Below, one piece after another: positions 1 to 47,249 of a DNA stretch of 47,249 bases (positions within the stretch are counted from its first letter, which is position 1; each line of letters starts with the position of its first letter). Below the pieces are notes generated by a model. The model did not search any database and was not told where the DNA came from. It saw nothing but the letters and a program-made list of their open reading frames with translations. The position numbers were made by a program, and so were the translations under genes. Source of the DNA: Candidatus Saccharimonadota bacterium (GTDB lineage Bacteria; Patescibacteriota; Saccharimonadia; Saccharimonadales; UBA4665); NCBI GenBank assembly GCA_027459325.1, contig DAIDIO010000007.1, positions 1-47,249 of the forward strand, in the 5' to 3' direction.

Positions 1-2379
1 TTCTCTATTTACGAATCACCGGTGCAATCATCGGTCCCGAACTGGACAACGACGGGCGGTGTTAGCGGTTCGGACGTATACGTAAGTACAGCTGGAGTAG
101 GTGGTGGCGCACTGCCAGATCAGACAGATAAATCTGCTACCTATGCATATGATCCTACAACCAACACCCCGATATACTATTCTTCAACAAATGATTATGG
201 ATCAATCGGCTATGCTGGTGCTGAATCGATAAATCATCAATATGTCGGACCGGGCGCTCCTATTTCCTATACATTAAATTCCAGTCAATTTTCCTCTGGA
301 ACTGTTACATGGTATGCAGTCGTTTATAATATAGACGCCGCAGGCGATAGTGTCATTGATGGGTCAGATACGACAACAATAAGTTGTTACTCTAAAACTC
401 AACAACCACCGACCCCCGCTGTTTCATGTAGCTTAAGTCTCGATGCAGGCTCAGGTGTAATCGGCAGCTCATCTAATAATAATGTCGAATCTGGTAAACA
501 ATTCCAATATACCTTAACCATATATAATAATGATCCTAACTATGATTTAAATGACCCAGTTACGTTAGCCGATGGAGTTACTGTCAATTTATTTGCCAAT
601 ATAAGTTATCAGGGAGGGGGATGGGATAATGACGTAGGTAGCAGTATACCTTCGGGAACAAATCTGCCATTAGATATTACTTCTACAGCACCTAATGATA
701 CGAGTGCCTATCCAATAACGGCATATGTAGGATACAACGGCGCGTCAGGCAGCAATATAAGTGACACAAGCACGAATTACCTTGCCGCTTGTTCGCTCAC
801 GATCAACGACAACGCTGCATTTAACTCGACTGCAAGTACCGTAGTAACCTTACTAAACAAAAATAACCAACCAGACTCTCAAAATCCAGCTTATGTTCAA
901 AAAACTTACTACTATACCGTAACACCTTCTAACGGTGATGCATTCAGTTCTGGACAGTCCCTAAACTTTGTTACGATAAATGGTCAACTTTATTACGTAC
1001 CTTCAGGTACTTCTGTTTATAGCGGAACCCCTGCCGGGGCGCCCGATACAGGCATTCAAAATTACCCTAGCCCCTATACGCCATCGCCGAACTATACAAT
1101 AACTCAAAGCCTTAATGCGGGAGACGAGTTTTGCTTACAGGAAAACATATCTCCCGGCTATGGCTATGTAGGCCCTAATGGTTATATAGATCCGAGCGGT
1201 CAACCCGACCCTACATTTACCTCAGCTCCAACTAACTCAACAGATTTAGCCTCCTCTTGTAAAGGTGTAGTCAATGAGCCTTATGTCACCTTCACCGGTA
1301 ATGATGTTATTGGCGATACCTCGTTCGGCACAGTTTGTGGCCAGCCTAGTAATAGTGGAATTTATACAAACGGATCTGCCTCAGGTGGTAGTGCCTCACA
1401 ATTTGGCGCCGAAGCGGTCAGTCTCATCGAGGGGTTAACTTCAGCGAGCTTGCGAACCACTAGCCCAACAGGGCCTGAGGGGTTAACCTTTGCTAACGGA
1501 AGCGATGGCTCTGCAACAAGCTCCTCTCCTGATGGAGCTCTTTTAGGCGGAGATTTCGGATATAATAGCGGTGGCAGTACGTGCGAACCTGATTATTACG
1601 GAATAGATCAGCCCTTACAGAATAACGAAACACCTATGCCTGCAGATATTGACGGAGCTTTGAGTAGTGATGGACCGGCACCAACCTCTAGCCAATATCC
1701 AGGATATAATTATTACTCCAATAGTTCTATAACAATCGGTAATGGGGGCGGTGCTGTTTCTATTAAAGATGGCGCTAAAATAAGCCTTTTTGTTAGCGGT
1801 AATGTCTATATAACCAGTAACATAACTTTTGCAAACGCTAATAATGGATGGGGTAGCATATCAGACATACCTTCGTTTTATATAATTGCCAAAGGCAACA
1901 TTTTCGTTTCACCAAATGTTACAGAACTGGATGGTGTTTATATTGCTCAGCCAACCAGCTCTACTAGTAACAGCAGCGGAGTAATTGATACTTGTGCCAG
2001 CAGTGCAGGTCTATATCCTATAGATGAGTTATATGGTGATAATCCCGGCACTTTACCGGGGTGTAATCAGCAACTGACCGTTTATGGTGCTTTTATAGAT
2101 TCGGCAACAATATTAGATAGAAGCTTCAGTTCGCTCCGCTATAGTCGCCCTGGGGAGAATGATATTAGTTCGTATCCTGCTCAAAGTTGCGGTACTCCCG
2201 GGAAAGATGTGAGCAGTATTTATGCCAACCCGCCATATAGCTCAACATTTAGTGACTGTGCTGCTGAGGTGTTTGACTTCTCTCCCGAAATATATTTATC
2301 TCAACCGTCCTTCCAGCCGGCTAGCGGACCAGGTATTGGTAAATACAACTATATAACCAGTTTATCCCCAATACTTTAA
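1..2379 (+). CDS. Large exported surface protein, 5' partial
   Basis: The frame is open from the first base of the window, so the N-terminus lies upstream; a GTG at 22 is internal rather than a convincing start. The visible 790 or so residues are rich in Ser, Thr, Asn, Gly and Tyr, with scattered single cysteines (about a dozen), typical of a secreted beta-rich protein. The middle (around 130-270) resembles repeated Ig-like or DUF11-like surface modules. The C-terminal third contains stretches such as SLFVSGNVYITSNI and AKGNIFVSPNVTELDGVYIAQ-type text, suggesting a beta-helix-like region. It lies just upstream of another anchored protein and the pilus operon, so a role in cell-surface contact is plausible but inferred. 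No catalytic motif is visible. Confidence 0.75.
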   Translation, partial: FSIYESPVQSSVPNWTTTGGVSGSDVYVSTAGVGGGALPDQTDKSATYAYDPTTNTPIYYSSTNDYGSIGYAGAESINHQYVGPGAPISYTLNSSQFSSGTVTWYAVVYNIDAAGDSVIDGSDTTTISCYSKTQQPPTPAVSCSLSLDAGSGVIGSSSNNNVESGKQFQYTLTIYNNDPNYDLNDPVTLADGVTVNLFANISYQGGGWDNDVGSSIPSGTNLPLDITSTAPNDTSAYPITAYVGYNGASGSNISDTSTNYLAACSLTINDNAAFNSTASTVVTLLNKNNQPDSQNPAYVQKTYYYTVTPSNGDAFSSGQSLNFVTINGQLYYVPSGTSVYSGTPAGAPDTGIQNYPSPYTPSPNYTITQSLNAGDEFCLQENISPGYGYVGPNGYIDPSGQPDPTFTSAPTNSTDLASSCKGVVNEPYVTFTGNDVIGDTSFGTVCGQPSNSGIYTNGSASGGSASQFGAEAVSLIEGLTSASLRTTSPTGPEGLTFANGSDGSATSSSPDGALLGGDFGYNSGGSTCEPDYYGIDQPLQNNETPMPADIDGALSSDGPAPTSSQYPGYNYYSNSSITIGNGGGAVSIKDGAKISLFVSGNVYITSNITFANANNGWGSISDIPSFYIIAKGNIFVSPNVTELDGVYIAQPTSSTSNSSGVIDTCASSAGLYPIDELYGDNPGTLPGCNQQLTVYGAFIDSATILDRSFSSLRYSRPGENDISSYPAQSCGTPGKDVSSIYANPPYSSTFSDCAAEVFDFSPEIYLSQPSFQPASGPGIGKYNYITSLSPIL

Positions 2380-2453
2380 GGTGGCTAAAAGTATACTTAA
2401 CCGGAAATAATATAGTATCCTATAATTAAGCTTAAGGTGTAAAGAGGGATAAT

Positions 2454-3560
2454 ATGGCTGAGAATCAGGATAAGAACACAGGGTTCATAACAGAAGATAA
2501 AGTAAATACTGTAAGTCAGGGCAATTTTAGAAAAGACAGTAATTTTAAAAATGCCCTAACAAAACCTTACACAATTATAGCGATTGCAGCCGGAATAGTC
2601 GTGGTTATTATAATTCTCGTGATGGTAGCATCAAACGGCACAAAGGCTCCAACCGCTAATACCAGCTTTATTACCGACACCTGGACTGCAAAGGGCAACA
2701 ATGATAACTGGAGCACGGCAAGTAACTGGAGTAATGGAGTACCAAAAGATAACTATAAATTAGTATTCGATACATCAGCTAAGCCGACTAGTTTTAGCCC
2801 TTCAGAATCAAATGATAATCTTAGCAATTTAAGCTTTTATTCCGTCTCATTCATGAGTAGCTCTAAGACGGCAGAATTTACCCCTTTTGATATAACCGGT
2901 AATCCGGTAAATATTGCAGGCGGAGGAATAAGTATAAACACCAATTCGGATATTTCTATAAAGAAAGTTATTTTGGATTCCAATCAAAAGATAGTCGGTC
3001 GAGATAATCCACCTTCTGTCATTAATTTAGGGTTAGATTTAAATGGATACGCATTATCTACGCAAAACACAGTTATAGAACTCCAGAACTTAAGTTCTAA
3101 TGGCATGTTGAATGTTAACGCGGGAGAACTTGAATTCACTTCAACTAACAAAGCTAACAACTCTTTCAGCGGGCAAATAGTTGTCGGCCCCTTATCTCAA
3201 ATGTTATTAAGTCCAATAGGCCTGTCTCACTTACTTGGGACGGGTTCAATAGATATACAAAACGGCGCACAGCTACTCCTTAGGCTTAGCGCCGAAGCGA
3301 CTATACCCAATAACATAACACTTGGTAACGGTTCGTCTAGCATCCGACCGGTAATAAGGGGAGCAACGGATGTTCTTACGTCCTCTTCTAATAAGACTGT
3401 AACATTAACTTTGTCAGGTACAATTACCCTCGATAATGATGTATTCATTAACGGCGGGGAAGATAGTGGTTTAATACCAATAGCATATTCTTTAAAACAT
3501 AAGCCATCTGGAAAACATGTCTTAATTCCTGAAAACAGCAACACTAAAGTTATAGAATAA
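2454..3560 (+). CDS. Membrane-anchored protein with autotransporter-type beta-helix repeat
   Basis: A 368-residue protein with one transmembrane segment near residues 41-61 (IIAIAAGIVVVIIILVMV), preceded by a charged cytoplasmic N-tail, so the bulk is outside. Just after the anchor, residues about 83-105 contain NWSTASNWSNGVP, which matches the repeat seen in autotransporter passenger domains, and the rest is a Ser/Asn-rich beta-helix-like sequence. The start has a purine-rich Shine-Dalgarno (AGAGGG) and a TATAAT about 25 nt further up, so it is probably transcribed on its own or with the preceding gene. Function unknown; an adhesin or wall-surface role is inferred from architecture and from the pilus genes beside it. 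Confidence 0.7.
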   Translation: MAENQDKNTGFITEDKVNTVSQGNFRKDSNFKNALTKPYTIIAIAAGIVVVIIILVMVASNGTKAPTANTSFITDTWTAKGNNDNWSTASNWSNGVPKDNYKLVFDTSAKPTSFSPSESNDNLSNLSFYSVSFMSSSKTAEFTPFDITGNPVNIAGGGISINTNSDISIKKVILDSNQKIVGRDNPPSVINLGLDLNGYALSTQNTVIELQNLSSNGMLNVNAGELEFTSTNKANNSFSGQIVVGPLSQMLLSPIGLSHLLGTGSIDIQNGAQLLLRLSAEATIPNNITLGNGSSSIRPVIRGATDVLTSSSNKTVTLTLSGTITLDNDVFINGGEDSGLIPIAYSLKHKPSGKHVLIPENSNTKVIE

Positions 3561-3700
3561 TAAGTGCTAATGCTATTTATTTAGATATACTATAGTGATA
3601 GACTTAAAACAGTAAGGGTAAATAAAAACTAATACAGCAATATGGGTGGCAGTAAGATTAGTCGCAATAGATATAGCCAGCAATTTCAAAACGCTTATGG

Positions 3701-3706
3701 TATAAT
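3701..3706 (+). promoter_or_regulatory. Extended -10 promoter of the pil operon
   Basis: TGGTATAAT is a perfect extended -10 element with no recognisable -35 at the expected distance. It ends 12 nt before the pilM ATG; GGAG at 3708-3711 could serve as Shine-Dalgarno only if the start of transcription is very close, so the 5' leader is at most a few nucleotides. Confidence 0.6.
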
Positions 3707-3718
3707 CGGAGCTATATT

Positions 3719-4759
3719 ATGAATTCGCTATTTGGTGGGATATCTGATTTCTTCGGGTTAGATATAGGAACTACTGCTATACGTCTGGTTCAGTTAAGCG
3801 GTGGTAGCACAACAAAGACGCTAGTTAAGTATGCTTATGTCCCGGTAGACCCTAAAATAGCAGTTAGTGATTCGAAAATCGATCAGCAGAAATTAGCACA
3901 GACTATAGAACAGTTGATTAAGCAGGCTCATTTAAGTACTTCTAATGTAGCTGTTGGTCTGCCGTCTAATAAAGTATTTTCGTCTATTGCTGATGTTGAT
4001 AGAATGAGTGGCCATGATCTTGCCAAGGCTATACCTTTTCAAGCTGACGCTCTAATACCCACGCCACTTGCTGAATCAAAGATTGATTGGGCTCTCATTG
4101 GAGACTCGCCGGTTGACAAGACTAAACAGGAAGTACTGATTACAAGTGTTACTAATAAATACGTAGAGGACAGATTAGATATTCTTGAATCAATTGGATT
4201 GAACGTCATAGCCTTTGAGCCGGATAATCTGGCGCTAGCCAGGGCTCTTATAGGGGAAGAACCCCAGCCAGAGTTAATTATAGATATCGGGCACCGCAGT
4301 ACCGATATAGTAGTAGTTATGGGAACAGTTCCTCACCTGATGCGTAGTATACCTTCAGGTACAGATACCATTGTAAAGGCAGCAGTTCAGAACCTTAATA
4401 TCGATGAGAAGCAAGCCGAGCAGTTTGTGTTTAAATTCGGTATGAGCCAAGATAAGCTTGAAGGCCAGGTTGCTAAAGCTATATCAGGAACAATTGAGAA
4501 TATAGTTTCTGAAATTGAAAAATCAATTAATTTTTTCAATACCAGGTATAACGGAACCAAAATAGAGACAATTATTGTAACCGGCGGGGCATCAACCCTT
4601 CCTGAATTTCCCATCTATCTCGCTAATAAATTTGGTATGAATGTAGCAATCGGTAATGCCTGGAGGAACGTCAGTTTTACGCAAGACCGACAGAATGAAC
4701 TGCTTTCGGTATCATATCAATTTGGTGTAGCAGCCGGTCTCGCTGAGAGGTCTATATGA
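3719..4759 (+). CDS. pilM: Type IV pilus assembly ATPase-like protein PilM
   Basis: A 346-residue actin-like protein of the PilM family. It begins with the phosphate-1 motif DIGTTAIRLVQL (residues about 15-26), has the second nucleotide motif IDIGHRSTDIVVV near 190, and IIVTGGASTLPEF near 285, as in FtsA/PilM proteins. PilM sits on the cytoplasmic face and binds the short N-terminal tail of PilN to couple the inner-membrane platform to the motor. It opens the pil operon and its last codons overlap the start of pilN (ATGA). Length and motif order match the family. Confidence 0.93.
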   Translation: MNSLFGGISDFFGLDIGTTAIRLVQLSGGSTTKTLVKYAYVPVDPKIAVSDSKIDQQKLAQTIEQLIKQAHLSTSNVAVGLPSNKVFSSIADVDRMSGHDLAKAIPFQADALIPTPLAESKIDWALIGDSPVDKTKQEVLITSVTNKYVEDRLDILESIGLNVIAFEPDNLALARALIGEEPQPELIIDIGHRSTDIVVVMGTVPHLMRSIPSGTDTIVKAAVQNLNIDEKQAEQFVFKFGMSQDKLEGQVAKAISGTIENIVSEIEKSINFFNTRYNGTKIETIIVTGGASTLPEFPIYLANKFGMNVAIGNAWRNVSFTQDRQNELLSVSYQFGVAAGLAERSI

Positions 4760-5472
4760 TTCAGTTAAACCTTCTACCGGATGTAAAACTTGAATATATA
4801 AAAGCTCAAAGAATGCGCAGCCTTGTCACAGGCATTTCATTCGTGGTAACAGCAGCTGCCATATTGATCTTAGTTCTTACTTTACTTTTCGGCTTTGCGC
4901 AGAAGCAAAGAATTAGCAGTCTCAAAACCACTATCGCCGAGGAAGCTAACCAGCTTAAAAACAAGCCCGGTATAAACGATATATTAACGGTACAGAATCA
5001 GCTATCCAGTCTGAATACCCTCTATTCTCAGAGGCCGGCAGTCGATAGGTTATTTACCACCTACTTGAACGAAATAACTCCTGAAACGGCGTCGCTTAAT
5101 CAAATGCAAGTAGACTTTGCGACGGATTCTGTAACATTGAACGGCAGTGCAGATAGCATCGTTACTATCAATAAGTATGTCGATACTCTTAAATTAACTA
5201 ATTACAGTCTTAATAATTCCAGTAATACAACTCCCGCCTTTAAGAATATAGTTTTGGCCAGTTTCGGGGTAAATTCATCGGCTCAAAATCCCAATCAGGC
5301 AGCCAGTTTCAATATTACGCTTAACTATGATCCTAACATTTTCAACGTAGCAGAAAACGTAAAACTAGTAGTGCCTAACTTAGTTGTTACACATTATCAA
5401 CAGTCGGATTCGGCGAGCTTGTTTACTAATGCTCCTCCGGCCAGCACAACTAAAACTTCGGGAGGCAATTAA
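4756..5472 (+). CDS. pilN: Type IV pilus platform protein PilN-like
   Basis: A 238-residue bitopic membrane protein. The N-terminus MIQLNLLPDVK matches the conserved PilN tail (I-N-L-L-P) that docks in PilM. One transmembrane helix spans about residues 25-46, followed by a coiled-coil-like segment and a periplasmic-type or extracytoplasmic domain with a ferredoxin-like pattern. It overlaps pilM by 4 nt and is followed without a gap by the PilO-like gene. The C-terminal 70 residues are Asn/Ser-rich and longer than in E. coli-type PilN. Confidence 0.85.
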   Translation: MIQLNLLPDVKLEYIKAQRMRSLVTGISFVVTAAAILILVLTLLFGFAQKQRISSLKTTIAEEANQLKNKPGINDILTVQNQLSSLNTLYSQRPAVDRLFTTYLNEITPETASLNQMQVDFATDSVTLNGSADSIVTINKYVDTLKLTNYSLNNSSNTTPAFKNIVLASFGVNSSAQNPNQAASFNITLNYDPNIFNVAENVKLVVPNLVVTHYQQSDSASLFTNAPPASTTKTSGGN

Positions 5473-6150
5473 ATGGCGGGTACTGAAGTAATATCAAAAA
5501 GAGTAGCTATTACGAAATCAAACGCACGGATGGTGGCTATAGTAGGAGCTGCAAGTTTTGTAACTATCTTTTGTCTCATAGCCGCTAAAACAGCCTTAGG
5601 CCAAAATGAGTATAATACTAAAGTCATTGTAGCTGAACAGGCCTCTCATAATCAGCTACTTTCTGATACGTCTGCGTACAGTACGCTACAACAAAACTAC
5701 CAATCTTTTGAAGCTGATCAGACCAATATTATAGGTGGACAAAGCAATGGCACAGGTAATAACGGTGGGACTAACTCGAAACTTATACTTGACGCGCTTC
5801 CTCCAACATACGATTTTCCAGCGCTGGCTTCGTCAATCGAGGCTATACTTTCTCAACAAAAAGTAGACATAACCGGCATAGGAGGTACAGATAATCAGCT
5901 GACCGAGCAGTCAAATACAACCAGTCCGAATCCTTCCCCAGTCCCAATGGCATTTGATTTTTCATTAAGTAATATGAATTACACCCAAGTGGGCAGCTTG
6001 TTTACATACCTCCAGCAGTCGATTCGGCCAATCGCAATTGACAACATCAGTATTAGCGGTGGAGGTAACAATATGACTGTATCGGTCCAGGCACATACCT
6101 ATTACCAGCCCGGGATAAGCTTTAGCGTAACTCAGAAGGCGGTCCAATGA
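5473..6150 (+). CDS. pilO: Type IV pilus platform protein PilO-like
   Basis: A 225-residue protein with a single transmembrane segment at about 22-42 and an extracytoplasmic domain, in the position where pilO is found. Similarity is mainly architectural: short cytosolic tail, one helix, coiled-coil stretch, Gly/Asn-rich linker (about 90-110), then a domain carrying the pattern FSLSNMNYTQVGSLFTYLQQ typical of PilO/GspM-like folds. It would pair with PilN to form the alignment subcomplex. It follows pilN directly and its stop overlaps the next small gene by 4 nt. Confidence 0.75.
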   Translation: MAGTEVISKRVAITKSNARMVAIVGAASFVTIFCLIAAKTALGQNEYNTKVIVAEQASHNQLLSDTSAYSTLQQNYQSFEADQTNIIGGQSNGTGNNGGTNSKLILDALPPTYDFPALASSIEAILSQQKVDITGIGGTDNQLTEQSNTTSPNPSPVPMAFDFSLSNMNYTQVGSLFTYLQQSIRPIAIDNISISGGGNNMTVSVQAHTYYQPGISFSVTQKAVQ

Positions 6151-6398
6151 AACAAAAAGACATTGCACTTATCGTCGTAATTATTGTGATCAGTACTATA
6201 GTATCGATCTTCGTTTCTAATGCAGTATTCGGCGGCAAAAGCAGCAAAAATCAGACGGTTGAAACCGTCCCTAAAATTACCTCAACTTTTGAAACAAATA
6301 ATAGCCCAAACTATTTTCAGAATGGTTATGATCCTACGCAGCTTATCCAAATTGGACCAAATAATAATACAAATCCGTTTAAAGCCTCTTCTAACTAA
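6147..6398 (+). CDS. Small membrane protein in the pil operon
   Basis: An 83-residue protein with one N-terminal transmembrane helix (about 6-27, IALIVVIIVISTIVSIFVSNAVF) and a short polar, Asn-rich exterior tail. It overlaps the PilO-like gene (ATGA) and is followed by pilB 17 nt later. It sits where PilP-type lipoproteins lie in Gram-negative pil operons, but there is no lipobox and no sequence similarity that I can recognise. Probably a small platform accessory; function unknown. Confidence 0.7.
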   Translation: MKQKDIALIVVIIVISTIVSIFVSNAVFGGKSSKNQTVETVPKITSTFETNNSPNYFQNGYDPTQLIQIGPNNNTNPFKASSN

Positions 6399-6415
6399 AA
6401 GGAGGTACTTAAAAG

Positions 6416-8248
6416 GTGAGCGTATTACTGGCAGCAACCGAACAGCAAGTTACTGATGTTCTAGTTAGCAGTGGTGTATTGAGCCCAGAAAAGCTTGCCG
6501 CTGCGCGCTTGGCTGCTTCTAAAGAAAACCAGGCCCTACTAAGCTATCTTGTTAAAAATAACCTTATAACTGACGAGCAATTAACTAAAGCTAACGCCAC
6601 AATTAAGAAAATACCCTACGTTAATTTAACTTCAGCAAAAATTGATCCGAATGTCCTCAAATTATTACCCCCTGAAATAGCCAAAAGGTATATGGCAGTA
6701 CCATTAGGTGAGATGCAGCATAAGCTAGTAATAGCAATGCTCGACCCGAATAATATTCAGGCGGTGGATTTCTTAAGTAATCGGACAGGCAAACCGTTAA
6801 AGGTATATGCGGCTAGTGAAAATAGCATAAAGCAAGTACTAAATCAGTATGAATCCCGCCTGGATACGTCTGCTGGAAATATTTTCAGCGGCGACCTAGG
6901 CGTAGTACCACAGGACGGTTCTAACCCAGAGAATAAAAAGGATACAACCAAAGAGAACAAAGCCATAAAGACATTGGTCGAAGATTCTCCAATCAGTAAA
7001 GCTTTGTCGGCTATTCTGGAATTTGCTGCCCGCAATCGGGCCAGCGACATACACATCGAGCCAACTCAGAAGGACCTGCGGGTCAGGTGCCGAATTGACG
7101 GCGTATTAAGAGAAATAATGCGATTACCTAAAGAAACCGAGCCGGCTTTCATTTCTAGAATTAAGATTATATCTAATCTGAAAATAGACGAACATCGTAT
7201 TCCGCAAGACGGACAGTATACTTTTTCTGTGGAGGGTAAGGAAATCGATCTGCGTATAGCAATAGCCCCTATAGTTTGGGGTGAGCAGGTAGTTATTAGG
7301 TTGCTTGATAAGAGCGGAACTTCTCTTAAACTTGAAGATATGGGCTATGCTGGCCGCTCACTAAGAATGATCAGGGAAGGACTTAAACGGCCCAACGGCA
7401 TGATATTGACAAGTGGACCGACTGGTTCGGGAAAGTCAACGTCCTTATATGCATTATTACAAGAAATCAAAAACGTTGCGATAAATATCGTTACTTTGGA
7501 GGATCCGGTTGAATACAAGATGGAAGGCATCAACCAGATTCAAGTTAACCCTGAAGTTGGATTAACTTTCGCATCGGGATTAAGGAGTATTCTTAGACAA
7601 GACCCTGATGTAATCATGGTTGGGGAGATACGCGATAAAGAGACAGCCCAGTTGGCTGTCCAGGCGGCATTAACAGGACACTTAGTGTTTAGCACTCTTC
7701 ATACCAATAGTGCAGCAGGGATATTGCCTAGACTATTAGATATGGGGGTGGAACCATTTCTAATTGCCAGTACGGTCAATACCGTAATTGGACAGCGCCT
7801 TGTGCGCCGTATTGCAGATACCGGTAAAGAAACTTATCAATCATCAGAACCGGAAGCTCAAGCTATAAGGTCTACAATTGGCAGCCTTTTGCCTAAAACC
7901 GATGCAGAGAAAGCCTTAGCGGAACAGGACATTGGCTATAAAGACTTGCCCTTAGCAACACAAACCGCTTATACTTTAACTAAAGGAACGGATACACCCG
8001 ACAACCCAGGCGGTTTTAGGGGAAGAATGGGACTTTACGAGGTCTTTACTGTTTCAGAAGCTATACAAGAATTGATTATGCAAAAAGCCACAAGCAGTAT
8101 AATAGAAAAGCAAGCCAGAACAGAAGGCATGATTACAATGAGACAAGACGGTTACCTAAAAGTCCTAAGCGGCAGGACTACTTTAGCTGAAGTAAACCGC
8201 GTTGCCGCAGAAGATAACACCAGCCCAGAAGAAATGGAGCAAGCATAA
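6416..8248 (+). CDS. pilB: Type IV pilus extension ATPase PilB
   Basis: A 610-residue secretion ATPase. An N-terminal MshEN/GspE-N type domain (about 1-150) precedes the catalytic core with Walker A GPTGSGKST near residue 335, the Asp box, Walker B and the His box (LHTNSAAG). It powers pilus extension from the cytoplasmic face of the platform. The GTG start is supported by a strong Shine-Dalgarno (AAGGAGGT). An unusual point is that the tetracysteine zinc motif of PilB/GspE is absent: the expected CxxC pairs are replaced by RRIADTGKE and KGTDTPDNPGGFRGR. The stop overlaps the pilT start by one base. Confidence 0.95.
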   Translation: MSVLLAATEQQVTDVLVSSGVLSPEKLAAARLAASKENQALLSYLVKNNLITDEQLTKANATIKKIPYVNLTSAKIDPNVLKLLPPEIAKRYMAVPLGEMQHKLVIAMLDPNNIQAVDFLSNRTGKPLKVYAASENSIKQVLNQYESRLDTSAGNIFSGDLGVVPQDGSNPENKKDTTKENKAIKTLVEDSPISKALSAILEFAARNRASDIHIEPTQKDLRVRCRIDGVLREIMRLPKETEPAFISRIKIISNLKIDEHRIPQDGQYTFSVEGKEIDLRIAIAPIVWGEQVVIRLLDKSGTSLKLEDMGYAGRSLRMIREGLKRPNGMILTSGPTGSGKSTSLYALLQEIKNVAINIVTLEDPVEYKMEGINQIQVNPEVGLTFASGLRSILRQDPDVIMVGEIRDKETAQLAVQAALTGHLVFSTLHTNSAAGILPRLLDMGVEPFLIASTVNTVIGQRLVRRIADTGKETYQSSEPEAQAIRSTIGSLLPKTDAEKALAEQDIGYKDLPLATQTAYTLTKGTDTPDNPGGFRGRMGLYEVFTVSEAIQELIMQKATSSIIEKQARTEGMITMRQDGYLKVLSGRTTLAEVNRVAAEDNTSPEEMEQA

Positions 8249-9318
8249 TGAACAGCAACGGGCCAAGAATAGAAGTACTGCTAGACGAAGTTATTAAGCG
8301 CAAAGCCTCGGACCTACATATTCAGGTCGGGCTGCCACCTATGTTAAGGGTTGATGGAGCATTAACAGCGGTTTCAGGAGCGGATACTTTAACCGAAGAA
8401 TCTGTGGAATCATTGGTCTTCGCAATACTAGACGAAGATCAAAAGCAGATTTTGCTAAAAGATAAAGAATTTGACTTTAGCTTTTCATACGGTGACCTCG
8501 GACGGTTTAGGGTTAACGCTTTTCACGAAAGAGGTAATATAGCAGCCGCCCTTAGGCTTATTCCGAATGAGATATTAACAACCCAACAATTAGGCCTACC
8601 TGAGGTAATTGAAAACTTTGCCAATTATCCAAGGGGACTGGTGCTGGTAACTGGACCAACTGGTTCCGGTAAGTCAACAACTCTAGCTTCAATAATCCAT
8701 AAGATAAACGCTGAGAAGCCACAGCACATCATTACCATAGAAGATCCGATTGAGTTTACTCATAAATCCCAAAAATCGGTAATTGTTCAAAGAGAAGTGC
8801 ATTATGATACATACTCATTTAGTGCAGCATTGCGGAGTGCTCTGCGTGAAGATCCCGACGTGGTTTTGATTGGCGAGATGAGAGACTTAGAGACAATTGC
8901 GAGCGCCATAACTATTGCTGAAACCGGTCATCTAGTTTTTGCCACGCTTCACACCAATAGCGCATCTCAAAGTATTGATCGTATGATTGATGTCTTTCCA
9001 CCTCATCAACAGCCACAAATTAGGGCTCAGCTTTCGAATATTTTAATGGCTATAGTTTCTCAGAGATTAGTTCCTTCAATTGGAGGAGGTAGGGTGGTTG
9101 CAGCCGAGATACTAATTGCAACTCCAGCGGTTCGGAATATAATCCGAGAAGGTAAAGCACATCAGTTAGAAGCGGTTATTCAGACGGGCGCCGAATTTGG
9201 TATGCAGGGAATGGACAGAACCTTAGCCAATTTGGTACACGCTGGCACAATTACATACGAGGAAGCCAGAAATTTTGCAGTCGATGTTGATGAATTAGAC
9301 AGATTAATGCGGGGATAA
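8248..9318 (+). CDS. pilT: Type IV pilus retraction ATPase PilT
   Basis: A 356-residue hexameric ATPase of normal PilT length. It shows an N-terminal PAS-like part with KASDLHIQVGLPP, Walker A GPTGSGKSTT near residue 135, the Asp and His boxes (LHTNSASQ), and the retraction-specific motif written here AVRNIIREGKAHQ (canonical AIRNLIRE). Its presence predicts retractile pili, therefore twitching, host contact or DNA uptake. Start overlaps the pilB stop (TAATG), so translation is coupled; pilC follows after one base. Confidence 0.95.
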   Translation: MNSNGPRIEVLLDEVIKRKASDLHIQVGLPPMLRVDGALTAVSGADTLTEESVESLVFAILDEDQKQILLKDKEFDFSFSYGDLGRFRVNAFHERGNIAAALRLIPNEILTTQQLGLPEVIENFANYPRGLVLVTGPTGSGKSTTLASIIHKINAEKPQHIITIEDPIEFTHKSQKSVIVQREVHYDTYSFSAALRSALREDPDVVLIGEMRDLETIASAITIAETGHLVFATLHTNSASQSIDRMIDVFPPHQQPQIRAQLSNILMAIVSQRLVPSIGGGRVVAAEILIATPAVRNIIREGKAHQLEAVIQTGAEFGMQGMDRTLANLVHAGTITYEEARNFAVDVDELDRLMRG

Positions 9319-9319
9319 T

Positions 9320-10537
9320 ATGCTCAGCTATACTTATGAAGCTACAAACAGCAAAACTGGCCAGAAGATAAAAGCAAAGGTCGAGGCTGACAGTGAGCAG
9401 GCAGCAGCTAAGTTAATAAAGGCTGAAGGCCTTACGCCTCTGAGTATTAAGGTAGAAAAAGGCGGCAGGGCTAGTAGCTTTAGGAGAATAAAATCAAAAG
9501 ACAAAGTTTTATTTAGCAGGCAGTTGTCTACCCTTATTAATGCCGGCTTGCCATTAGTTCAAAGTCTTAGACAAGTAGCTAACCAAACGACCAATAAAGC
9601 GCTTAAGAACATAGCAAACAGCGTAATTACCGATGTTGAAGCCGGTTCATCATTTAGTAAAGCCCTTTCTAAATACCCTCAAGTATTCAATAGGATATAT
9701 ATAAGCTTAATTGAAGCTGGAGAGGCGTCGGGTACTCTTGATGCAAGCTTGGAAAGACTCGCCAATCAACAGGAAAAGGACGCTGACATAATTAGCAAGG
9801 TGCGTGGTGCATTGGTATATCCATTAATTGTGCTGCTGGTTATGTGTGGCGTCGTCGGCTTTATGTTAGTTAAGGTTTTGCCAGAAGTACAAAATATCTA
9901 CAATGGTATAAAAGGGGTGCAATTACCTATTTTAACCCGATTGCTCTTAGACCTGTCTCATTTTATAACCCATCTTTGGTGGGTAGTACTATTGATACTG
10001 GTATTTGGCATATTCTTTATGAATCGCTGGTCCAAAACAGATAGCGGTAGATCTGTAGTAGATGCGATAAAAATGAGATCAGGCCCGATAGGGAAGCTTT
10101 ATATGAAAATGTATATGTCAAGATTTGCTAGAACCAGTAATACTTTAGTTGCCAGCGGTGTACCACTGATACAGGTTTTAGAGATATGCTCTGAAGCAGT
10201 TGATAACGTACATATAAGCGCCTCAATTAAAAAGGCTATTGAAAAAGTTAAAGGCGGCAAAGCCCTATCTGATTCAATACGGAATGACCCAAACTTCCTT
10301 GATCTTGTTCCAAATATGATAAAGATTGGAGAAGATTCAGGAGCCCTTGAAGCTATGCTGGATAAGGTAGCCGATTACTACGAAAAAGAAGTAGACAATG
10401 AAATTAAATCTATCAGCACAATAATCGAGCCAGTACTAATGGTAATAATGGGAATAGTCGCAATAGTAATTGTAGCCGCGATACTTTTACCAATCTATGG
10501 GCTAGTCAATCAAGCTGGTTTTACGAACAATATATAG
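9320..10537 (+). CDS. pilC: Type IV pilus inner-membrane platform protein PilC
   Basis: A 405-residue polytopic protein with two T2SSF domains. The first runs over about 65-190 (SRQLSTLINAGLPLVQSLRQ) and the second over about 270-395 (RTSNTLVASGVPLIQVLEI), with transmembrane helices near 168-190, 215-233 and 375-398. It is the rotary membrane core that PilB and PilT act on. It begins one base after pilT and ends the tightly packed part of the operon; pilA follows 105 nt later and has its own upstream signals. Confidence 0.95.
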   Translation: MLSYTYEATNSKTGQKIKAKVEADSEQAAAKLIKAEGLTPLSIKVEKGGRASSFRRIKSKDKVLFSRQLSTLINAGLPLVQSLRQVANQTTNKALKNIANSVITDVEAGSSFSKALSKYPQVFNRIYISLIEAGEASGTLDASLERLANQQEKDADIISKVRGALVYPLIVLLVMCGVVGFMLVKVLPEVQNIYNGIKGVQLPILTRLLLDLSHFITHLWWVVLLILVFGIFFMNRWSKTDSGRSVVDAIKMRSGPIGKLYMKMYMSRFARTSNTLVASGVPLIQVLEICSEAVDNVHISASIKKAIEKVKGGKALSDSIRNDPNFLDLVPNMIKIGEDSGALEAMLDKVADYYEKEVDNEIKSISTIIEPVLMVIMGIVAIVIVAAILLPIYGLVNQAGFTNNI

Positions 10538-10583
10538 TAAGTTGTGGATAACTACCAATGGCTATTGTTGCTTTTTTAAAATA

Positions 10584-10589
10584 TATAAT
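10584..10589 (+). promoter_or_regulatory. Possible -10 box upstream of pilA
   Basis: TATAAT lies in the 105-nt gap between pilC and the pilin gene, about 50 nt before the pilin start. No good -35 is seen at 17 nt. A separate promoter would let the pilin be made in excess over the machine. A match to the DnaA-box consensus (TTGTGGATAA) lies just upstream at about 10542-10552. Confidence 0.4.
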
Positions 10590-10642
10590 CTATGATCTAA
10601 CCATAAGCATAATTAAATAAGCAGCAAAGGGGGCATTTGCAA

Positions 10643-11266
10643 ATGCTTAACAAATTAAAGAAATCTAACAATCAGGGCTTCACCATCATCGAAGTCATGA
10701 TAGTACTAGCGATAGCCGCTCTTATTTTACTAATTGTGCTGTTAGCTGTACCGGCTCTCCAAAGAAGCGCTAGAAACACACAGCGTAAGAATGATATTTC
10801 AGCAGTAGCGGCAGCGATATCGAACTTCATAGCAAATAATGGCGGGGCCTTGCCTACACAAGCAGGCTATTCTAATGCAGACCCTACTACATTAATTCTA
10901 GGTTGTTCCGGCACTACGCCTACTCTAGGCTCTGGTACATGGGTTTCTCTTGCTTCGGATACCACTTACACAGGTTCATGTACATCTACCAATACTAATT
11001 CCGAAACGGCCAAGATGGGACTATATGCATTAAATGGCTCTAAGAGCCCCGTATATATAACTAGTGGCACTAGCTTTACGGCCAATACTAATCTTGCAAA
11101 TGCTTCAGCTTCAGTCGTAACTCCTGATAGTTTCATCATAAATCTTGGTTACGGATGTAACTCAACTAATTCTGGCCCAGATACTACAGCGAATCCGAGA
11201 ACAGCTTCTATACTTTACTCCACAGAAACCGGTGGAACAGCTTCAGTAGAGTGTGTTGAACAGTAA
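10643..11266 (+). CDS. pilA: Type IV prepilin, probably the major pilin
   Basis: A 207-residue prepilin. A short basic leader ends in NNQG, followed by FTIIEVMIVLAIAALILLIVLLAVPALQ: the cleavage site G/F, the conserved Glu at +5 and the hydrophobic alpha-1 helix. The remainder is Thr/Ser/Asn-rich with four cysteines. I start it at ATG 10643, placed about 9 nt after GGGGG, rather than at the in-frame TTG six bases earlier. It is followed by a strong terminator and then pilD, an arrangement that favours high pilin mRNA levels. Major pilin status is inferred from position and terminator. Confidence 0.88.
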   Translation: MLNKLKKSNNQGFTIIEVMIVLAIAALILLIVLLAVPALQRSARNTQRKNDISAVAAAISNFIANNGGALPTQAGYSNADPTTLILGCSGTTPTLGSGTWVSLASDTTYTGSCTSTNTNSETAKMGLYALNGSKSPVYITSGTSFTANTNLANASASVVTPDSFIINLGYGCNSTNSGPDTTANPRTASILYSTETGGTASVECVEQ

Positions 11267-11282
11267 CCCAAAGGTAAACATT

Positions 11283-11320
11283 AAATAAGGCAGTACTAGA
11301 AAGTTACTGCCTTATTTAAT
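11283..11320 (+). terminator. Terminator after pilA
   Basis: A perfect 13-bp stem (AAATAAGGCAGTA paired with TACTGCCTTATTT) with a 9-nt loop, followed by a T-rich stretch. The run-out overlaps the TATTAT box that precedes pilD, so termination of pilA and initiation of pilD share the same bases. Confidence 0.8.
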
Positions 11321-11325
11321 ATTAT
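11320..11325 (+). promoter_or_regulatory. -10 box for leaderless pilD
   Basis: TATTAT ends 6 nt before the pilD ATG at 11332, the same geometry seen at other unit-initial genes in this window. It sits in the tail of the pilA terminator. Confidence 0.45.
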
Positions 11326-11331
11326 GCAACC

Positions 11332-12162
11332 ATGGTCTACGTCATTCTAATTATAGTAGGACTAAGTTTAGGTAGTTTTATAAATGCTCTTGTCTGGCGT
11401 ATTCATGAGCAGTATCTTTTAAAGCGGACTGGATCTAAGACTACAGCAGAATTTTCAGTACTTACAGGGCACTCTATGTGTCCAAACTGTAAGCACGCCT
11501 TAGCTCCTCTAGACCTTTTACCTGTGCTAAGTTGGGCGCTCCTGAAAGGCAGGTGCCGGTATTGCAAGAAACCAATATCGGTTCAGTATCCTCTTGTTGA
11601 ACTTATATCAGTTTTACTATTTATTGCATCATATATATGGTGGCCTTTTATGTTGTCGGGGACGCAGGTTATTATTTTCGCTTTATGGCTATTAATCCTT
11701 ACAGGCATGATTGCCCTGGCCGTTTATGACATTAAATGGATGCTACTTCCTAATCGCGTACTATATCCAGTAGCTTATTTAACCTTAATTATGGCTGTAG
11801 TTACTATATTAAGCAGTCAAACGGTTGTTAGAAGCGTCCTAGACGCTATAGTAGCTATTTTTATAGGTGGGGGTATATTTTATGTTATTTATCAGGTATC
11901 TCGCGGCAAATGGATCGGTGGAGGGGATGTAAGGCTTGGGGCCGTTTTAGGGTTAGTTGTCGGCACCCCCGGAAAGAGCCTTTTATTACTGTTCCTGGCT
12001 GCGCTAATTGGAACAATAGTCAGCCTTCCTCTTTTATTCACCAAAACTTTGAAAAAGAATAGTGTGATACCTTTTGGCCCTTTCCTAATATTGGCCGCAT
12101 TTATAGTAGTTTTATTTGGTAGCGTAATAATTAATTGGTATCAAAATATTTTTCTTGTTTAG
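11332..12162 (+). CDS. pilD: Prepilin peptidase PilD
   Basis: A 276-residue membrane aspartyl protease of the TFPP family. The N-terminal domain has two CxxC pairs (CPNC near 49 and CRYC near 77) of the methyltransferase-type half, followed by about six more transmembrane helices. The catalytic aspartates are in LAVYDIKWMLLPN and in GGGDVRLGAVLGL. It cleaves the leader from the prepilins encoded on either side, and its presence of both halves suggests it also N-methylates them. The start is consistent with a promoter placed 6 nt upstream. Confidence 0.93.
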   Translation: MVYVILIIVGLSLGSFINALVWRIHEQYLLKRTGSKTTAEFSVLTGHSMCPNCKHALAPLDLLPVLSWALLKGRCRYCKKPISVQYPLVELISVLLFIASYIWWPFMLSGTQVIIFALWLLILTGMIALAVYDIKWMLLPNRVLYPVAYLTLIMAVVTILSSQTVVRSVLDAIVAIFIGGGIFYVIYQVSRGKWIGGGDVRLGAVLGLVVGTPGKSLLLLFLAALIGTIVSLPLLFTKTLKKNSVIPFGPFLILAAFIVVLFGSVIINWYQNIFLV

Positions 12163-12188
12163 TTAAACACAACAATAAGTGCTTATGC

Positions 12189-12194
12189 TATAAT
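12189..12194 (+). promoter_or_regulatory. Extended -10 for leaderless minor pilin
   Basis: TGCTATAAT ends 6 nt before the ATG at 12201. A transcript starting 7 nt after the box would begin on the start codon. This decides the start: the longer frame opening at 12135 would begin inside pilD and lacks the prepilin leader form. Confidence 0.65.
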
Positions 12195-12200
12195 TCAACC

Positions 12201-13127
12201 ATGCAGAGTCGCCGCTCAACGGGGGGATATACCATAATTGAAGTCATGATATTTCTGGCGGTATCAGCCTTCATGTTTATTTTAGCCGCAGCTTTTATAC
12301 AGGGTAAACAACAAGCAGCTCAGTTTAACCAGGGCATGAACTCGATTAATTCTGTGGTTCAGCAGACTATCAGCGATATAGGCGACAATAACTATTTACC
12401 GACCCAGATAACCTGTACTGCTACTCCATCGGGAAATCTGATTTTCCAGAACTCTGGCGGTAATCAGGGTCAGAATTATGACTGTACTTCTCTAGGGAAA
12501 GTCATCCAGTTTGATGTAGCTAATACGAACGGTCAAGGGTTCAATATTTACACATTGGCCGGTTGCCATTATGCAAAATGCCAACCAGATAGAACCGATC
12601 CCTTAGAGACTCCATCGCCTAATTCATTTAGCCAAGCCGCGCCGACAGTTATTGACCCAGCCGATCCGGCAGTCAATGATTGTACCCCTAGAGGCAACCA
12701 AGTTAACCTTACGGTGTGTGACCGGCTGAAGTGGGGTTTACAAGCTACAGCAATGTATGACGATAGTACAGGTACGCCGATCCCAACAAACAGTATCGGT
12801 ATTTTCAATAGTTTTATAGAAGCTAACGGAGAGGGACTTGTATCAGGGGCTCAGTATGAACAAGCGGTAGATACTGGCTTTAACGGTGTTAACTTTTCAA
12901 GCAACGTTACCGAATCCCAGATGGCTAGATTGCTTAACGGTAATATGTCAAGTGCCACACCAATAGTGGATCCTTATTTTGTCGTATGTTTCAAGGATGG
13001 CGCAGGGCATGCAGGCGCACTTACAATAGGCGGACCTAATACCACCGGTTCTCTCACTACTTCTATTCAAACCAGCGATAGCGGAATAGAGCTATTTAAT
13101 AATTCTGGGTTTGTATGTAAAACTTAA
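12201..13127 (+). CDS. Prepilin-like minor pilin 1
   Basis: A 308-residue prepilin. Leader MQSRRSTGG precedes YTIIEVMIFLAVSAFMFILAAAF, with G/Y cleavage and Glu at +5. The mature head is large (about 270 residues), Asn/Thr/Pro-rich, with eight or so cysteines that could form disulfides. The length is nearer to the large minor pilins that sit at pilus tips than to a major subunit. The following minor-pilin gene starts 9 nt after its stop, so the two are probably co-transcribed. Confidence 0.82.
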   Translation: MQSRRSTGGYTIIEVMIFLAVSAFMFILAAAFIQGKQQAAQFNQGMNSINSVVQQTISDIGDNNYLPTQITCTATPSGNLIFQNSGGNQGQNYDCTSLGKVIQFDVANTNGQGFNIYTLAGCHYAKCQPDRTDPLETPSPNSFSQAAPTVIDPADPAVNDCTPRGNQVNLTVCDRLKWGLQATAMYDDSTGTPIPTNSIGIFNSFIEANGEGLVSGAQYEQAVDTGFNGVNFSSNVTESQMARLLNGNMSSATPIVDPYFVVCFKDGAGHAGALTIGGPNTTGSLTTSIQTSDSGIELFNNSGFVCKT

Positions 13128-13136
13128 TTATTAGAC

Positions 13137-14537
13137 ATGAAAACTATAAATAAATTAAATCAAGTGGGCGATACAATAATAGAGGTAATGGTTGTATTGG
13201 TAGTCCTCAGTATGTCTTTTGGTATTTCCTATGCAACCGCCAATAAAGGACTAGGGCAGTCTCTAAATAGTCAGGAACATTCAGAAGCGGTAGGTATTAT
13301 GAATACCCAGCTAGAAGAGCTAAGGGTAGCTTTAACTACTCATCCGTCCGGATTTCCGCCTAGCCCAGGGCAGTATTTCTGTATGACAGGTGACAATACT
13401 TACGCTAATCTTGACTTAACCAGCACAGGGGGAATATTTCCTTCTTCTTCGGACGCGGATTCCCGCGCTAATTACAGTGAGTATGGATTTAGCTGCACAG
13501 TTAGCACCTACTTTCATGTCAGTATTAGTCAAGCTAATCCTGCTAGTTCAACAACTTACTACTACACAACCCCTGTACCTACATACTGTAATGGCTCAAC
13601 GCAACTGAGTTGTAATGAGTCCAGCTTTACTATTATGGTGCGATGGGACGGGACATCAGGCCTAGGACCTCAGCAGGAAAGCATAACTTATAGATTCGGG
13701 GATGGTACTGGTAGTATTATTGCCAAGGGAAATTATCAGTCTCCGGAAACGTATATTCCTCCGGTTCCTATCCTAGTAATACTTCACGCAATTCCCCTAA
13801 CAGGACCTCCCGGAACAACGACTGACCCTACTCCTTCTTGTAGCGCACCTGCTACAGGTGGAGTCGCAGGCGCTACCGTCAATCTTACGGGGCCTAGTTA
13901 TAATATTTCTAGTTTAACCAACATTAATGGAACTACACAGTTCAATGGATTAACAGACAACAACACCTACACTGCTACTGCCACAGGATTACCAGCTGGT
14001 TATCAATTGTGTGGTGCTAGTTTGCCGGCAACTTTAGGATCAGCTACACCTACTTCGTCAACCACAGGTCCAATCACTATTGATTCAAACAGCGTTGGTA
14101 TCGCAGCACGTCCAGTCTGTACACCCCAAAATATAACTGTGCTGACTGGGTGGAACCCTGTCTATGGCCAGGTTATAACAGGTTACACCCCTGTTTACAC
14201 AAATGAAATAGTTAGCTATACCCCAAATTACTCATATGCTTGGACATTCTATGAATATTTGTATAGTAGCAGCAGTACTACATATATTGGTAAATACGCT
14301 AAGTACAGTAATACAACTCCACAACAATCAACGCTTGGATGGATTGCATGGCAAGATCCTTACTATTCAAGGCCCTTAGGCCTATGGGTTTGGCCGATGT
14401 ACCAAGTGTATGACTATATAAGTAGTTACACTCCCGTATATGGCCTAGTATTAACTGGCTATACGCCGATATATACAACCGAAATTGTTGGTTATACCCC
14501 TGTATACGCTACTGAAACTATATACAACTGTCCTTGA
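13137..14537 (+). CDS. Large minor pilin with Cna-B-like domain and YTPVY repeats
   Basis: A 466-residue prepilin-like protein. The leader ends in G/D, followed by TIIEVMVVLVVLSMSFGISYA; position +1 is Asp rather than Phe but Glu +5 is kept. After a pilin-like head (to about 205) comes a domain with GGVAGATVNLTG and TTQFNGLTDNNTYTATATGL, which fits a prealbumin-like Cna-B/SpaA-type fold. The C-terminal 130 residues hold two copies of a Tyr/Pro module with six GYTPVY-like units, separated by a Tyr- and Trp-rich insert. This looks like a tip adhesin. It ends in Cys-Pro. Function inferred from architecture. Confidence 0.8.
   Translation: MKTINKLNQVGDTIIEVMVVLVVLSMSFGISYATANKGLGQSLNSQEHSEAVGIMNTQLEELRVALTTHPSGFPPSPGQYFCMTGDNTYANLDLTSTGGIFPSSSDADSRANYSEYGFSCTVSTYFHVSISQANPASSTTYYYTTPVPTYCNGSTQLSCNESSFTIMVRWDGTSGLGPQQESITYRFGDGTGSIIAKGNYQSPETYIPPVPILVILHAIPLTGPPGTTTDPTPSCSAPATGGVAGATVNLTGPSYNISSLTNINGTTQFNGLTDNNTYTATATGLPAGYQLCGASLPATLGSATPTSSTTGPITIDSNSVGIAARPVCTPQNITVLTGWNPVYGQVITGYTPVYTNEIVSYTPNYSYAWTFYEYLYSSSSTTYIGKYAKYSNTTPQQSTLGWIAWQDPYYSRPLGLWVWPMYQVYDYISSYTPVYGLVLTGYTPIYTTEIVGYTPVYATETIYNCP
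14140..14530 (+). repeat. Coding repeat: six GYTPVY-type units
   Basis: Encoded units read GWNPVYGQV, TGYTPVYTNEI, VSYTPNYSYAW, then after a 45-residue insert SSYTPVYGLV, TGYTPIYTTEI, VGYTPVYATETI. The two triplets are copies of each other, showing an internal duplication of about 33 residues at the extreme C-terminus of the minor pilin. Confidence 0.8.
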
Positions 14538-14546
14538 GAAGTATTG

Positions 14547-14993
14547 CTATTTTACTGAATATACAATTAAGAAAGGCGTTCCTGATTTATCCTTACTTAA
14601 CTTTCCAGTAAAGATTAAGCTCTTCAGTGATGGAGGAGGAGTATTTTTACTAGGAGATATAAAGTACTTACTCGGGTCTATGTGTGATTGGCTAAAATCA
14701 AGCATGATGCCCACTGTTTGTTTGCCAGTACCGATGACATAATATGCGGTTGGTGACTTGCCGATTTTACCCTGTAAAGCAATAGTTTTTCCGATATATG
14801 GATCGGGGTTGGCTAAGACGTTAGCTGGTTGGTATATTGGTGCATATGTTTTTGTTGTGTTAGTTGAGGCAGTGCTGTGTGCGGATGCGCCGCTATCTTT
14901 AACTGCAAGGGTTATTCCAGCTCCAATTGCTCCGCCTAGTATTCCGACTACCAGTATTGGAGCGAAGACTTTAAGATTTTTTGATGTATTCAT
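14547..14993 (-). CDS. Membrane-anchored OB-fold-like protein
   Basis: A 148-residue protein on the opposite strand to the surrounding pilin genes. Residues about 8-30 form a Gly-rich transmembrane anchor (VFAPILVVGILGGAIGAGITLAV) and the outside part has a Ser/Thr linker and then a stretch resembling an OB fold (PDPYIGKTIALQGKIGK, then LIFTGKLSKDKSGTPFLIVYSV). Its stop lies 10 nt from the stop of the minor pilin, tail to tail. A TGCTATATT extended -10 lies about 24 nt above the start. Function unknown. Confidence 0.7.
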   Translation of the reverse strand: MNTSKNLKVFAPILVVGILGGAIGAGITLAVKDSGASAHSTASTNTTKTYAPIYQPANVLANPDPYIGKTIALQGKIGKSPTAYYVIGTGKQTVGIMLDFSQSHIDPSKYFISPSKNTPPPSLKSLIFTGKLSKDKSGTPFLIVYSVK

Positions 14994-15153
14994 ATTGTAA
15001 TTTAAACCTTAAGCTTTAATATAGCACATTTTATAAAAGCAAATAAAGCTTGTCCCTAAGGGCGTCTTAAGCTACAGTAATACTTATGCTTGAAATTGTC
15101 GTAATTGATGCGACTGTTCAGAGACCGTTTATGACATTTATTGGGTGGATCAC

Positions 15154-15906
15154 ATGAAAAAAATATCTCACTCTATTGAAGAGGGCTTTACGATTATTGA
15201 GCTAATGATAGCTCTTAGTGTTATGTCGGTTATCCTTATTATGAGTACGGTTATACTAATACAAATAGGGGGTATATATGATAAGGGTGTAAGTGGTTCC
15301 AACCTACAAAACAGCTCGCGAAGTATAGTTCAGGATATATCCTCGGCTATAGAATTTAGCGGATACAACCCTGCCGTAACAGAGTGTTCTCCAAGTCCTC
15401 TACCTGTAGCTGTTAATAACAGCTGTTATGTGAACGGCGCATCTACTGATCCTTATCCACCAGAGTACGCATATTGTATTGGTACCGTAAGGTATAGTTT
15501 TATCGTTAATGCCGAGCTAGGTACGGACGCCGGAGTTACTCCTCCCGCTACAACTAATCACGTGCTCTGGCGGGATGTGTTGAATCACTACAACGACCCC
15601 TGTGTGCCAGTTGATTTTAACAACCTTAATAATCCACACGATAGTTACACAGTACCCGGTAGTGGCCATGAGCTGATGGCCTACCACACTAGGATAACTG
15701 CATTTAATATAACTCCTGCAACAGGCCCGGAGCTAACCGGAACGGGGAATGTCTATGACATTACATTCAGCACGGCTTACGGCGATAGCGATTTATTAAA
15801 TATCAGCGGCGCGAACACTACCTGTAAATCGCAGATCACCTTAGTTTCAACACAGTTCTGTAGCACGGCATCCGTAAGCAGTACCATAAATGCGAGAGTA
15901 TACTAG
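15154..15906 (+). CDS. Prepilin-like minor pilin 3
   Basis: A 250-residue prepilin. Leader MKKISHSIEEG precedes FTIIELMIALSVMSVILIMSTVILIQIGG, a canonical G/F site with Glu +5. The head carries about ten cysteines and resembles PilW-type minor pilins. I start it at ATG 15154 with GGTGG upstream; a GTG three codons earlier is in frame but adds nothing. The PilX-like gene follows after 23 nt and is likely in the same unit. Confidence 0.82.
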   Translation: MKKISHSIEEGFTIIELMIALSVMSVILIMSTVILIQIGGIYDKGVSGSNLQNSSRSIVQDISSAIEFSGYNPAVTECSPSPLPVAVNNSCYVNGASTDPYPPEYAYCIGTVRYSFIVNAELGTDAGVTPPATTNHVLWRDVLNHYNDPCVPVDFNNLNNPHDSYTVPGSGHELMAYHTRITAFNITPATGPELTGTGNVYDITFSTAYGDSDLLNISGANTTCKSQITLVSTQFCSTASVSSTINARVY

Positions 15907-15929
15907 AAAGGGAAGAGTGAGTTAAAATA

Positions 15930-17096
15930 ATGTCAATGTTAAAACTCAATAAGAATATAAACCTTCATGATCAAAACGGCTTCGCAGCAATTATCGTGGC
16001 GTTTGTGATAATAATAGTGTTAAGCCTCACGACACTTGGCTTTGTAAGTTTAATGCGTAATAACCAGCAACTTGCTCTAAACAAACAACTATCTGATCAG
16101 GCATATTATGCCGCAGAAAGTGGAATCAATGATGCCGCACAAGCATATAACGCCGGGTATTCTCTACCAAAGGAAGTATGCCCGTTAAATGCAGCTAATG
16201 TAGATACAAACCAGCCCGGCTATAAATATTTATTAAATCCTGACGTTAATACTTCTACTAATACTAGTGTTACATGTTTATTAATGAATCCTTCTCCGCA
16301 ATCTATCTTTTATACAGTTTCAGCAAATCAGCCTAGTGTTGTAGAAATGCAGGGCTGTACGGTTAATGCTAGTGCAGATCCAACAGCGGCTTGCGGCAGC
16401 GGAACAGCCGCAACGGTCAACACCATAAACATTAGTTTTAAGGACCAAGTAAACGATAGCGTACCGGCACCAGGATTAACCCCGGGTTGTACAAGTTTCT
16501 CATCTGATCCTACTTGGCAATATCAAAATCTTCTTCGGATCGAATTAGTACCATTATCTTATTCTGGTGCAATAACTAGAAGTGCATTAATAAGCAACGC
16601 TTACACAGCCTATTTATGTCCAGATGGAACGGCCGCTTCCGGCACTAATTACCCTGTCGCCGGGAATACCGGAGTTAATAGCGGACAAATATTGGATACA
16701 CATTGTACAGTTGCACCTGGAGCAACCGGTCCTAACCCGTCACACCTCTGTAGCGCTTCTCTAGATGTTAGTGCGTTTAATGACAGCACTTATTTCATCA
16801 TAATGAGAGGAATATATAGCAATCCTATTAACGCAACCATAACGCTGAACGGCACCGGGGGACAATTGAATATAGGTGATGCACAGATGTTAGTAGATTC
16901 GACAGGTAAAGCGCAAAGCGTTTTGAAACGTATTCAGGCAAGAGTTCCGTTAACTAATGAATATAGCACTCCTAACGCAGTTGTGCAGGGTGAAATTTGT
17001 AAGCAGCTGCTACTGGCACCGACAACCCAATATTCGTATAATAACAGTAACGATCTTTCGCCGTGTAATAATACTTTTCGTTCTCAGCTGCCGTAA
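15930..17096 (+). CDS. PilX-like pilus assembly protein
   Basis: A 388-residue protein starting with QNGFAAIIVAFVIIIVLSLTTLGFVSLMRNNQ, which follows the PilX N-terminal pattern: G/F site, hydrophobic helix lacking the Glu +5, then LALNKQLSDQAYYAAESGINDA, a hallmark of this family. The exterior part is long, Ser/Thr/Asn-rich and contains some ten cysteines. PilX-type proteins help prime the pilus tip. It closes the pilin cluster and converges on the recombinase gene 11 nt away. Confidence 0.8.
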   Translation: MSMLKLNKNINLHDQNGFAAIIVAFVIIIVLSLTTLGFVSLMRNNQQLALNKQLSDQAYYAAESGINDAAQAYNAGYSLPKEVCPLNAANVDTNQPGYKYLLNPDVNTSTNTSVTCLLMNPSPQSIFYTVSANQPSVVEMQGCTVNASADPTAACGSGTAATVNTINISFKDQVNDSVPAPGLTPGCTSFSSDPTWQYQNLLRIELVPLSYSGAITRSALISNAYTAYLCPDGTAASGTNYPVAGNTGVNSGQILDTHCTVAPGATGPNPSHLCSASLDVSAFNDSTYFIIMRGIYSNPINATITLNGTGGQLNIGDAQMLVDSTGKAQSVLKRIQARVPLTNEYSTPNAVVQGEICKQLLLAPTTQYSYNNSNDLSPCNNTFRSQLP

Positions 17097-17107
17097 TTTG
17101 TAATATC

Positions 17108-18019
17108 TTAACCATTACGATGAAACTTTTCATGGACTTCTTTTAGGTGGGGATCGGTTACATGGGTATAGATCTGCGTAGTAGATATGTTGCTATGTCC
17201 CAGCATCGCCTGAACTGATCTTAAGTCTGATCCGTTCATAAGTAGATCGGTTGCGAAACTGTGCCTTAATGTATGGGGACTGACATGTTTGGTTATACCA
17301 GCCATCAGGGCATACTTAGCGACTAAACGCTGCACGCTTCTAGCTGTCAATCTATGGTAATTGCCGGTTAAATCTATTTGCTTATTACCGCTATAGCGTA
17401 TAAATAAGGGGCGCGTTGAATCTGTCCTTTTGTCCAGGTAGGCCTGTATCCAGTTAGCTGCTTCAGAGCTTATAAAGATTGGTCTATCTTTCTGTCCTTT
17501 ACCTCTAACCATAAATTCTCGTCTTTTAAGATTAATGTGGTCTTTATCTAAGCCCACAAGTTCGCTGACGCGGAGTCCGGAGCTAAACAGCAATTCTAAA
17601 ATAGCTCTGTCGCGCAGCCCTATGAGGTTGTTAGTTTTAGGCTGCGCGAAGAGCCTTTCTATTTCTTCGACGCTTAAGAATGTAACTTGTTTGCGGTGGG
17701 TTCGGGACAGTTCGATCTTATCGGCGGAGAGGCAGGGGATGTCACGTTTAGTGCAAAACTTTAAAAAGCTTCTTAGGGCTATCAGGTGATAATTCTGGGT
17801 TAATTTTCCGAGTTCATCCGAGGTATTAGTCCCCAGGCGGTTAAGCCAGAGCCGCCATTTCCTAATTAGTTCAGGATCGATGTCGCTAACATTAATTTCA
17901 CCGGCAAAGTCTATCAAACGGGTAAGATAATGATCGTAATTTGCAATAGTTCGTTGGGAACGGTTTTGCTCAATTTCAAGGTATTCGAGAAAATCAGTTT
18001 TTGCTTTAGAGAATAGCAT
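17108..18019 (-). CDS. xerD: Tyrosine recombinase, XerC/XerD type
   Basis: A 303-residue site-specific recombinase with an N-terminal SAM-like core-binding domain (about 1-85) and a catalytic domain holding the R-K-H-R-H-Y set: R in SGLRVSE, K in GKGQKDR, HTLRH, LGHS and the nucleophile Tyr in TQIYTHV. It should resolve chromosome dimers at dif. The start at 18019 is chosen because an extended -10 (TGTTATAAT on this strand) ends 6 nt upstream, so earlier in-frame starts to 18136 would lie above the promoter. I cannot tell XerC from XerD. It is the only integrase-like gene in the window. Confidence 0.9.
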   Translation of the reverse strand: MLFSKAKTDFLEYLEIEQNRSQRTIANYDHYLTRLIDFAGEINVSDIDPELIRKWRLWLNRLGTNTSDELGKLTQNYHLIALRSFLKFCTKRDIPCLSADKIELSRTHRKQVTFLSVEEIERLFAQPKTNNLIGLRDRAILELLFSSGLRVSELVGLDKDHINLKRREFMVRGKGQKDRPIFISSEAANWIQAYLDKRTDSTRPLFIRYSGNKQIDLTGNYHRLTARSVQRLVAKYALMAGITKHVSPHTLRHSFATDLLMNGSDLRSVQAMLGHSNISTTQIYTHVTDPHLKEVHEKFHRNG

Positions 18020-18025
18020 AAGCAA

Positions 18026-18031
18026 ATTATA
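18026..18031 (-). promoter_or_regulatory. Extended -10 for leaderless recombinase gene
   Basis: On the minus strand TGTTATAAT is followed by TTGCTT and then the ATG, a 6-nt gap. The predicted transcript starts on or next to the start codon. Confidence 0.65.
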
Positions 18032-18127
18032 ACATTTTACGACACGCTCTTTATATACCAAAAGTAGCTTAAAGGTAGGTCTATCTGTTAAAATATAGAA
18101 AACTAATAGAAGGTAAAGAATTAAATA

Positions 18128-18637
18128 ATGGAACAAACTCTAATTATTTTTAAACCCGATTCAGTTCAAAGAGGAATAATCGGGGAAGTAATGACTCGCT
18201 TTGAAAAAGCTGGTTTTAAGATAGTCGGAATTAAAATGCTTCAACCGGGCAGGGAGCATTACCATGAGCATTACGAAGGCATTGGTTCTTTAAAAACCCG
18301 TAAAGGCGACGAAATATTTGAAAGTACTCTTCTCAGTATGCAGGGTGGCCCAGTTATAGCTATGGTACTCGAAGGCGTTGAAGCTGTAGAGACCGTAAGA
18401 AAAATGGTAGGCAGTACAGAACCGAAGAGTGCATTGCCGGGAACAATAAGGGGAGATTTTGCTCATGTAAATTATTCCCAAGCAACGAAAGCAAAAAAAG
18501 CAGTGGCAAATATAGTTCACGCTTCTGCTGACACAAAAGAAGCTGAGCAAGAGATATCTCACTGGTTTAGTCCAGATGAGCTATTTGAGTATCAGGTTGC
18601 ATATGAGCATTTTACCCAGCCACGTGAGGCTAAATAA
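18128..18637 (+). CDS. ndk: Nucleoside diphosphate kinase
   Basis: A 169-residue NDK that transfers phosphate between nucleoside tri- and diphosphates. It has the N-terminal ERTL-like TLIIFKPDSVQRG, the loop KSALPGTIRGDFA, and the active-site histidine in NIVHASADTKEAE near residue 130. It is about 25 residues longer than E. coli Ndk, with the extra length at the C-terminus (FEYQVAYEHF...). The start has AGAAGG about 12 nt upstream and a TAAAAT box further up; it is divergent from the recombinase gene. Confidence 0.95.
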   Translation: MEQTLIIFKPDSVQRGIIGEVMTRFEKAGFKIVGIKMLQPGREHYHEHYEGIGSLKTRKGDEIFESTLLSMQGGPVIAMVLEGVEAVETVRKMVGSTEPKSALPGTIRGDFAHVNYSQATKAKKAVANIVHASADTKEAEQEISHWFSPDELFEYQVAYEHFTQPREAK

Positions 18638-18665
18638 ACTATCTGCGCTTATTTGGCGCTAACAT

Positions 18666-18740
18666 GTCCCCGTAGTTCAATGGATAGAATAACTCCGTCC
18701 TAAGGAGCAGATCTGCGTTCGAGTCGCGGCGGGGATACCA
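18666..18740 (+). tRNA. tRNA-Arg (CCT)
   Basis: A 75-nt cloverleaf with acceptor GTCCCCG/CGGGGAT, T-loop TTCGAGT and encoded CCA. The anticodon loop GTCCTAA gives CCT, reading AGG. Confidence 0.93.
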
Positions 18741-18963
18741 TCAGAAATTATCATAGTTTAATTACCTTATTCTTCTGCATATTAACCAAATCTAGCAAGC
18801 ATAATAAATAATGTGTTCATGCTTATTCTACGCGTTGGTTATAAGATAAGAGAAACGTTACCGATGTATTCCTATCGTCCACAAAGTTGTTCATATTTGA
18901 GTTATAAAGCTTATACTAAGGTTGTTTAAATCGCAGATTCATATAGTTAAATAAAGGAGTTAT

Positions 18964-18993
18964 ATGTTAAAGAATTTAAGACAGGCTACATAA
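18964..18993 (+). CDS. Micro-ORF of 9 codons with Shine-Dalgarno
   Basis: ATG at 18964 is preceded by AAAGGAG with a 4-nt gap and reads MLKNLRQAT then TAA. A TATACT box lies about 50 nt upstream. It may be a leader peptide or a relic; there is no larger gene directly after it. Confidence 0.2.
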   Translation: MLKNLRQAT

Positions 18994-19017
18994 TCTTTTT
19001 ATAGGAGTAAGCACTAT

Positions 19018-19041
19018 ATGCTTAATTTAGATAATTTTTAA
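19018..19041 (+). CDS. Micro-ORF of 7 codons with Shine-Dalgarno
   Basis: ATG at 19018 is preceded by TAGGAG with a 10-nt gap and reads MLNLDNF then TAA, 24 nt after the previous micro-ORF. Likely chance or a relic unless the pair acts together as a regulatory leader. Confidence 0.15.
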   Translation: MLNLDNF

Positions 19042-19367
19042 GTTCTCAGCTATTTTTTTGTTTTGTTAAGTCTAGTCTATATATCTGAGATCAGATAGAA
19101 AAATTAAATAACGGTACTTATTAATAATCTAAAAAGTGACTTGCTTATTATTAGCAACGTGTTGTTTAAAAATCTATGCCTCAATCTACAGCCTGTTAAT
19201 TAATTCATATTAGCAACGGATACAGAAAGTTCATTATAATGATTATGTAGCGATTCATACTTCATTCATAAATTTGTTTATGCAAATAGCTTATTAAAAA
19301 ACTATGTGTATTAGCAGTATTCAGCTGCATAAATTAACAGTAAAGTGCTTAGTCTATACAGACCTGA

Positions 19368-19373
19368 TACAAT
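19368..19373 (+). promoter_or_regulatory. Extended -10 for leaderless PH-domain gene
   Basis: TGATACAAT ends 7 nt before the ATG at 19381. This favours 19381 over the in-frame starts at 19345 and 19375. Confidence 0.55.
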
Positions 19374-19380
19374 TATGCTT

Positions 19381-19965
19381 ATGGACGAAAATACTAAAGA
19401 ACATCACAAATACTTTGAGGATCAGTTCGACGACGAAGATGTACTTTTTGTTTTTCATAAGCACCCAATCGTTATGCGTAAGGGTCTTATTGTAGGCCTA
19501 GGCGCCTGGCTAATCGGGCCTGTGTACACATTAATTCTTACTTTTATTAATAAGACGAACCCGCCGAGTATGACTTTCTTCATGCTTAGTCTGCTAGTGA
19601 GTATATTTATTGGTAGCATCTTATTTTTACCTAGTTGGATTACTTGGTACTTCAGTGTTTTTATAGTCACCGATCAAAGGTTCATTCAAATTACTCAAAA
19701 AGGTTTATTTCATCGTGCGGTAGCCGATTTGAGCCTGACACAAATTCAATCAGTGAATTACGAAGTGTCCGGTTTAGAGGAAACTTTACTTGGGTTTGGT
19801 ACAATAAAAATGCAAACATATGTGGGAGACTTAAACTTACATGATGTGCACAAACCGGCCAAGATACAAAAAAAGCTATTAACTATATTACGAAAAGAAG
19901 GAGTGCAGCTAGCTAATTACCCAGCTAGTCAACAGCCAAACAGTGTAGCGCATGAAGAAGAATAA
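19381..19965 (+). CDS. Membrane protein with bacterial PH domain
   Basis: A 194-residue protein with two transmembrane helices (about 36-58 and 68-94) followed by a YdbS/DUF304-type bacterial PH domain: ITDQRFIQITQKGLFHRAVADLSLTQIQSV and later GFGTIKMQTYVG. The order helices then PH domain is typical. The acidic N-tail is cytosolic. The exact role of this family is not established. The stop overlaps the next gene by 14 nt, so the two are coupled. Confidence 0.8.
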   Translation: MDENTKEHHKYFEDQFDDEDVLFVFHKHPIVMRKGLIVGLGAWLIGPVYTLILTFINKTNPPSMTFFMLSLLVSIFIGSILFLPSWITWYFSVFIVTDQRFIQITQKGLFHRAVADLSLTQIQSVNYEVSGLEETLLGFGTIKMQTYVGDLNLHDVHKPAKIQKKLLTILRKEGVQLANYPASQQPNSVAHEEE

Positions 19966-21031
19966 ACTGCCTAAACTGAAAACTAATTCAGTCAAAAGAA
20001 TATTGAGTCGTGGGAAGACTATCGAAGAGAAGGTCAGCGAGGCTATTAAGGATGTGCCAAGAATCACCAACGATACAGTAGCCGACCATCGAGAGGATGT
20101 GCTAGCTAGTGCAAGAAAGTATATATACCCGTTGCAGCATTCCAAGCACCGTATAGTAAGGACTTCAATAATACTGCTTATTGCCGTTATAGTATTATTC
20201 GTCGGTATATGTAGTTTGGATCTATATAAACTTCAAGGCACTTCAGGGTTTATATATGACGTCACTGAAATTATCCCTTTTCCGGTGGCTAAAGTCGACG
20301 GATCCTGGGTAACTTATGAGTCATATTTATTCGAACTAAGAAGGGATATGCATTATTACACTGTTCAGCAACAGGCAGACTTCTCAACCAAGGATGGCAA
20401 AGCGCAGCTGACTAGTCTTAAGCAGCAAGCGCTTAGTTATGCAATTGATGCAGCAGTAGTAGATAAACTGGCAAAAGAAAATAATGTTACAGTCAGTAAT
20501 TACGACGTTAATAAACAAGTTTCATTGCTAAAAAATGAAAATCGTCTAGGTAGTAGCGACTCGGTAATTAAGGAAGTTCTTAATCAATATTACGGCTGGA
20601 GCGAAAGTGATTTCAAAAGGGAACTGAAACAGGAATTGCTTGCTCAAGCAGTAGCGGCCAAACTAGATACTTCGGCTTCCACAAAGGCAGCAAACGTCCT
20701 TAAGCAGTTAAACTCTGGAAATTTTAGTCAATTAGCCTCTCAATATTCCGATGACGAGGCCACTAAATCAAATGGTGGTCAATATCCTAATCCAATTACC
20801 CTAAATGATCCACAAATTTCTCCAGCAATAACGTATGAGCTTTTTCAGCTTAAGCCAGGCCAAATATCCGGGATTATAAATACCGGATACTCATTAGATA
20901 TAGTTAAGCTGATTAGTAAAACAGGTGACAGTATTCAAGCAGCCCACATACAATTTAATATTCAAAATATTAATACATATATAAAACCTATTGAGAAAAA
21001 GCATCCGGCTGAAAAGTTTATTAACGTCTAA
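19952..21031 (+). CDS. Membrane-anchored parvulin-type peptidyl-prolyl isomerase
   Basis: A 359-residue foldase of the PrsA/SurA type. A basic N-tail of about 70 residues precedes one transmembrane helix (about 71-92), then a SurA-N-like chaperone region (about 110-235) and a parvulin domain (about 245-335) with FSQLASQYSDDEATKSNGGQ and LFQLKPGQISGIINTGYSLDIVKL. It should act outside the membrane on exported proteins such as the pilins and surface proteins. The N-tail is long for PrsA, and the parvulin motif is well kept. It overlaps the PH-domain gene. Confidence 0.85.
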   Translation: MKKNKLPKLKTNSVKRILSRGKTIEEKVSEAIKDVPRITNDTVADHREDVLASARKYIYPLQHSKHRIVRTSIILLIAVIVLFVGICSLDLYKLQGTSGFIYDVTEIIPFPVAKVDGSWVTYESYLFELRRDMHYYTVQQQADFSTKDGKAQLTSLKQQALSYAIDAAVVDKLAKENNVTVSNYDVNKQVSLLKNENRLGSSDSVIKEVLNQYYGWSESDFKRELKQELLAQAVAAKLDTSASTKAANVLKQLNSGNFSQLASQYSDDEATKSNGGQYPNPITLNDPQISPAITYELFQLKPGQISGIINTGYSLDIVKLISKTGDSIQAAHIQFNIQNINTYIKPIEKKHPAEKFINV

Positions 21032-21093
21032 GTAATTTGCTTTTTTTAGTTCTAGTTGATATTATTACCCCTGTTACATTTCAGTTTAGACCT

Positions 21094-21170
21094 GGGCTCG
21101 TAGTGAAGGGGTCTATCACGCCTCCCTGTCACGGAGGAGATCGCCGGTTCAAATCCGGTCGGGCCCGCCA
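21094..21170 (+). tRNA. tRNA-Asp (GTC)
   Basis: A 77-nt cloverleaf with acceptor GGGCTCG/CGGGCCC, anticodon stem CCTCC/GGAGG around CTGTCAC (anticodon GTC), T-arm GCCGG/CCGGT and encoded CCA. Its 3' end with the next bases (GCCCGCCAAG) recurs twice downstream as part of repeats that separate toxin-antitoxin cassettes. Confidence 0.95.
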
Positions 21171-21172
21171 AG
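21146..21172 (+). repeat. Array repeat R0: tRNA-Asp T-arm and acceptor end
   Basis: The sequence runs GGTTCAAATCC, then 6 nt, then GGCCCGCCAAG. It is the intact member of a family of four spaced sites: R1 and R2 keep GTTCCAAAC and CCGCCAAG, R3 keeps only the first half. Confidence 0.6.
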
Positions 21173-21232
21173 ATGCTTATGTTTAAGTCTCTCTATCATG
21201 GAGAGACTTTTTTAGTGCAAAACTGTTGACAT
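21162..21232 (+). repeat. Direct repeat, copy A (terminator plus -35)
   Basis: From the tRNA end through the terminator to TTGACAT this stretch of about 70 nt is nearly identical to 21868-21936. Only a handful of positions differ, most of them in the hairpin loop and next to GCTTATG/ATTATG. Confidence 0.75.
21184..21214 (+). terminator. Terminator after tRNA-Asp
   Basis: AAGTCTCTC pairs with GGAGAGACTT around a short loop, followed by T6. A near copy lies at 21890-21917. Confidence 0.8.
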
Positions 21233-21254
21233 CATATATACCAAAAGGTATACT
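21226..21254 (+). promoter_or_regulatory. Promoter and operator of toxin-antitoxin module 1
   Basis: TTGACA at 21226-21231 and TATACT at 21249-21254 with a 17-nt spacer. The inverted repeat TATACC-AAAA-GGTATA (21237-21252) overlaps the -10, the usual position for autoregulation by the antitoxin complex. The box ends 7 nt before the ATG, so the mRNA is probably leaderless. Confidence 0.75.
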
Positions 21255-21261
21255 TAGGCAT

Positions 21262-21570
21262 ATGAGTACAGCAAATGATACAACTATGTTAAGTCTTAAG
21301 ACTAAGAAACAGGTCAAAGAGTTAGCTCAGATACGAGCTAAACAGCTAGGCATACCTCTTGGAACTTTGGTTAACGCTTTCTTGCGTAATCTTGGACAAA
21401 CCGGGGAGGTTCATTTTACTGTGGCAGAGCCTATCACTCCAAGAATGGCTGAGATAATAGAAGAGATGCGAGCAGAAGTAGCTAATGGCGATACTTACGG
21501 CCCTTATAATTTAGAAGAAGCTGAAGCATTCCTAGATAGTATTCCTTATGAACCAGAACGTAAAAATTGA
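21262..21570 (+). CDS. RelB/DinJ-type antitoxin, module 1
   Basis: A 102-residue antitoxin. The N-terminal half (TMLSLKTKKQVKELAQIRAKQLGIPLGTLVNAFLR) fits a ribbon-helix-helix DNA-binding domain of the DinJ/RelB family, and the acidic C-terminal half (about 55-102) should wrap the toxin. The start at 21262 is set by the promoter; the longer frame would start within the -35 element. It overlaps the toxin gene by 23 nt. Confidence 0.8.
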   Translation: MSTANDTTMLSLKTKKQVKELAQIRAKQLGIPLGTLVNAFLRNLGQTGEVHFTVAEPITPRMAEIIEEMRAEVANGDTYGPYNLEEAEAFLDSIPYEPERKN

Positions 21571-21820
21571 ATATACCAAGAAGTTTAGAAAGCAATACTC
21601 TAGGCTGAGCCCAAAAGTTAGGGATCAGTTTAAGAAACGTCAACGCCTGTGGTTGAGTGACCCATATAATTCACAACTCCACCTACATATGCTGACAGGC
21701 GAATACGCAGGTTTATACAGCATTAATGTTACGGGTGATATACGTGCTCTCTATGAAAAAATTAATGACACATATGTGATATTTGGATTTATTGGTATAC
21801 ATAGCCAATTGTATGGTTAG
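21548..21820 (+). CDS. YafQ/RelE-type toxin, module 1
   Basis: A 90-residue basic protein of the RelE/ParE fold, probably a ribosome-dependent mRNA endonuclease. KFRKQYSRLSPKVRDQFKKR, LHMLTGEYAGLYSINVTGDIRALYE and the ending IGIHSQLYG match YafQ/RelE-like toxins. It overlaps its antitoxin and is clearly related to the toxin of module 2 (both end IGxHSQLY and share YSI-x-TG-x-x-RA-x-YE). Confidence 0.8.
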   Translation: MNQNVKIEYTKKFRKQYSRLSPKVRDQFKKRQRLWLSDPYNSQLHLHMLTGEYAGLYSINVTGDIRALYEKINDTYVIFGFIGIHSQLYG

Positions 21821-21843
21821 TTGTGCTTTCCATTGAGACACAG

Positions 21844-21877
21844 TAGTTCCAAACTTGTATAGCCGCAGGCCGCCAAG
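21844..21877 (+). repeat. Array repeat R1
   Basis: TAGTTCCAAAC, a 13-nt spacer and GGCCGCCAAG. It lies 24 nt after the stop of toxin 1 and leads straight into the duplicated terminator. Together with the preceding GTTAGTTGTGCTTTC it aligns over some 60 nt with the R2 region. Confidence 0.7.
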
Positions 21878-21936
21878 ATTATTATGTTTAAGTCTCTCTA
21901 TTTCTGAGAGACTTTTTAGTGCAAAATTATTGACAT
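21868..21936 (+). repeat. Direct repeat, copy B (terminator plus -35)
   Basis: Second copy of the stretch that follows tRNA-Asp, here without a tRNA gene. It ends at TTGACAT, where module 2's own operator sequence takes over. Confidence 0.75.
21890..21917 (+). terminator. Terminator between modules 1 and 2
   Basis: AAGTCTCTC pairs with GAGAGACTT around a short loop, followed by T5; duplicate of the tRNA-Asp terminator. Confidence 0.75.
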
Positions 21937-21965
21937 ATCTATACCAATGTATATAATTTGGTATA
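21930..21965 (+). promoter_or_regulatory. Promoter and operator of toxin-antitoxin module 2
   Basis: TTGACA at 21930-21935 and TATAAT at 21952-21957 with a 16-nt spacer. TATACC (21940-21945) and GGTATA (21960-21965) form an inverted repeat that brackets the -10 and reaches the start codon. The gap from -10 to ATG is 7 nt. Confidence 0.75.
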
Positions 21966-22252
21966 TGAGTAATTTAGATAAAACCATTCTTAATGTTAAG
22001 TTAAACAAGTCTCTAAAGCAGGACGCTCAGGCGCTTGCCGATGAAATTGGTGTGCCTCTTAGCACCATAGTCATTGCTAATTTAAAAGAGTTCGTTCGTA
22101 GTCGTTCGTTAATAGTGTCGGCTTTACCTCGCTTGAAGATTGAAATTGAAAAGGAAATCGGTCAGGCAATTACTGATTATAGACAGGGGAACAATGTGTC
22201 TCCAATTTTAAGTGGCAGTAAAGAAGTATCTGATTACCTTAACTCTCTATGA
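21965..22252 (+). CDS. RelB/DinJ-type antitoxin, module 2
   Basis: A 95-residue antitoxin with an N-terminal ribbon-helix-helix-like part (ILNVKLNKSLKQDAQALADEIGVPLSTIVIANLKEF) and an acidic tail that probably binds the toxin. The start at 21965 is fixed by the -10 box 7 nt upstream. It overlaps the toxin by 4 nt. It belongs to the same family as the module 1 antitoxin but is diverged. Confidence 0.78.
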   Translation: MSNLDKTILNVKLNKSLKQDAQALADEIGVPLSTIVIANLKEFVRSRSLIVSALPRLKIEIEKEIGQAITDYRQGNNVSPILSGSKEVSDYLNSL

Positions 22253-22509
22253 ACGTAGTATTTCATAAAAGCTTTGAAAAAACGGTTAAAAAGCTACCCC
22301 CTAAAGTTAAACAGAAGATGATTGAGCGCTTATCACTATTCTCTGATGATCCCCTGAACCGACAATTCCGTAACCATGCACTCAATACACCGTACAAGGG
22401 TAGCTATAGTATTGATATAACTGGCAACTACCGAGCTATATACGAACTAATTGATGATAATACGGCTCTGTTTACTCATATTGGCACACATAGCCAGCTA
22501 TATCGTTAG
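22249..22509 (+). CDS. YafQ/RelE-type toxin, module 2
   Basis: An 86-residue RelE-fold toxin: VVFHKSFEKTVKKLPPKV, then GSYSIDITGNYRAIYELI and IGTHSQLYR. Arg and Lys residues at the positions used by RelE/YafQ endonucleases are retained. It is a paralogue of the module 1 toxin, so the two modules probably arose by tandem duplication or by repeated capture of related cassettes. Confidence 0.78.
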   Translation: MNVVFHKSFEKTVKKLPPKVKQKMIERLSLFSDDPLNRQFRNHALNTPYKGSYSIDITGNYRAIYELIDDNTALFTHIGTHSQLYR

Positions 22510-22533
22510 TAGTGCTTTCTAATTGTAGCAAGA

Positions 22534-22567
22534 TAGTTCCAAACCTTGCCAGCTAATGCCCGCCAAG
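22534..22567 (+). repeat. Array repeat R2
   Basis: TAGTTCCAAAC, a 13-nt spacer and GCCCGCCAAG-type end. It lies 24 nt after the stop of toxin 2, exactly the spacing of R1 from toxin 1. The last bases merge with the operator of module 3. Confidence 0.7.
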
Positions 22568-22604
22568 TAATACCATTGACATGTTAGTATTACTTATATA
22601 TAAT
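22567..22604 (+). promoter_or_regulatory. Promoter and operator of toxin-antitoxin module 3
   Basis: TTGACA at 22576-22581 and TATAAT at 22599-22604, 17-nt spacer. The inverted repeat GTAATAC (22567-22573) and GTATTAC (22587-22593) brackets the -35. The gap to the ATG at 22612 is 7 nt; the ATG at 22603 lies within the -10 and cannot be used. Confidence 0.7.
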
Positions 22605-22611
22605 GAGTAAT

Positions 22612-22863
22612 ATGAACTACACATACAGCATTACTAGCAAAGGTCAAATAACTATACCTAAAGAATTCCGAGATAAACTTGGTCTTGATAAGATCGGCAA
22701 AGCTACTCTTCGAGTCAACGATAATAATGAGATAGTTATAACTTCTCCTAAGGGTCTAGACGAAGTCCGTGTATTACTAAATAAACCCACTTTTAAGGAT
22801 AAAGTTTCTGACACAGAGCAAATGATAGGTGACCAATTGGCACAAAAATATGCAGTTAATTGA
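22612..22863 (+). CDS. vapB: AbrB/MazE-fold antitoxin (VapB type), module 3
   Basis: An 83-residue antitoxin. The N-terminal swapped-hairpin AbrB domain reads YSITSKGQITIPKEFRDKLGL, which is the family signature, and binds the operator; the C-terminal 35 residues should mask the toxin. The start at 22612 follows from the promoter. It overlaps the PIN-domain gene by 14 nt. Confidence 0.85.
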   Translation: MNYTYSITSKGQITIPKEFRDKLGLDKIGKATLRVNDNNEIVITSPKGLDEVRVLLNKPTFKDKVSDTEQMIGDQLAQKYAVN

Positions 22864-23230
22864 TACCAATATCATATTAAGATGGCTACTAGGGGATCAC
22901 CAAGAATTAAGCGCGAAAGCTGAAAGGCTCGTAAAAGAAGCAGAACCCTCAACACTGTTAGTTAGTGATGTAGTCGTAGCTGAAATTGTTTATGTATTGC
23001 GAAGTACTGGGCGCGATAGACAACAAACAAGTGAGGCGCTTCTTTTACTAGGGCGTACCGAAGCCTTTAAGTATGAGAACGAAGAATTAGTTATGCAAGT
23101 TATCAATTTGCTGGTAAGCACCGGCTTAGACTTTGCGGATTGCTATCTACTGGCAAGAGCTCACCCAGGAAAACTAGGCCTTATAACATTTGATAGGTCT
23201 CTAGAGAAGTTGTATTCCGCTAAGAAATAG
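22850..23230 (+). CDS. vapC: PIN-domain ribonuclease toxin VapC, module 3
   Basis: A 126-residue PIN-domain protein. The acidic site is present: D in MQLIDTNIILRWL, E in SDVVVAEIVYVL, D in GLDFADCYLLARA and D in ITFDRSLEKL. VapC toxins cleave tRNA or rRNA. The start at 22850 gives the canonical N-terminus and overlaps vapB. Its stop codon TAG is the first three bases of repeat R3. Confidence 0.87.
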   Translation: MQLIDTNIILRWLLGDHQELSAKAERLVKEAEPSTLLVSDVVVAEIVYVLRSTGRDRQQTSEALLLLGRTEAFKYENEELVMQVINLLVSTGLDFADCYLLARAHPGKLGLITFDRSLEKLYSAKK

Positions 23231-23257
23231 TTCCAAACCCGACCAACTAAGGCCCTT
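23228..23257 (+). repeat. Array repeat R3 (degenerate)
   Basis: TAGTTCCAAAC is identical to R1 and R2; the second half reads GGCCC and then departs from CCGCCAAG. It closes the three-module array. No toxin-antitoxin module follows. Confidence 0.55.
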
Positions 23258-23281
23258 CAAACATAGCTTAGTAAGCTAGGA

Positions 23282-23308
23282 CTCAACCTCGTTATTGAGA
23301 GCGTTTTT
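23282..23308 (+). terminator. Possible terminator after the array
   Basis: CTCAA pairs with TTGAG around 8 nt and is followed after 4 nt by T5. The stem is short, and a similar GAGAGCGCTTTT occurs 85 nt downstream. Confidence 0.35.
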
Positions 23309-23398
23309 GTATGACTATTGAGCAATTAAATCTAACAAGCATCCTAAATGGTAATGCCTAAGGAGTTGAATAGATAATTCAGTTCTTGGAGAGCGCTT

Positions 23399-23758
23399 TT
23401 AAATATTATTAAAATTTTTCTTATTTTGATGATCATAGGTTGTTTGAGGTACTAGATATAGAGCTAAAAGCTCTGGGTCCACGCCTGACATAGTTTTTTT
23501 TACGTTATCTATATCCAAGGATTTGGTAGGAATCATGAATACAGGCTCTAAAGTGTCGTAATCATCAAATGATCTTTCATTGTACGATTCAATAATCTGC
23601 TGTCCATAATTTTTTTCTGTTTCTACGTGTAGGGTAAAAAGCTTATGGTTGGCATCAGTTATCGCCAATGAAATGCTGTTTATTGTGTTTTCATCAGGGT
23701 CTACATTTACACCAATAACTTTTGTATCAAAAATGGGGGGAGTAAACCTTTCAGTCAT
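23399..23758 (-). CDS. Hypothetical protein
   Basis: A 119-residue soluble protein of no family I recognise. The start MTERFTPPIF at 23758 comes right after the stop of the preceding gene (23763) and is preferred over an in-frame start 15 codons earlier. The sequence alternates beta-like stretches (VIGVNVDPDENTINSISLAI) with an acidic middle. There is no signal peptide or helix. It is last in a four-gene minus-strand unit. Confidence 0.6.
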   Translation of the reverse strand: MTERFTPPIFDTKVIGVNVDPDENTINSISLAITDANHKLFTLHVETEKNYGQQIIESYNERSFDDYDTLEPVFMIPTKSLDIDNVKKTMSGVDPELLALYLVPQTTYDHQNKKNFNNI

Positions 23759-23762
23759 AGTA

Positions 23763-24287
23763 TTATTTTGACACACCTCTCTTGTTTTGTCTAGGTGTAG
23801 CATTGCTAATTACTGCATATATTAAGCCTTGCTTGTTTTTATCGCAGGCGGATAAACGGATAATTAGTGGTTTGGGTGAATCATCGACACTAGACCTGTA
23901 TTCAGTTTTGCCAAAATAGACTCGTTGGCCTCCCTTGTTCCGCATTACCTTAATCGGAAAGCTAGTAGAGGGGTTCGGATAAGTTTCTACAGAAGGGCTA
24001 TAAGATTCTATAATAACTCGAGGTAAACGAGAGTAAAACATATTATCGGTTATTTTCTTTTGGCTATCTGTCATGCCTTCAGCAGCTTCGATAAGCCTAG
24101 GATGGGTGCCGATTGCACTAGCTAAATAAAATGTTTCTCCGCTTGTTAACCGACATTCGGCAAGATTTAGACTTATCGGTTCTTTAAGCCAAGGCATCAT
24201 AGCTGGGCTTACCTGTAATCTTTCATCAGTAAGATGACTACTTTCGTAACCAGAAGGTAATGTTGGAGATGGTGCTTGTTCTAACAT
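23763..24287 (-). CDS. Hypothetical protein
   Basis: A 174-residue soluble protein with no motif I can name. It is predicted to be mixed alpha/beta, with a basic C-terminus (RQNKRGVSK). It lies 52 nt after the polytopic membrane gene and 4 nt before the next unknown gene, so the two small proteins may work together. Confidence 0.6.
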   Translation of the reverse strand: MLEQAPSPTLPSGYESSHLTDERLQVSPAMMPWLKEPISLNLAECRLTSGETFYLASAIGTHPRLIEAAEGMTDSQKKITDNMFYSRLPRVIIESYSPSVETYPNPSTSFPIKVMRNKGGQRVYFGKTEYRSSVDDSPKPLIIRLSACDKNKQGLIYAVISNATPRQNKRGVSK

Positions 24288-24338
24288 ATTTTATATTTTT
24301 AAGACTATAAATATTAATAGCACTTTTCTCTTAATAAG

Positions 24339-25349
24339 TCAAACAGATCGCATATTACCTGACATTAATTTTTCCAGCTTTGTTCCTAAGAGTGATAGCT
24401 TAAAGCGAAGATCCTGCACCGATATCACGGCTAAACCAAGGAGGGTTATTAATGGCCCTGTACCCGGATCAGTGGCTAAGCCACTATATAGATTGCCCAG
24501 ATCTTGTCCAATAAGCCAGAAAATTAGACTTAAAATTATGCCAACGGTAATTACAGCTTTAAGCCATTTAGTCCAAAAAACCGTTAAACCAATCGTTATC
24601 TGAAGTAGGCTTAAGAACAAAACGAAAATATAGCCAGGGTTTGAACTATTAACAGTATTAAGGTTATGGTTGCCCATTACCATAATAGTATTATTTCTAG
24701 GGTTATTTTTTGACCCTTTAAGACTGCCAATAAAGTTTCCGCTAGTTTGGTCTAGAGAAGATAGCCAAGCAGGCGCCTGAACAGAATTTGCGTACAACAT
24801 TGAACTCAGTTCTCCGGAAGTATTCTGACCCGGGAGTAGCTGGAAGATACCTCCCCCTATCCATATGATTGCCCAGAAGATTACTAGCCAGTAAGCAGGG
24901 GAGCTTCCAGCGACAGCATCCTTTCTTGCAGGTAAAACAGCCAGTGATAGTATTACATATATTAAAGCCGCCCCCGGTGCGCCCATTAGTAACAAAGCAT
25001 GACCACTGAATATACCTCCGTAGCCTTCGCCGAGTGCCCATACAACTATGCCCCAAAATGCTGAAAAGATTAAGCCGGTTTTAACTGACTTACGGTTGAG
25101 GATTAAACAGCCGATGATTAGTTGGATAAGCGCGAAAGAGACATCAAAAAAAACAGGGCTATAATGAAGAATGTTGAGACCTAAACGGATAGGGCTACTT
25201 ACGAAATCGGGTTGTCCTACGGCAACAGGCGTAATAACTTTATTAGCGAAAGCACTTGTAAACATCTTCGGCTGCAGTTGTAATAAGCCGTCAACAATCC
25301 AAAAAGCTCCTAGGCTAACTTGAACACCTCTTCGTGTTAAGCCTTTCAC
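24339..25349 (-). CDS. Polytopic membrane protein, DoxX-like
   Basis: A 336-residue protein with about eight transmembrane helices. It starts RRGVQVSLGAFWIVDGLLQLQPKMF, the pattern of a group of actinobacterial and CPR membrane proteins related to DoxX/DoxD; the second half repeats the theme after a soluble loop (about 180-235, Ser/Asn-rich). No catalytic residue set is visible. It begins 2 nt after the YbjQ-domain gene and is surely co-transcribed with it. Confidence 0.65.
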   Translation of the reverse strand: MKGLTRRGVQVSLGAFWIVDGLLQLQPKMFTSAFANKVITPVAVGQPDFVSSPIRLGLNILHYSPVFFDVSFALIQLIIGCLILNRKSVKTGLIFSAFWGIVVWALGEGYGGIFSGHALLLMGAPGAALIYVILSLAVLPARKDAVAGSSPAYWLVIFWAIIWIGGGIFQLLPGQNTSGELSSMLYANSVQAPAWLSSLDQTSGNFIGSLKGSKNNPRNNTIMVMGNHNLNTVNSSNPGYIFVLFLSLLQITIGLTVFWTKWLKAVITVGIILSLIFWLIGQDLGNLYSGLATDPGTGPLITLLGLAVISVQDLRFKLSLLGTKLEKLMSGNMRSV

Positions 25350-25351
25350 TA

Positions 25352-26515
25352 TTACCTCTGTGGATTTTGGAGATCGCTAGCAATTGAGAATAGGGTAGAG
25401 TTAATAAATGTGTCCTTATCTCTAATAATTGCTTGAGGGGGTATTTGTTCTGAGCGTGTTGACAGGCCGTCAACCTTTTTGACTGCGGTCCCAATTGCTA
25501 GGAATTCTATTAATCCGCTGCCAATGTCATATATATAGGTTTTTATACCCAAGACATCATCAGCACCTATTTCTTCCGCCTGTTCCTTTAGTTTTGCAAT
25601 TGATTGTTCCCGGGCTCCATATATCATGTTTGTCAGTTCACTTATTTCGCCCTTAACTAGATTTTTAAAGCCGGCCGTAATACCACCTAGTAAACCCAGT
25701 GAATAAACGGACGTCCCCAGCACTAGCTTAAGTGGAGCGTAACCAAGTTTTGCCATATTCCATGTTTCCTCGGCTGTCATATCGCTGGTAGTTACGCCAC
25801 CAACAACACTAGCTACATTGGCGATCTGCTCATTATATGAGGCCGTACCTACCATGGCCATTTCATGAATCTCCGACGTAGTTACGGGCAATATAGTGGT
25901 TCTGATGCCAACCACACTGTTAGCGTTGACTGCCCGGGCTTCGTCAATAATTCGGTCTAAAGCCAGGCCCCTGGTTTTATTAAAGATATCGCTATATTGC
26001 TTAACTTCGCCCTTGGCCAGTTGTCGAAGACCGCCCATTAAACCCTTACCGACACCAATAGAGTAAGCTACATTGCCAAAAACAAAATTTATAGGCTGAT
26101 ATCCAGCGTCCCATTGACAAAACAGTTCTTGGCCATCGGCTGACGTGGTAAAGCTGCCGCCCGCGTTATCGTTCCTGTGCATGCCGGAACCAACTGTTAA
26201 GAACTCGATATTCCCCGGGTGCATGATGAGTTCGCTAGTTACACCGCTGGCGCCGGAACAATTACCTTGGGTAATCTCATCGTTGAAGCGTTGGAGTGAC
26301 AGTTTACGACCCTCGTTTATCATATTGGTTATTTGGCTAACTTCGCCTCCGACCATGGTACGGATATTGGAGCCTAGACCCCTTACAAAACCCATAGCAA
26401 AAACACTGTTACCGATAATAATATTGCCGGGGCTGTAGCCAAGCATTGCTATACAATACATCTCATTTCCAGATAGGCCAGAATATTTTACATTGCTTTG
26501 TGGGTCAGGATTCAT
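25352..26515 (-). CDS. Triple YbjQ (UPF0145/DUF74) domain protein
   Basis: A 387-residue protein made of three tandem YbjQ-like domains of about 110-125 residues, near 15-135, 135-255 and 255-365. Each keeps a Met-x-x-x-GYxP-x-x-x-x-G-x-x-VxxxG entry, a GGE or KGE turn, a helix ending in a Gly-Ala or Asn-Val pair, and an E-x-x-x-(V/I)-G-(S/T)-(A/G) end. Single-domain YbjQ forms pentamers and is described as heavy-metal-binding-like, with unclear function. SD CGGAG precedes the start. Confidence 0.8.
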   Translation of the reverse strand: MNPDPQSNVKYSGLSGNEMYCIAMLGYSPGNIIIGNSVFAMGFVRGLGSNIRTMVGGEVSQITNMINEGRKLSLQRFNDEITQGNCSGASGVTSELIMHPGNIEFLTVGSGMHRNDNAGGSFTTSADGQELFCQWDAGYQPINFVFGNVAYSIGVGKGLMGGLRQLAKGEVKQYSDIFNKTRGLALDRIIDEARAVNANSVVGIRTTILPVTTSEIHEMAMVGTASYNEQIANVASVVGGVTTSDMTAEETWNMAKLGYAPLKLVLGTSVYSLGLLGGITAGFKNLVKGEISELTNMIYGAREQSIAKLKEQAEEIGADDVLGIKTYIYDIGSGLIEFLAIGTAVKKVDGLSTRSEQIPPQAIIRDKDTFINSTLFSIASDLQNPQR

Positions 26516-26598
26516 ATTAATCTCCGGTGTAATTAATTTGATTATATAATTTGTGACGTCATTTTGATATGATAATTAAGAATAAGCATTAAAACTAA

Positions 26599-27975
26599 AT
26601 GGCACAAAACAAAATAGTAGAAAAGGCCATAGAAGCGCCAGCCATAGCTCTAGACAGGGGTATAGAGGGAGGTCAGAAGATTGCTAAAAGCATGCCACTA
26701 AGCGGGCAGCAACCGATTAAACGGGCAAAAGACTTTTGGTATTTGCTAGGCCCGGGATTAACAACCGGTGCTTCCGATGATGATCCATCAGGTATAGCCA
26801 CCTATTCTCAGGCTGGTGCGCAGTACGGCTTTGGCCTACTCTCGCTCGCTATATTTACCTTTCCACTAATGGGGGTCGTTCAAGAGATGTGTGCCCGGAT
26901 TGGCTTAGTAACGGGCAGGGGCCTGGCCGGTAATATCCGGATGCATTTTGGAAGAAAGATTCTATATTTCAGTACCATGCTGCTGTTTATAGCGAACACT
27001 TTCAATATCGGGGCAGACATAGGCGCCATGGCCAATGCTATTCAGCTAATTAGGCCTCATCTTCATTTCGGTATGTTGGTTATCCTGGTTTCCGTCTTCA
27101 TTTTAATATTACAGATATTTACACCTTACGTTCGCTACGCCAGGTATCTTAAATGGTTAGCTCTGGTGCTATTTGCGTACATACTATCAGCTATACTGGC
27201 TCATCCTAACTGGCATACTATTGCCACTAATGCAGTGATTCCTCACTTTAAGCTCAATAAAAGCAGTATTCTTATAATCTGTGCCATATTAGGAACGACT
27301 ATTACCCCCTACTTGTTTTTTTGGCAAACCTCTCAGGAAATAGAAGAAGAAATAGCTGCCGGTCAAACAACTATAAAACTCCGCCAAGGCTCGTCAGCCA
27401 CGGAAATCAAGAAAATGCGAATTGATGTATGGTCAGGTATGTTCTTATCTAATGTTGTTATGTTCTTTATTGTGGCCGCCTGTGCCAGCGTATTATTTAC
27501 CCACGGCATTACTAACATCAATACGGCCGCCCAAGCCGCTCAGGCACTCAAGCCGTTTGCAGGCAATGCTACTTATTGGCTATTTGCAACCGGCATCATT
27601 GGCATGGGGCTCTTAGCTATTCCGGTATTGGCTGGATCAAGCGCTTACGCCATTAGCGAAAGCCTTGGAAAACGGCAGGGTCTTAATAATAAGTTAAAGC
27701 AGGGCTATCTGTTTTACGGCGTAATTATCATTTCTATGGTCGTTGGACTGGGCCTTAATTTTATCGGGCTTAACCCAATTAAAGCATTGATATATGCCGC
27801 CGTCCTAAACGGTATGGTGGCTCCTGTAATAATTGCCCTTGTCGTAATTATCGCTAAGAATAAGAAAGTAATGGGCGAATGGAAGAATAGCTTTGTTTCG
27901 ACCACCATAGGCTGGTTACTAACTGTTATAATGGCGATATCCGGTATAGCAGCAATTTATTCAGTATTTGCGTAA
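26599..27975 (+). CDS. Nramp-family divalent metal transporter, divergent
   Basis: A 458-residue protein with about eleven transmembrane helices. Transmembrane 1 carries GASDDDPSGIATYS where classical Nramp has DPGN, and the transmembrane-6 motif reads TTITPYLFFWQTSQE where manganese/iron Nramps have an MPH motif. The Asp ligand is therefore kept but the metal-selective Met is not, so Mn(II)/Fe(II) transport cannot be assumed; Mg-type Nramp relatives are an alternative. It is divergent from the YbjQ operon and co-transcribed with the next gene. Confidence 0.82.
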   Translation: MAQNKIVEKAIEAPAIALDRGIEGGQKIAKSMPLSGQQPIKRAKDFWYLLGPGLTTGASDDDPSGIATYSQAGAQYGFGLLSLAIFTFPLMGVVQEMCARIGLVTGRGLAGNIRMHFGRKILYFSTMLLFIANTFNIGADIGAMANAIQLIRPHLHFGMLVILVSVFILILQIFTPYVRYARYLKWLALVLFAYILSAILAHPNWHTIATNAVIPHFKLNKSSILIICAILGTTITPYLFFWQTSQEIEEEIAAGQTTIKLRQGSSATEIKKMRIDVWSGMFLSNVVMFFIVAACASVLFTHGITNINTAAQAAQALKPFAGNATYWLFATGIIGMGLLAIPVLAGSSAYAISESLGKRQGLNNKLKQGYLFYGVIIISMVVGLGLNFIGLNPIKALIYAAVLNGMVAPVIIALVVIIAKNKKVMGEWKNSFVSTTIGWLLTVIMAISGIAAIYSVFA

Positions 27976-27988
27976 GGAAGTTATCGAC

Positions 27989-28387
27989 ATGAATGCTCAT
28001 ATAAGAGTTAGACATCCCAAGGAAATCTTAGAATCGAGAGCGTCTCTATCAAAGGCGGGAGGCGTTTATAAGACTAATGAAAAATTCCTGGAATGGATTA
28101 CTAATCACATCTTAGCCTCGGTAGTGCTTTTTGATATAGCCCTTATAGTTCCGTTATTTGCGCTCCCGGCTCCTAATTCCATCAAACTTACTGTCGGCGT
28201 TATATCCAGCAGCTGGATTCAGTGGTGGGCATTACCGGCTTTGCAACGGTCTCAGAATAAAATTCAGGCACAAAATGATGCCAAAGCGGAAGTCGATCAT
28301 GAAACCCTGACTTACCTTGCTAATTTACAAGACCAACAGATGAAAGCACTAGCGGAAATTAGCGAAGCTCTAGATAAACTTAAGTAA
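27989..28387 (+). CDS. DUF1003-like membrane protein
   Basis: A 132-residue protein with two transmembrane helices (about 42-62 and 68-86) and a C-terminal helix with the pattern NKIQAQNDAKAEVDHETLTYLANL, as in DUF1003 proteins. The start at 27989 has AAGGAAG 8 nt upstream and follows the transporter stop by 13 nt. Such proteins often sit beside Mg or Nramp-like transporters, which suggests, but does not prove, a link with the upstream gene. Confidence 0.7.
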   Translation: MNAHIRVRHPKEILESRASLSKAGGVYKTNEKFLEWITNHILASVVLFDIALIVPLFALPAPNSIKLTVGVISSSWIQWWALPALQRSQNKIQAQNDAKAEVDHETLTYLANLQDQQMKALAEISEALDKLK

Positions 28388-28437
28388 TAAGTAAAAAATA
28401 CAAAGCTTTTAACTGGTTTTAACATCTTTATTTAGGT

Positions 28438-28443
28438 TATAAT
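28438..28443 (+). promoter_or_regulatory. -10 box of the LCP gene
   Basis: TATAAT ends 9 nt before the ATG at 28453. A leader of two or three bases at most is expected, with no Shine-Dalgarno. Confidence 0.5.
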
Positions 28444-28452
28444 GTAGTTTTT

Positions 28453-30057
28453 ATGGATCAAACACCAAGAGGACCAGTTAGAGGAAATTTAGAGGGCTTC
28501 GTTGTACCAAAAGCACTACCAAGGGCTGTCTATAAGTCACCCTCTCCATTAGAGCGTCAACCGATCACACCAGAGCCTGCCTCGCTCTCTCAGCAGCTTC
28601 CGCCACAACCGGCATATGTTCCGTCCCAGGAAGCTGCCAGATACAACCCCTACCGGTCAACCTATACAACCGGTAGCCGAAGAACTGAAAAAAAGCGCCC
28701 AAAGCTAAAAAGAAAATGGTCTATGAAAAAGAAGGTCATAATGTCGGTCCTGGGTATTTTATTAATAGGCTTTAGCGCTGGGGCATGGTACGGTTCAAAG
28801 ATAATATCCGGCCTAGATAAGGCTTTCCATGGTAACGTATTCTCTGATGTACATGCCTTGTTTAGTAGCACAACCCTAAATGGCGAAGCACAGGGAAGGG
28901 TCAATATTCTACTTGCCGGCAACTCTGCTGATGACCCCGGTCACAACGGGGCCCAATTGACCGATTCCATCATGGTACTTAGTATTGATACCCGTAACAA
29001 GACAGCTTTTATGCTGAGTATTCCTAGAGATTTATGGGTGTATGTACCAGGCTTTGGTTCCTACCAGAAAATTAATGCTGCCGGTGAAGTCTCCATGCAT
29101 CAGCTTCAGCAGGTTGTAGAAACCAACCTGGGTATACCAATAAATTACAATGCTCTGATTGATTACGGAGCTTTTAGGGATGCGGTTAATGCAGTAGGTG
29201 GTATAACAATAAATATCCAGAGTCCCGACCCAAGGGGCCTTTATGACGCCTTTACTCATCTGAAACTGCCTAATGGTGAGAACACTCTTAATGGTCAACA
29301 GGCCTTAGACCTTGCCAGGGCAAGGGGTGATGGTACGGCCGGTGATATATCTTATGGATTTCCAGGTACCGACTTTACTAGGACAATGTACCAGCGAGTT
29401 ATGGCTATTGCTGTTGCTAAAAAGGCCATGTCAGCAGGCGTGTTAACTGATCCAATAAAAATTAGTAATTTAGTTAATGCAATCGGCAATAACGTTAAGA
29501 CTAATTTGAATTTACAAGATGTCCTACGATTAGCACAACTGATCAAGACAGTTAACTTAAATAGCATCGGATCTTATACCTACCCTAGTACCACCACCGG
29601 AACCCCTAAAAGCAAAGCTTTAATTACCAGTTATATAGACCCTGCGTCAGGACAGGACGCACTTGCGCCAACGGCAGGGGTGGGTGAATACGGCCAGTTG
29701 CAGAACTATTACCAACAACTAATTTCTAACAACCCGGTAGTTAAAGAAGATGCAAGTGTGGTTGTACTAAATGGGACAAATGTTAATGGTCTAGCCAAAA
29801 AAGATGAAAGCATACTTCAGGCAAATAAAATTGATAATGTTACTATCGGCGACGCCTATAACGAATACAATACAACTATGCTTATCGACCTATCGGGTGG
29901 GCAAGCACCAGCAACCAAAACTTTGCTAGAAGGACTTTTCCCAGGTACGGTGGTCACTAGTGAGTATGGCTCAACCGAAGCAAAAGAGGCAACTAATTAT
30001 ACCGCTGACTTCGTTGTTGTCCTCGGACAGAATAGCGTAAACGTTAAACAACCATAA
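28453..30057 (+). CDS. LytR-CpsA-Psr family cell-wall ligase
   Basis: A 534-residue membrane-anchored protein. A long Pro-rich and basic cytosolic tail (1-90) precedes one transmembrane helix (about 96-116). The LCP domain (about 148-330) contains NILLAGNSADD, the Arg/Asp-bearing SIPRDLWVYVPG and LDLARARGD. A LytR_C domain follows at about 432-525 (ASVVVLNGTNVNGLAKK). LCP enzymes attach anionic polymers from undecaprenyl carriers to peptidoglycan or proteins. The N-tail is unusually long. Confidence 0.9.
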   Translation: MDQTPRGPVRGNLEGFVVPKALPRAVYKSPSPLERQPITPEPASLSQQLPPQPAYVPSQEAARYNPYRSTYTTGSRRTEKKRPKLKRKWSMKKKVIMSVLGILLIGFSAGAWYGSKIISGLDKAFHGNVFSDVHALFSSTTLNGEAQGRVNILLAGNSADDPGHNGAQLTDSIMVLSIDTRNKTAFMLSIPRDLWVYVPGFGSYQKINAAGEVSMHQLQQVVETNLGIPINYNALIDYGAFRDAVNAVGGITINIQSPDPRGLYDAFTHLKLPNGENTLNGQQALDLARARGDGTAGDISYGFPGTDFTRTMYQRVMAIAVAKKAMSAGVLTDPIKISNLVNAIGNNVKTNLNLQDVLRLAQLIKTVNLNSIGSYTYPSTTTGTPKSKALITSYIDPASGQDALAPTAGVGEYGQLQNYYQQLISNNPVVKEDASVVVLNGTNVNGLAKKDESILQANKIDNVTIGDAYNEYNTTMLIDLSGGQAPATKTLLEGLFPGTVVTSEYGSTEAKEATNYTADFVVVLGQNSVNVKQP

Positions 30058-30068
30058 ATCTGCTCTGA

Positions 30069-30074
30069 TATAAT
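30069..30074 (+). promoter_or_regulatory. Extended -10 of the tRNA-Thr/tRNA-Gly unit
   Basis: TGATATAAT, about 25 nt before the 5' end of tRNA-Thr. Confidence 0.55.
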
Positions 30075-30098
30075 TTGTGATTGGTACATATATGGCCT

Positions 30099-30174
30099 GC
30101 CGTCTTAGCTCAGTTGGTAGAGCGGCGCTTTCGTAAAGCGTAGGTCACCGGTTCGATTCCGGTAGACGGCTCCA
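30099..30174 (+). tRNA. tRNA-Thr (CGT)
   Basis: A 76-nt cloverleaf: acceptor GCCGTCT/AGACGGC, anticodon arm GCGCT-TTCGTAA-AGCG (anticodon CGT, ACG codon), T-loop TTCGATT, encoded CCA. Confidence 0.95.
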
Positions 30175-30177
30175 CAA

Positions 30178-30252
30178 GCGGGTGTCGTATAGTGGCTATT
30201 ATGTAGCCTTCCCAAGGCTAAGATGCGGGTTCGATTCCCGCCACCCGCACCA
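30178..30252 (+). tRNA. tRNA-Gly (CCC)
   Basis: A 75-nt cloverleaf 3 nt after tRNA-Thr: acceptor GCGGGTG/CACCCGC, anticodon arm AGCCT-TCCCAAG-GCT (anticodon CCC), T-loop TTCGATT, encoded CCA. Confidence 0.94.
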
Positions 30253-30309
30253 AAGATAGCCAAACTTTCCCTTAGACTAGCTAATAAATGCTACAATATG
30301 TATTAATTC

Positions 30310-30669
30310 ATGGCTTCAACTAAAAAGTATTTTCATGACCACTTTGTGCTTCTATTGCTTAGCGTAAACGCCTTTTTATGCGCTTTTGCAGTTATATTTA
30401 TAGCTATAAGATTGGCCACCAGTCATAGCAACGACTATATTGTTCAGTACCGGCCAAAGTTAGGGCTTGATTCTCATAAAGCCGGAAGTATATTGCAGTT
30501 AATCAGTTTCATTGTTTTTGCAATCTTAGTGCTGGCAGTAAATTCAGGCTTGAGTTACAAAGTCTATAAAATACATAGGCAATTATCTATTGCGGTCTTG
30601 TCTCTAGGCATCTTACTATTAGTCCTGACTATTATTATTAGTAATGCGTTAGTTAGTATCCTAAGTTAG
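30310..30669 (+). CDS. Small polytopic membrane protein
   Basis: A 119-residue protein with three transmembrane helices (about 12-34, 56-78, 90-115) and a short extracellular loop with Tyr and Lys. I do not recognise the family. TGCTACAAT ends 12 nt upstream of the start. It stands 13 nt before a membrane glycosyltransferase gene and may be its partner, for example as an accessory subunit. Confidence 0.65.
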   Translation: MASTKKYFHDHFVLLLLSVNAFLCAFAVIFIAIRLATSHSNDYIVQYRPKLGLDSHKAGSILQLISFIVFAILVLAVNSGLSYKVYKIHRQLSIAVLSLGILLLVLTIIISNALVSILS

Positions 30670-30682
30670 GATAAATAGGATC

Positions 30683-32317
30683 ATGACAGATATAGAAATT
30701 CCATTTGAGAAGGACCGTAAAGGGCACTATAGGTTTTTTGAAATACTTCCAGGTAGTCTAAGCTATTTTCTGGTGCTACTGCCATTCATACTAAGCGCTA
30801 TTAGCGCCACTGTGGCGGTATTTTTTGCTCTGTTTTACCTGCTAATATTTTTTGTTCAGTCAATTGCTTATGCCTCGAGGGCAATTAGTGGGTATTTTAC
30901 AATGAAGCATCATTTGAAACTAGACTGGAATGAACTGGGTAGAGACTTAGATAATGGCAAGGCTTCTATAAAACCCATTGACAGACCAAAATGGCACTAC
31001 AAAAACCTGAGGCTTTTGCATACCAGAGAACTAGATATTAGACCTCGTCAATTACTCCACGCTGTTATTATTGCGACCGTCAATGAGAGCCGTGAAATAT
31101 TGGAGCCAACTATTCAGTCAGTTTTAGCCTCAGACTATGACTCTAAGAAGATTATCCTGGTTATAGCTTATGAGGCAAGAGCCGGCAGGGAAGCGGAAGA
31201 GCGAGTTAAGCAGCTTATAGAACTGTACGGTAATAAGTTTAAGCACGCTATGGCCGTAAAGCACCCATCCAATATACCTGGTGAAATAGTAGGGAAGGGT
31301 GGCAATATTACCTATGCAGCTCATAAATTAGTTAGCTATGTGAATAAACAGAAGATTGATCCGACAAGAGTACTGGTGACTACTCTGGATGCCGACAATC
31401 GACCAGATAAGCTATACTTTGCTGCCCTTAGCTATCTCTACTGTGTTGTGCCTCACCCGCTTAAAGCTTCCTATCAGCCAATTGCGATGTTTACTAACAA
31501 TATTTGGGATGCACCTACATTCATGAGAGTGCTAGCAACAGGGAATAATCTTTTTTATATAGTGGGCACCCAGCGTCGTCATTTGAGTAGAAACTTTTCA
31601 GCCCATGCTCAACCCCTTAAGCCACTAATGGACATGAACTTCTGGAGCACCAGAACAGTGGTAGAGGACGGTCATCAGTTCTGGCGATCGTACTTCCACT
31701 TTGATGGGGACTACAGGGTTATCCCTTTTAGTATTCCAATTTACCAGGATGCAGTATTAAATGAAACATATAAGACGACTCTGAAAACACAGTTTATTCA
31801 ACTTCGTCGCTGGACCTACGGCGCTTCGGATATCGCTTATATCGCAGATAAAGGCTTTTGGCATAAGAACTCAATTCCTAAGGCTGATGTCTTTGCCAAA
31901 TTTTATAGAATACTGTATACCCATGTAAACTGGGCTACCAATGCTTTGCTTATTTGGTATATCGGTCTGGTACCGCCGCTTTTTCACCCTCAAAGCATTG
32001 CTGCCAATTCACTACCTTTAATAGTTAGTAAAGTGCAACGGATTGACATGGTAACGCTGGTGTTTCTTATGTACGTATCCCTTGTTACTTTACCGCCTCG
32101 GCCAGCCAGACATAAAAGACATAGGTCCTTAGTCATGCTGGCTCAATGGGTGACCCTGCCAATTACCAGCGTAATATTTGGTTCCATCGCAGCTTTTAAC
32201 TCACAAACCCGGTTAATGTTGAAGAAATATCTCAGCCGGTTTGACGTTACGGCAAAAACAGTCGTTAAGGAGAGCGGCCGTAAAGTTACTACAGTAGCCG
32301 ATCCTTCTAAAAGCTAA
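30683..32317 (+). CDS. Membrane glycosyltransferase, family 2
   Basis: A 544-residue processive-type GT2 enzyme. Two N-terminal helices (about 18-62) precede the catalytic domain with VIIATVNESREILEPTIQSVLASDYDS, the DxD-type TTLDADNRPDKLYF near 234, EDGHQFWRSYF near 332, and the QxxRW motif written QLRRWTYGASD near 373; two more helices follow at the C-terminus. Such enzymes extrude polysaccharide or glycosylate lipid carriers. With the LCP gene upstream a role in envelope glycopolymer is plausible. It overlaps the convergent nrdR stop by 4 nt. Confidence 0.85.
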   Translation: MTDIEIPFEKDRKGHYRFFEILPGSLSYFLVLLPFILSAISATVAVFFALFYLLIFFVQSIAYASRAISGYFTMKHHLKLDWNELGRDLDNGKASIKPIDRPKWHYKNLRLLHTRELDIRPRQLLHAVIIATVNESREILEPTIQSVLASDYDSKKIILVIAYEARAGREAEERVKQLIELYGNKFKHAMAVKHPSNIPGEIVGKGGNITYAAHKLVSYVNKQKIDPTRVLVTTLDADNRPDKLYFAALSYLYCVVPHPLKASYQPIAMFTNNIWDAPTFMRVLATGNNLFYIVGTQRRHLSRNFSAHAQPLKPLMDMNFWSTRTVVEDGHQFWRSYFHFDGDYRVIPFSIPIYQDAVLNETYKTTLKTQFIQLRRWTYGASDIAYIADKGFWHKNSIPKADVFAKFYRILYTHVNWATNALLIWYIGLVPPLFHPQSIAANSLPLIVSKVQRIDMVTLVFLMYVSLVTLPPRPARHKRHRSLVMLAQWVTLPITSVIFGSIAAFNSQTRLMLKKYLSRFDVTAKTVVKESGRKVTTVADPSKS

Positions 32318-32715
32318 GGGTGATAAGCCTGGTATTGGCTGAAGGCGACTTTATCGAAGCGGTTAAGAACAATCAGGCAAGCCGTTTTGATATTACCACT
32401 ATTTATAACCGAACCGGTACTTTCTTTAATTAACAGGTTTGTAACTGTATCGGCTAACGCTCTAGCATCTTTTAAGGCTGTCTTTCGGTGCGCACAGGCT
32501 TTATATAGCTCTAGGAACAGTTCATCGCTTGAAAAAGGCTGTATAAGGCCTTCGTCATTCTTTATGGCCAACGACAGGGCATATACGCATGCCTCTTCAG
32601 TAGTGAATGTCGAGTTACAAGCAATGCATTGCCGCCGGCGCCATACTTTATTAGATCGATGCTTTAAACGACTATTGATAACTTGCGTATTTGACCGACA
32701 TTGTAAACAAACCAT
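32314..32715 (-). CDS. nrdR: NrdR-like transcriptional repressor
   Basis: A 133-residue regulator with an N-terminal zinc ribbon (CLQC near 4-7 and CIAC near 30-33) and an ATP-cone domain. NrdR represses ribonucleotide reductase genes when dATP is bound. The start at 32715 is marked by MVCLQC; upstream in-frame codons would add 11 residues. An 18-bp perfect palindrome covers the start codon, which suggests autorepression. The ATP cone is less well kept than in proteobacterial NrdR. Confidence 0.8.
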   Translation of the reverse strand: MVCLQCRSNTQVINSRLKHRSNKVWRRRQCIACNSTFTTEEACVYALSLAIKNDEGLIQPFSSDELFLELYKACAHRKTALKDARALADTVTNLLIKESTGSVINSGNIKTACLIVLNRFDKVAFSQYQAYHP

Positions 32716-32731
32716 GTCAATATATTGACAT
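32714..32731 (-). promoter_or_regulatory. 18-bp palindrome over the nrdR start, possible NrdR box
   Basis: ATGTCAATATATTGACAT is a perfect palindrome whose core AATATATT resembles the centre of the NrdR box. It overlaps the start codon of nrdR and the likely -10 (TATATT). Binding there would shut down the gene itself. Confidence 0.6.
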
Positions 32732-32807
32732 ACCGCTATAAAAAACACCAGTGGAAAAGCTATCCTAAATCGTGGATAACACTTGAGAGATATAGAAAAT
32801 AAGGCAT

Positions 32808-32860
32808 AAAAAAACCCAAAAACAGCCTACTACGATACTAGTTATCGGCTACTTTTTGGG
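32808..32860 (-). terminator. Strong terminator, minus strand
   Basis: On the minus strand CCCAAAAA pairs with TTTTTGGG, the inner CGATA/TATCG pairs also form, and the stem is followed by T7. It ends transcription from the tRNA-Val or micro-gene side. It overlaps the stop of the short frame at 32842-32946. Confidence 0.8.
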
Positions 32861-32946
32861 CGTCGGATACGATTATTCTTGGGTTTAGTAGTGGTTAATT
32901 CTTCATAGAACAACCTGAAGGCGTCTAAAGCGCTATCTTTTCTGAT
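32842..32946 (-). CDS. Possible micro-gene with non-standard start
   Basis: A 34-codon frame encoding a basic peptide that ends KPKNNRIRRPKSSR. It sits between an excellent promoter (TTGACT, 17 nt, TGC-TAAAGT) and a strong terminator on the minus strand. AGGAAG lies 7 nt before an ATC at 32946, the only candidate start near it; no ATG, GTG or TTG is placed well. It may instead be a non-coding RNA with a chance frame. No family recognised. Confidence 0.3.
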   Translation of the reverse strand: MRKDSALDAFRLFYEELTTTKPKNNRIRRPKSSR

Positions 32947-32972
32947 ACCAAAACTTCCTATTTAACCGTATT

Positions 32973-33001
32973 ACTTTAGCAGAAAGGCTAATGCGAGTCA
33001 A
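32973..33001 (-). promoter_or_regulatory. Minus-strand promoter before the micro-gene
   Basis: TTGACT and TAAAGT separated by 17 nt, with TGC directly before the -10 (extended -10). It drives a short transcript ending at the terminator at 32808-32860. Confidence 0.6.
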
Positions 33002-33034
33002 TACTCTAACAGATAAGCATATGCGAATTAACAG

Positions 33035-33111
33035 TGGTGGGCGATATAGGAATCGAACCTATGACCTCTACGATGTCGACGTAGCGCTCTAACCATCTGA
33101 GCTAACCGCCC
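33035..33111 (-). tRNA. tRNA-Val (GAC), with C33
   Basis: A 77-nt cloverleaf on the minus strand: acceptor GGGCGGT/ATCGCCC, D-arm GCTC/GAGC, T-loop TTCGATT, encoded CCA. The anticodon stem CTACG/CGTAG encloses TCGACAT, giving anticodon GAC with C instead of the near-universal U at position 33. Confidence 0.88.
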
Positions 33112-33333
33112 TTATATTACCGCTCCAATCTTTAGTAGATAGTAAGTGAATTAATATCTACACAGATGGCAATAAGGGTACAAACAATTTACTACACCAG
33201 GAGTGGTATAGACAAGGCCCATTTAATATACCATGTGTGATATAGGAATATTGAACTTATCCCCAGGCTGTAATGTACTAAATACAGCATAAATAGGCTA
33301 GCCATATAATACTAACCTTGCTATAGTACTTCA
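33112..33333 (+). other. Intergenic region before thrS
   Basis: About 220 nt with no ORF. It holds TATAAT at 33304-33309, the extended -10 TGCTATAGT at 33319-33327, and a CTGTA/TACAG hairpin near 33270. The tRNA-Val promoter should lie at its left edge, reading leftwards (TAATAT near 33114-33119). Confidence 0.5.
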
Positions 33334-33427
33334 TTACAGGTGAAGTTTTGACGAGACTGTTTTATCTCGGCGAATAAGTCGAAAGGGCGATTGAATGTAT
33401 TTGCGAGGTCATTCAATCGCTTTTTTA
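33334..33427 (+). ncRNA. thrS leader with internal terminator, or stand-alone small RNA
   Basis: A transcript from the promoter at 33319-33327 would carry the hairpins CGAGA/TCTCG and GCGATTGAATG/CATTCAATCGC, the latter followed by T6 at 33421-33426. This terminator lies 70 nt upstream of thrS, so either it attenuates thrS or it ends a separate RNA of about 95 nt. The T-box sequence AGGGTGGAACCGCG is absent, so a T-box is unlikely. Confidence 0.5.
33387..33427 (+). terminator. Terminator upstream of thrS
   Basis: An 11-bp perfect stem with a 12-nt loop, followed by T6. Confidence 0.85.
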
Positions 33428-33498
33428 TTTAGAAACAGATAATGATTGATATAATGATAAGTAATAATCGGTTGATTTACAGATAAGCAGGAGCAAAT

Positions 33499-35343
33499 AT
33501 GTCAGAGCAAGAGAATAATTTAGCAGCTATGAGGCACAGTTTAGCGCATATTCTAGCAACTGCAGTTCAGCGTAAGTGGCCTGAGGCCAAGTTCGGGGTT
33601 GGCCCGGCTATAGATAATGGATTTTATTATGACATTGATCTCGGCAACCAGACTATATCAGAAGAGGACTTCGAGGGTATAGAGGCTGAAATGAAAAAAG
33701 TTATTGAGTCAGATCAAGCTTTTGAGAGGATTGAGAAGCCAATTGATGATGCGATAGCTTGGACTAAAGAAAACGACCAGCCGTACAAGGAAGAGTTACT
33801 TAATGATCTAAAACGGGCCGGCACCACACTGGCTAAAGATTTAAATCAGGAAGAATTAGGGACTATAGCTGACAGTGACGCAAAAGTCGACACAGTATCC
33901 TTTTATAAGAACGGAGATTTTATAGATCTATGCAAGGGTCCTCACGTGGAGTCAACTGGTAAAGTAGGCTCTTTTAAGCTTAATAAAATTGCCGGAGCTT
34001 ACTGGAGAGGTAATAATAAAAACCCACAAATGCAGAGGCTTTATGGTGTAGCCTTTAATAGCGCAGAAGAGCTTAGCGAATATCTTCTTAGGCAGGAAGA
34101 AGCTTTAAAAAGGGATCACCGAAAGTTGGGCCAAGAGCTAGATCTGTTTGTCTTCTCAGATATGGTTGGCTCAGGACTACCGATGTTTACACCGAGAGGA
34201 ACAATTCTGAGAGAAGAGCTTGCTAAGTTTTCAAACTCGCTAAGAGAAAGAAGGGGATTTCAAAAGGTTTGGATACCTCATATGACAAAACAGCAGCTTT
34301 ATGAAGTTAGCGGTCACTGGGCAAAGTTCGGTGACGAGCTATTCTTAGTTAAAAGTCAGGAAACTTCCGACCAGTTTGTACTTAAACCTATGAATTGCCC
34401 CCACCATACACGTATCTATGCATCACAGCCTCGCAGTTATAAAGAATTGCCAATACGATACCTCGAAACAACTACTATATATCGGGACGAAAAGACCGGT
34501 GAGCTAAATGGCTTAAGCCGGGTAAGGTCAGCAACTCAAGACGATAGCCACGCTTTTTGTCGGGAAGATCAGATAGAGACCGAAATTAACAATCTGATGA
34601 GTGCGGCCGATGAACTTTATCAGACCGTCGGAATGTCGCTAAGAGTAAGACTGAGCTACAGGGATGATAGTGATGCTTACCTTGGTTCAAAAGAATTATG
34701 GGAAAGTGCTCAAAAGCAGCTTAAGAATGCAGTAATAAGCAATAAATTAGATTACTTTGAGCAAGCCGGTGAAGCGGCATTTTATGGTCCGAAGATTGAT
34801 TTTATGGTCACGGACGCGATTGGACGGGAGCATCAGGTAGCGACAGTACAATTAGATTTTGTAATGCCGGAGCGATTCAACCTGGAGTATATAGCCGAAG
34901 ACGGAAGCAAACAGAGGCCAGTAATGATACACTGTGCGCTTCTAGGATCTATTGAGCGATTTATGTCAGTATATATAGAGCATACCGCTGGACGTTTTCC
35001 GGTATGGCTGGCACCCGAGCAGATAAGAATACTGACGGTTAATCAGGAGAAGGAAACACTGGACTTTGCTGCGAAACTAGAGGCGGAAGCTAGGGACTTA
35101 AATTTGCGTGTAACAACCGATAATGCTAATGAATCGATTGGTAAAAAGATCCGGGCAGCAGAAGTTTATAAAGTGCCGTATGTCTTAGTTATAGGCTCTA
35201 AAGAAATCGGAAGTAACCAGGTAACGCCAAGAATTCGTAAAGATATGGCGGTCCTGGATGTTCCTCTAAGCGTAGGAGTAGAAGAGTTTTTGAAAACGGT
35301 AGCTAACGAAGCTAAGTCTCGTGTCCTTAAGTCTTCTTTATGA
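33499..35343 (+). CDS. thrS: Threonyl-tRNA synthetase lacking the TGS domain
   Basis: A 614-residue class II synthetase. It starts directly in the editing domain (AAMRHSLAHILATAVQRKW near 10-28), where E. coli ThrRS has an additional 60-residue TGS domain. The core has motif 1, the zinc ligands in MNCPHH, the segment DDSHAFC and MIHCALLGSIERF, and an anticodon-binding domain (about 500-610). The start has a GGAG Shine-Dalgarno 5 nt away. It opens an operon with the alkyltransferase-like gene and miaA. Confidence 0.95.
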   Translation: MSEQENNLAAMRHSLAHILATAVQRKWPEAKFGVGPAIDNGFYYDIDLGNQTISEEDFEGIEAEMKKVIESDQAFERIEKPIDDAIAWTKENDQPYKEELLNDLKRAGTTLAKDLNQEELGTIADSDAKVDTVSFYKNGDFIDLCKGPHVESTGKVGSFKLNKIAGAYWRGNNKNPQMQRLYGVAFNSAEELSEYLLRQEEALKRDHRKLGQELDLFVFSDMVGSGLPMFTPRGTILREELAKFSNSLRERRGFQKVWIPHMTKQQLYEVSGHWAKFGDELFLVKSQETSDQFVLKPMNCPHHTRIYASQPRSYKELPIRYLETTTIYRDEKTGELNGLSRVRSATQDDSHAFCREDQIETEINNLMSAADELYQTVGMSLRVRLSYRDDSDAYLGSKELWESAQKQLKNAVISNKLDYFEQAGEAAFYGPKIDFMVTDAIGREHQVATVQLDFVMPERFNLEYIAEDGSKQRPVMIHCALLGSIERFMSVYIEHTAGRFPVWLAPEQIRILTVNQEKETLDFAAKLEAEARDLNLRVTTDNANESIGKKIRAAEVYKVPYVLVIGSKEIGSNQVTPRIRKDMAVLDVPLSVGVEEFLKTVANEAKSRVLKSSL

Positions 35344-35657
35344 GCGAGAAGAATCCACGATTTCGTGAATTAGTCGAGGAGCTAGTAGCCTCTATACCTA
35401 AAGGCCGGGTTATGACCTATGGGCAGATTGCTGCATTATGTGGCCATCCAATGGCAGCTAGGCAGGTAGGAGGAATTGCACATTTTGGCAACCCTGATTT
35501 ACCATGGCAGAGAGTAGTGAATAAGAGAGGTGGATTAGCCAGCGGGTTTCCTGGTGGACGGGAAGGCCATAAACAAGCACTTCTAGATGAGGGCCTGCAT
35601 GTTACCAACGACTACACTGTGGATATAGAGGAGCTGATATGGTGGCCGGACCGTTAA
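35340..35657 (+). CDS. Alkyltransferase-like protein (ATL)
   Basis: A 105-residue protein of the Ogt/MGMT DNA-binding fold. RVMTYGQIAALCG and the arginine finger region AARQVG are clear, but the acceptor motif PCHRV reads PWQRV (residues about 54-58): the reactive Cys is Trp. Such ATLs bind O6-alkylguanine without repairing it and hand it to nucleotide excision repair. It overlaps thrS by 4 nt and miaA by 19 nt. Confidence 0.88.
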   Translation: MSEKNPRFRELVEELVASIPKGRVMTYGQIAALCGHPMAARQVGGIAHFGNPDLPWQRVVNKRGGLASGFPGGREGHKQALLDEGLHVTNDYTVDIEELIWWPDR

Positions 35658-36520
35658 TAGTAATTGTAGGAGAAACTGGATCCGGTAAGTCAAAGTTAGC
35701 GATGCAGATTGCCAAAGCTTATGGCGGTGAGATTATTTGTGCTGATGCCTGGACAATCAGGAAAGGCATGGATATTGGCACGGCCAAACCAACTAAGCAT
35801 GAACAAGAAGAAATTCCTCACCATATGTTGGATTTAATTTACCCTGACGAAGATTTTAGCGCGGCCGACTTTCAAAAGAAAGTAGGCGTAGTAATTAAAG
35901 CTATACATAAGCGTAATAAGATACCTATTTTAGTGGGAGGTAACGGCTTATATATAGATGGCGTAGTATATAACTACAGTTTTTTAACAACAGAATCGAC
36001 TCTACCAAGAAGGGAGTTGAATAACATGACGGTTAACCAGCTAATGAATGTAGTTAAGTCCGAACACATAAACCCAGAAGGTGTCGACCAATCTAATAAA
36101 CGACGATTAATTAGATTAATAGAAACAAAGGGACAGAAAGCGCATAGGCACAATATTGGAAAATCAACCGTTATAATTGGACTCAGTACAAATAGTGAAA
36201 GACTAGAAAAACAGCTCAGGAGTCGCCTTAACAATATGATGAAAGCTGGGCTAGACGATGAGGTGCGCCGACTTAGTAAAAGATATGGTTGGGGGTTAGA
36301 GGCGCTAAAGGGTGTTGGATACAGAGAGTGGCAGGACTATTTTAGCGGGTCAATAAATAAGCAGGAAGTTAAAGAACGAATACTAAAAAATAGTCTTCAT
36401 TTAGCTAAAAAGCAGAGGACTTGGTTTAAACGTAATAAAGATATTCACTGGATAACTACCCCTGTAAATTGGCAGACTGTTGTAGATCTATTGACTACAA
36501 ATAATATTATAGTCGTTTAA
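35639..36520 (+). CDS. miaA: tRNA dimethylallyltransferase
   Basis: A 293-residue enzyme that adds a prenyl group to A37 of tRNAs reading codons that start with U. Walker A GETGSGKS is at about 11-18, the substrate-binding ADAWTIRKGMDIGTAKP (canonical DS-x-Q-x-Y-x-x-x-D-I-G-T-A-K) at about 36-52, and VGGNGLYIDGVVY near 103. The canonical Ser-x-Gln is replaced by Ala-Trp-Thr-Ile. It is shorter than E. coli MiaA (316). Confidence 0.9.
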   Translation: MVAGPLIVIVGETGSGKSKLAMQIAKAYGGEIICADAWTIRKGMDIGTAKPTKHEQEEIPHHMLDLIYPDEDFSAADFQKKVGVVIKAIHKRNKIPILVGGNGLYIDGVVYNYSFLTTESTLPRRELNNMTVNQLMNVVKSEHINPEGVDQSNKRRLIRLIETKGQKAHRHNIGKSTVIIGLSTNSERLEKQLRSRLNNMMKAGLDDEVRRLSKRYGWGLEALKGVGYREWQDYFSGSINKQEVKERILKNSLHLAKKQRTWFKRNKDIHWITTPVNWQTVVDLLTTNNIIVV

Positions 36521-36538
36521 TAAAGAACTATTCTTTGT

Positions 36539-36544
36539 TACAAT
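36539..36544 (+). promoter_or_regulatory. Extended -10 for leaderless regulator gene
   Basis: TGTTACAAT ends 7 nt before the ATG at 36552. Confidence 0.5.
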
Positions 36545-36551
36545 TGATATC

Positions 36552-37190
36552 ATGATTGAGCAACTCTTTGGGTCAAAAACACGGGTAAAACTTCTCCAGC
36601 TATTTTATAGCAATCCCAATAGATCGTTTTATGTAAGAGAAATCACTAGGAAAATTGACGAACAGATCAACTCTGTTCGCAGAGAACTAAGCAATTTACT
36701 TAATATTGGGATCATAACCTCCGATAATACTAACAATAAGTTATATTACGAAGTCAATCAGAAGTTTGAATACTTTACGCCACTTCAGCAAATATTTGGT
36801 GGAGCTAAAATAAAGACACCGAAAATGAAAGCTGAGGACGAAACTGAAGAAACCACTACTGGACTTAAAGCAGTGGGTCATATTGATCTCGCTGTATACA
36901 CAGGCCAGTTTACGAGAGATGATACTGCGGGTGTAGATATACTAATAATCGGCGATGTTAACTTAAATGCTTTACAAAAGTACGTAGATGAGCTGGAGGC
37001 TAGTGAAAACAAGAGTCTTAGGTATGCTGTTATGAACCTGGATGACTTTAAATACCGCTTACAGATTAGAGACCGGTTTGCGCAAGCCATCTTAAAAGCT
37101 AAAAAGCAGGTGTTAGTTGATGAGCACGGGCTTTTATCAGATAATGAGAAACAAGCAAGCGAAGAAACAGCAGAAAAAGTAAAGGAATAA
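36552..37190 (+). CDS. Winged-helix regulator with nucleotidyltransferase-like domain
   Basis: A 212-residue protein. Residues 1-75 form a winged helix (GSKTRVKLLQLFYSNPNRSFYVREITRKI, then NSVRRELSNLLNIGII). Residues about 110-190 (VDILIIGDVN, LRYAVMNLDDFKYRL) resemble the MNT-like nucleotidyltransferase fold often fused to such winged helices in CPR and archaea, but the GS-x10-D-x-D pair is not obvious. The tail is acidic. The MBL gene follows 4 nt later. Confidence 0.7.
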   Translation: MIEQLFGSKTRVKLLQLFYSNPNRSFYVREITRKIDEQINSVRRELSNLLNIGIITSDNTNNKLYYEVNQKFEYFTPLQQIFGGAKIKTPKMKAEDETEETTTGLKAVGHIDLAVYTGQFTRDDTAGVDILIIGDVNLNALQKYVDELEASENKSLRYAVMNLDDFKYRLQIRDRFAQAILKAKKQVLVDEHGLLSDNEKQASEETAEKVKE

Positions 37191-37194
37191 TTAG

Positions 37195-37818
37195 ATGGAT
37201 TTACAGTATCATGGTGGCAATGCCATTAGTTTAAATTATAAAGGGGCCAGAATTGTTATCGACGATAATTTAACAGATCTAGGCGCTAAAAGCTTTACTA
37301 AAGCGGACGATGTATCGTTATTTACAAATGCAGTTCATCCAGATTCTCCGGCAAGATTAGTATTTGACAAGCCAGGGGAGTATGAAGTATCAGAAATATC
37401 AATAACAGGAATACCAGCCAGGTCCCACATGGAAGAAGGGAACGATAAAAGTGTTACTATCTTTAAACTGATGGCTGGTGACGTTAGTATGCTTATCACT
37501 GGACACATCTACCCTGAATTAACTGACGCAGAGCTAGAGGCAATAGGGTTAGTTGATGTACTGATAGTACCGGTAGGGGGTAATGGTTATACCCTCGACC
37601 CCGTCGGTGCCTTAAAGGTCATTAAGGAAATTGAGCCAAAGATTGTTATTCCTACACACTATGACGATAAGAGCTTAAAATATCCGGTACCACAACAAGA
37701 ACTAACTAATGCCCTTAAAGAATTAGCCATGGAACCAAAAGAAACACTAAACAAGCTTAAAGTAAAATCAGCTGAGTTTAGCGATGTAACTCAGCTGATA
37801 GTTCTCGAAAAAGTATAA
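37195..37818 (+). CDS. MBL-fold protein, UlaG-like, degenerate metal site
   Basis: A 207-residue protein of the metallo-beta-lactamase superfamily. MDLQYHGGNAISLNYKGARIVIDD resembles UlaG/YcfK-type entry strands, and GHIYPEL, VDVLIVPVGGNGYTL and PKIVIPTHYDD are recognisable later strands. The HxHxDH metal motif is missing: the corresponding stretch reads TNAVHPDS. It is therefore a short, possibly non-catalytic member. It lies 4 nt after the regulator and converges on rpmB. Confidence 0.72.
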   Translation: MDLQYHGGNAISLNYKGARIVIDDNLTDLGAKSFTKADDVSLFTNAVHPDSPARLVFDKPGEYEVSEISITGIPARSHMEEGNDKSVTIFKLMAGDVSMLITGHIYPELTDAELEAIGLVDVLIVPVGGNGYTLDPVGALKVIKEIEPKIVIPTHYDDKSLKYPVPQQELTNALKELAMEPKETLNKLKVKSAEFSDVTQLIVLEKV

Positions 37819-37821
37819 AGT

Positions 37822-38028
37822 TTATTTAGTCGGAGAATTACTTATTAGACCCTGTTTTTTTAGGGTACGGATTGCTTGAGTGCTAAGTTTCATTTGAACT
37901 TTTTTGCCATCAATAACAACAGTCTTTGCCTGAAGGTTAGGCTTCCAGACTTTCTTGGTATGACGCTGGGAAAAGCTGACATTATTGCCATACTGTTTGC
38001 CCTTGCCGGTAAGGTCACATTTCTGCAT
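37822..38028 (-). CDS. rpmB: 50S ribosomal protein L28
   Basis: A 68-residue basic protein: MQKCDLTGKGKQYGNNVSFSQ, then RTLKKQG near the end, matching bL28. The first Cys (CDLTGK) is the zinc-ribbon-type residue seen in many L28 forms, here single. It is transcribed opposite to the neighbouring genes and converges with the MBL gene (4 nt between stops). Confidence 0.93.
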   Translation of the reverse strand: MQKCDLTGKGKQYGNNVSFSQRHTKKVWKPNLQAKTVVIDGKKVQMKLSTQAIRTLKKQGLISNSPTK

Positions 38029-38105
38029 TAATTTTTCCCTTAATTATTATTGAAGTTTCAAGGTGTTATTTTAGCAAATTATAAGGAATGGGTCAACAAT
38101 CTTGG

Positions 38106-38111
38106 TATAAT
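38106..38111 (+). promoter_or_regulatory. Extended -10 of the M50 protease gene
   Basis: TGGTATAAT ends 10 nt before the ATG at 38122. It lies within the longer reading frame and so argues for the shorter protein. Confidence 0.55.
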
Positions 38112-38121
38112 GCGTAGATTA

Positions 38122-38763
38122 ATGTTTAGTAACCTTTCTTCCACCGGCATTTTATTGCTCCTGTTGTCGATACTAGTATCTCTAGTGATTCATGAAATGA
38201 TGCACGGTTATGTGGCATATTGGCTAGGCGATGATACTGCCATGGAAGCTGGGCGTTTAACGTTCAACCCATTGAAGCATATTGACCCTGTAACTACAGT
38301 TTTACTGCCGGCCATAATGATACTCGTTGTGCATGTGCCATTTTTAGCAGCAAAACCAGTGCCATTTAACCCAAGTAGAGTGAAATACGGTGAATTCGGT
38401 GCCGCTTTAGTAGGGCTAGCAGGTCCCTTAACTAATCTTATGCTTGCTATCTTAACGGCTATATTCTACCAATTGTTCGGAGCACATATTCAATCGGAAA
38501 CAGGCTTACTGGCGGTTGCTATTTTTGCGGGTGTAAATGTCGCAATGTTCGTATTCAATATGATACCTTTTCCACCACTAGATGGATCCAGAGTGTTGTA
38601 TGCATTTGCCCCGGAGCCGTTACAGGAAGCTATGCAAAGAATTGAGGCAGCCGGATTTACAACTACTCTAATCTTTATATTCATGGTTTTCTATCTGGCT
38701 TCAGGAATCATAGGCAATATAGAAGTAGGCATATTAAATCTTCTTAAAGTTCCCATTTGGTAA
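38122..38763 (+). CDS. Site-2 protease family membrane metalloprotease (M50)
   Basis: A 213-residue polytopic protease. The zinc motif HEMMH is in the first helix (residues about 24-28) and the third ligand Asp in NMIPFPPLDGSRVL near 150. Such short rhomboid-like M50 proteins cleave membrane-bound regulators or signal peptides. The start at 38122 follows from the promoter; a TTG at 38050 would add 24 residues, most of them upstream of the -10. It has no neighbour in the same unit. Confidence 0.85.
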   Translation: MFSNLSSTGILLLLLSILVSLVIHEMMHGYVAYWLGDDTAMEAGRLTFNPLKHIDPVTTVLLPAIMILVVHVPFLAAKPVPFNPSRVKYGEFGAALVGLAGPLTNLMLAILTAIFYQLFGAHIQSETGLLAVAIFAGVNVAMFVFNMIPFPPLDGSRVLYAFAPEPLQEAMQRIEAAGFTTTLIFIFMVFYLASGIIGNIEVGILNLLKVPIW

Positions 38764-38773
38764 TTAAAAAAGA

Positions 38774-38779
38774 TATAAT
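38774..38779 (+). promoter_or_regulatory. -10 box of the 6S-like RNA
   Basis: TATAAT, about 7 nt before the first base of the outer helix of the RNA at 38786. Confidence 0.55.
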
Positions 38780-38785
38780 ATAGCC

Positions 38786-38939
38786 TAGGTCGGGTAAGGC
38801 AGTAAAATGCCTCCTGCCGAGTGAATGATTATCTGATACTAATCATTAGGGAGCTTAATATTTGTAAGAACTGTGGTTTTTACGTGCAAGCACCCACCTG
38901 GGAACACCTCAGGTGATCAAACTCGGTGCCCGGCTTATT
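38786..38939 (+). ncRNA. Structured RNA, probably 6S-like
   Basis: About 150 nt with a promoter in front and a T-rich stretch behind. The ends pair (TAGGTCGGG with CCCGGCTTA), followed by CCGAGT/ACTCGG. In between are hairpins AATGATTA/TAATCATT, GTAAGAAC/GTTTTTAC and CACCT/AGGTG. The 3' part CACCCACCTGGG...CAGGTGATCAA recalls the 3' bubble hairpin of 6S RNA, and length and closing stem fit, but the multibranched middle is not textbook 6S. SRP and tmRNA signatures are absent. Confidence 0.5.
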
Positions 38940-38951
38940 TTTTATATAAGA

Positions 38952-39026
38952 CGGGGTGTAGCGCAGTGGTAGCGCGTACGGCTGGGGGCCGTGAGGTCGC
39001 AGGTTCAATCCCTGTCACCCCGACCA
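38952..39026 (+). tRNA. tRNA-Pro (GGG)
   Basis: A 75-nt cloverleaf: acceptor CGGGGTG/CACCCCG, anticodon arm TACGG-CTGGGGG-CCGTG (anticodon GGG), T-loop TTCAATC, encoded CCA. A toxin-antitoxin pair begins 57 nt downstream. Confidence 0.93.
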
Positions 39027-39029
39027 GAT

Positions 39030-39055
39030 AAAGTAAATTAATTCACTTTACTTTA
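39030..39055 (+). promoter_or_regulatory. Inverted repeat before module 4, possible operator
   Basis: TAAAGTAAA and TTTACTTTA flank 8 nt between tRNA-Pro and vapB of module 4. It may be the antitoxin binding site or a weak tRNA terminator. A TA-rich -10 (TTTAAT or TAATAT) lies just before the start codon. Confidence 0.5.
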
Positions 39056-39082
39056 TATATATAACCGTTTAATATATATTAT

Positions 39083-39349
39083 ATGAACAACATTTCGTAT
39101 ACGCTTAAAGTTTCGTCTCAAAGCCAGGTTACTCTACCAAAAGGCTTACGTGAGCAATTAAGGTTACGTCCTGGCTCTCGGGTTACCGTTACTGTTGCAG
39201 AGGACGGTAATCTCCAGCTTTCCGAGAAGCTACCTATAGAGAAGCACTTTGGTACACTTCCTAATGCGTGGACTAACCACGGTCAAGATGCTGCCGATTT
39301 TACAAGAACATTGCGAGATTCTATGCAGCCCAAGTTAAAATCTGAATAA
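39083..39349 (+). CDS. vapB: AbrB-fold antitoxin (VapB type), module 4
   Basis: An 88-residue antitoxin starting LKVSSQSQVTLPKGLREQLRLRPGSRVTV, an AbrB/SpoVT domain, followed by a linker and an amphipathic tail (DAADFTRTLRDSM) that probably binds the toxin. Its stop is 1 nt before vapC. It differs clearly from the module 3 antitoxin. Confidence 0.83.
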   Translation: MNNISYTLKVSSQSQVTLPKGLREQLRLRPGSRVTVTVAEDGNLQLSEKLPIEKHFGTLPNAWTNHGQDAADFTRTLRDSMQPKLKSE

Positions 39350-39350
39350 T

Positions 39351-39752
39351 ATGATAGCTTACGATACAAATATATTAATTTATGCCTTTGAAGGTACAAG
39401 CACTTGGTCAAAAGCGGCTCAGTTAATTGTCCAGCAAGGGGAGCATGAAGGCGCAGTATTATCGGTTTTAGCTTGGCAAGAACTGATGACCGCAGCGGCA
39501 TTAAGTGGTGACAATTTAGATAAAAAACTGAGCAGTATACTGCATGATTTAGGCACCACTAGATTTGTGCCTGTAACACTAGCTATCTGTGAACGTGCGG
39601 TTGCTCTCACAAAGCGCTATGGTAAACAAATATATGGTTATGACGCTATACACATTGCGACTGCAGTTGAATATAAAGCTAATGCTTTTATTACTAATGA
39701 CAGTACGCTTACTAGTCTCCAGCTAGATGAATTAACGATTCGGAGCCTGTAA
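39351..39752 (+). CDS. vapC: PIN-domain ribonuclease toxin VapC, module 4
   Basis: A 133-residue PIN protein with the acidic set D5 (AYDTNILIYAF), E44 (LAWQELMTA), D98 (GYDAIHIATA) and D116 (TNDSTLTSL). It begins 1 nt after the antitoxin stop. No repeat like R1-R3 is visible after it. Confidence 0.85.
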   Translation: MIAYDTNILIYAFEGTSTWSKAAQLIVQQGEHEGAVLSVLAWQELMTAAALSGDNLDKKLSSILHDLGTTRFVPVTLAICERAVALTKRYGKQIYGYDAIHIATAVEYKANAFITNDSTLTSLQLDELTIRSL

Positions 39753-39861
39753 AAAAGTCAATCGTCGGTTTTATATCCCTCAAGTTTATTTTTCCTACAC
39801 GCAAAGTTCTTATGCTATATGCATATGTGTTGTGTAGACAATAGTTCAGGGACAAATTTAC

Positions 39862-40587
39862 ATGGCTAGGTCCGGCCAGTTCAAAATCATGATAAGATAT
39901 ATGGACATGTGGCAAGAAACAAAACACGGGTTATACAAACAATTCAATTTCGAAGACTTTAAAGAAGCATGGTCCTTTATGACTAAAGTCGCTGGCCTTG
40001 CTGAAGAGTTTCAGCATCATCCTCGCTGGGAGAATGAGTGGAACGTTGTACAGATCTGGTTAATCACTCATGAGGGAGATCAAAAGATAACAGATAAAGA
40101 TAGACAATTGGCAGAAGCCATAGACAAAGTTTTAGCTCCCGACGTAGCTGAAATCGACCCTAAGCGGCCATTTCCGGAAAAGGTTAAACTATTCGCTGAT
40201 GGCGGTTCAAGAGGTAATCCCGGGCCAAGTGCCAGTGGTTTTGTTATCTTAGACAAAGAAGATAACGTTCTTATAGAACGCGGCGTCTATTTAGGTGTAA
40301 CAACTAACAACCAGGCAGAATATACGGCTCTTCGGCTAGCCCTCGAAGAATGCCTTAAAAATAATGTTAAAGAAGTAGAGGTCTACATGGATAGCCTTTT
40401 GGTAGTGAATCAAGTGAGAGGCATCTTTAAAGTTAAAAACCGAGATTTATGGCCGATTCACGATGCCATTAAGCAGTTATCCAAACGATTTGCGCATATA
40501 AGTTTTTCGCATGTTCCCCGGGAGTTTAATAAATTAGCTGATGCCGCCGTTAATAGGGCACTTGACGAACAACTCTTACCAAAGTAA
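39862..40587 (+). CDS. Pterin-4a-carbinolamine dehydratase/RNase HI fusion
   Basis: A 241-residue two-domain protein. Residues about 10-95 match pterin-4a-carbinolamine dehydratase: FNFEDFKEAWSFMTKVAGLAEEFQHHP, then ITHEGDQKITDKDRQLAEAID, with the HHP and TH residues in place. Residues about 108-238 are RNase HI: LFADGGSRGNPGPSASGFVI, NQAEYTALRLALEE, YMDSLLVVNQ and KLADAAVNRAL supply the D-E-D-D site. I know of no established fusion of these. Start at 39862 is uncertain; MDMW at 39901 is an alternative. The RNase P RNA gene follows. Confidence 0.85.
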   Translation: MARSGQFKIMIRYMDMWQETKHGLYKQFNFEDFKEAWSFMTKVAGLAEEFQHHPRWENEWNVVQIWLITHEGDQKITDKDRQLAEAIDKVLAPDVAEIDPKRPFPEKVKLFADGGSRGNPGPSASGFVILDKEDNVLIERGVYLGVTTNNQAEYTALRLALEECLKNNVKEVEVYMDSLLVVNQVRGIFKVKNRDLWPIHDAIKQLSKRFAHISFSHVPREFNKLADAAVNRALDEQLLPK

Positions 40588-40597
40588 GAATAACTGG

Positions 40598-40603
40598 TAT
40601 AAT
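40598..40603 (+). promoter_or_regulatory. Extended -10 of the RNase P RNA gene
   Basis: TGGTATAAT, 6 nt before the predicted first base of the RNA. Confidence 0.65.
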
Positions 40604-40609
40604 AAGGGA

Positions 40610-40966
40610 GTCAGATTATCAGCTGATCGCGTGCCTAAAAGCACGAGGAAAGTCCGGGCAGCAATAGGGAAAAGGTAGTTACTAACGGTAACCGGGGGCA
40701 ACCCTAGGGAAAGTGCCACAGAAACGATACCACTAAGACTTGTTCTTAGAAAGGGTGAAATGAGTGGGGTAAGAGCCCACAGTTTATATCGGTGACGATA
40801 TAAAGAGGTAAACCCTACCTGCTGCAAGGGGATGGATCCTTTGAGCCTAAAGCTCAAAGTGTCCCGCTACAAGGATCTCATCATTCAACCGCTTGAACCT
40901 ATGTGGCAACACTGGGTCTAGATAGATGATCAGCCTAGACAGAACCCGGCTTACAGATAATCTGAC
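40610..40966 (+). ncRNA. rnpB: RNase P RNA, class A
   Basis: About 357 nt. GTCAGATTATC at the 5' end pairs with GATAATCTGAC at the 3' end. The universal 5' core GAGGAAAGTCCGGGC is at about 40643-40660 and ACAGAAACGATACC, the P4-side conserved text, at about 40719-40732. It is transcribed from the -10 just upstream and ended by the terminator at 40971-41001. A minus-strand ORF over it is a shadow. Confidence 0.93.
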
Positions 40967-40970
40967 TAAT

Positions 40971-41001
40971 AAAATACCCTCTTTAAATGGAGGGTATTTT
41001 A
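40971..41001. terminator. Bidirectional terminator between rnpB and rplT
   Basis: AAAATACCCTC pairs with GAGGGTATTTT around 9 nt, with T or A runs on both sides, so it can end transcripts from both strands. Confidence 0.8.
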
Positions 41002-41019
41002 GTTATTGAAGGAAAAGAA

Positions 41020-41364
41020 CTATTTAGAAGCGGCTTTGACTACCTCAGCAAAAGCTTTTGGTTCGTTTACAGCTAGTTCAGCTAAAACCTTACGGTCAAG
41101 AACAATGTTCTTAGCTTTAAGGTTTGCCATTAATTTGCTGTAAGTAGTGCCATTTAATCGGGCGGCTGCATTAATACGGGCATTCCATAATTGCCTAAAA
41201 GTCCTTTTACGATTACGCCTATCGCGAGTGGCGTTTTGCAATGATTTGGTAACAGCTTGCTTGCCGCGCTTAACACTAACTCGGTTTGAGTGTGTCATGC
41301 CCTTAGTGGCTTTTCTAATCTTCTGATGTTTTTGGTGACTGGTTACACCGCGTTTTACTCTCAT
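41020..41364 (-). CDS. rplT: 50S ribosomal protein L20
   Basis: A 114-residue basic protein: MRVKRGVTSHQKHQKIRK, RDRRNRKRTFRQLWNARINAA and LDRKVLAELAV are typical bL20. It is the last gene of the infC-rpmI-rplT operon, 9 nt after rpmI, and ends at the bidirectional terminator. Confidence 0.97.
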   Translation of the reverse strand: MRVKRGVTSHQKHQKIRKATKGMTHSNRVSVKRGKQAVTKSLQNATRDRRNRKRTFRQLWNARINAAARLNGTTYSKLMANLKAKNIVLDRKVLAELAVNEPKAFAEVVKAASK

Positions 41365-41373
41365 AAATTCTCC

Positions 41374-41568
41374 TTAAACACCTAAGTTCTTTTTTACGTT
41401 CTTGGCAAACTTACCGTTGCGGGTATGTAAGCCTCTAAGCGCACGCTTACGACTACCGCTTTTTTTACCTAAAAAGTGGTTCAAGTTAGCGCTGCCAACA
41501 CGAACCTTACCATTTTTAGTTATTTTCACCCGGTCTTTGGTGCCACTATGGGTTTTTAACTTAGGCAT
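41374..41568 (-). CDS. rpmI: 50S ribosomal protein L35
   Basis: A 64-residue bL35: MPKLKTHSGTKDRVKITKNGK and LNHFLGKKSGSRKRALRGL. It overlaps the end of infC by 8 nt. Confidence 0.97.
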   Translation of the reverse strand: MPKLKTHSGTKDRVKITKNGKVRVGSANLNHFLGKKSGSRKRALRGLHTRNGKFAKNVKKNLGV

Positions 41569-42115
41569 TATCTTCTCCTTCTTCTTTGCTAATACTAACT
41601 GGCTTTTTGCCGCTGCTTCGGATTACGAAGTTCAACTGCTTACCAGCCAACTGCGGCTGTTGATCTACTATTATTGTATCACCGAAATCCTCTATGATTC
41701 GTTGGGCTAACTGGTAGCCAATTTCTCGGTGGGCTTGTTCACGTCCGCGGTAAACAAGCGTTACTTTAACTTTATGCCCGGCTTCTAAAAACTTAGCAGC
41801 TTGACGCATCTTAATTGTTAAATCGTGTACCCCAATTTTTAAACCGAATCGGATTTGCTTCATCTCCAAGGTCTTAGCTTGTTTCCGGTTTTTTTGAAGT
41901 TGCTTGGTGCGTTGGTAATTAAACTTGCCCCAATCAACTATTTTACATACGGGAGGGTCGGCGTTTGGTGAGATTTCAACAAGATCAAGTTCTCTTTGCC
42001 GAGCCAATCCTAAAGCCTCATCTTTACTTAAAACCCCAAGTTGTTTACCGTCTTCATCAATAACACGCAACTTTGGTGCCCGAATTTGGTCATTCAGGCG
42101 AGTATATTTGGCTAT
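41561..42115 (-). CDS. infC: Translation initiation factor IF-3 with an ATA start codon
   Basis: A 184-residue IF3. Upstream of the first standard codon (TTG at 42070) the frame continues with the conserved N-terminal text RLNDQIRAPKLRVIDEDG, so the true start is further up. The only codon correctly spaced from a Shine-Dalgarno (GGAGAG, 5 nt away) is ATA at 42115. In E. coli infC starts with AUU and IF3 represses its own translation by rejecting non-canonical starts; the same logic may apply here. The N and C domains are both present. Confidence 0.93.
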   Translation of the reverse strand: MAKYTRLNDQIRAPKLRVIDEDGKQLGVLSKDEALGLARQRELDLVEISPNADPPVCKIVDWGKFNYQRTKQLQKNRKQAKTLEMKQIRFGLKIGVHDLTIKMRQAAKFLEAGHKVKVTLVYRGREQAHREIGYQLAQRIIEDFGDTIIVDQQPQLAGKQLNFVIRSSGKKPVSISKEEGEDNA

Positions 42116-42120
42116 GGCTT

Positions 42121-42126
42121 CTCTCC
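42121..42126 (-). promoter_or_regulatory. Shine-Dalgarno that sets the infC start at ATA
   Basis: GGAGAG on the minus strand lies 5 nt before ATA. No ATG, GTG or TTG in frame is near it. Confidence 0.7.
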
Positions 42127-42164
42127 GTAATTATTTAACATTAATAATGTTTAATGTGACTTAG

Positions 42165-42193
42165 ATTTTAACAGATAAGCTTATAGACTTCAA
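42165..42193 (-). promoter_or_regulatory. infC operon promoter
   Basis: TTGAAG and TAAAAT with a 17-nt spacer, extended by TGT before the -10. The leader of about 40 nt has a small hairpin (AACAT/ATGTT) just above the Shine-Dalgarno. Confidence 0.6.
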
Positions 42194-42245
42194 CCGGTTT
42201 ACTTATCTTCAGGAATATTTAGGTTTTTGGGAATGTTTCAGAACA

Positions 42246-42280
42246 AACTAAAACGCCTCATCTTTTTATAGATAAGGCGT
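42246..42280 (-). terminator. Terminator of the minus-strand RNA
   Basis: ACGCCTTATC pairs with GATGAGGCGT (one mismatch) around 8 nt, followed by TTTTAGTTTG on the minus strand. Confidence 0.65.
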
Positions 42281-42417
42281 CTCAGTGTTGAATTTAAAGT
42301 TTTTGTTTGGCTTTTAAGGTTTTGATTTAATTTAGATTTTGGTGGGACAACGACTTGCGAGAAACCGTCGTCCCTATGAAGCTTTTTGTTTTTGAGCACT
42401 TAATTTGTTCAAGTGCT
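42246..42417 (-). ncRNA. Predicted small structured RNA, minus strand
   Basis: About 170 nt between its own promoter and terminator, with no ORF. Three stems: AGCACTT/AAGTGCT at the 5' end, an 11-bp helix GGGACGACGGT/GTCGTTGTCCC around TTCTCGCAA at about 42353-42383, and the terminator stem. Between them lie A-rich single strands with CAAAAACAAAAA. It lies 130 nt above infC and is separated from it by the infC promoter. I do not recognise a family. Confidence 0.5.
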
Positions 42418-42546
42418 ACACGTATCTTATAAAATACTAAAATAAGCGTCAATACCATTATGCTTAAAGTTAATATAAAACTGTGCATAACTCTAAAGCC
42501 TGGCTGACAAAATGCGCTGGTTTAGACCCATTTTGAGCACTTAATT
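42390..42546 (+). repeat. 16-bp direct repeat pair
   Basis: TTTTGAGCACTTAATT occurs at 42390-42405 and again at 42531-42546. The first copy is part of the 5' hairpin of the minus-strand RNA. Between them CAAAATG (42508-42514) and CATTTTG (42529-42535) form a hairpin. Confidence 0.6.
42424..42452 (-). promoter_or_regulatory. Promoter of the minus-strand RNA
   Basis: TTGACG and TAAGAT on the minus strand with a 17-nt spacer; transcription would start at the base of the first hairpin. Confidence 0.55.
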
Positions 42547-42603
42547 AAATAAAAATTTTAATAAATATATTGGAAATTAAGAAGGGCAGGATGAATAAGT
42601 ATA

Positions 42604-42632
42604 TTGACTTTTTAAGACGCTTATGCTAGATT
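42604..42632 (+). promoter_or_regulatory. Promoter of the plus-strand RNA or leader
   Basis: TTGACT and TAGATT, 17-nt spacer, with TG one base before the -10. Confidence 0.55.
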
Positions 42633-42638
42633 AGAAAT

Positions 42639-42832
42639 TGTAAGTCACAAAAACAAAAACGGTACAAAAACAAAAAAATCAGGCTTACCGCTTAAGCAAT
42701 CATTCAGGAGTATTGCCTAAGTAAACGTCGCTCTGTATAGCCCTAAAGGCTATCGGAGCGGTCAGTCATTGCCGATCGGGTGATAAGCGCTCTTACAGTA
42801 ATATTTAGCAGCGGATTTATCACCCACGGCGC
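42639..42832 (+). ncRNA. Predicted structured RNA or long leader, plus strand
   Basis: About 200 nt without an ORF. An A-rich region with three CAAAAACAAAAA-like tracts lies between CGGTA and TACCG, then come stems CTTAAGCAAT/ATTGCCTAAG, CGCTCTGTATAGCC/GGCTATCGGAGCG and GGGTGATAA/TTATCACCC (29-nt loop). It either ends as an RNA near 42832 or runs into the gene at 42860 as a leader. There is no clear terminator. tmRNA is unlikely because a T-arm and tag are not evident. Family unknown. Confidence 0.5.
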
Positions 42833-42859
42833 CATTTTCTCCTGTAAACCTTATCAATT

Positions 42860-43240
42860 ATGCATATAAAAAGCCTCACACATAAAAAGCTAGCAACCAC
42901 ATTGCTAGCTTTGTTAGTTTTAGATGGCTATTTCTATGGAAGTCTCAACAGCACTAAGGTTGCACCGTTTGTGCTAATAATTGGCTTAGTCATTCTGGCA
43001 ACAAACATTTATACCCTTTTTTACGGTGTAATTAGCCTTATACGGCTATATGGAATACCTATTAAAAAAAAGAAAAGAGTAAGTTTGTATGCAACTCTTT
43101 TTCTCGGCTTATTAATAGCTTTGCAGTCGATGGGGGCTTTGTCTGCGAAAGATTTTATTGTAATGGTATTACTAGCCGTAGTAGGCTACGGATATGTTAG
43201 TCATACGGGCATGACCAAGCAAAAAGAGCAGAACTTGTGA
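42860..43240 (+). CDS. Small polytopic membrane protein
   Basis: A 126-residue protein with four predicted helices (about 12-28, 33-60, 74-90, 97-113) and a Lys-rich loop near 68-74. No family recognised. Its leader is the structured stretch at 42639-42832. It precedes the proline-rich protein by 22 nt but that gene has its own -10. Confidence 0.65.
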   Translation: MHIKSLTHKKLATTLLALLVLDGYFYGSLNSTKVAPFVLIIGLVILATNIYTLFYGVISLIRLYGIPIKKKKRVSLYATLFLGLLIALQSMGALSAKDFIVMVLLAVVGYGYVSHTGMTKQKEQNL

Positions 43241-43249
43241 TCAAAGCTG

Positions 43250-43255
43250 TATAAT
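43250..43255 (+). promoter_or_regulatory. -10 box for leaderless proline-rich gene
   Basis: TATAAT (with TG just before it, one base off the usual extended spacing) ends 7 nt before the ATG at 43263. Confidence 0.5.
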
Positions 43256-43262
43256 ATATGGC

Positions 43263-43667
43263 ATGACTCCATCGAATAATGTCGGCATGGAATTACCCGC
43301 GCCGGTCAATGAGCAATTGCCCCCGGTTCAAATTCCCGAGCTGACCACTAACCAACCAGAAATATCGGCCTCGCCTTTTGAAAGGGCGCCGGCTCCACCG
43401 GTGGCGCCGCCCATAAATATGCCTGCACCTCCTCCGCCAATCGTTCCCGCTGCTAGCGTGCAGCAAACTTCAGTTACCGACAATAGTCAGACAACTGGCT
43501 TAACTGCCGATGATGGAGATGTTATTGAAAGAGAGTGGGTTAACAAGGCTAAGGCAATTGTTGAGCAGACAAAGGACGATCCATATAAACAAAGCGAGGA
43601 GCTCAAGTTACTTAAATCTGAATATCTTCAGAAGAGATACAACAAGACGCTAAAGCAGAGTATTTAA
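43263..43667 (+). CDS. Proline-rich protein with conserved C-terminal helical domain
   Basis: A 134-residue soluble protein. The first 80 residues are low-complexity Pro/Ala/Val-rich, the last 50 (DGDVIEREWVNKAKAIVEQTKDDPYKQS and on) form a charged helical module that recurs in CPR proteins encoded next to VirD4-like ATPases. It ends 10 nt before that ATPase and is probably its partner. No enzyme motif. Confidence 0.7.
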   Translation: MTPSNNVGMELPAPVNEQLPPVQIPELTTNQPEISASPFERAPAPPVAPPINMPAPPPPIVPAASVQQTSVTDNSQTTGLTADDGDVIEREWVNKAKAIVEQTKDDPYKQSEELKLLKSEYLQKRYNKTLKQSI

Positions 43668-43677
43668 ACATTTTAGT

Positions 43678-46623
43678 ATGAGTAGTTTAATCATTTTATT
43701 GGCAGTAATACTCCTTATCGGTCTCTTGGGAGGACCGCTTGGTTTTATTTATTTCCGAAAAAACCGGCGGGAGCTGAAGAATTATGAGCGTGGCTTAAAG
43801 ATTGTGCCACTCATGATCCATTTACCACCCCCCAGTGATGATATTGATGTGGGAGCCAGGGATGCTAGAGATGTCACTGAAGAAACGATAAGCCAGGCAA
43901 CCACAATGTATAACATTATTGCTAGCACCATTAAATCCGACTTCAAGAGTCGCTTTTATGGCCAACGGCACTTTGCATTCGAAATTGTTGGTCTGCAGGG
44001 CAAGGTATATTTTTACGCAGCCGTACCAATTACGTTGGTTGAGGTTGTAAAGCAAGCAATTAACAGCGCGTATCCTACAGCGAGGCTAGAGGAAGTGGCA
44101 GAACATAACGTGTTCAGCCCAGTTGGCCGTTTGAGCGGCACTATGGGTGGTGAGCTGACCCTGAAAGAAAGCTTTGCTTACCCAATAGCTACTTACCAGG
44201 ATTTAAAGAGAGATGGCATGCTGTCACTGCTCAACGCCTTAGGTGCCTTAGGTAAGGAAGACGGAGCGGGGATTCAGTTTCTTGTCAGACCGGCTCAAAC
44301 ATCATGGCGTAAAGAAGCCAATGAGTTAGCCGATCGTAAGCGTAAGGGCGAAAAGTCTTTAAGCTTTGGTGGTTTGGCAAAGGATTTAATCGTAGCCTTT
44401 ACTAAGCCGCCATCAGGGGAAAAGGAAGGTTCGTCTAAGAAAGAATTATCCAATTTAGAGCAATCCACAGTAGATTCTATTGATGAAAAAACCAGGCATC
44501 CGGGTTTTGAAGTGCTTATTAGGGTAGTTGTGTCATCTAACGTCAGCCAGAGAGCTTTAGGAATCTTAAATAATATCGTAGCTAGCTTTAGTATCTATGA
44601 CGCACCAGGTAAGAACGGTTTTAAATACACCATGTCTAAGGATATAGATGAGTTAGTAACGTCTTATATAATGCGGTTCTTTCCTCCGGAACATAATGAA
44701 CATATCTTAAACTCCATCGAACTGGCTACGCTTTTCCATTTTCCAGATGAACGCAATATCCCGACCTCACAATTAATGAGACAGGGATCGAAGCAGGTTG
44801 ACGGACCAAGAGACATACCAGAAACCGGATTGTTACTCGGCTATAACCTATTTAGAGGTGCTAAAAAGCCAATCCGCCTAAGCCTGTCCGACCGGCAAAG
44901 ACACATGTATGTGGTGGGGCAAACTGGTACCGGTAAGTCGACATTCTTAGAGAACCTGGCACTCCAAGACATGATTAGTGGTAATGGCTTTGCTTTCGTA
45001 GATCCGCACGGCGATGCGGCAGAAAAATTACTCGCTATGGTACCAAAAGAACGTACTGAGGATGTTATTTATTTCAGCCCGGCAGAGATGGAATATCCTA
45101 TGGGCCTCAACTTGTTTGAATTTACAACAAATGATCAAAAAGACTTCTTAATACAAGAAGCTTTAAACATGCTATATAAACTGTATGATCCACAACATCA
45201 GGGAATAATGGGTCCACGATATGAACACCTTTTTCGTAATGCCGCATTGACAGTCATGGCCGATCCGGAGGGCGGAACCTTTGTTGATATACCGAAACTA
45301 TTCCGTGATCCTAAATACGTTCAGCAGAAGCTTAAATACGTTAAGGATTTAACTGTATTAGAATTCTGGAACAAAGAAATGCCGGCTTCCCAAAGGTCTA
45401 ATGAGTTTGGTGATGTGGTCAGCTGGTTTGTCAGTAAATTCGGAGCATTTTTGAGCAATGAAATGATGCGCAATATTATAGGCCAAACAAAGAGTGCATT
45501 TGATCTTAGAGATGTCATGGATAATAAAAAGATTTTGCTCGTTAACCTCAGTAAGGGCCGTACCGGCGAACTAAATAGCAAGCTTCTGGGAATGGTTTTT
45601 GTTATGAAGTTCCAGGCGGCAGCAATGAGTAGATCTAATATTCCAGAGGATGACCGAGTAGATTTTAGCTTATATGTTGATGAGTTTCAGAACTTCTCGA
45701 CCGATAGTTTCGCAACAATAATGTCGGAAGCCCGAAAATATCACTTAAATCTTATCGTCGCTAACCAGTTTACAACCCAGTTAACCCCGGAGATCAGAGA
45801 TGCCGTATTCGGCAACATCGGTACCATAACAAGCTTTAGAATTGGGCAAGGGGATCTTGAGGCTCTGGGTAAATACTTCCAGCCGACTTTTGACGAGGAT
45901 GACTTATTGAGATTACCGAACCACAATACTATTGTTAGAACACTAGTTGGCGGTATACCGACAGCGCCGTTTAGTATGGCCACACTGCCGTCCCTCGGGC
46001 AGCCTAACCCTCGTTTAGCAGTAGCTCTAAAACAACTTTCAGCGGCTAAGTATGGCCGACCTAGAAATATAGTTGAACAGGAAATCAATGAGCGTATGAC
46101 TACTAAAGGAGAGGAAATTCCAACTAGACCATCGTCTCCGTTTGCCCCGAATCCAACTGCACCCTTTGGCGCTACTTCTAGCCCAGCCCAAGCTCCGGTT
46201 AAGCCTCCGGCGGCGCCGGGTACATTCCTCGATGAATGGTTAACTAAAAAATCATCAGCAGCGCCCGTCGGTCCTGCTATGCCTCATCCGCAGCCAATGG
46301 CACTCGCTAGTCCTATAAATAGCTACCCTCCATCACCAATGGTTCAAAATCCGGTGATTCCGCCAGCCAGCGCCGGTATTAACAATGAAAATGGAGGGTC
46401 TAAAAACATTTCTAGTGAACAACTAGAAAATCAAGAAGTTCATGAAGTTGCAGCTGAGCTAAAGCAGTCTCTCGATAGCCCGGAATATCTTGCCGAGCAA
46501 CAGATCATGAAAAATAACGCTATGGCATCCGCTAAGCCTGATGATAAAAATCAGCCTGGTGAAGACGATACAATATTTATTGATCATGACGGTAAATTTG
46601 TACAGACAAAACCCGCAGCTTAA
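43678..46623 (+). CDS. VirD4/TraG/HerA-like membrane ATPase
   Basis: A 981-residue protein. One N-terminal transmembrane helix (about 3-25), a large N-domain with ferredoxin-like repeats (about 100-400), then a RecA-like motor: Walker A VGQTGTGKST near 413-422, Walker B-like DFSLYVDEFQNFS near 658-670, VANQFTTQL and the arginine region. A Pro/Ala-rich C-terminal tail (about 810-981) follows. It resembles type IV secretion coupling ATPases and could pump DNA or protein; in CPR such genes occur without a full conjugation set. The next gene is gyrB. Confidence 0.8.
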   Translation: MSSLIILLAVILLIGLLGGPLGFIYFRKNRRELKNYERGLKIVPLMIHLPPPSDDIDVGARDARDVTEETISQATTMYNIIASTIKSDFKSRFYGQRHFAFEIVGLQGKVYFYAAVPITLVEVVKQAINSAYPTARLEEVAEHNVFSPVGRLSGTMGGELTLKESFAYPIATYQDLKRDGMLSLLNALGALGKEDGAGIQFLVRPAQTSWRKEANELADRKRKGEKSLSFGGLAKDLIVAFTKPPSGEKEGSSKKELSNLEQSTVDSIDEKTRHPGFEVLIRVVVSSNVSQRALGILNNIVASFSIYDAPGKNGFKYTMSKDIDELVTSYIMRFFPPEHNEHILNSIELATLFHFPDERNIPTSQLMRQGSKQVDGPRDIPETGLLLGYNLFRGAKKPIRLSLSDRQRHMYVVGQTGTGKSTFLENLALQDMISGNGFAFVDPHGDAAEKLLAMVPKERTEDVIYFSPAEMEYPMGLNLFEFTTNDQKDFLIQEALNMLYKLYDPQHQGIMGPRYEHLFRNAALTVMADPEGGTFVDIPKLFRDPKYVQQKLKYVKDLTVLEFWNKEMPASQRSNEFGDVVSWFVSKFGAFLSNEMMRNIIGQTKSAFDLRDVMDNKKILLVNLSKGRTGELNSKLLGMVFVMKFQAAAMSRSNIPEDDRVDFSLYVDEFQNFSTDSFATIMSEARKYHLNLIVANQFTTQLTPEIRDAVFGNIGTITSFRIGQGDLEALGKYFQPTFDEDDLLRLPNHNTIVRTLVGGIPTAPFSMATLPSLGQPNPRLAVALKQLSAAKYGRPRNIVEQEINERMTTKGEEIPTRPSSPFAPNPTAPFGATSSPAQAPVKPPAAPGTFLDEWLTKKSSAAPVGPAMPHPQPMALASPINSYPPSPMVQNPVIPPASAGINNENGGSKNISSEQLENQEVHEVAAELKQSLDSPEYLAEQQIMKNNAMASAKPDDKNQPGEDDTIFIDHDGKFVQTKPAA

Positions 46624-46637
46624 CAGACGGGCAGCAA

Positions 46638-46665
46638 TTGTAAATTCTCCCCAATCTGATATACT
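46638..46665 (+). promoter_or_regulatory. gyrB promoter
   Basis: TTGTAA and TATACT, 16-nt spacer, with TGA before the -10. The leader of about 54 nt contains AAGGG repeats before the ATG. Confidence 0.5.
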
Positions 46666-46725
46666 ATTTATATAGTGGGAAAAAACTTAAAACGTTATTT
46701 TTAAAGGGTAAAGGGTATTTGAGCA

Positions 46726-47249
46726 ATGGCTGAGGCTAAGACAAAAAAATCAGGCTATGGATCTGAGCAGATTACAGTTTTAGAGGGTCTCGAACCGGTC
46801 CGCAAACGACCCGGTATGTATATTGGTGGAACTGGCATAGAGGGCTTACACCATCTTGTTTGGGAGCTAGTAGATAATGGAATTGACGAAGCCTTAGCTG
46901 GTCATGCCACCGAAGTCTCGGTCCGCCTGTTAGAAGATGGCGGCGTCACAGTTATAGATAATGGACGCGGTATACCTACTGACATTCACCCTAAAACCGG
47001 TAAGAGTACAGTCGAAACCGTTTTGACGGTTCTGCACGCCGGGGGTAAATTCGGCGGCGGAGGATATAAGGTTTCTGGCGGTTTACATGGAGTGGGTGTA
47101 AGTGTTGTTAATGCTTTGTCATCAAAATTGGTTGTCCGAGTGTCCAGAGAAGGCAAAGTGTGGGAACAAACATACCAGAGAGGTGCACCAGACAGTGATC
47201 TTAAGGTAGTGGGTAAGACAGATAAAACCGGCACCGAGATTACTTTTTA
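46726..47249 (+). CDS. gyrB: DNA gyrase subunit B, 3' partial
   Basis: The first 174 codons of GyrB run off the window end. The GHKL ATPase motifs are present: [11 protein letters not shown] with the catalytic Glu and Asn, DNGRGIP, and [16 protein letters not shown]. ParE is hard to exclude from the N-terminus alone but GyrB fits better ([18 protein letters not shown]). The start ATG at 46726 follows two AAGGG stretches. Confidence 0.9.

Follow-up and report, generated by a model that had tools for sequence, protein, structure and literature searches.

The window analysed here, a 47,249-nt stretch of DNA from a Candidatus Saccharimonadota bacterium, raises the question of what lies on its plus strand between a promoter and the gene for a small membrane protein. 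A sequence-only reading had left two options, a riboswitch-like leader or an independent RNA. We think it probable, judging from the signals in the sequence, that the locus encodes a new structured noncoding RNA, separately transcribed, of the housekeeping type and probably serving as the scaffold of a ribonucleoprotein (RNP). Computational analysis found that two of its hairpins (P3 and P4) covary, that its promoter and A-rich start are conserved, that it is single copy and deeply conserved, and that it has no relative in Rfam. We infer that it is made as a discrete, stable transcript.

Promoter and predicted fold

The predicted RNA occupies positions 42639–42838 of the plus strand, with a predicted +1 near 42639 and a predicted end at the U-run 3' of hairpin P4. 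As the sequence-only reading had proposed, some 200 nt here are free of reading frames (the ORF list of the window has none of 40 aa or more within 42639–42832) and follow a good promoter. This promoter is a sigma-70-type element at 42604–42632 (plus strand; 9/12), comprising the -35 box TTGACT (42604–42609), a 17-nt spacer and an extended -10 (TATGC) in which TG lies ahead of TAGATT (42627–42632). Promoters and terminators were called here from signals in the sequence, and a promoter scan of the region found promoter-like sites around the RNA to be no more numerous than in shuffles; support for the call therefore comes from conservation. A TTGAC...-10 element, as defined by a loose pattern, is present at the same site, just 5' of the start motif, in 66/67 homologous loci. 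In relatives, TTGAC, a spacer of about 17 nt and a -10 box precede GTAAGTCACAAAAACAAAAAC, or a variant of this motif, at matching distances, the spacing from the promoter to this 5' motif being the same, and the promoter and the GTAAG...CAAAAACAAAAA start are present in nearly all homologues.

The fold has a free energy of -59.6 kcal/mol versus -43.4 kcal/mol for shuffles (z -4.3), better than 200/200 dinucleotide shuffles, and it resolves the several strong stems noticed earlier into four predicted hairpins, P1–P4, all on the plus strand. P1 (42640–42688) pairs GTAAGTC (42640–42646) with GGCTTAC (42682–42688) and holds the A-rich CAAAAACAAAAAC in its loop, together with two CAAAAACAAAAA repeats (approximately 42649–42661 and 42665–42678) that account for the repeats in the sequence-only reading. 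P1 lies outside our covariance model; its helix reaches at least 7 pairs in 49% of homologues, versus 17% in shuffles. P2 (42691–42721; CTTA.GCAAT with ATTGC.CTAAG) is a variable hairpin taken from the fold, and neither its sequence nor its length is conserved among relatives.

P3 (42729–42760) is a long hairpin, CGCTCTG.ATAGCC and GGCTAT.CGGAGCG around the loop CTAAA, supported by covariation, with two-sided changes at 12/12 modelled pairs. It runs into a linker, GCGGTCAGTCA (42758–42768, plus strand), that is nearly invariant within the order in alignments A1–A4 and altered in other orders and classes. P4 (42771–42830), likewise supported by covariation and by a match to our model R1 (42727–42839, 97 bits), has as its main stem GGGTGATAA (42778–42786) paired with TTATCACCC (42817–42825). 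GCCG/CGGC lengthens the stem at its base, and CGCT/AGCG, which closes an AU-rich loop, lengthens it at the top beyond a conserved asymmetric internal loop (G/GAU). The main stem had been recognized from the sequence, but the 29-nt loop assigned to it is in fact 30 nt and contains the second stem, CGCT/AGCG. In the window P4 is followed by no more than a short U-run (42835–42838). Across relatives the distance from the RNA start to the end of P4 ranges from about 133 to 311 nt, owing to the variability of P2 and of an insert in P1. We also observed that nearly the same strands recur in P3 (42729–42768; CGCTC..GAGCGGTC) and at the top of P4 (42788–42819; CGCT..AGCGGAT), which could allow an exchange of partners between these hairpins or the display of a repeated binding motif.

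Conservation and covariation

Searches with blastn gave matches in 37/60 relatives, some of them to the A-rich start alone. We built a covariance model, R1, on P3–P4 and combined it with a sequence pattern, which yielded 67 loci whose titles name Candidatus Saccharibacteria or unnamed/Patescibacteria bins. R1 by itself matched 57/195 genomes of the class, with one match per genome (taxonomic ranks here and below are those assigned by the genome catalogue); viral contigs gave 0 matches. Where R1 missed, inspection upstream of C0, the membrane-protein gene, revealed a clear RNA in six families. A further family, f26, has a longer, diverged RNA, which we assigned by its promoter, TAAGCTTTTACAAAAACAAAAA, GGAGCGGTCAGT, P4 and low-scoring matches.

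In 91 aligned matches, 95.5% of cells pair and two-sided changes occur at 22/25 pairs. Two-sided cells number 370, whereas shuffles give 98.7 and structures with slid partners no more than 58; 0/500 shuffles reach the observed covariation, and slid structures likewise fall far below it. The 91-sequence alignment was fitted to the model and hence leans towards it; the unfitted alignment A2 gives the same pairs. Covariation had been proposed as the check on these stems, and they are both kept and covarying. The RNA is thus conserved far beyond chance, deep in Saccharimonadia and in single copy. As a side observation, long forms from another order (L156, L159 and L160) carry ACCTCCTTTTC or ACCTCCTTTCC upstream of the RNA core, and these resemble the 3' end of 16S rRNA (anti-Shine-Dalgarno).

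Separate transcript or operon leader

Three plus-strand genes follow, all outside the RNA: C0 (42860–43240, start codon per ORF finding), a 126-aa membrane protein with an LQSxGxL motif that reads LQSIGQL in the window; C2 (43263–43667), a 134-aa Pro-rich protein; and C1 (43678–46623), a 981-aa VirD4/TraG/HerA-like ATPase with an N-terminal TM. The small membrane protein and VirD4-like ATPase that the RNA had been said to precede are therefore C0 and C1. The C0-C2-C1 operon (42860–46623) is conserved in Saccharimonadales, where the RNA nearly always lies 20–150 nt upstream of it. At approximately 60/67 loci the next gene is C0 (110–150 aa), then C2, then C1; genes upstream of the RNA are more variable than those downstream, and C1 is present in each of the 25 genomes of the class that were tested. 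A separate site on the minus strand (42452–42247), upstream of infC-rpmI-rplT, has a promoter-like TTGACG..TAAGAT (42452–42424) followed by a 17-pair terminator-like hairpin (42286–42247), and is possibly an attenuator leader of that operon.

The synteny with C0-C2-C1 led us at first to favor a cis-leader reading, which the other orders and classes and the missing antiterminator then weakened. In that reading, now the main rival and one we regard as unlikely though still to be weighed seriously, the RNA would be a cis attenuator (riboswitch-like, protein-responsive or of the put/EAR antitermination type) that gates terminator read-through into C0-C2-C1. Its near-fixed place 20–150 nt upstream of C0 across the whole order is what such an element would show, as is a terminator between RNA and gene: an intrinsic terminator (hairpin plus U-run) lies between the RNA and C0 at 28/61 loci, versus 2.7% in shuffles. 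At other loci a U-run follows P4 itself, and some terminators end less than 10 nt from the C0 start codon. A further point in its favor comes from f85, a family of longer RNAs outside Saccharimonadia (L199–L211; see below), where the P4 3' strand (for example GCTCTGTA) forms a second pairing, with a downstream TACAGAGC that overlaps the terminator AGCCT..AGGCTTTTTTT. Covariation there seems to extend to all three strands (by eye, uncounted), so the arrangement looks like a switch.

Within Saccharimonadales, however, we found no consistent antiterminator, as the terminator arm was unusually complementary to the RNA in just 4/26 loci. Nor is the RNA upstream of the neighboring gene on the same strand in all clades. 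In other orders of the class the arrangement is RNA-(X)-C0-pheS-pheT-C2-C1, and an opposite-strand gene (L157, where the RNA match is weak at 29.6 bits), purM (L158) or another gene (L161) intervenes between the RNA and C0 (pheS, pheT and purM were named by eye from sequence). In other classes the downstream genes differ, and in L186 a convergent gene is found. The downstream genes also have -10-like signals of their own: a -10-like hexamer lies just 5' of the C0 ATG at 21/61 loci (approximately 6 expected) and in most f26 loci among those listed, although the family to which the window belongs shows it only weakly. C0 can therefore be transcribed separately, suggesting that its mRNA is leaderless.

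Riboswitch and attenuator leaders and put/EAR RNAs share with the window RNA a structured element between promoter and terminator upstream of an operon; they differ from it in that the window RNA lacks a consistent antiterminator and has a downstream gene that is clade-dependent and can be on the opposite strand. The sequence signals of a discrete RNA (own promoter, covarying structure and own terminator) are all present. Given the promoter, the terminator before C0, the lack of a consistent antiterminator and the copies away from the operon, we favor the second of the two original options, an independent RNA, over the first: the RNA is probably not the leader of C0-C2-C1. The operon is a conserved neighbor, and only possibly a functional partner.

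Possible role and relatives in Patescibacteria

We propose that the promoter at 42604–42632 makes an RNA of about 200 nt whose 3' end would be P4 itself or an intrinsic terminator close behind it, and that would act as a housekeeping-type RNP scaffold. Where covarying stems present unpaired nucleotides that do not vary, these usually mark protein or RNA contacts. Two such places are putative protein-binding sites: the invariant linker (GCGGUCAGUCA) and, in P4, the internal loop (G/GAU) that separates two helices. The A-rich P1 loop may be kept unpaired and so available to a protein or a second RNA. A scaffold role is the most likely one by analogy with OLE RNA, an orphan structured RNA whose architecture the window RNA resembles (PMC12265935, PMC9723947). 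Both are lineage-restricted, with well conserved nucleotides and a small membrane-protein gene nearby, and OLE RNA (RF01071) works through an RNP (PMC12265935, PMC9723947). The window RNA differs in its length (about 200 nt against about 600), in its phylum and in having no sequence or structure match to OLE; its likely relatives outside Saccharimonadia are also unlinked to the membrane-protein gene.

The analogy could be taken further, with the RNA partnering the adjacent C0 and the two acting together at the membrane, as the OLE RNA/OapA arrangement of a structured RNA beside a small membrane-protein gene would suggest. C0 does adjoin the RNA throughout Saccharimonadales. The likely relatives elsewhere, however, adjoin other genes, and a search with the whole Rfam library gave no match to RF01071 in the window, relatives or long versions; we consider such a partnership improbable.

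Comparison with known RNAs bore out the statement that the RNA belongs to no known class. The Rfam/Infernal search proposed for it returned no Rfam 15 family for the window RNA at gathering score and none at E values up to 10; the relatives and long versions gave no match either (E up to 5 in relatives). A literature search found no paper describing such an RNA. The orphan RNAs raiA, ROOL and GOLLD likewise came to light through sequence comparison and are, like it, structured RNAs of bacteria in which a core is conserved; the Rfam search at E values up to 10 matched none of them to the window RNA, and we take them to differ from the window RNA in architecture and phyla.

Could the RNA instead be a diverged 6S, SRP, tmRNA or RNase P RNA? 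It is single copy and widespread with its own promoter, and two housekeeping roles look vacant: in its own genome, an incomplete assembly (91.5%), neither the 6S model RF00013 nor the SRP RNA models RF00169 and RF01854 found a match, and RF00169 matched 0/190 genomes of the class. The other two roles are filled, with RNase P RNA elsewhere in the window (40611–40969) and tmRNA elsewhere in the same genome. The Ffh M domain (PF02978) was detected in 0/10 Saccharimonadia genomes, including the window's own (controls 14/14), which would leave an SRP RNA without a partner, and we dropped the idea of an SRP substitute. Absence of ffh and 4.5S RNA has likewise been reported in Parcubacteria (PMC4508563). 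With 6S RNA (RF00013) the window RNA shares the character of a single-copy, stable-type RNA with a promoter of its own (for the window RNA, a prediction), but it forms several hairpins rather than one rod with a central bubble. No Rfam model matches even the long versions. A diverged housekeeping RNA is largely refuted, and by model search the window RNA is none of these four. That the sequence acts at the DNA level or is a chance repeat, and has no function as RNA, can practically be dismissed, given the compensatory base-pair changes and the conserved promoter orientation.

We searched for relatives of the window RNA in other Patescibacteria with a second model, R2, built from Saccharimonadia alone. 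It gave weak matches, two of which (L188 and L189) were discarded because they lie inside ORFs. The remaining ones share a promoter located approximately 250–400 nt upstream, an A-rich segment that is either CAAAAACAAAAA or a variant, and a CGCY/RGCG top on P4; in L185, L186 and L190 a U-run directly follows P4. A DNA query recovered the f85 RNA, single copy and about 450 nt long, in 14/14 genomes, adjoining recA/dksA-like genes in the loci read. R2 matches its 3' end in 8/13 loci (the weakest at E 0.1), and the f85 alignment has CACTATTCGTC and the A-rich runs as invariant blocks, with a boxA-like GAACCTTGAAAA near the RNA start. These long RNAs are likely related to the window RNA, a link drawn from P4, the promoter and the A-rich segments rather than from a full alignment. 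We tentatively suggest, while leaning somewhat against it, that the window RNA is what Saccharibacteria keep, in shortened form, of an ancestral structured RNA, about 450 nt long, single copy and belonging to much of Patescibacteria (CPR). It would be transcribed like a stable RNA and be essential as part of an RNP, in a phylum whose examined lineages have lost SRP.

Patescibacteria make up a very large share of bacterial diversity and have tiny genomes and mostly unexplored biology; Saccharibacteria are tiny parasitic bacteria among them. The RNA is absent from every RNA library searched. The covariance model, the locus and the cultivable members together provide a concrete target, and the RNA can also serve as a lineage marker. 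A single-copy structured RNA kept across the class, and probably beyond it, is likely to be important to Patescibacteria.
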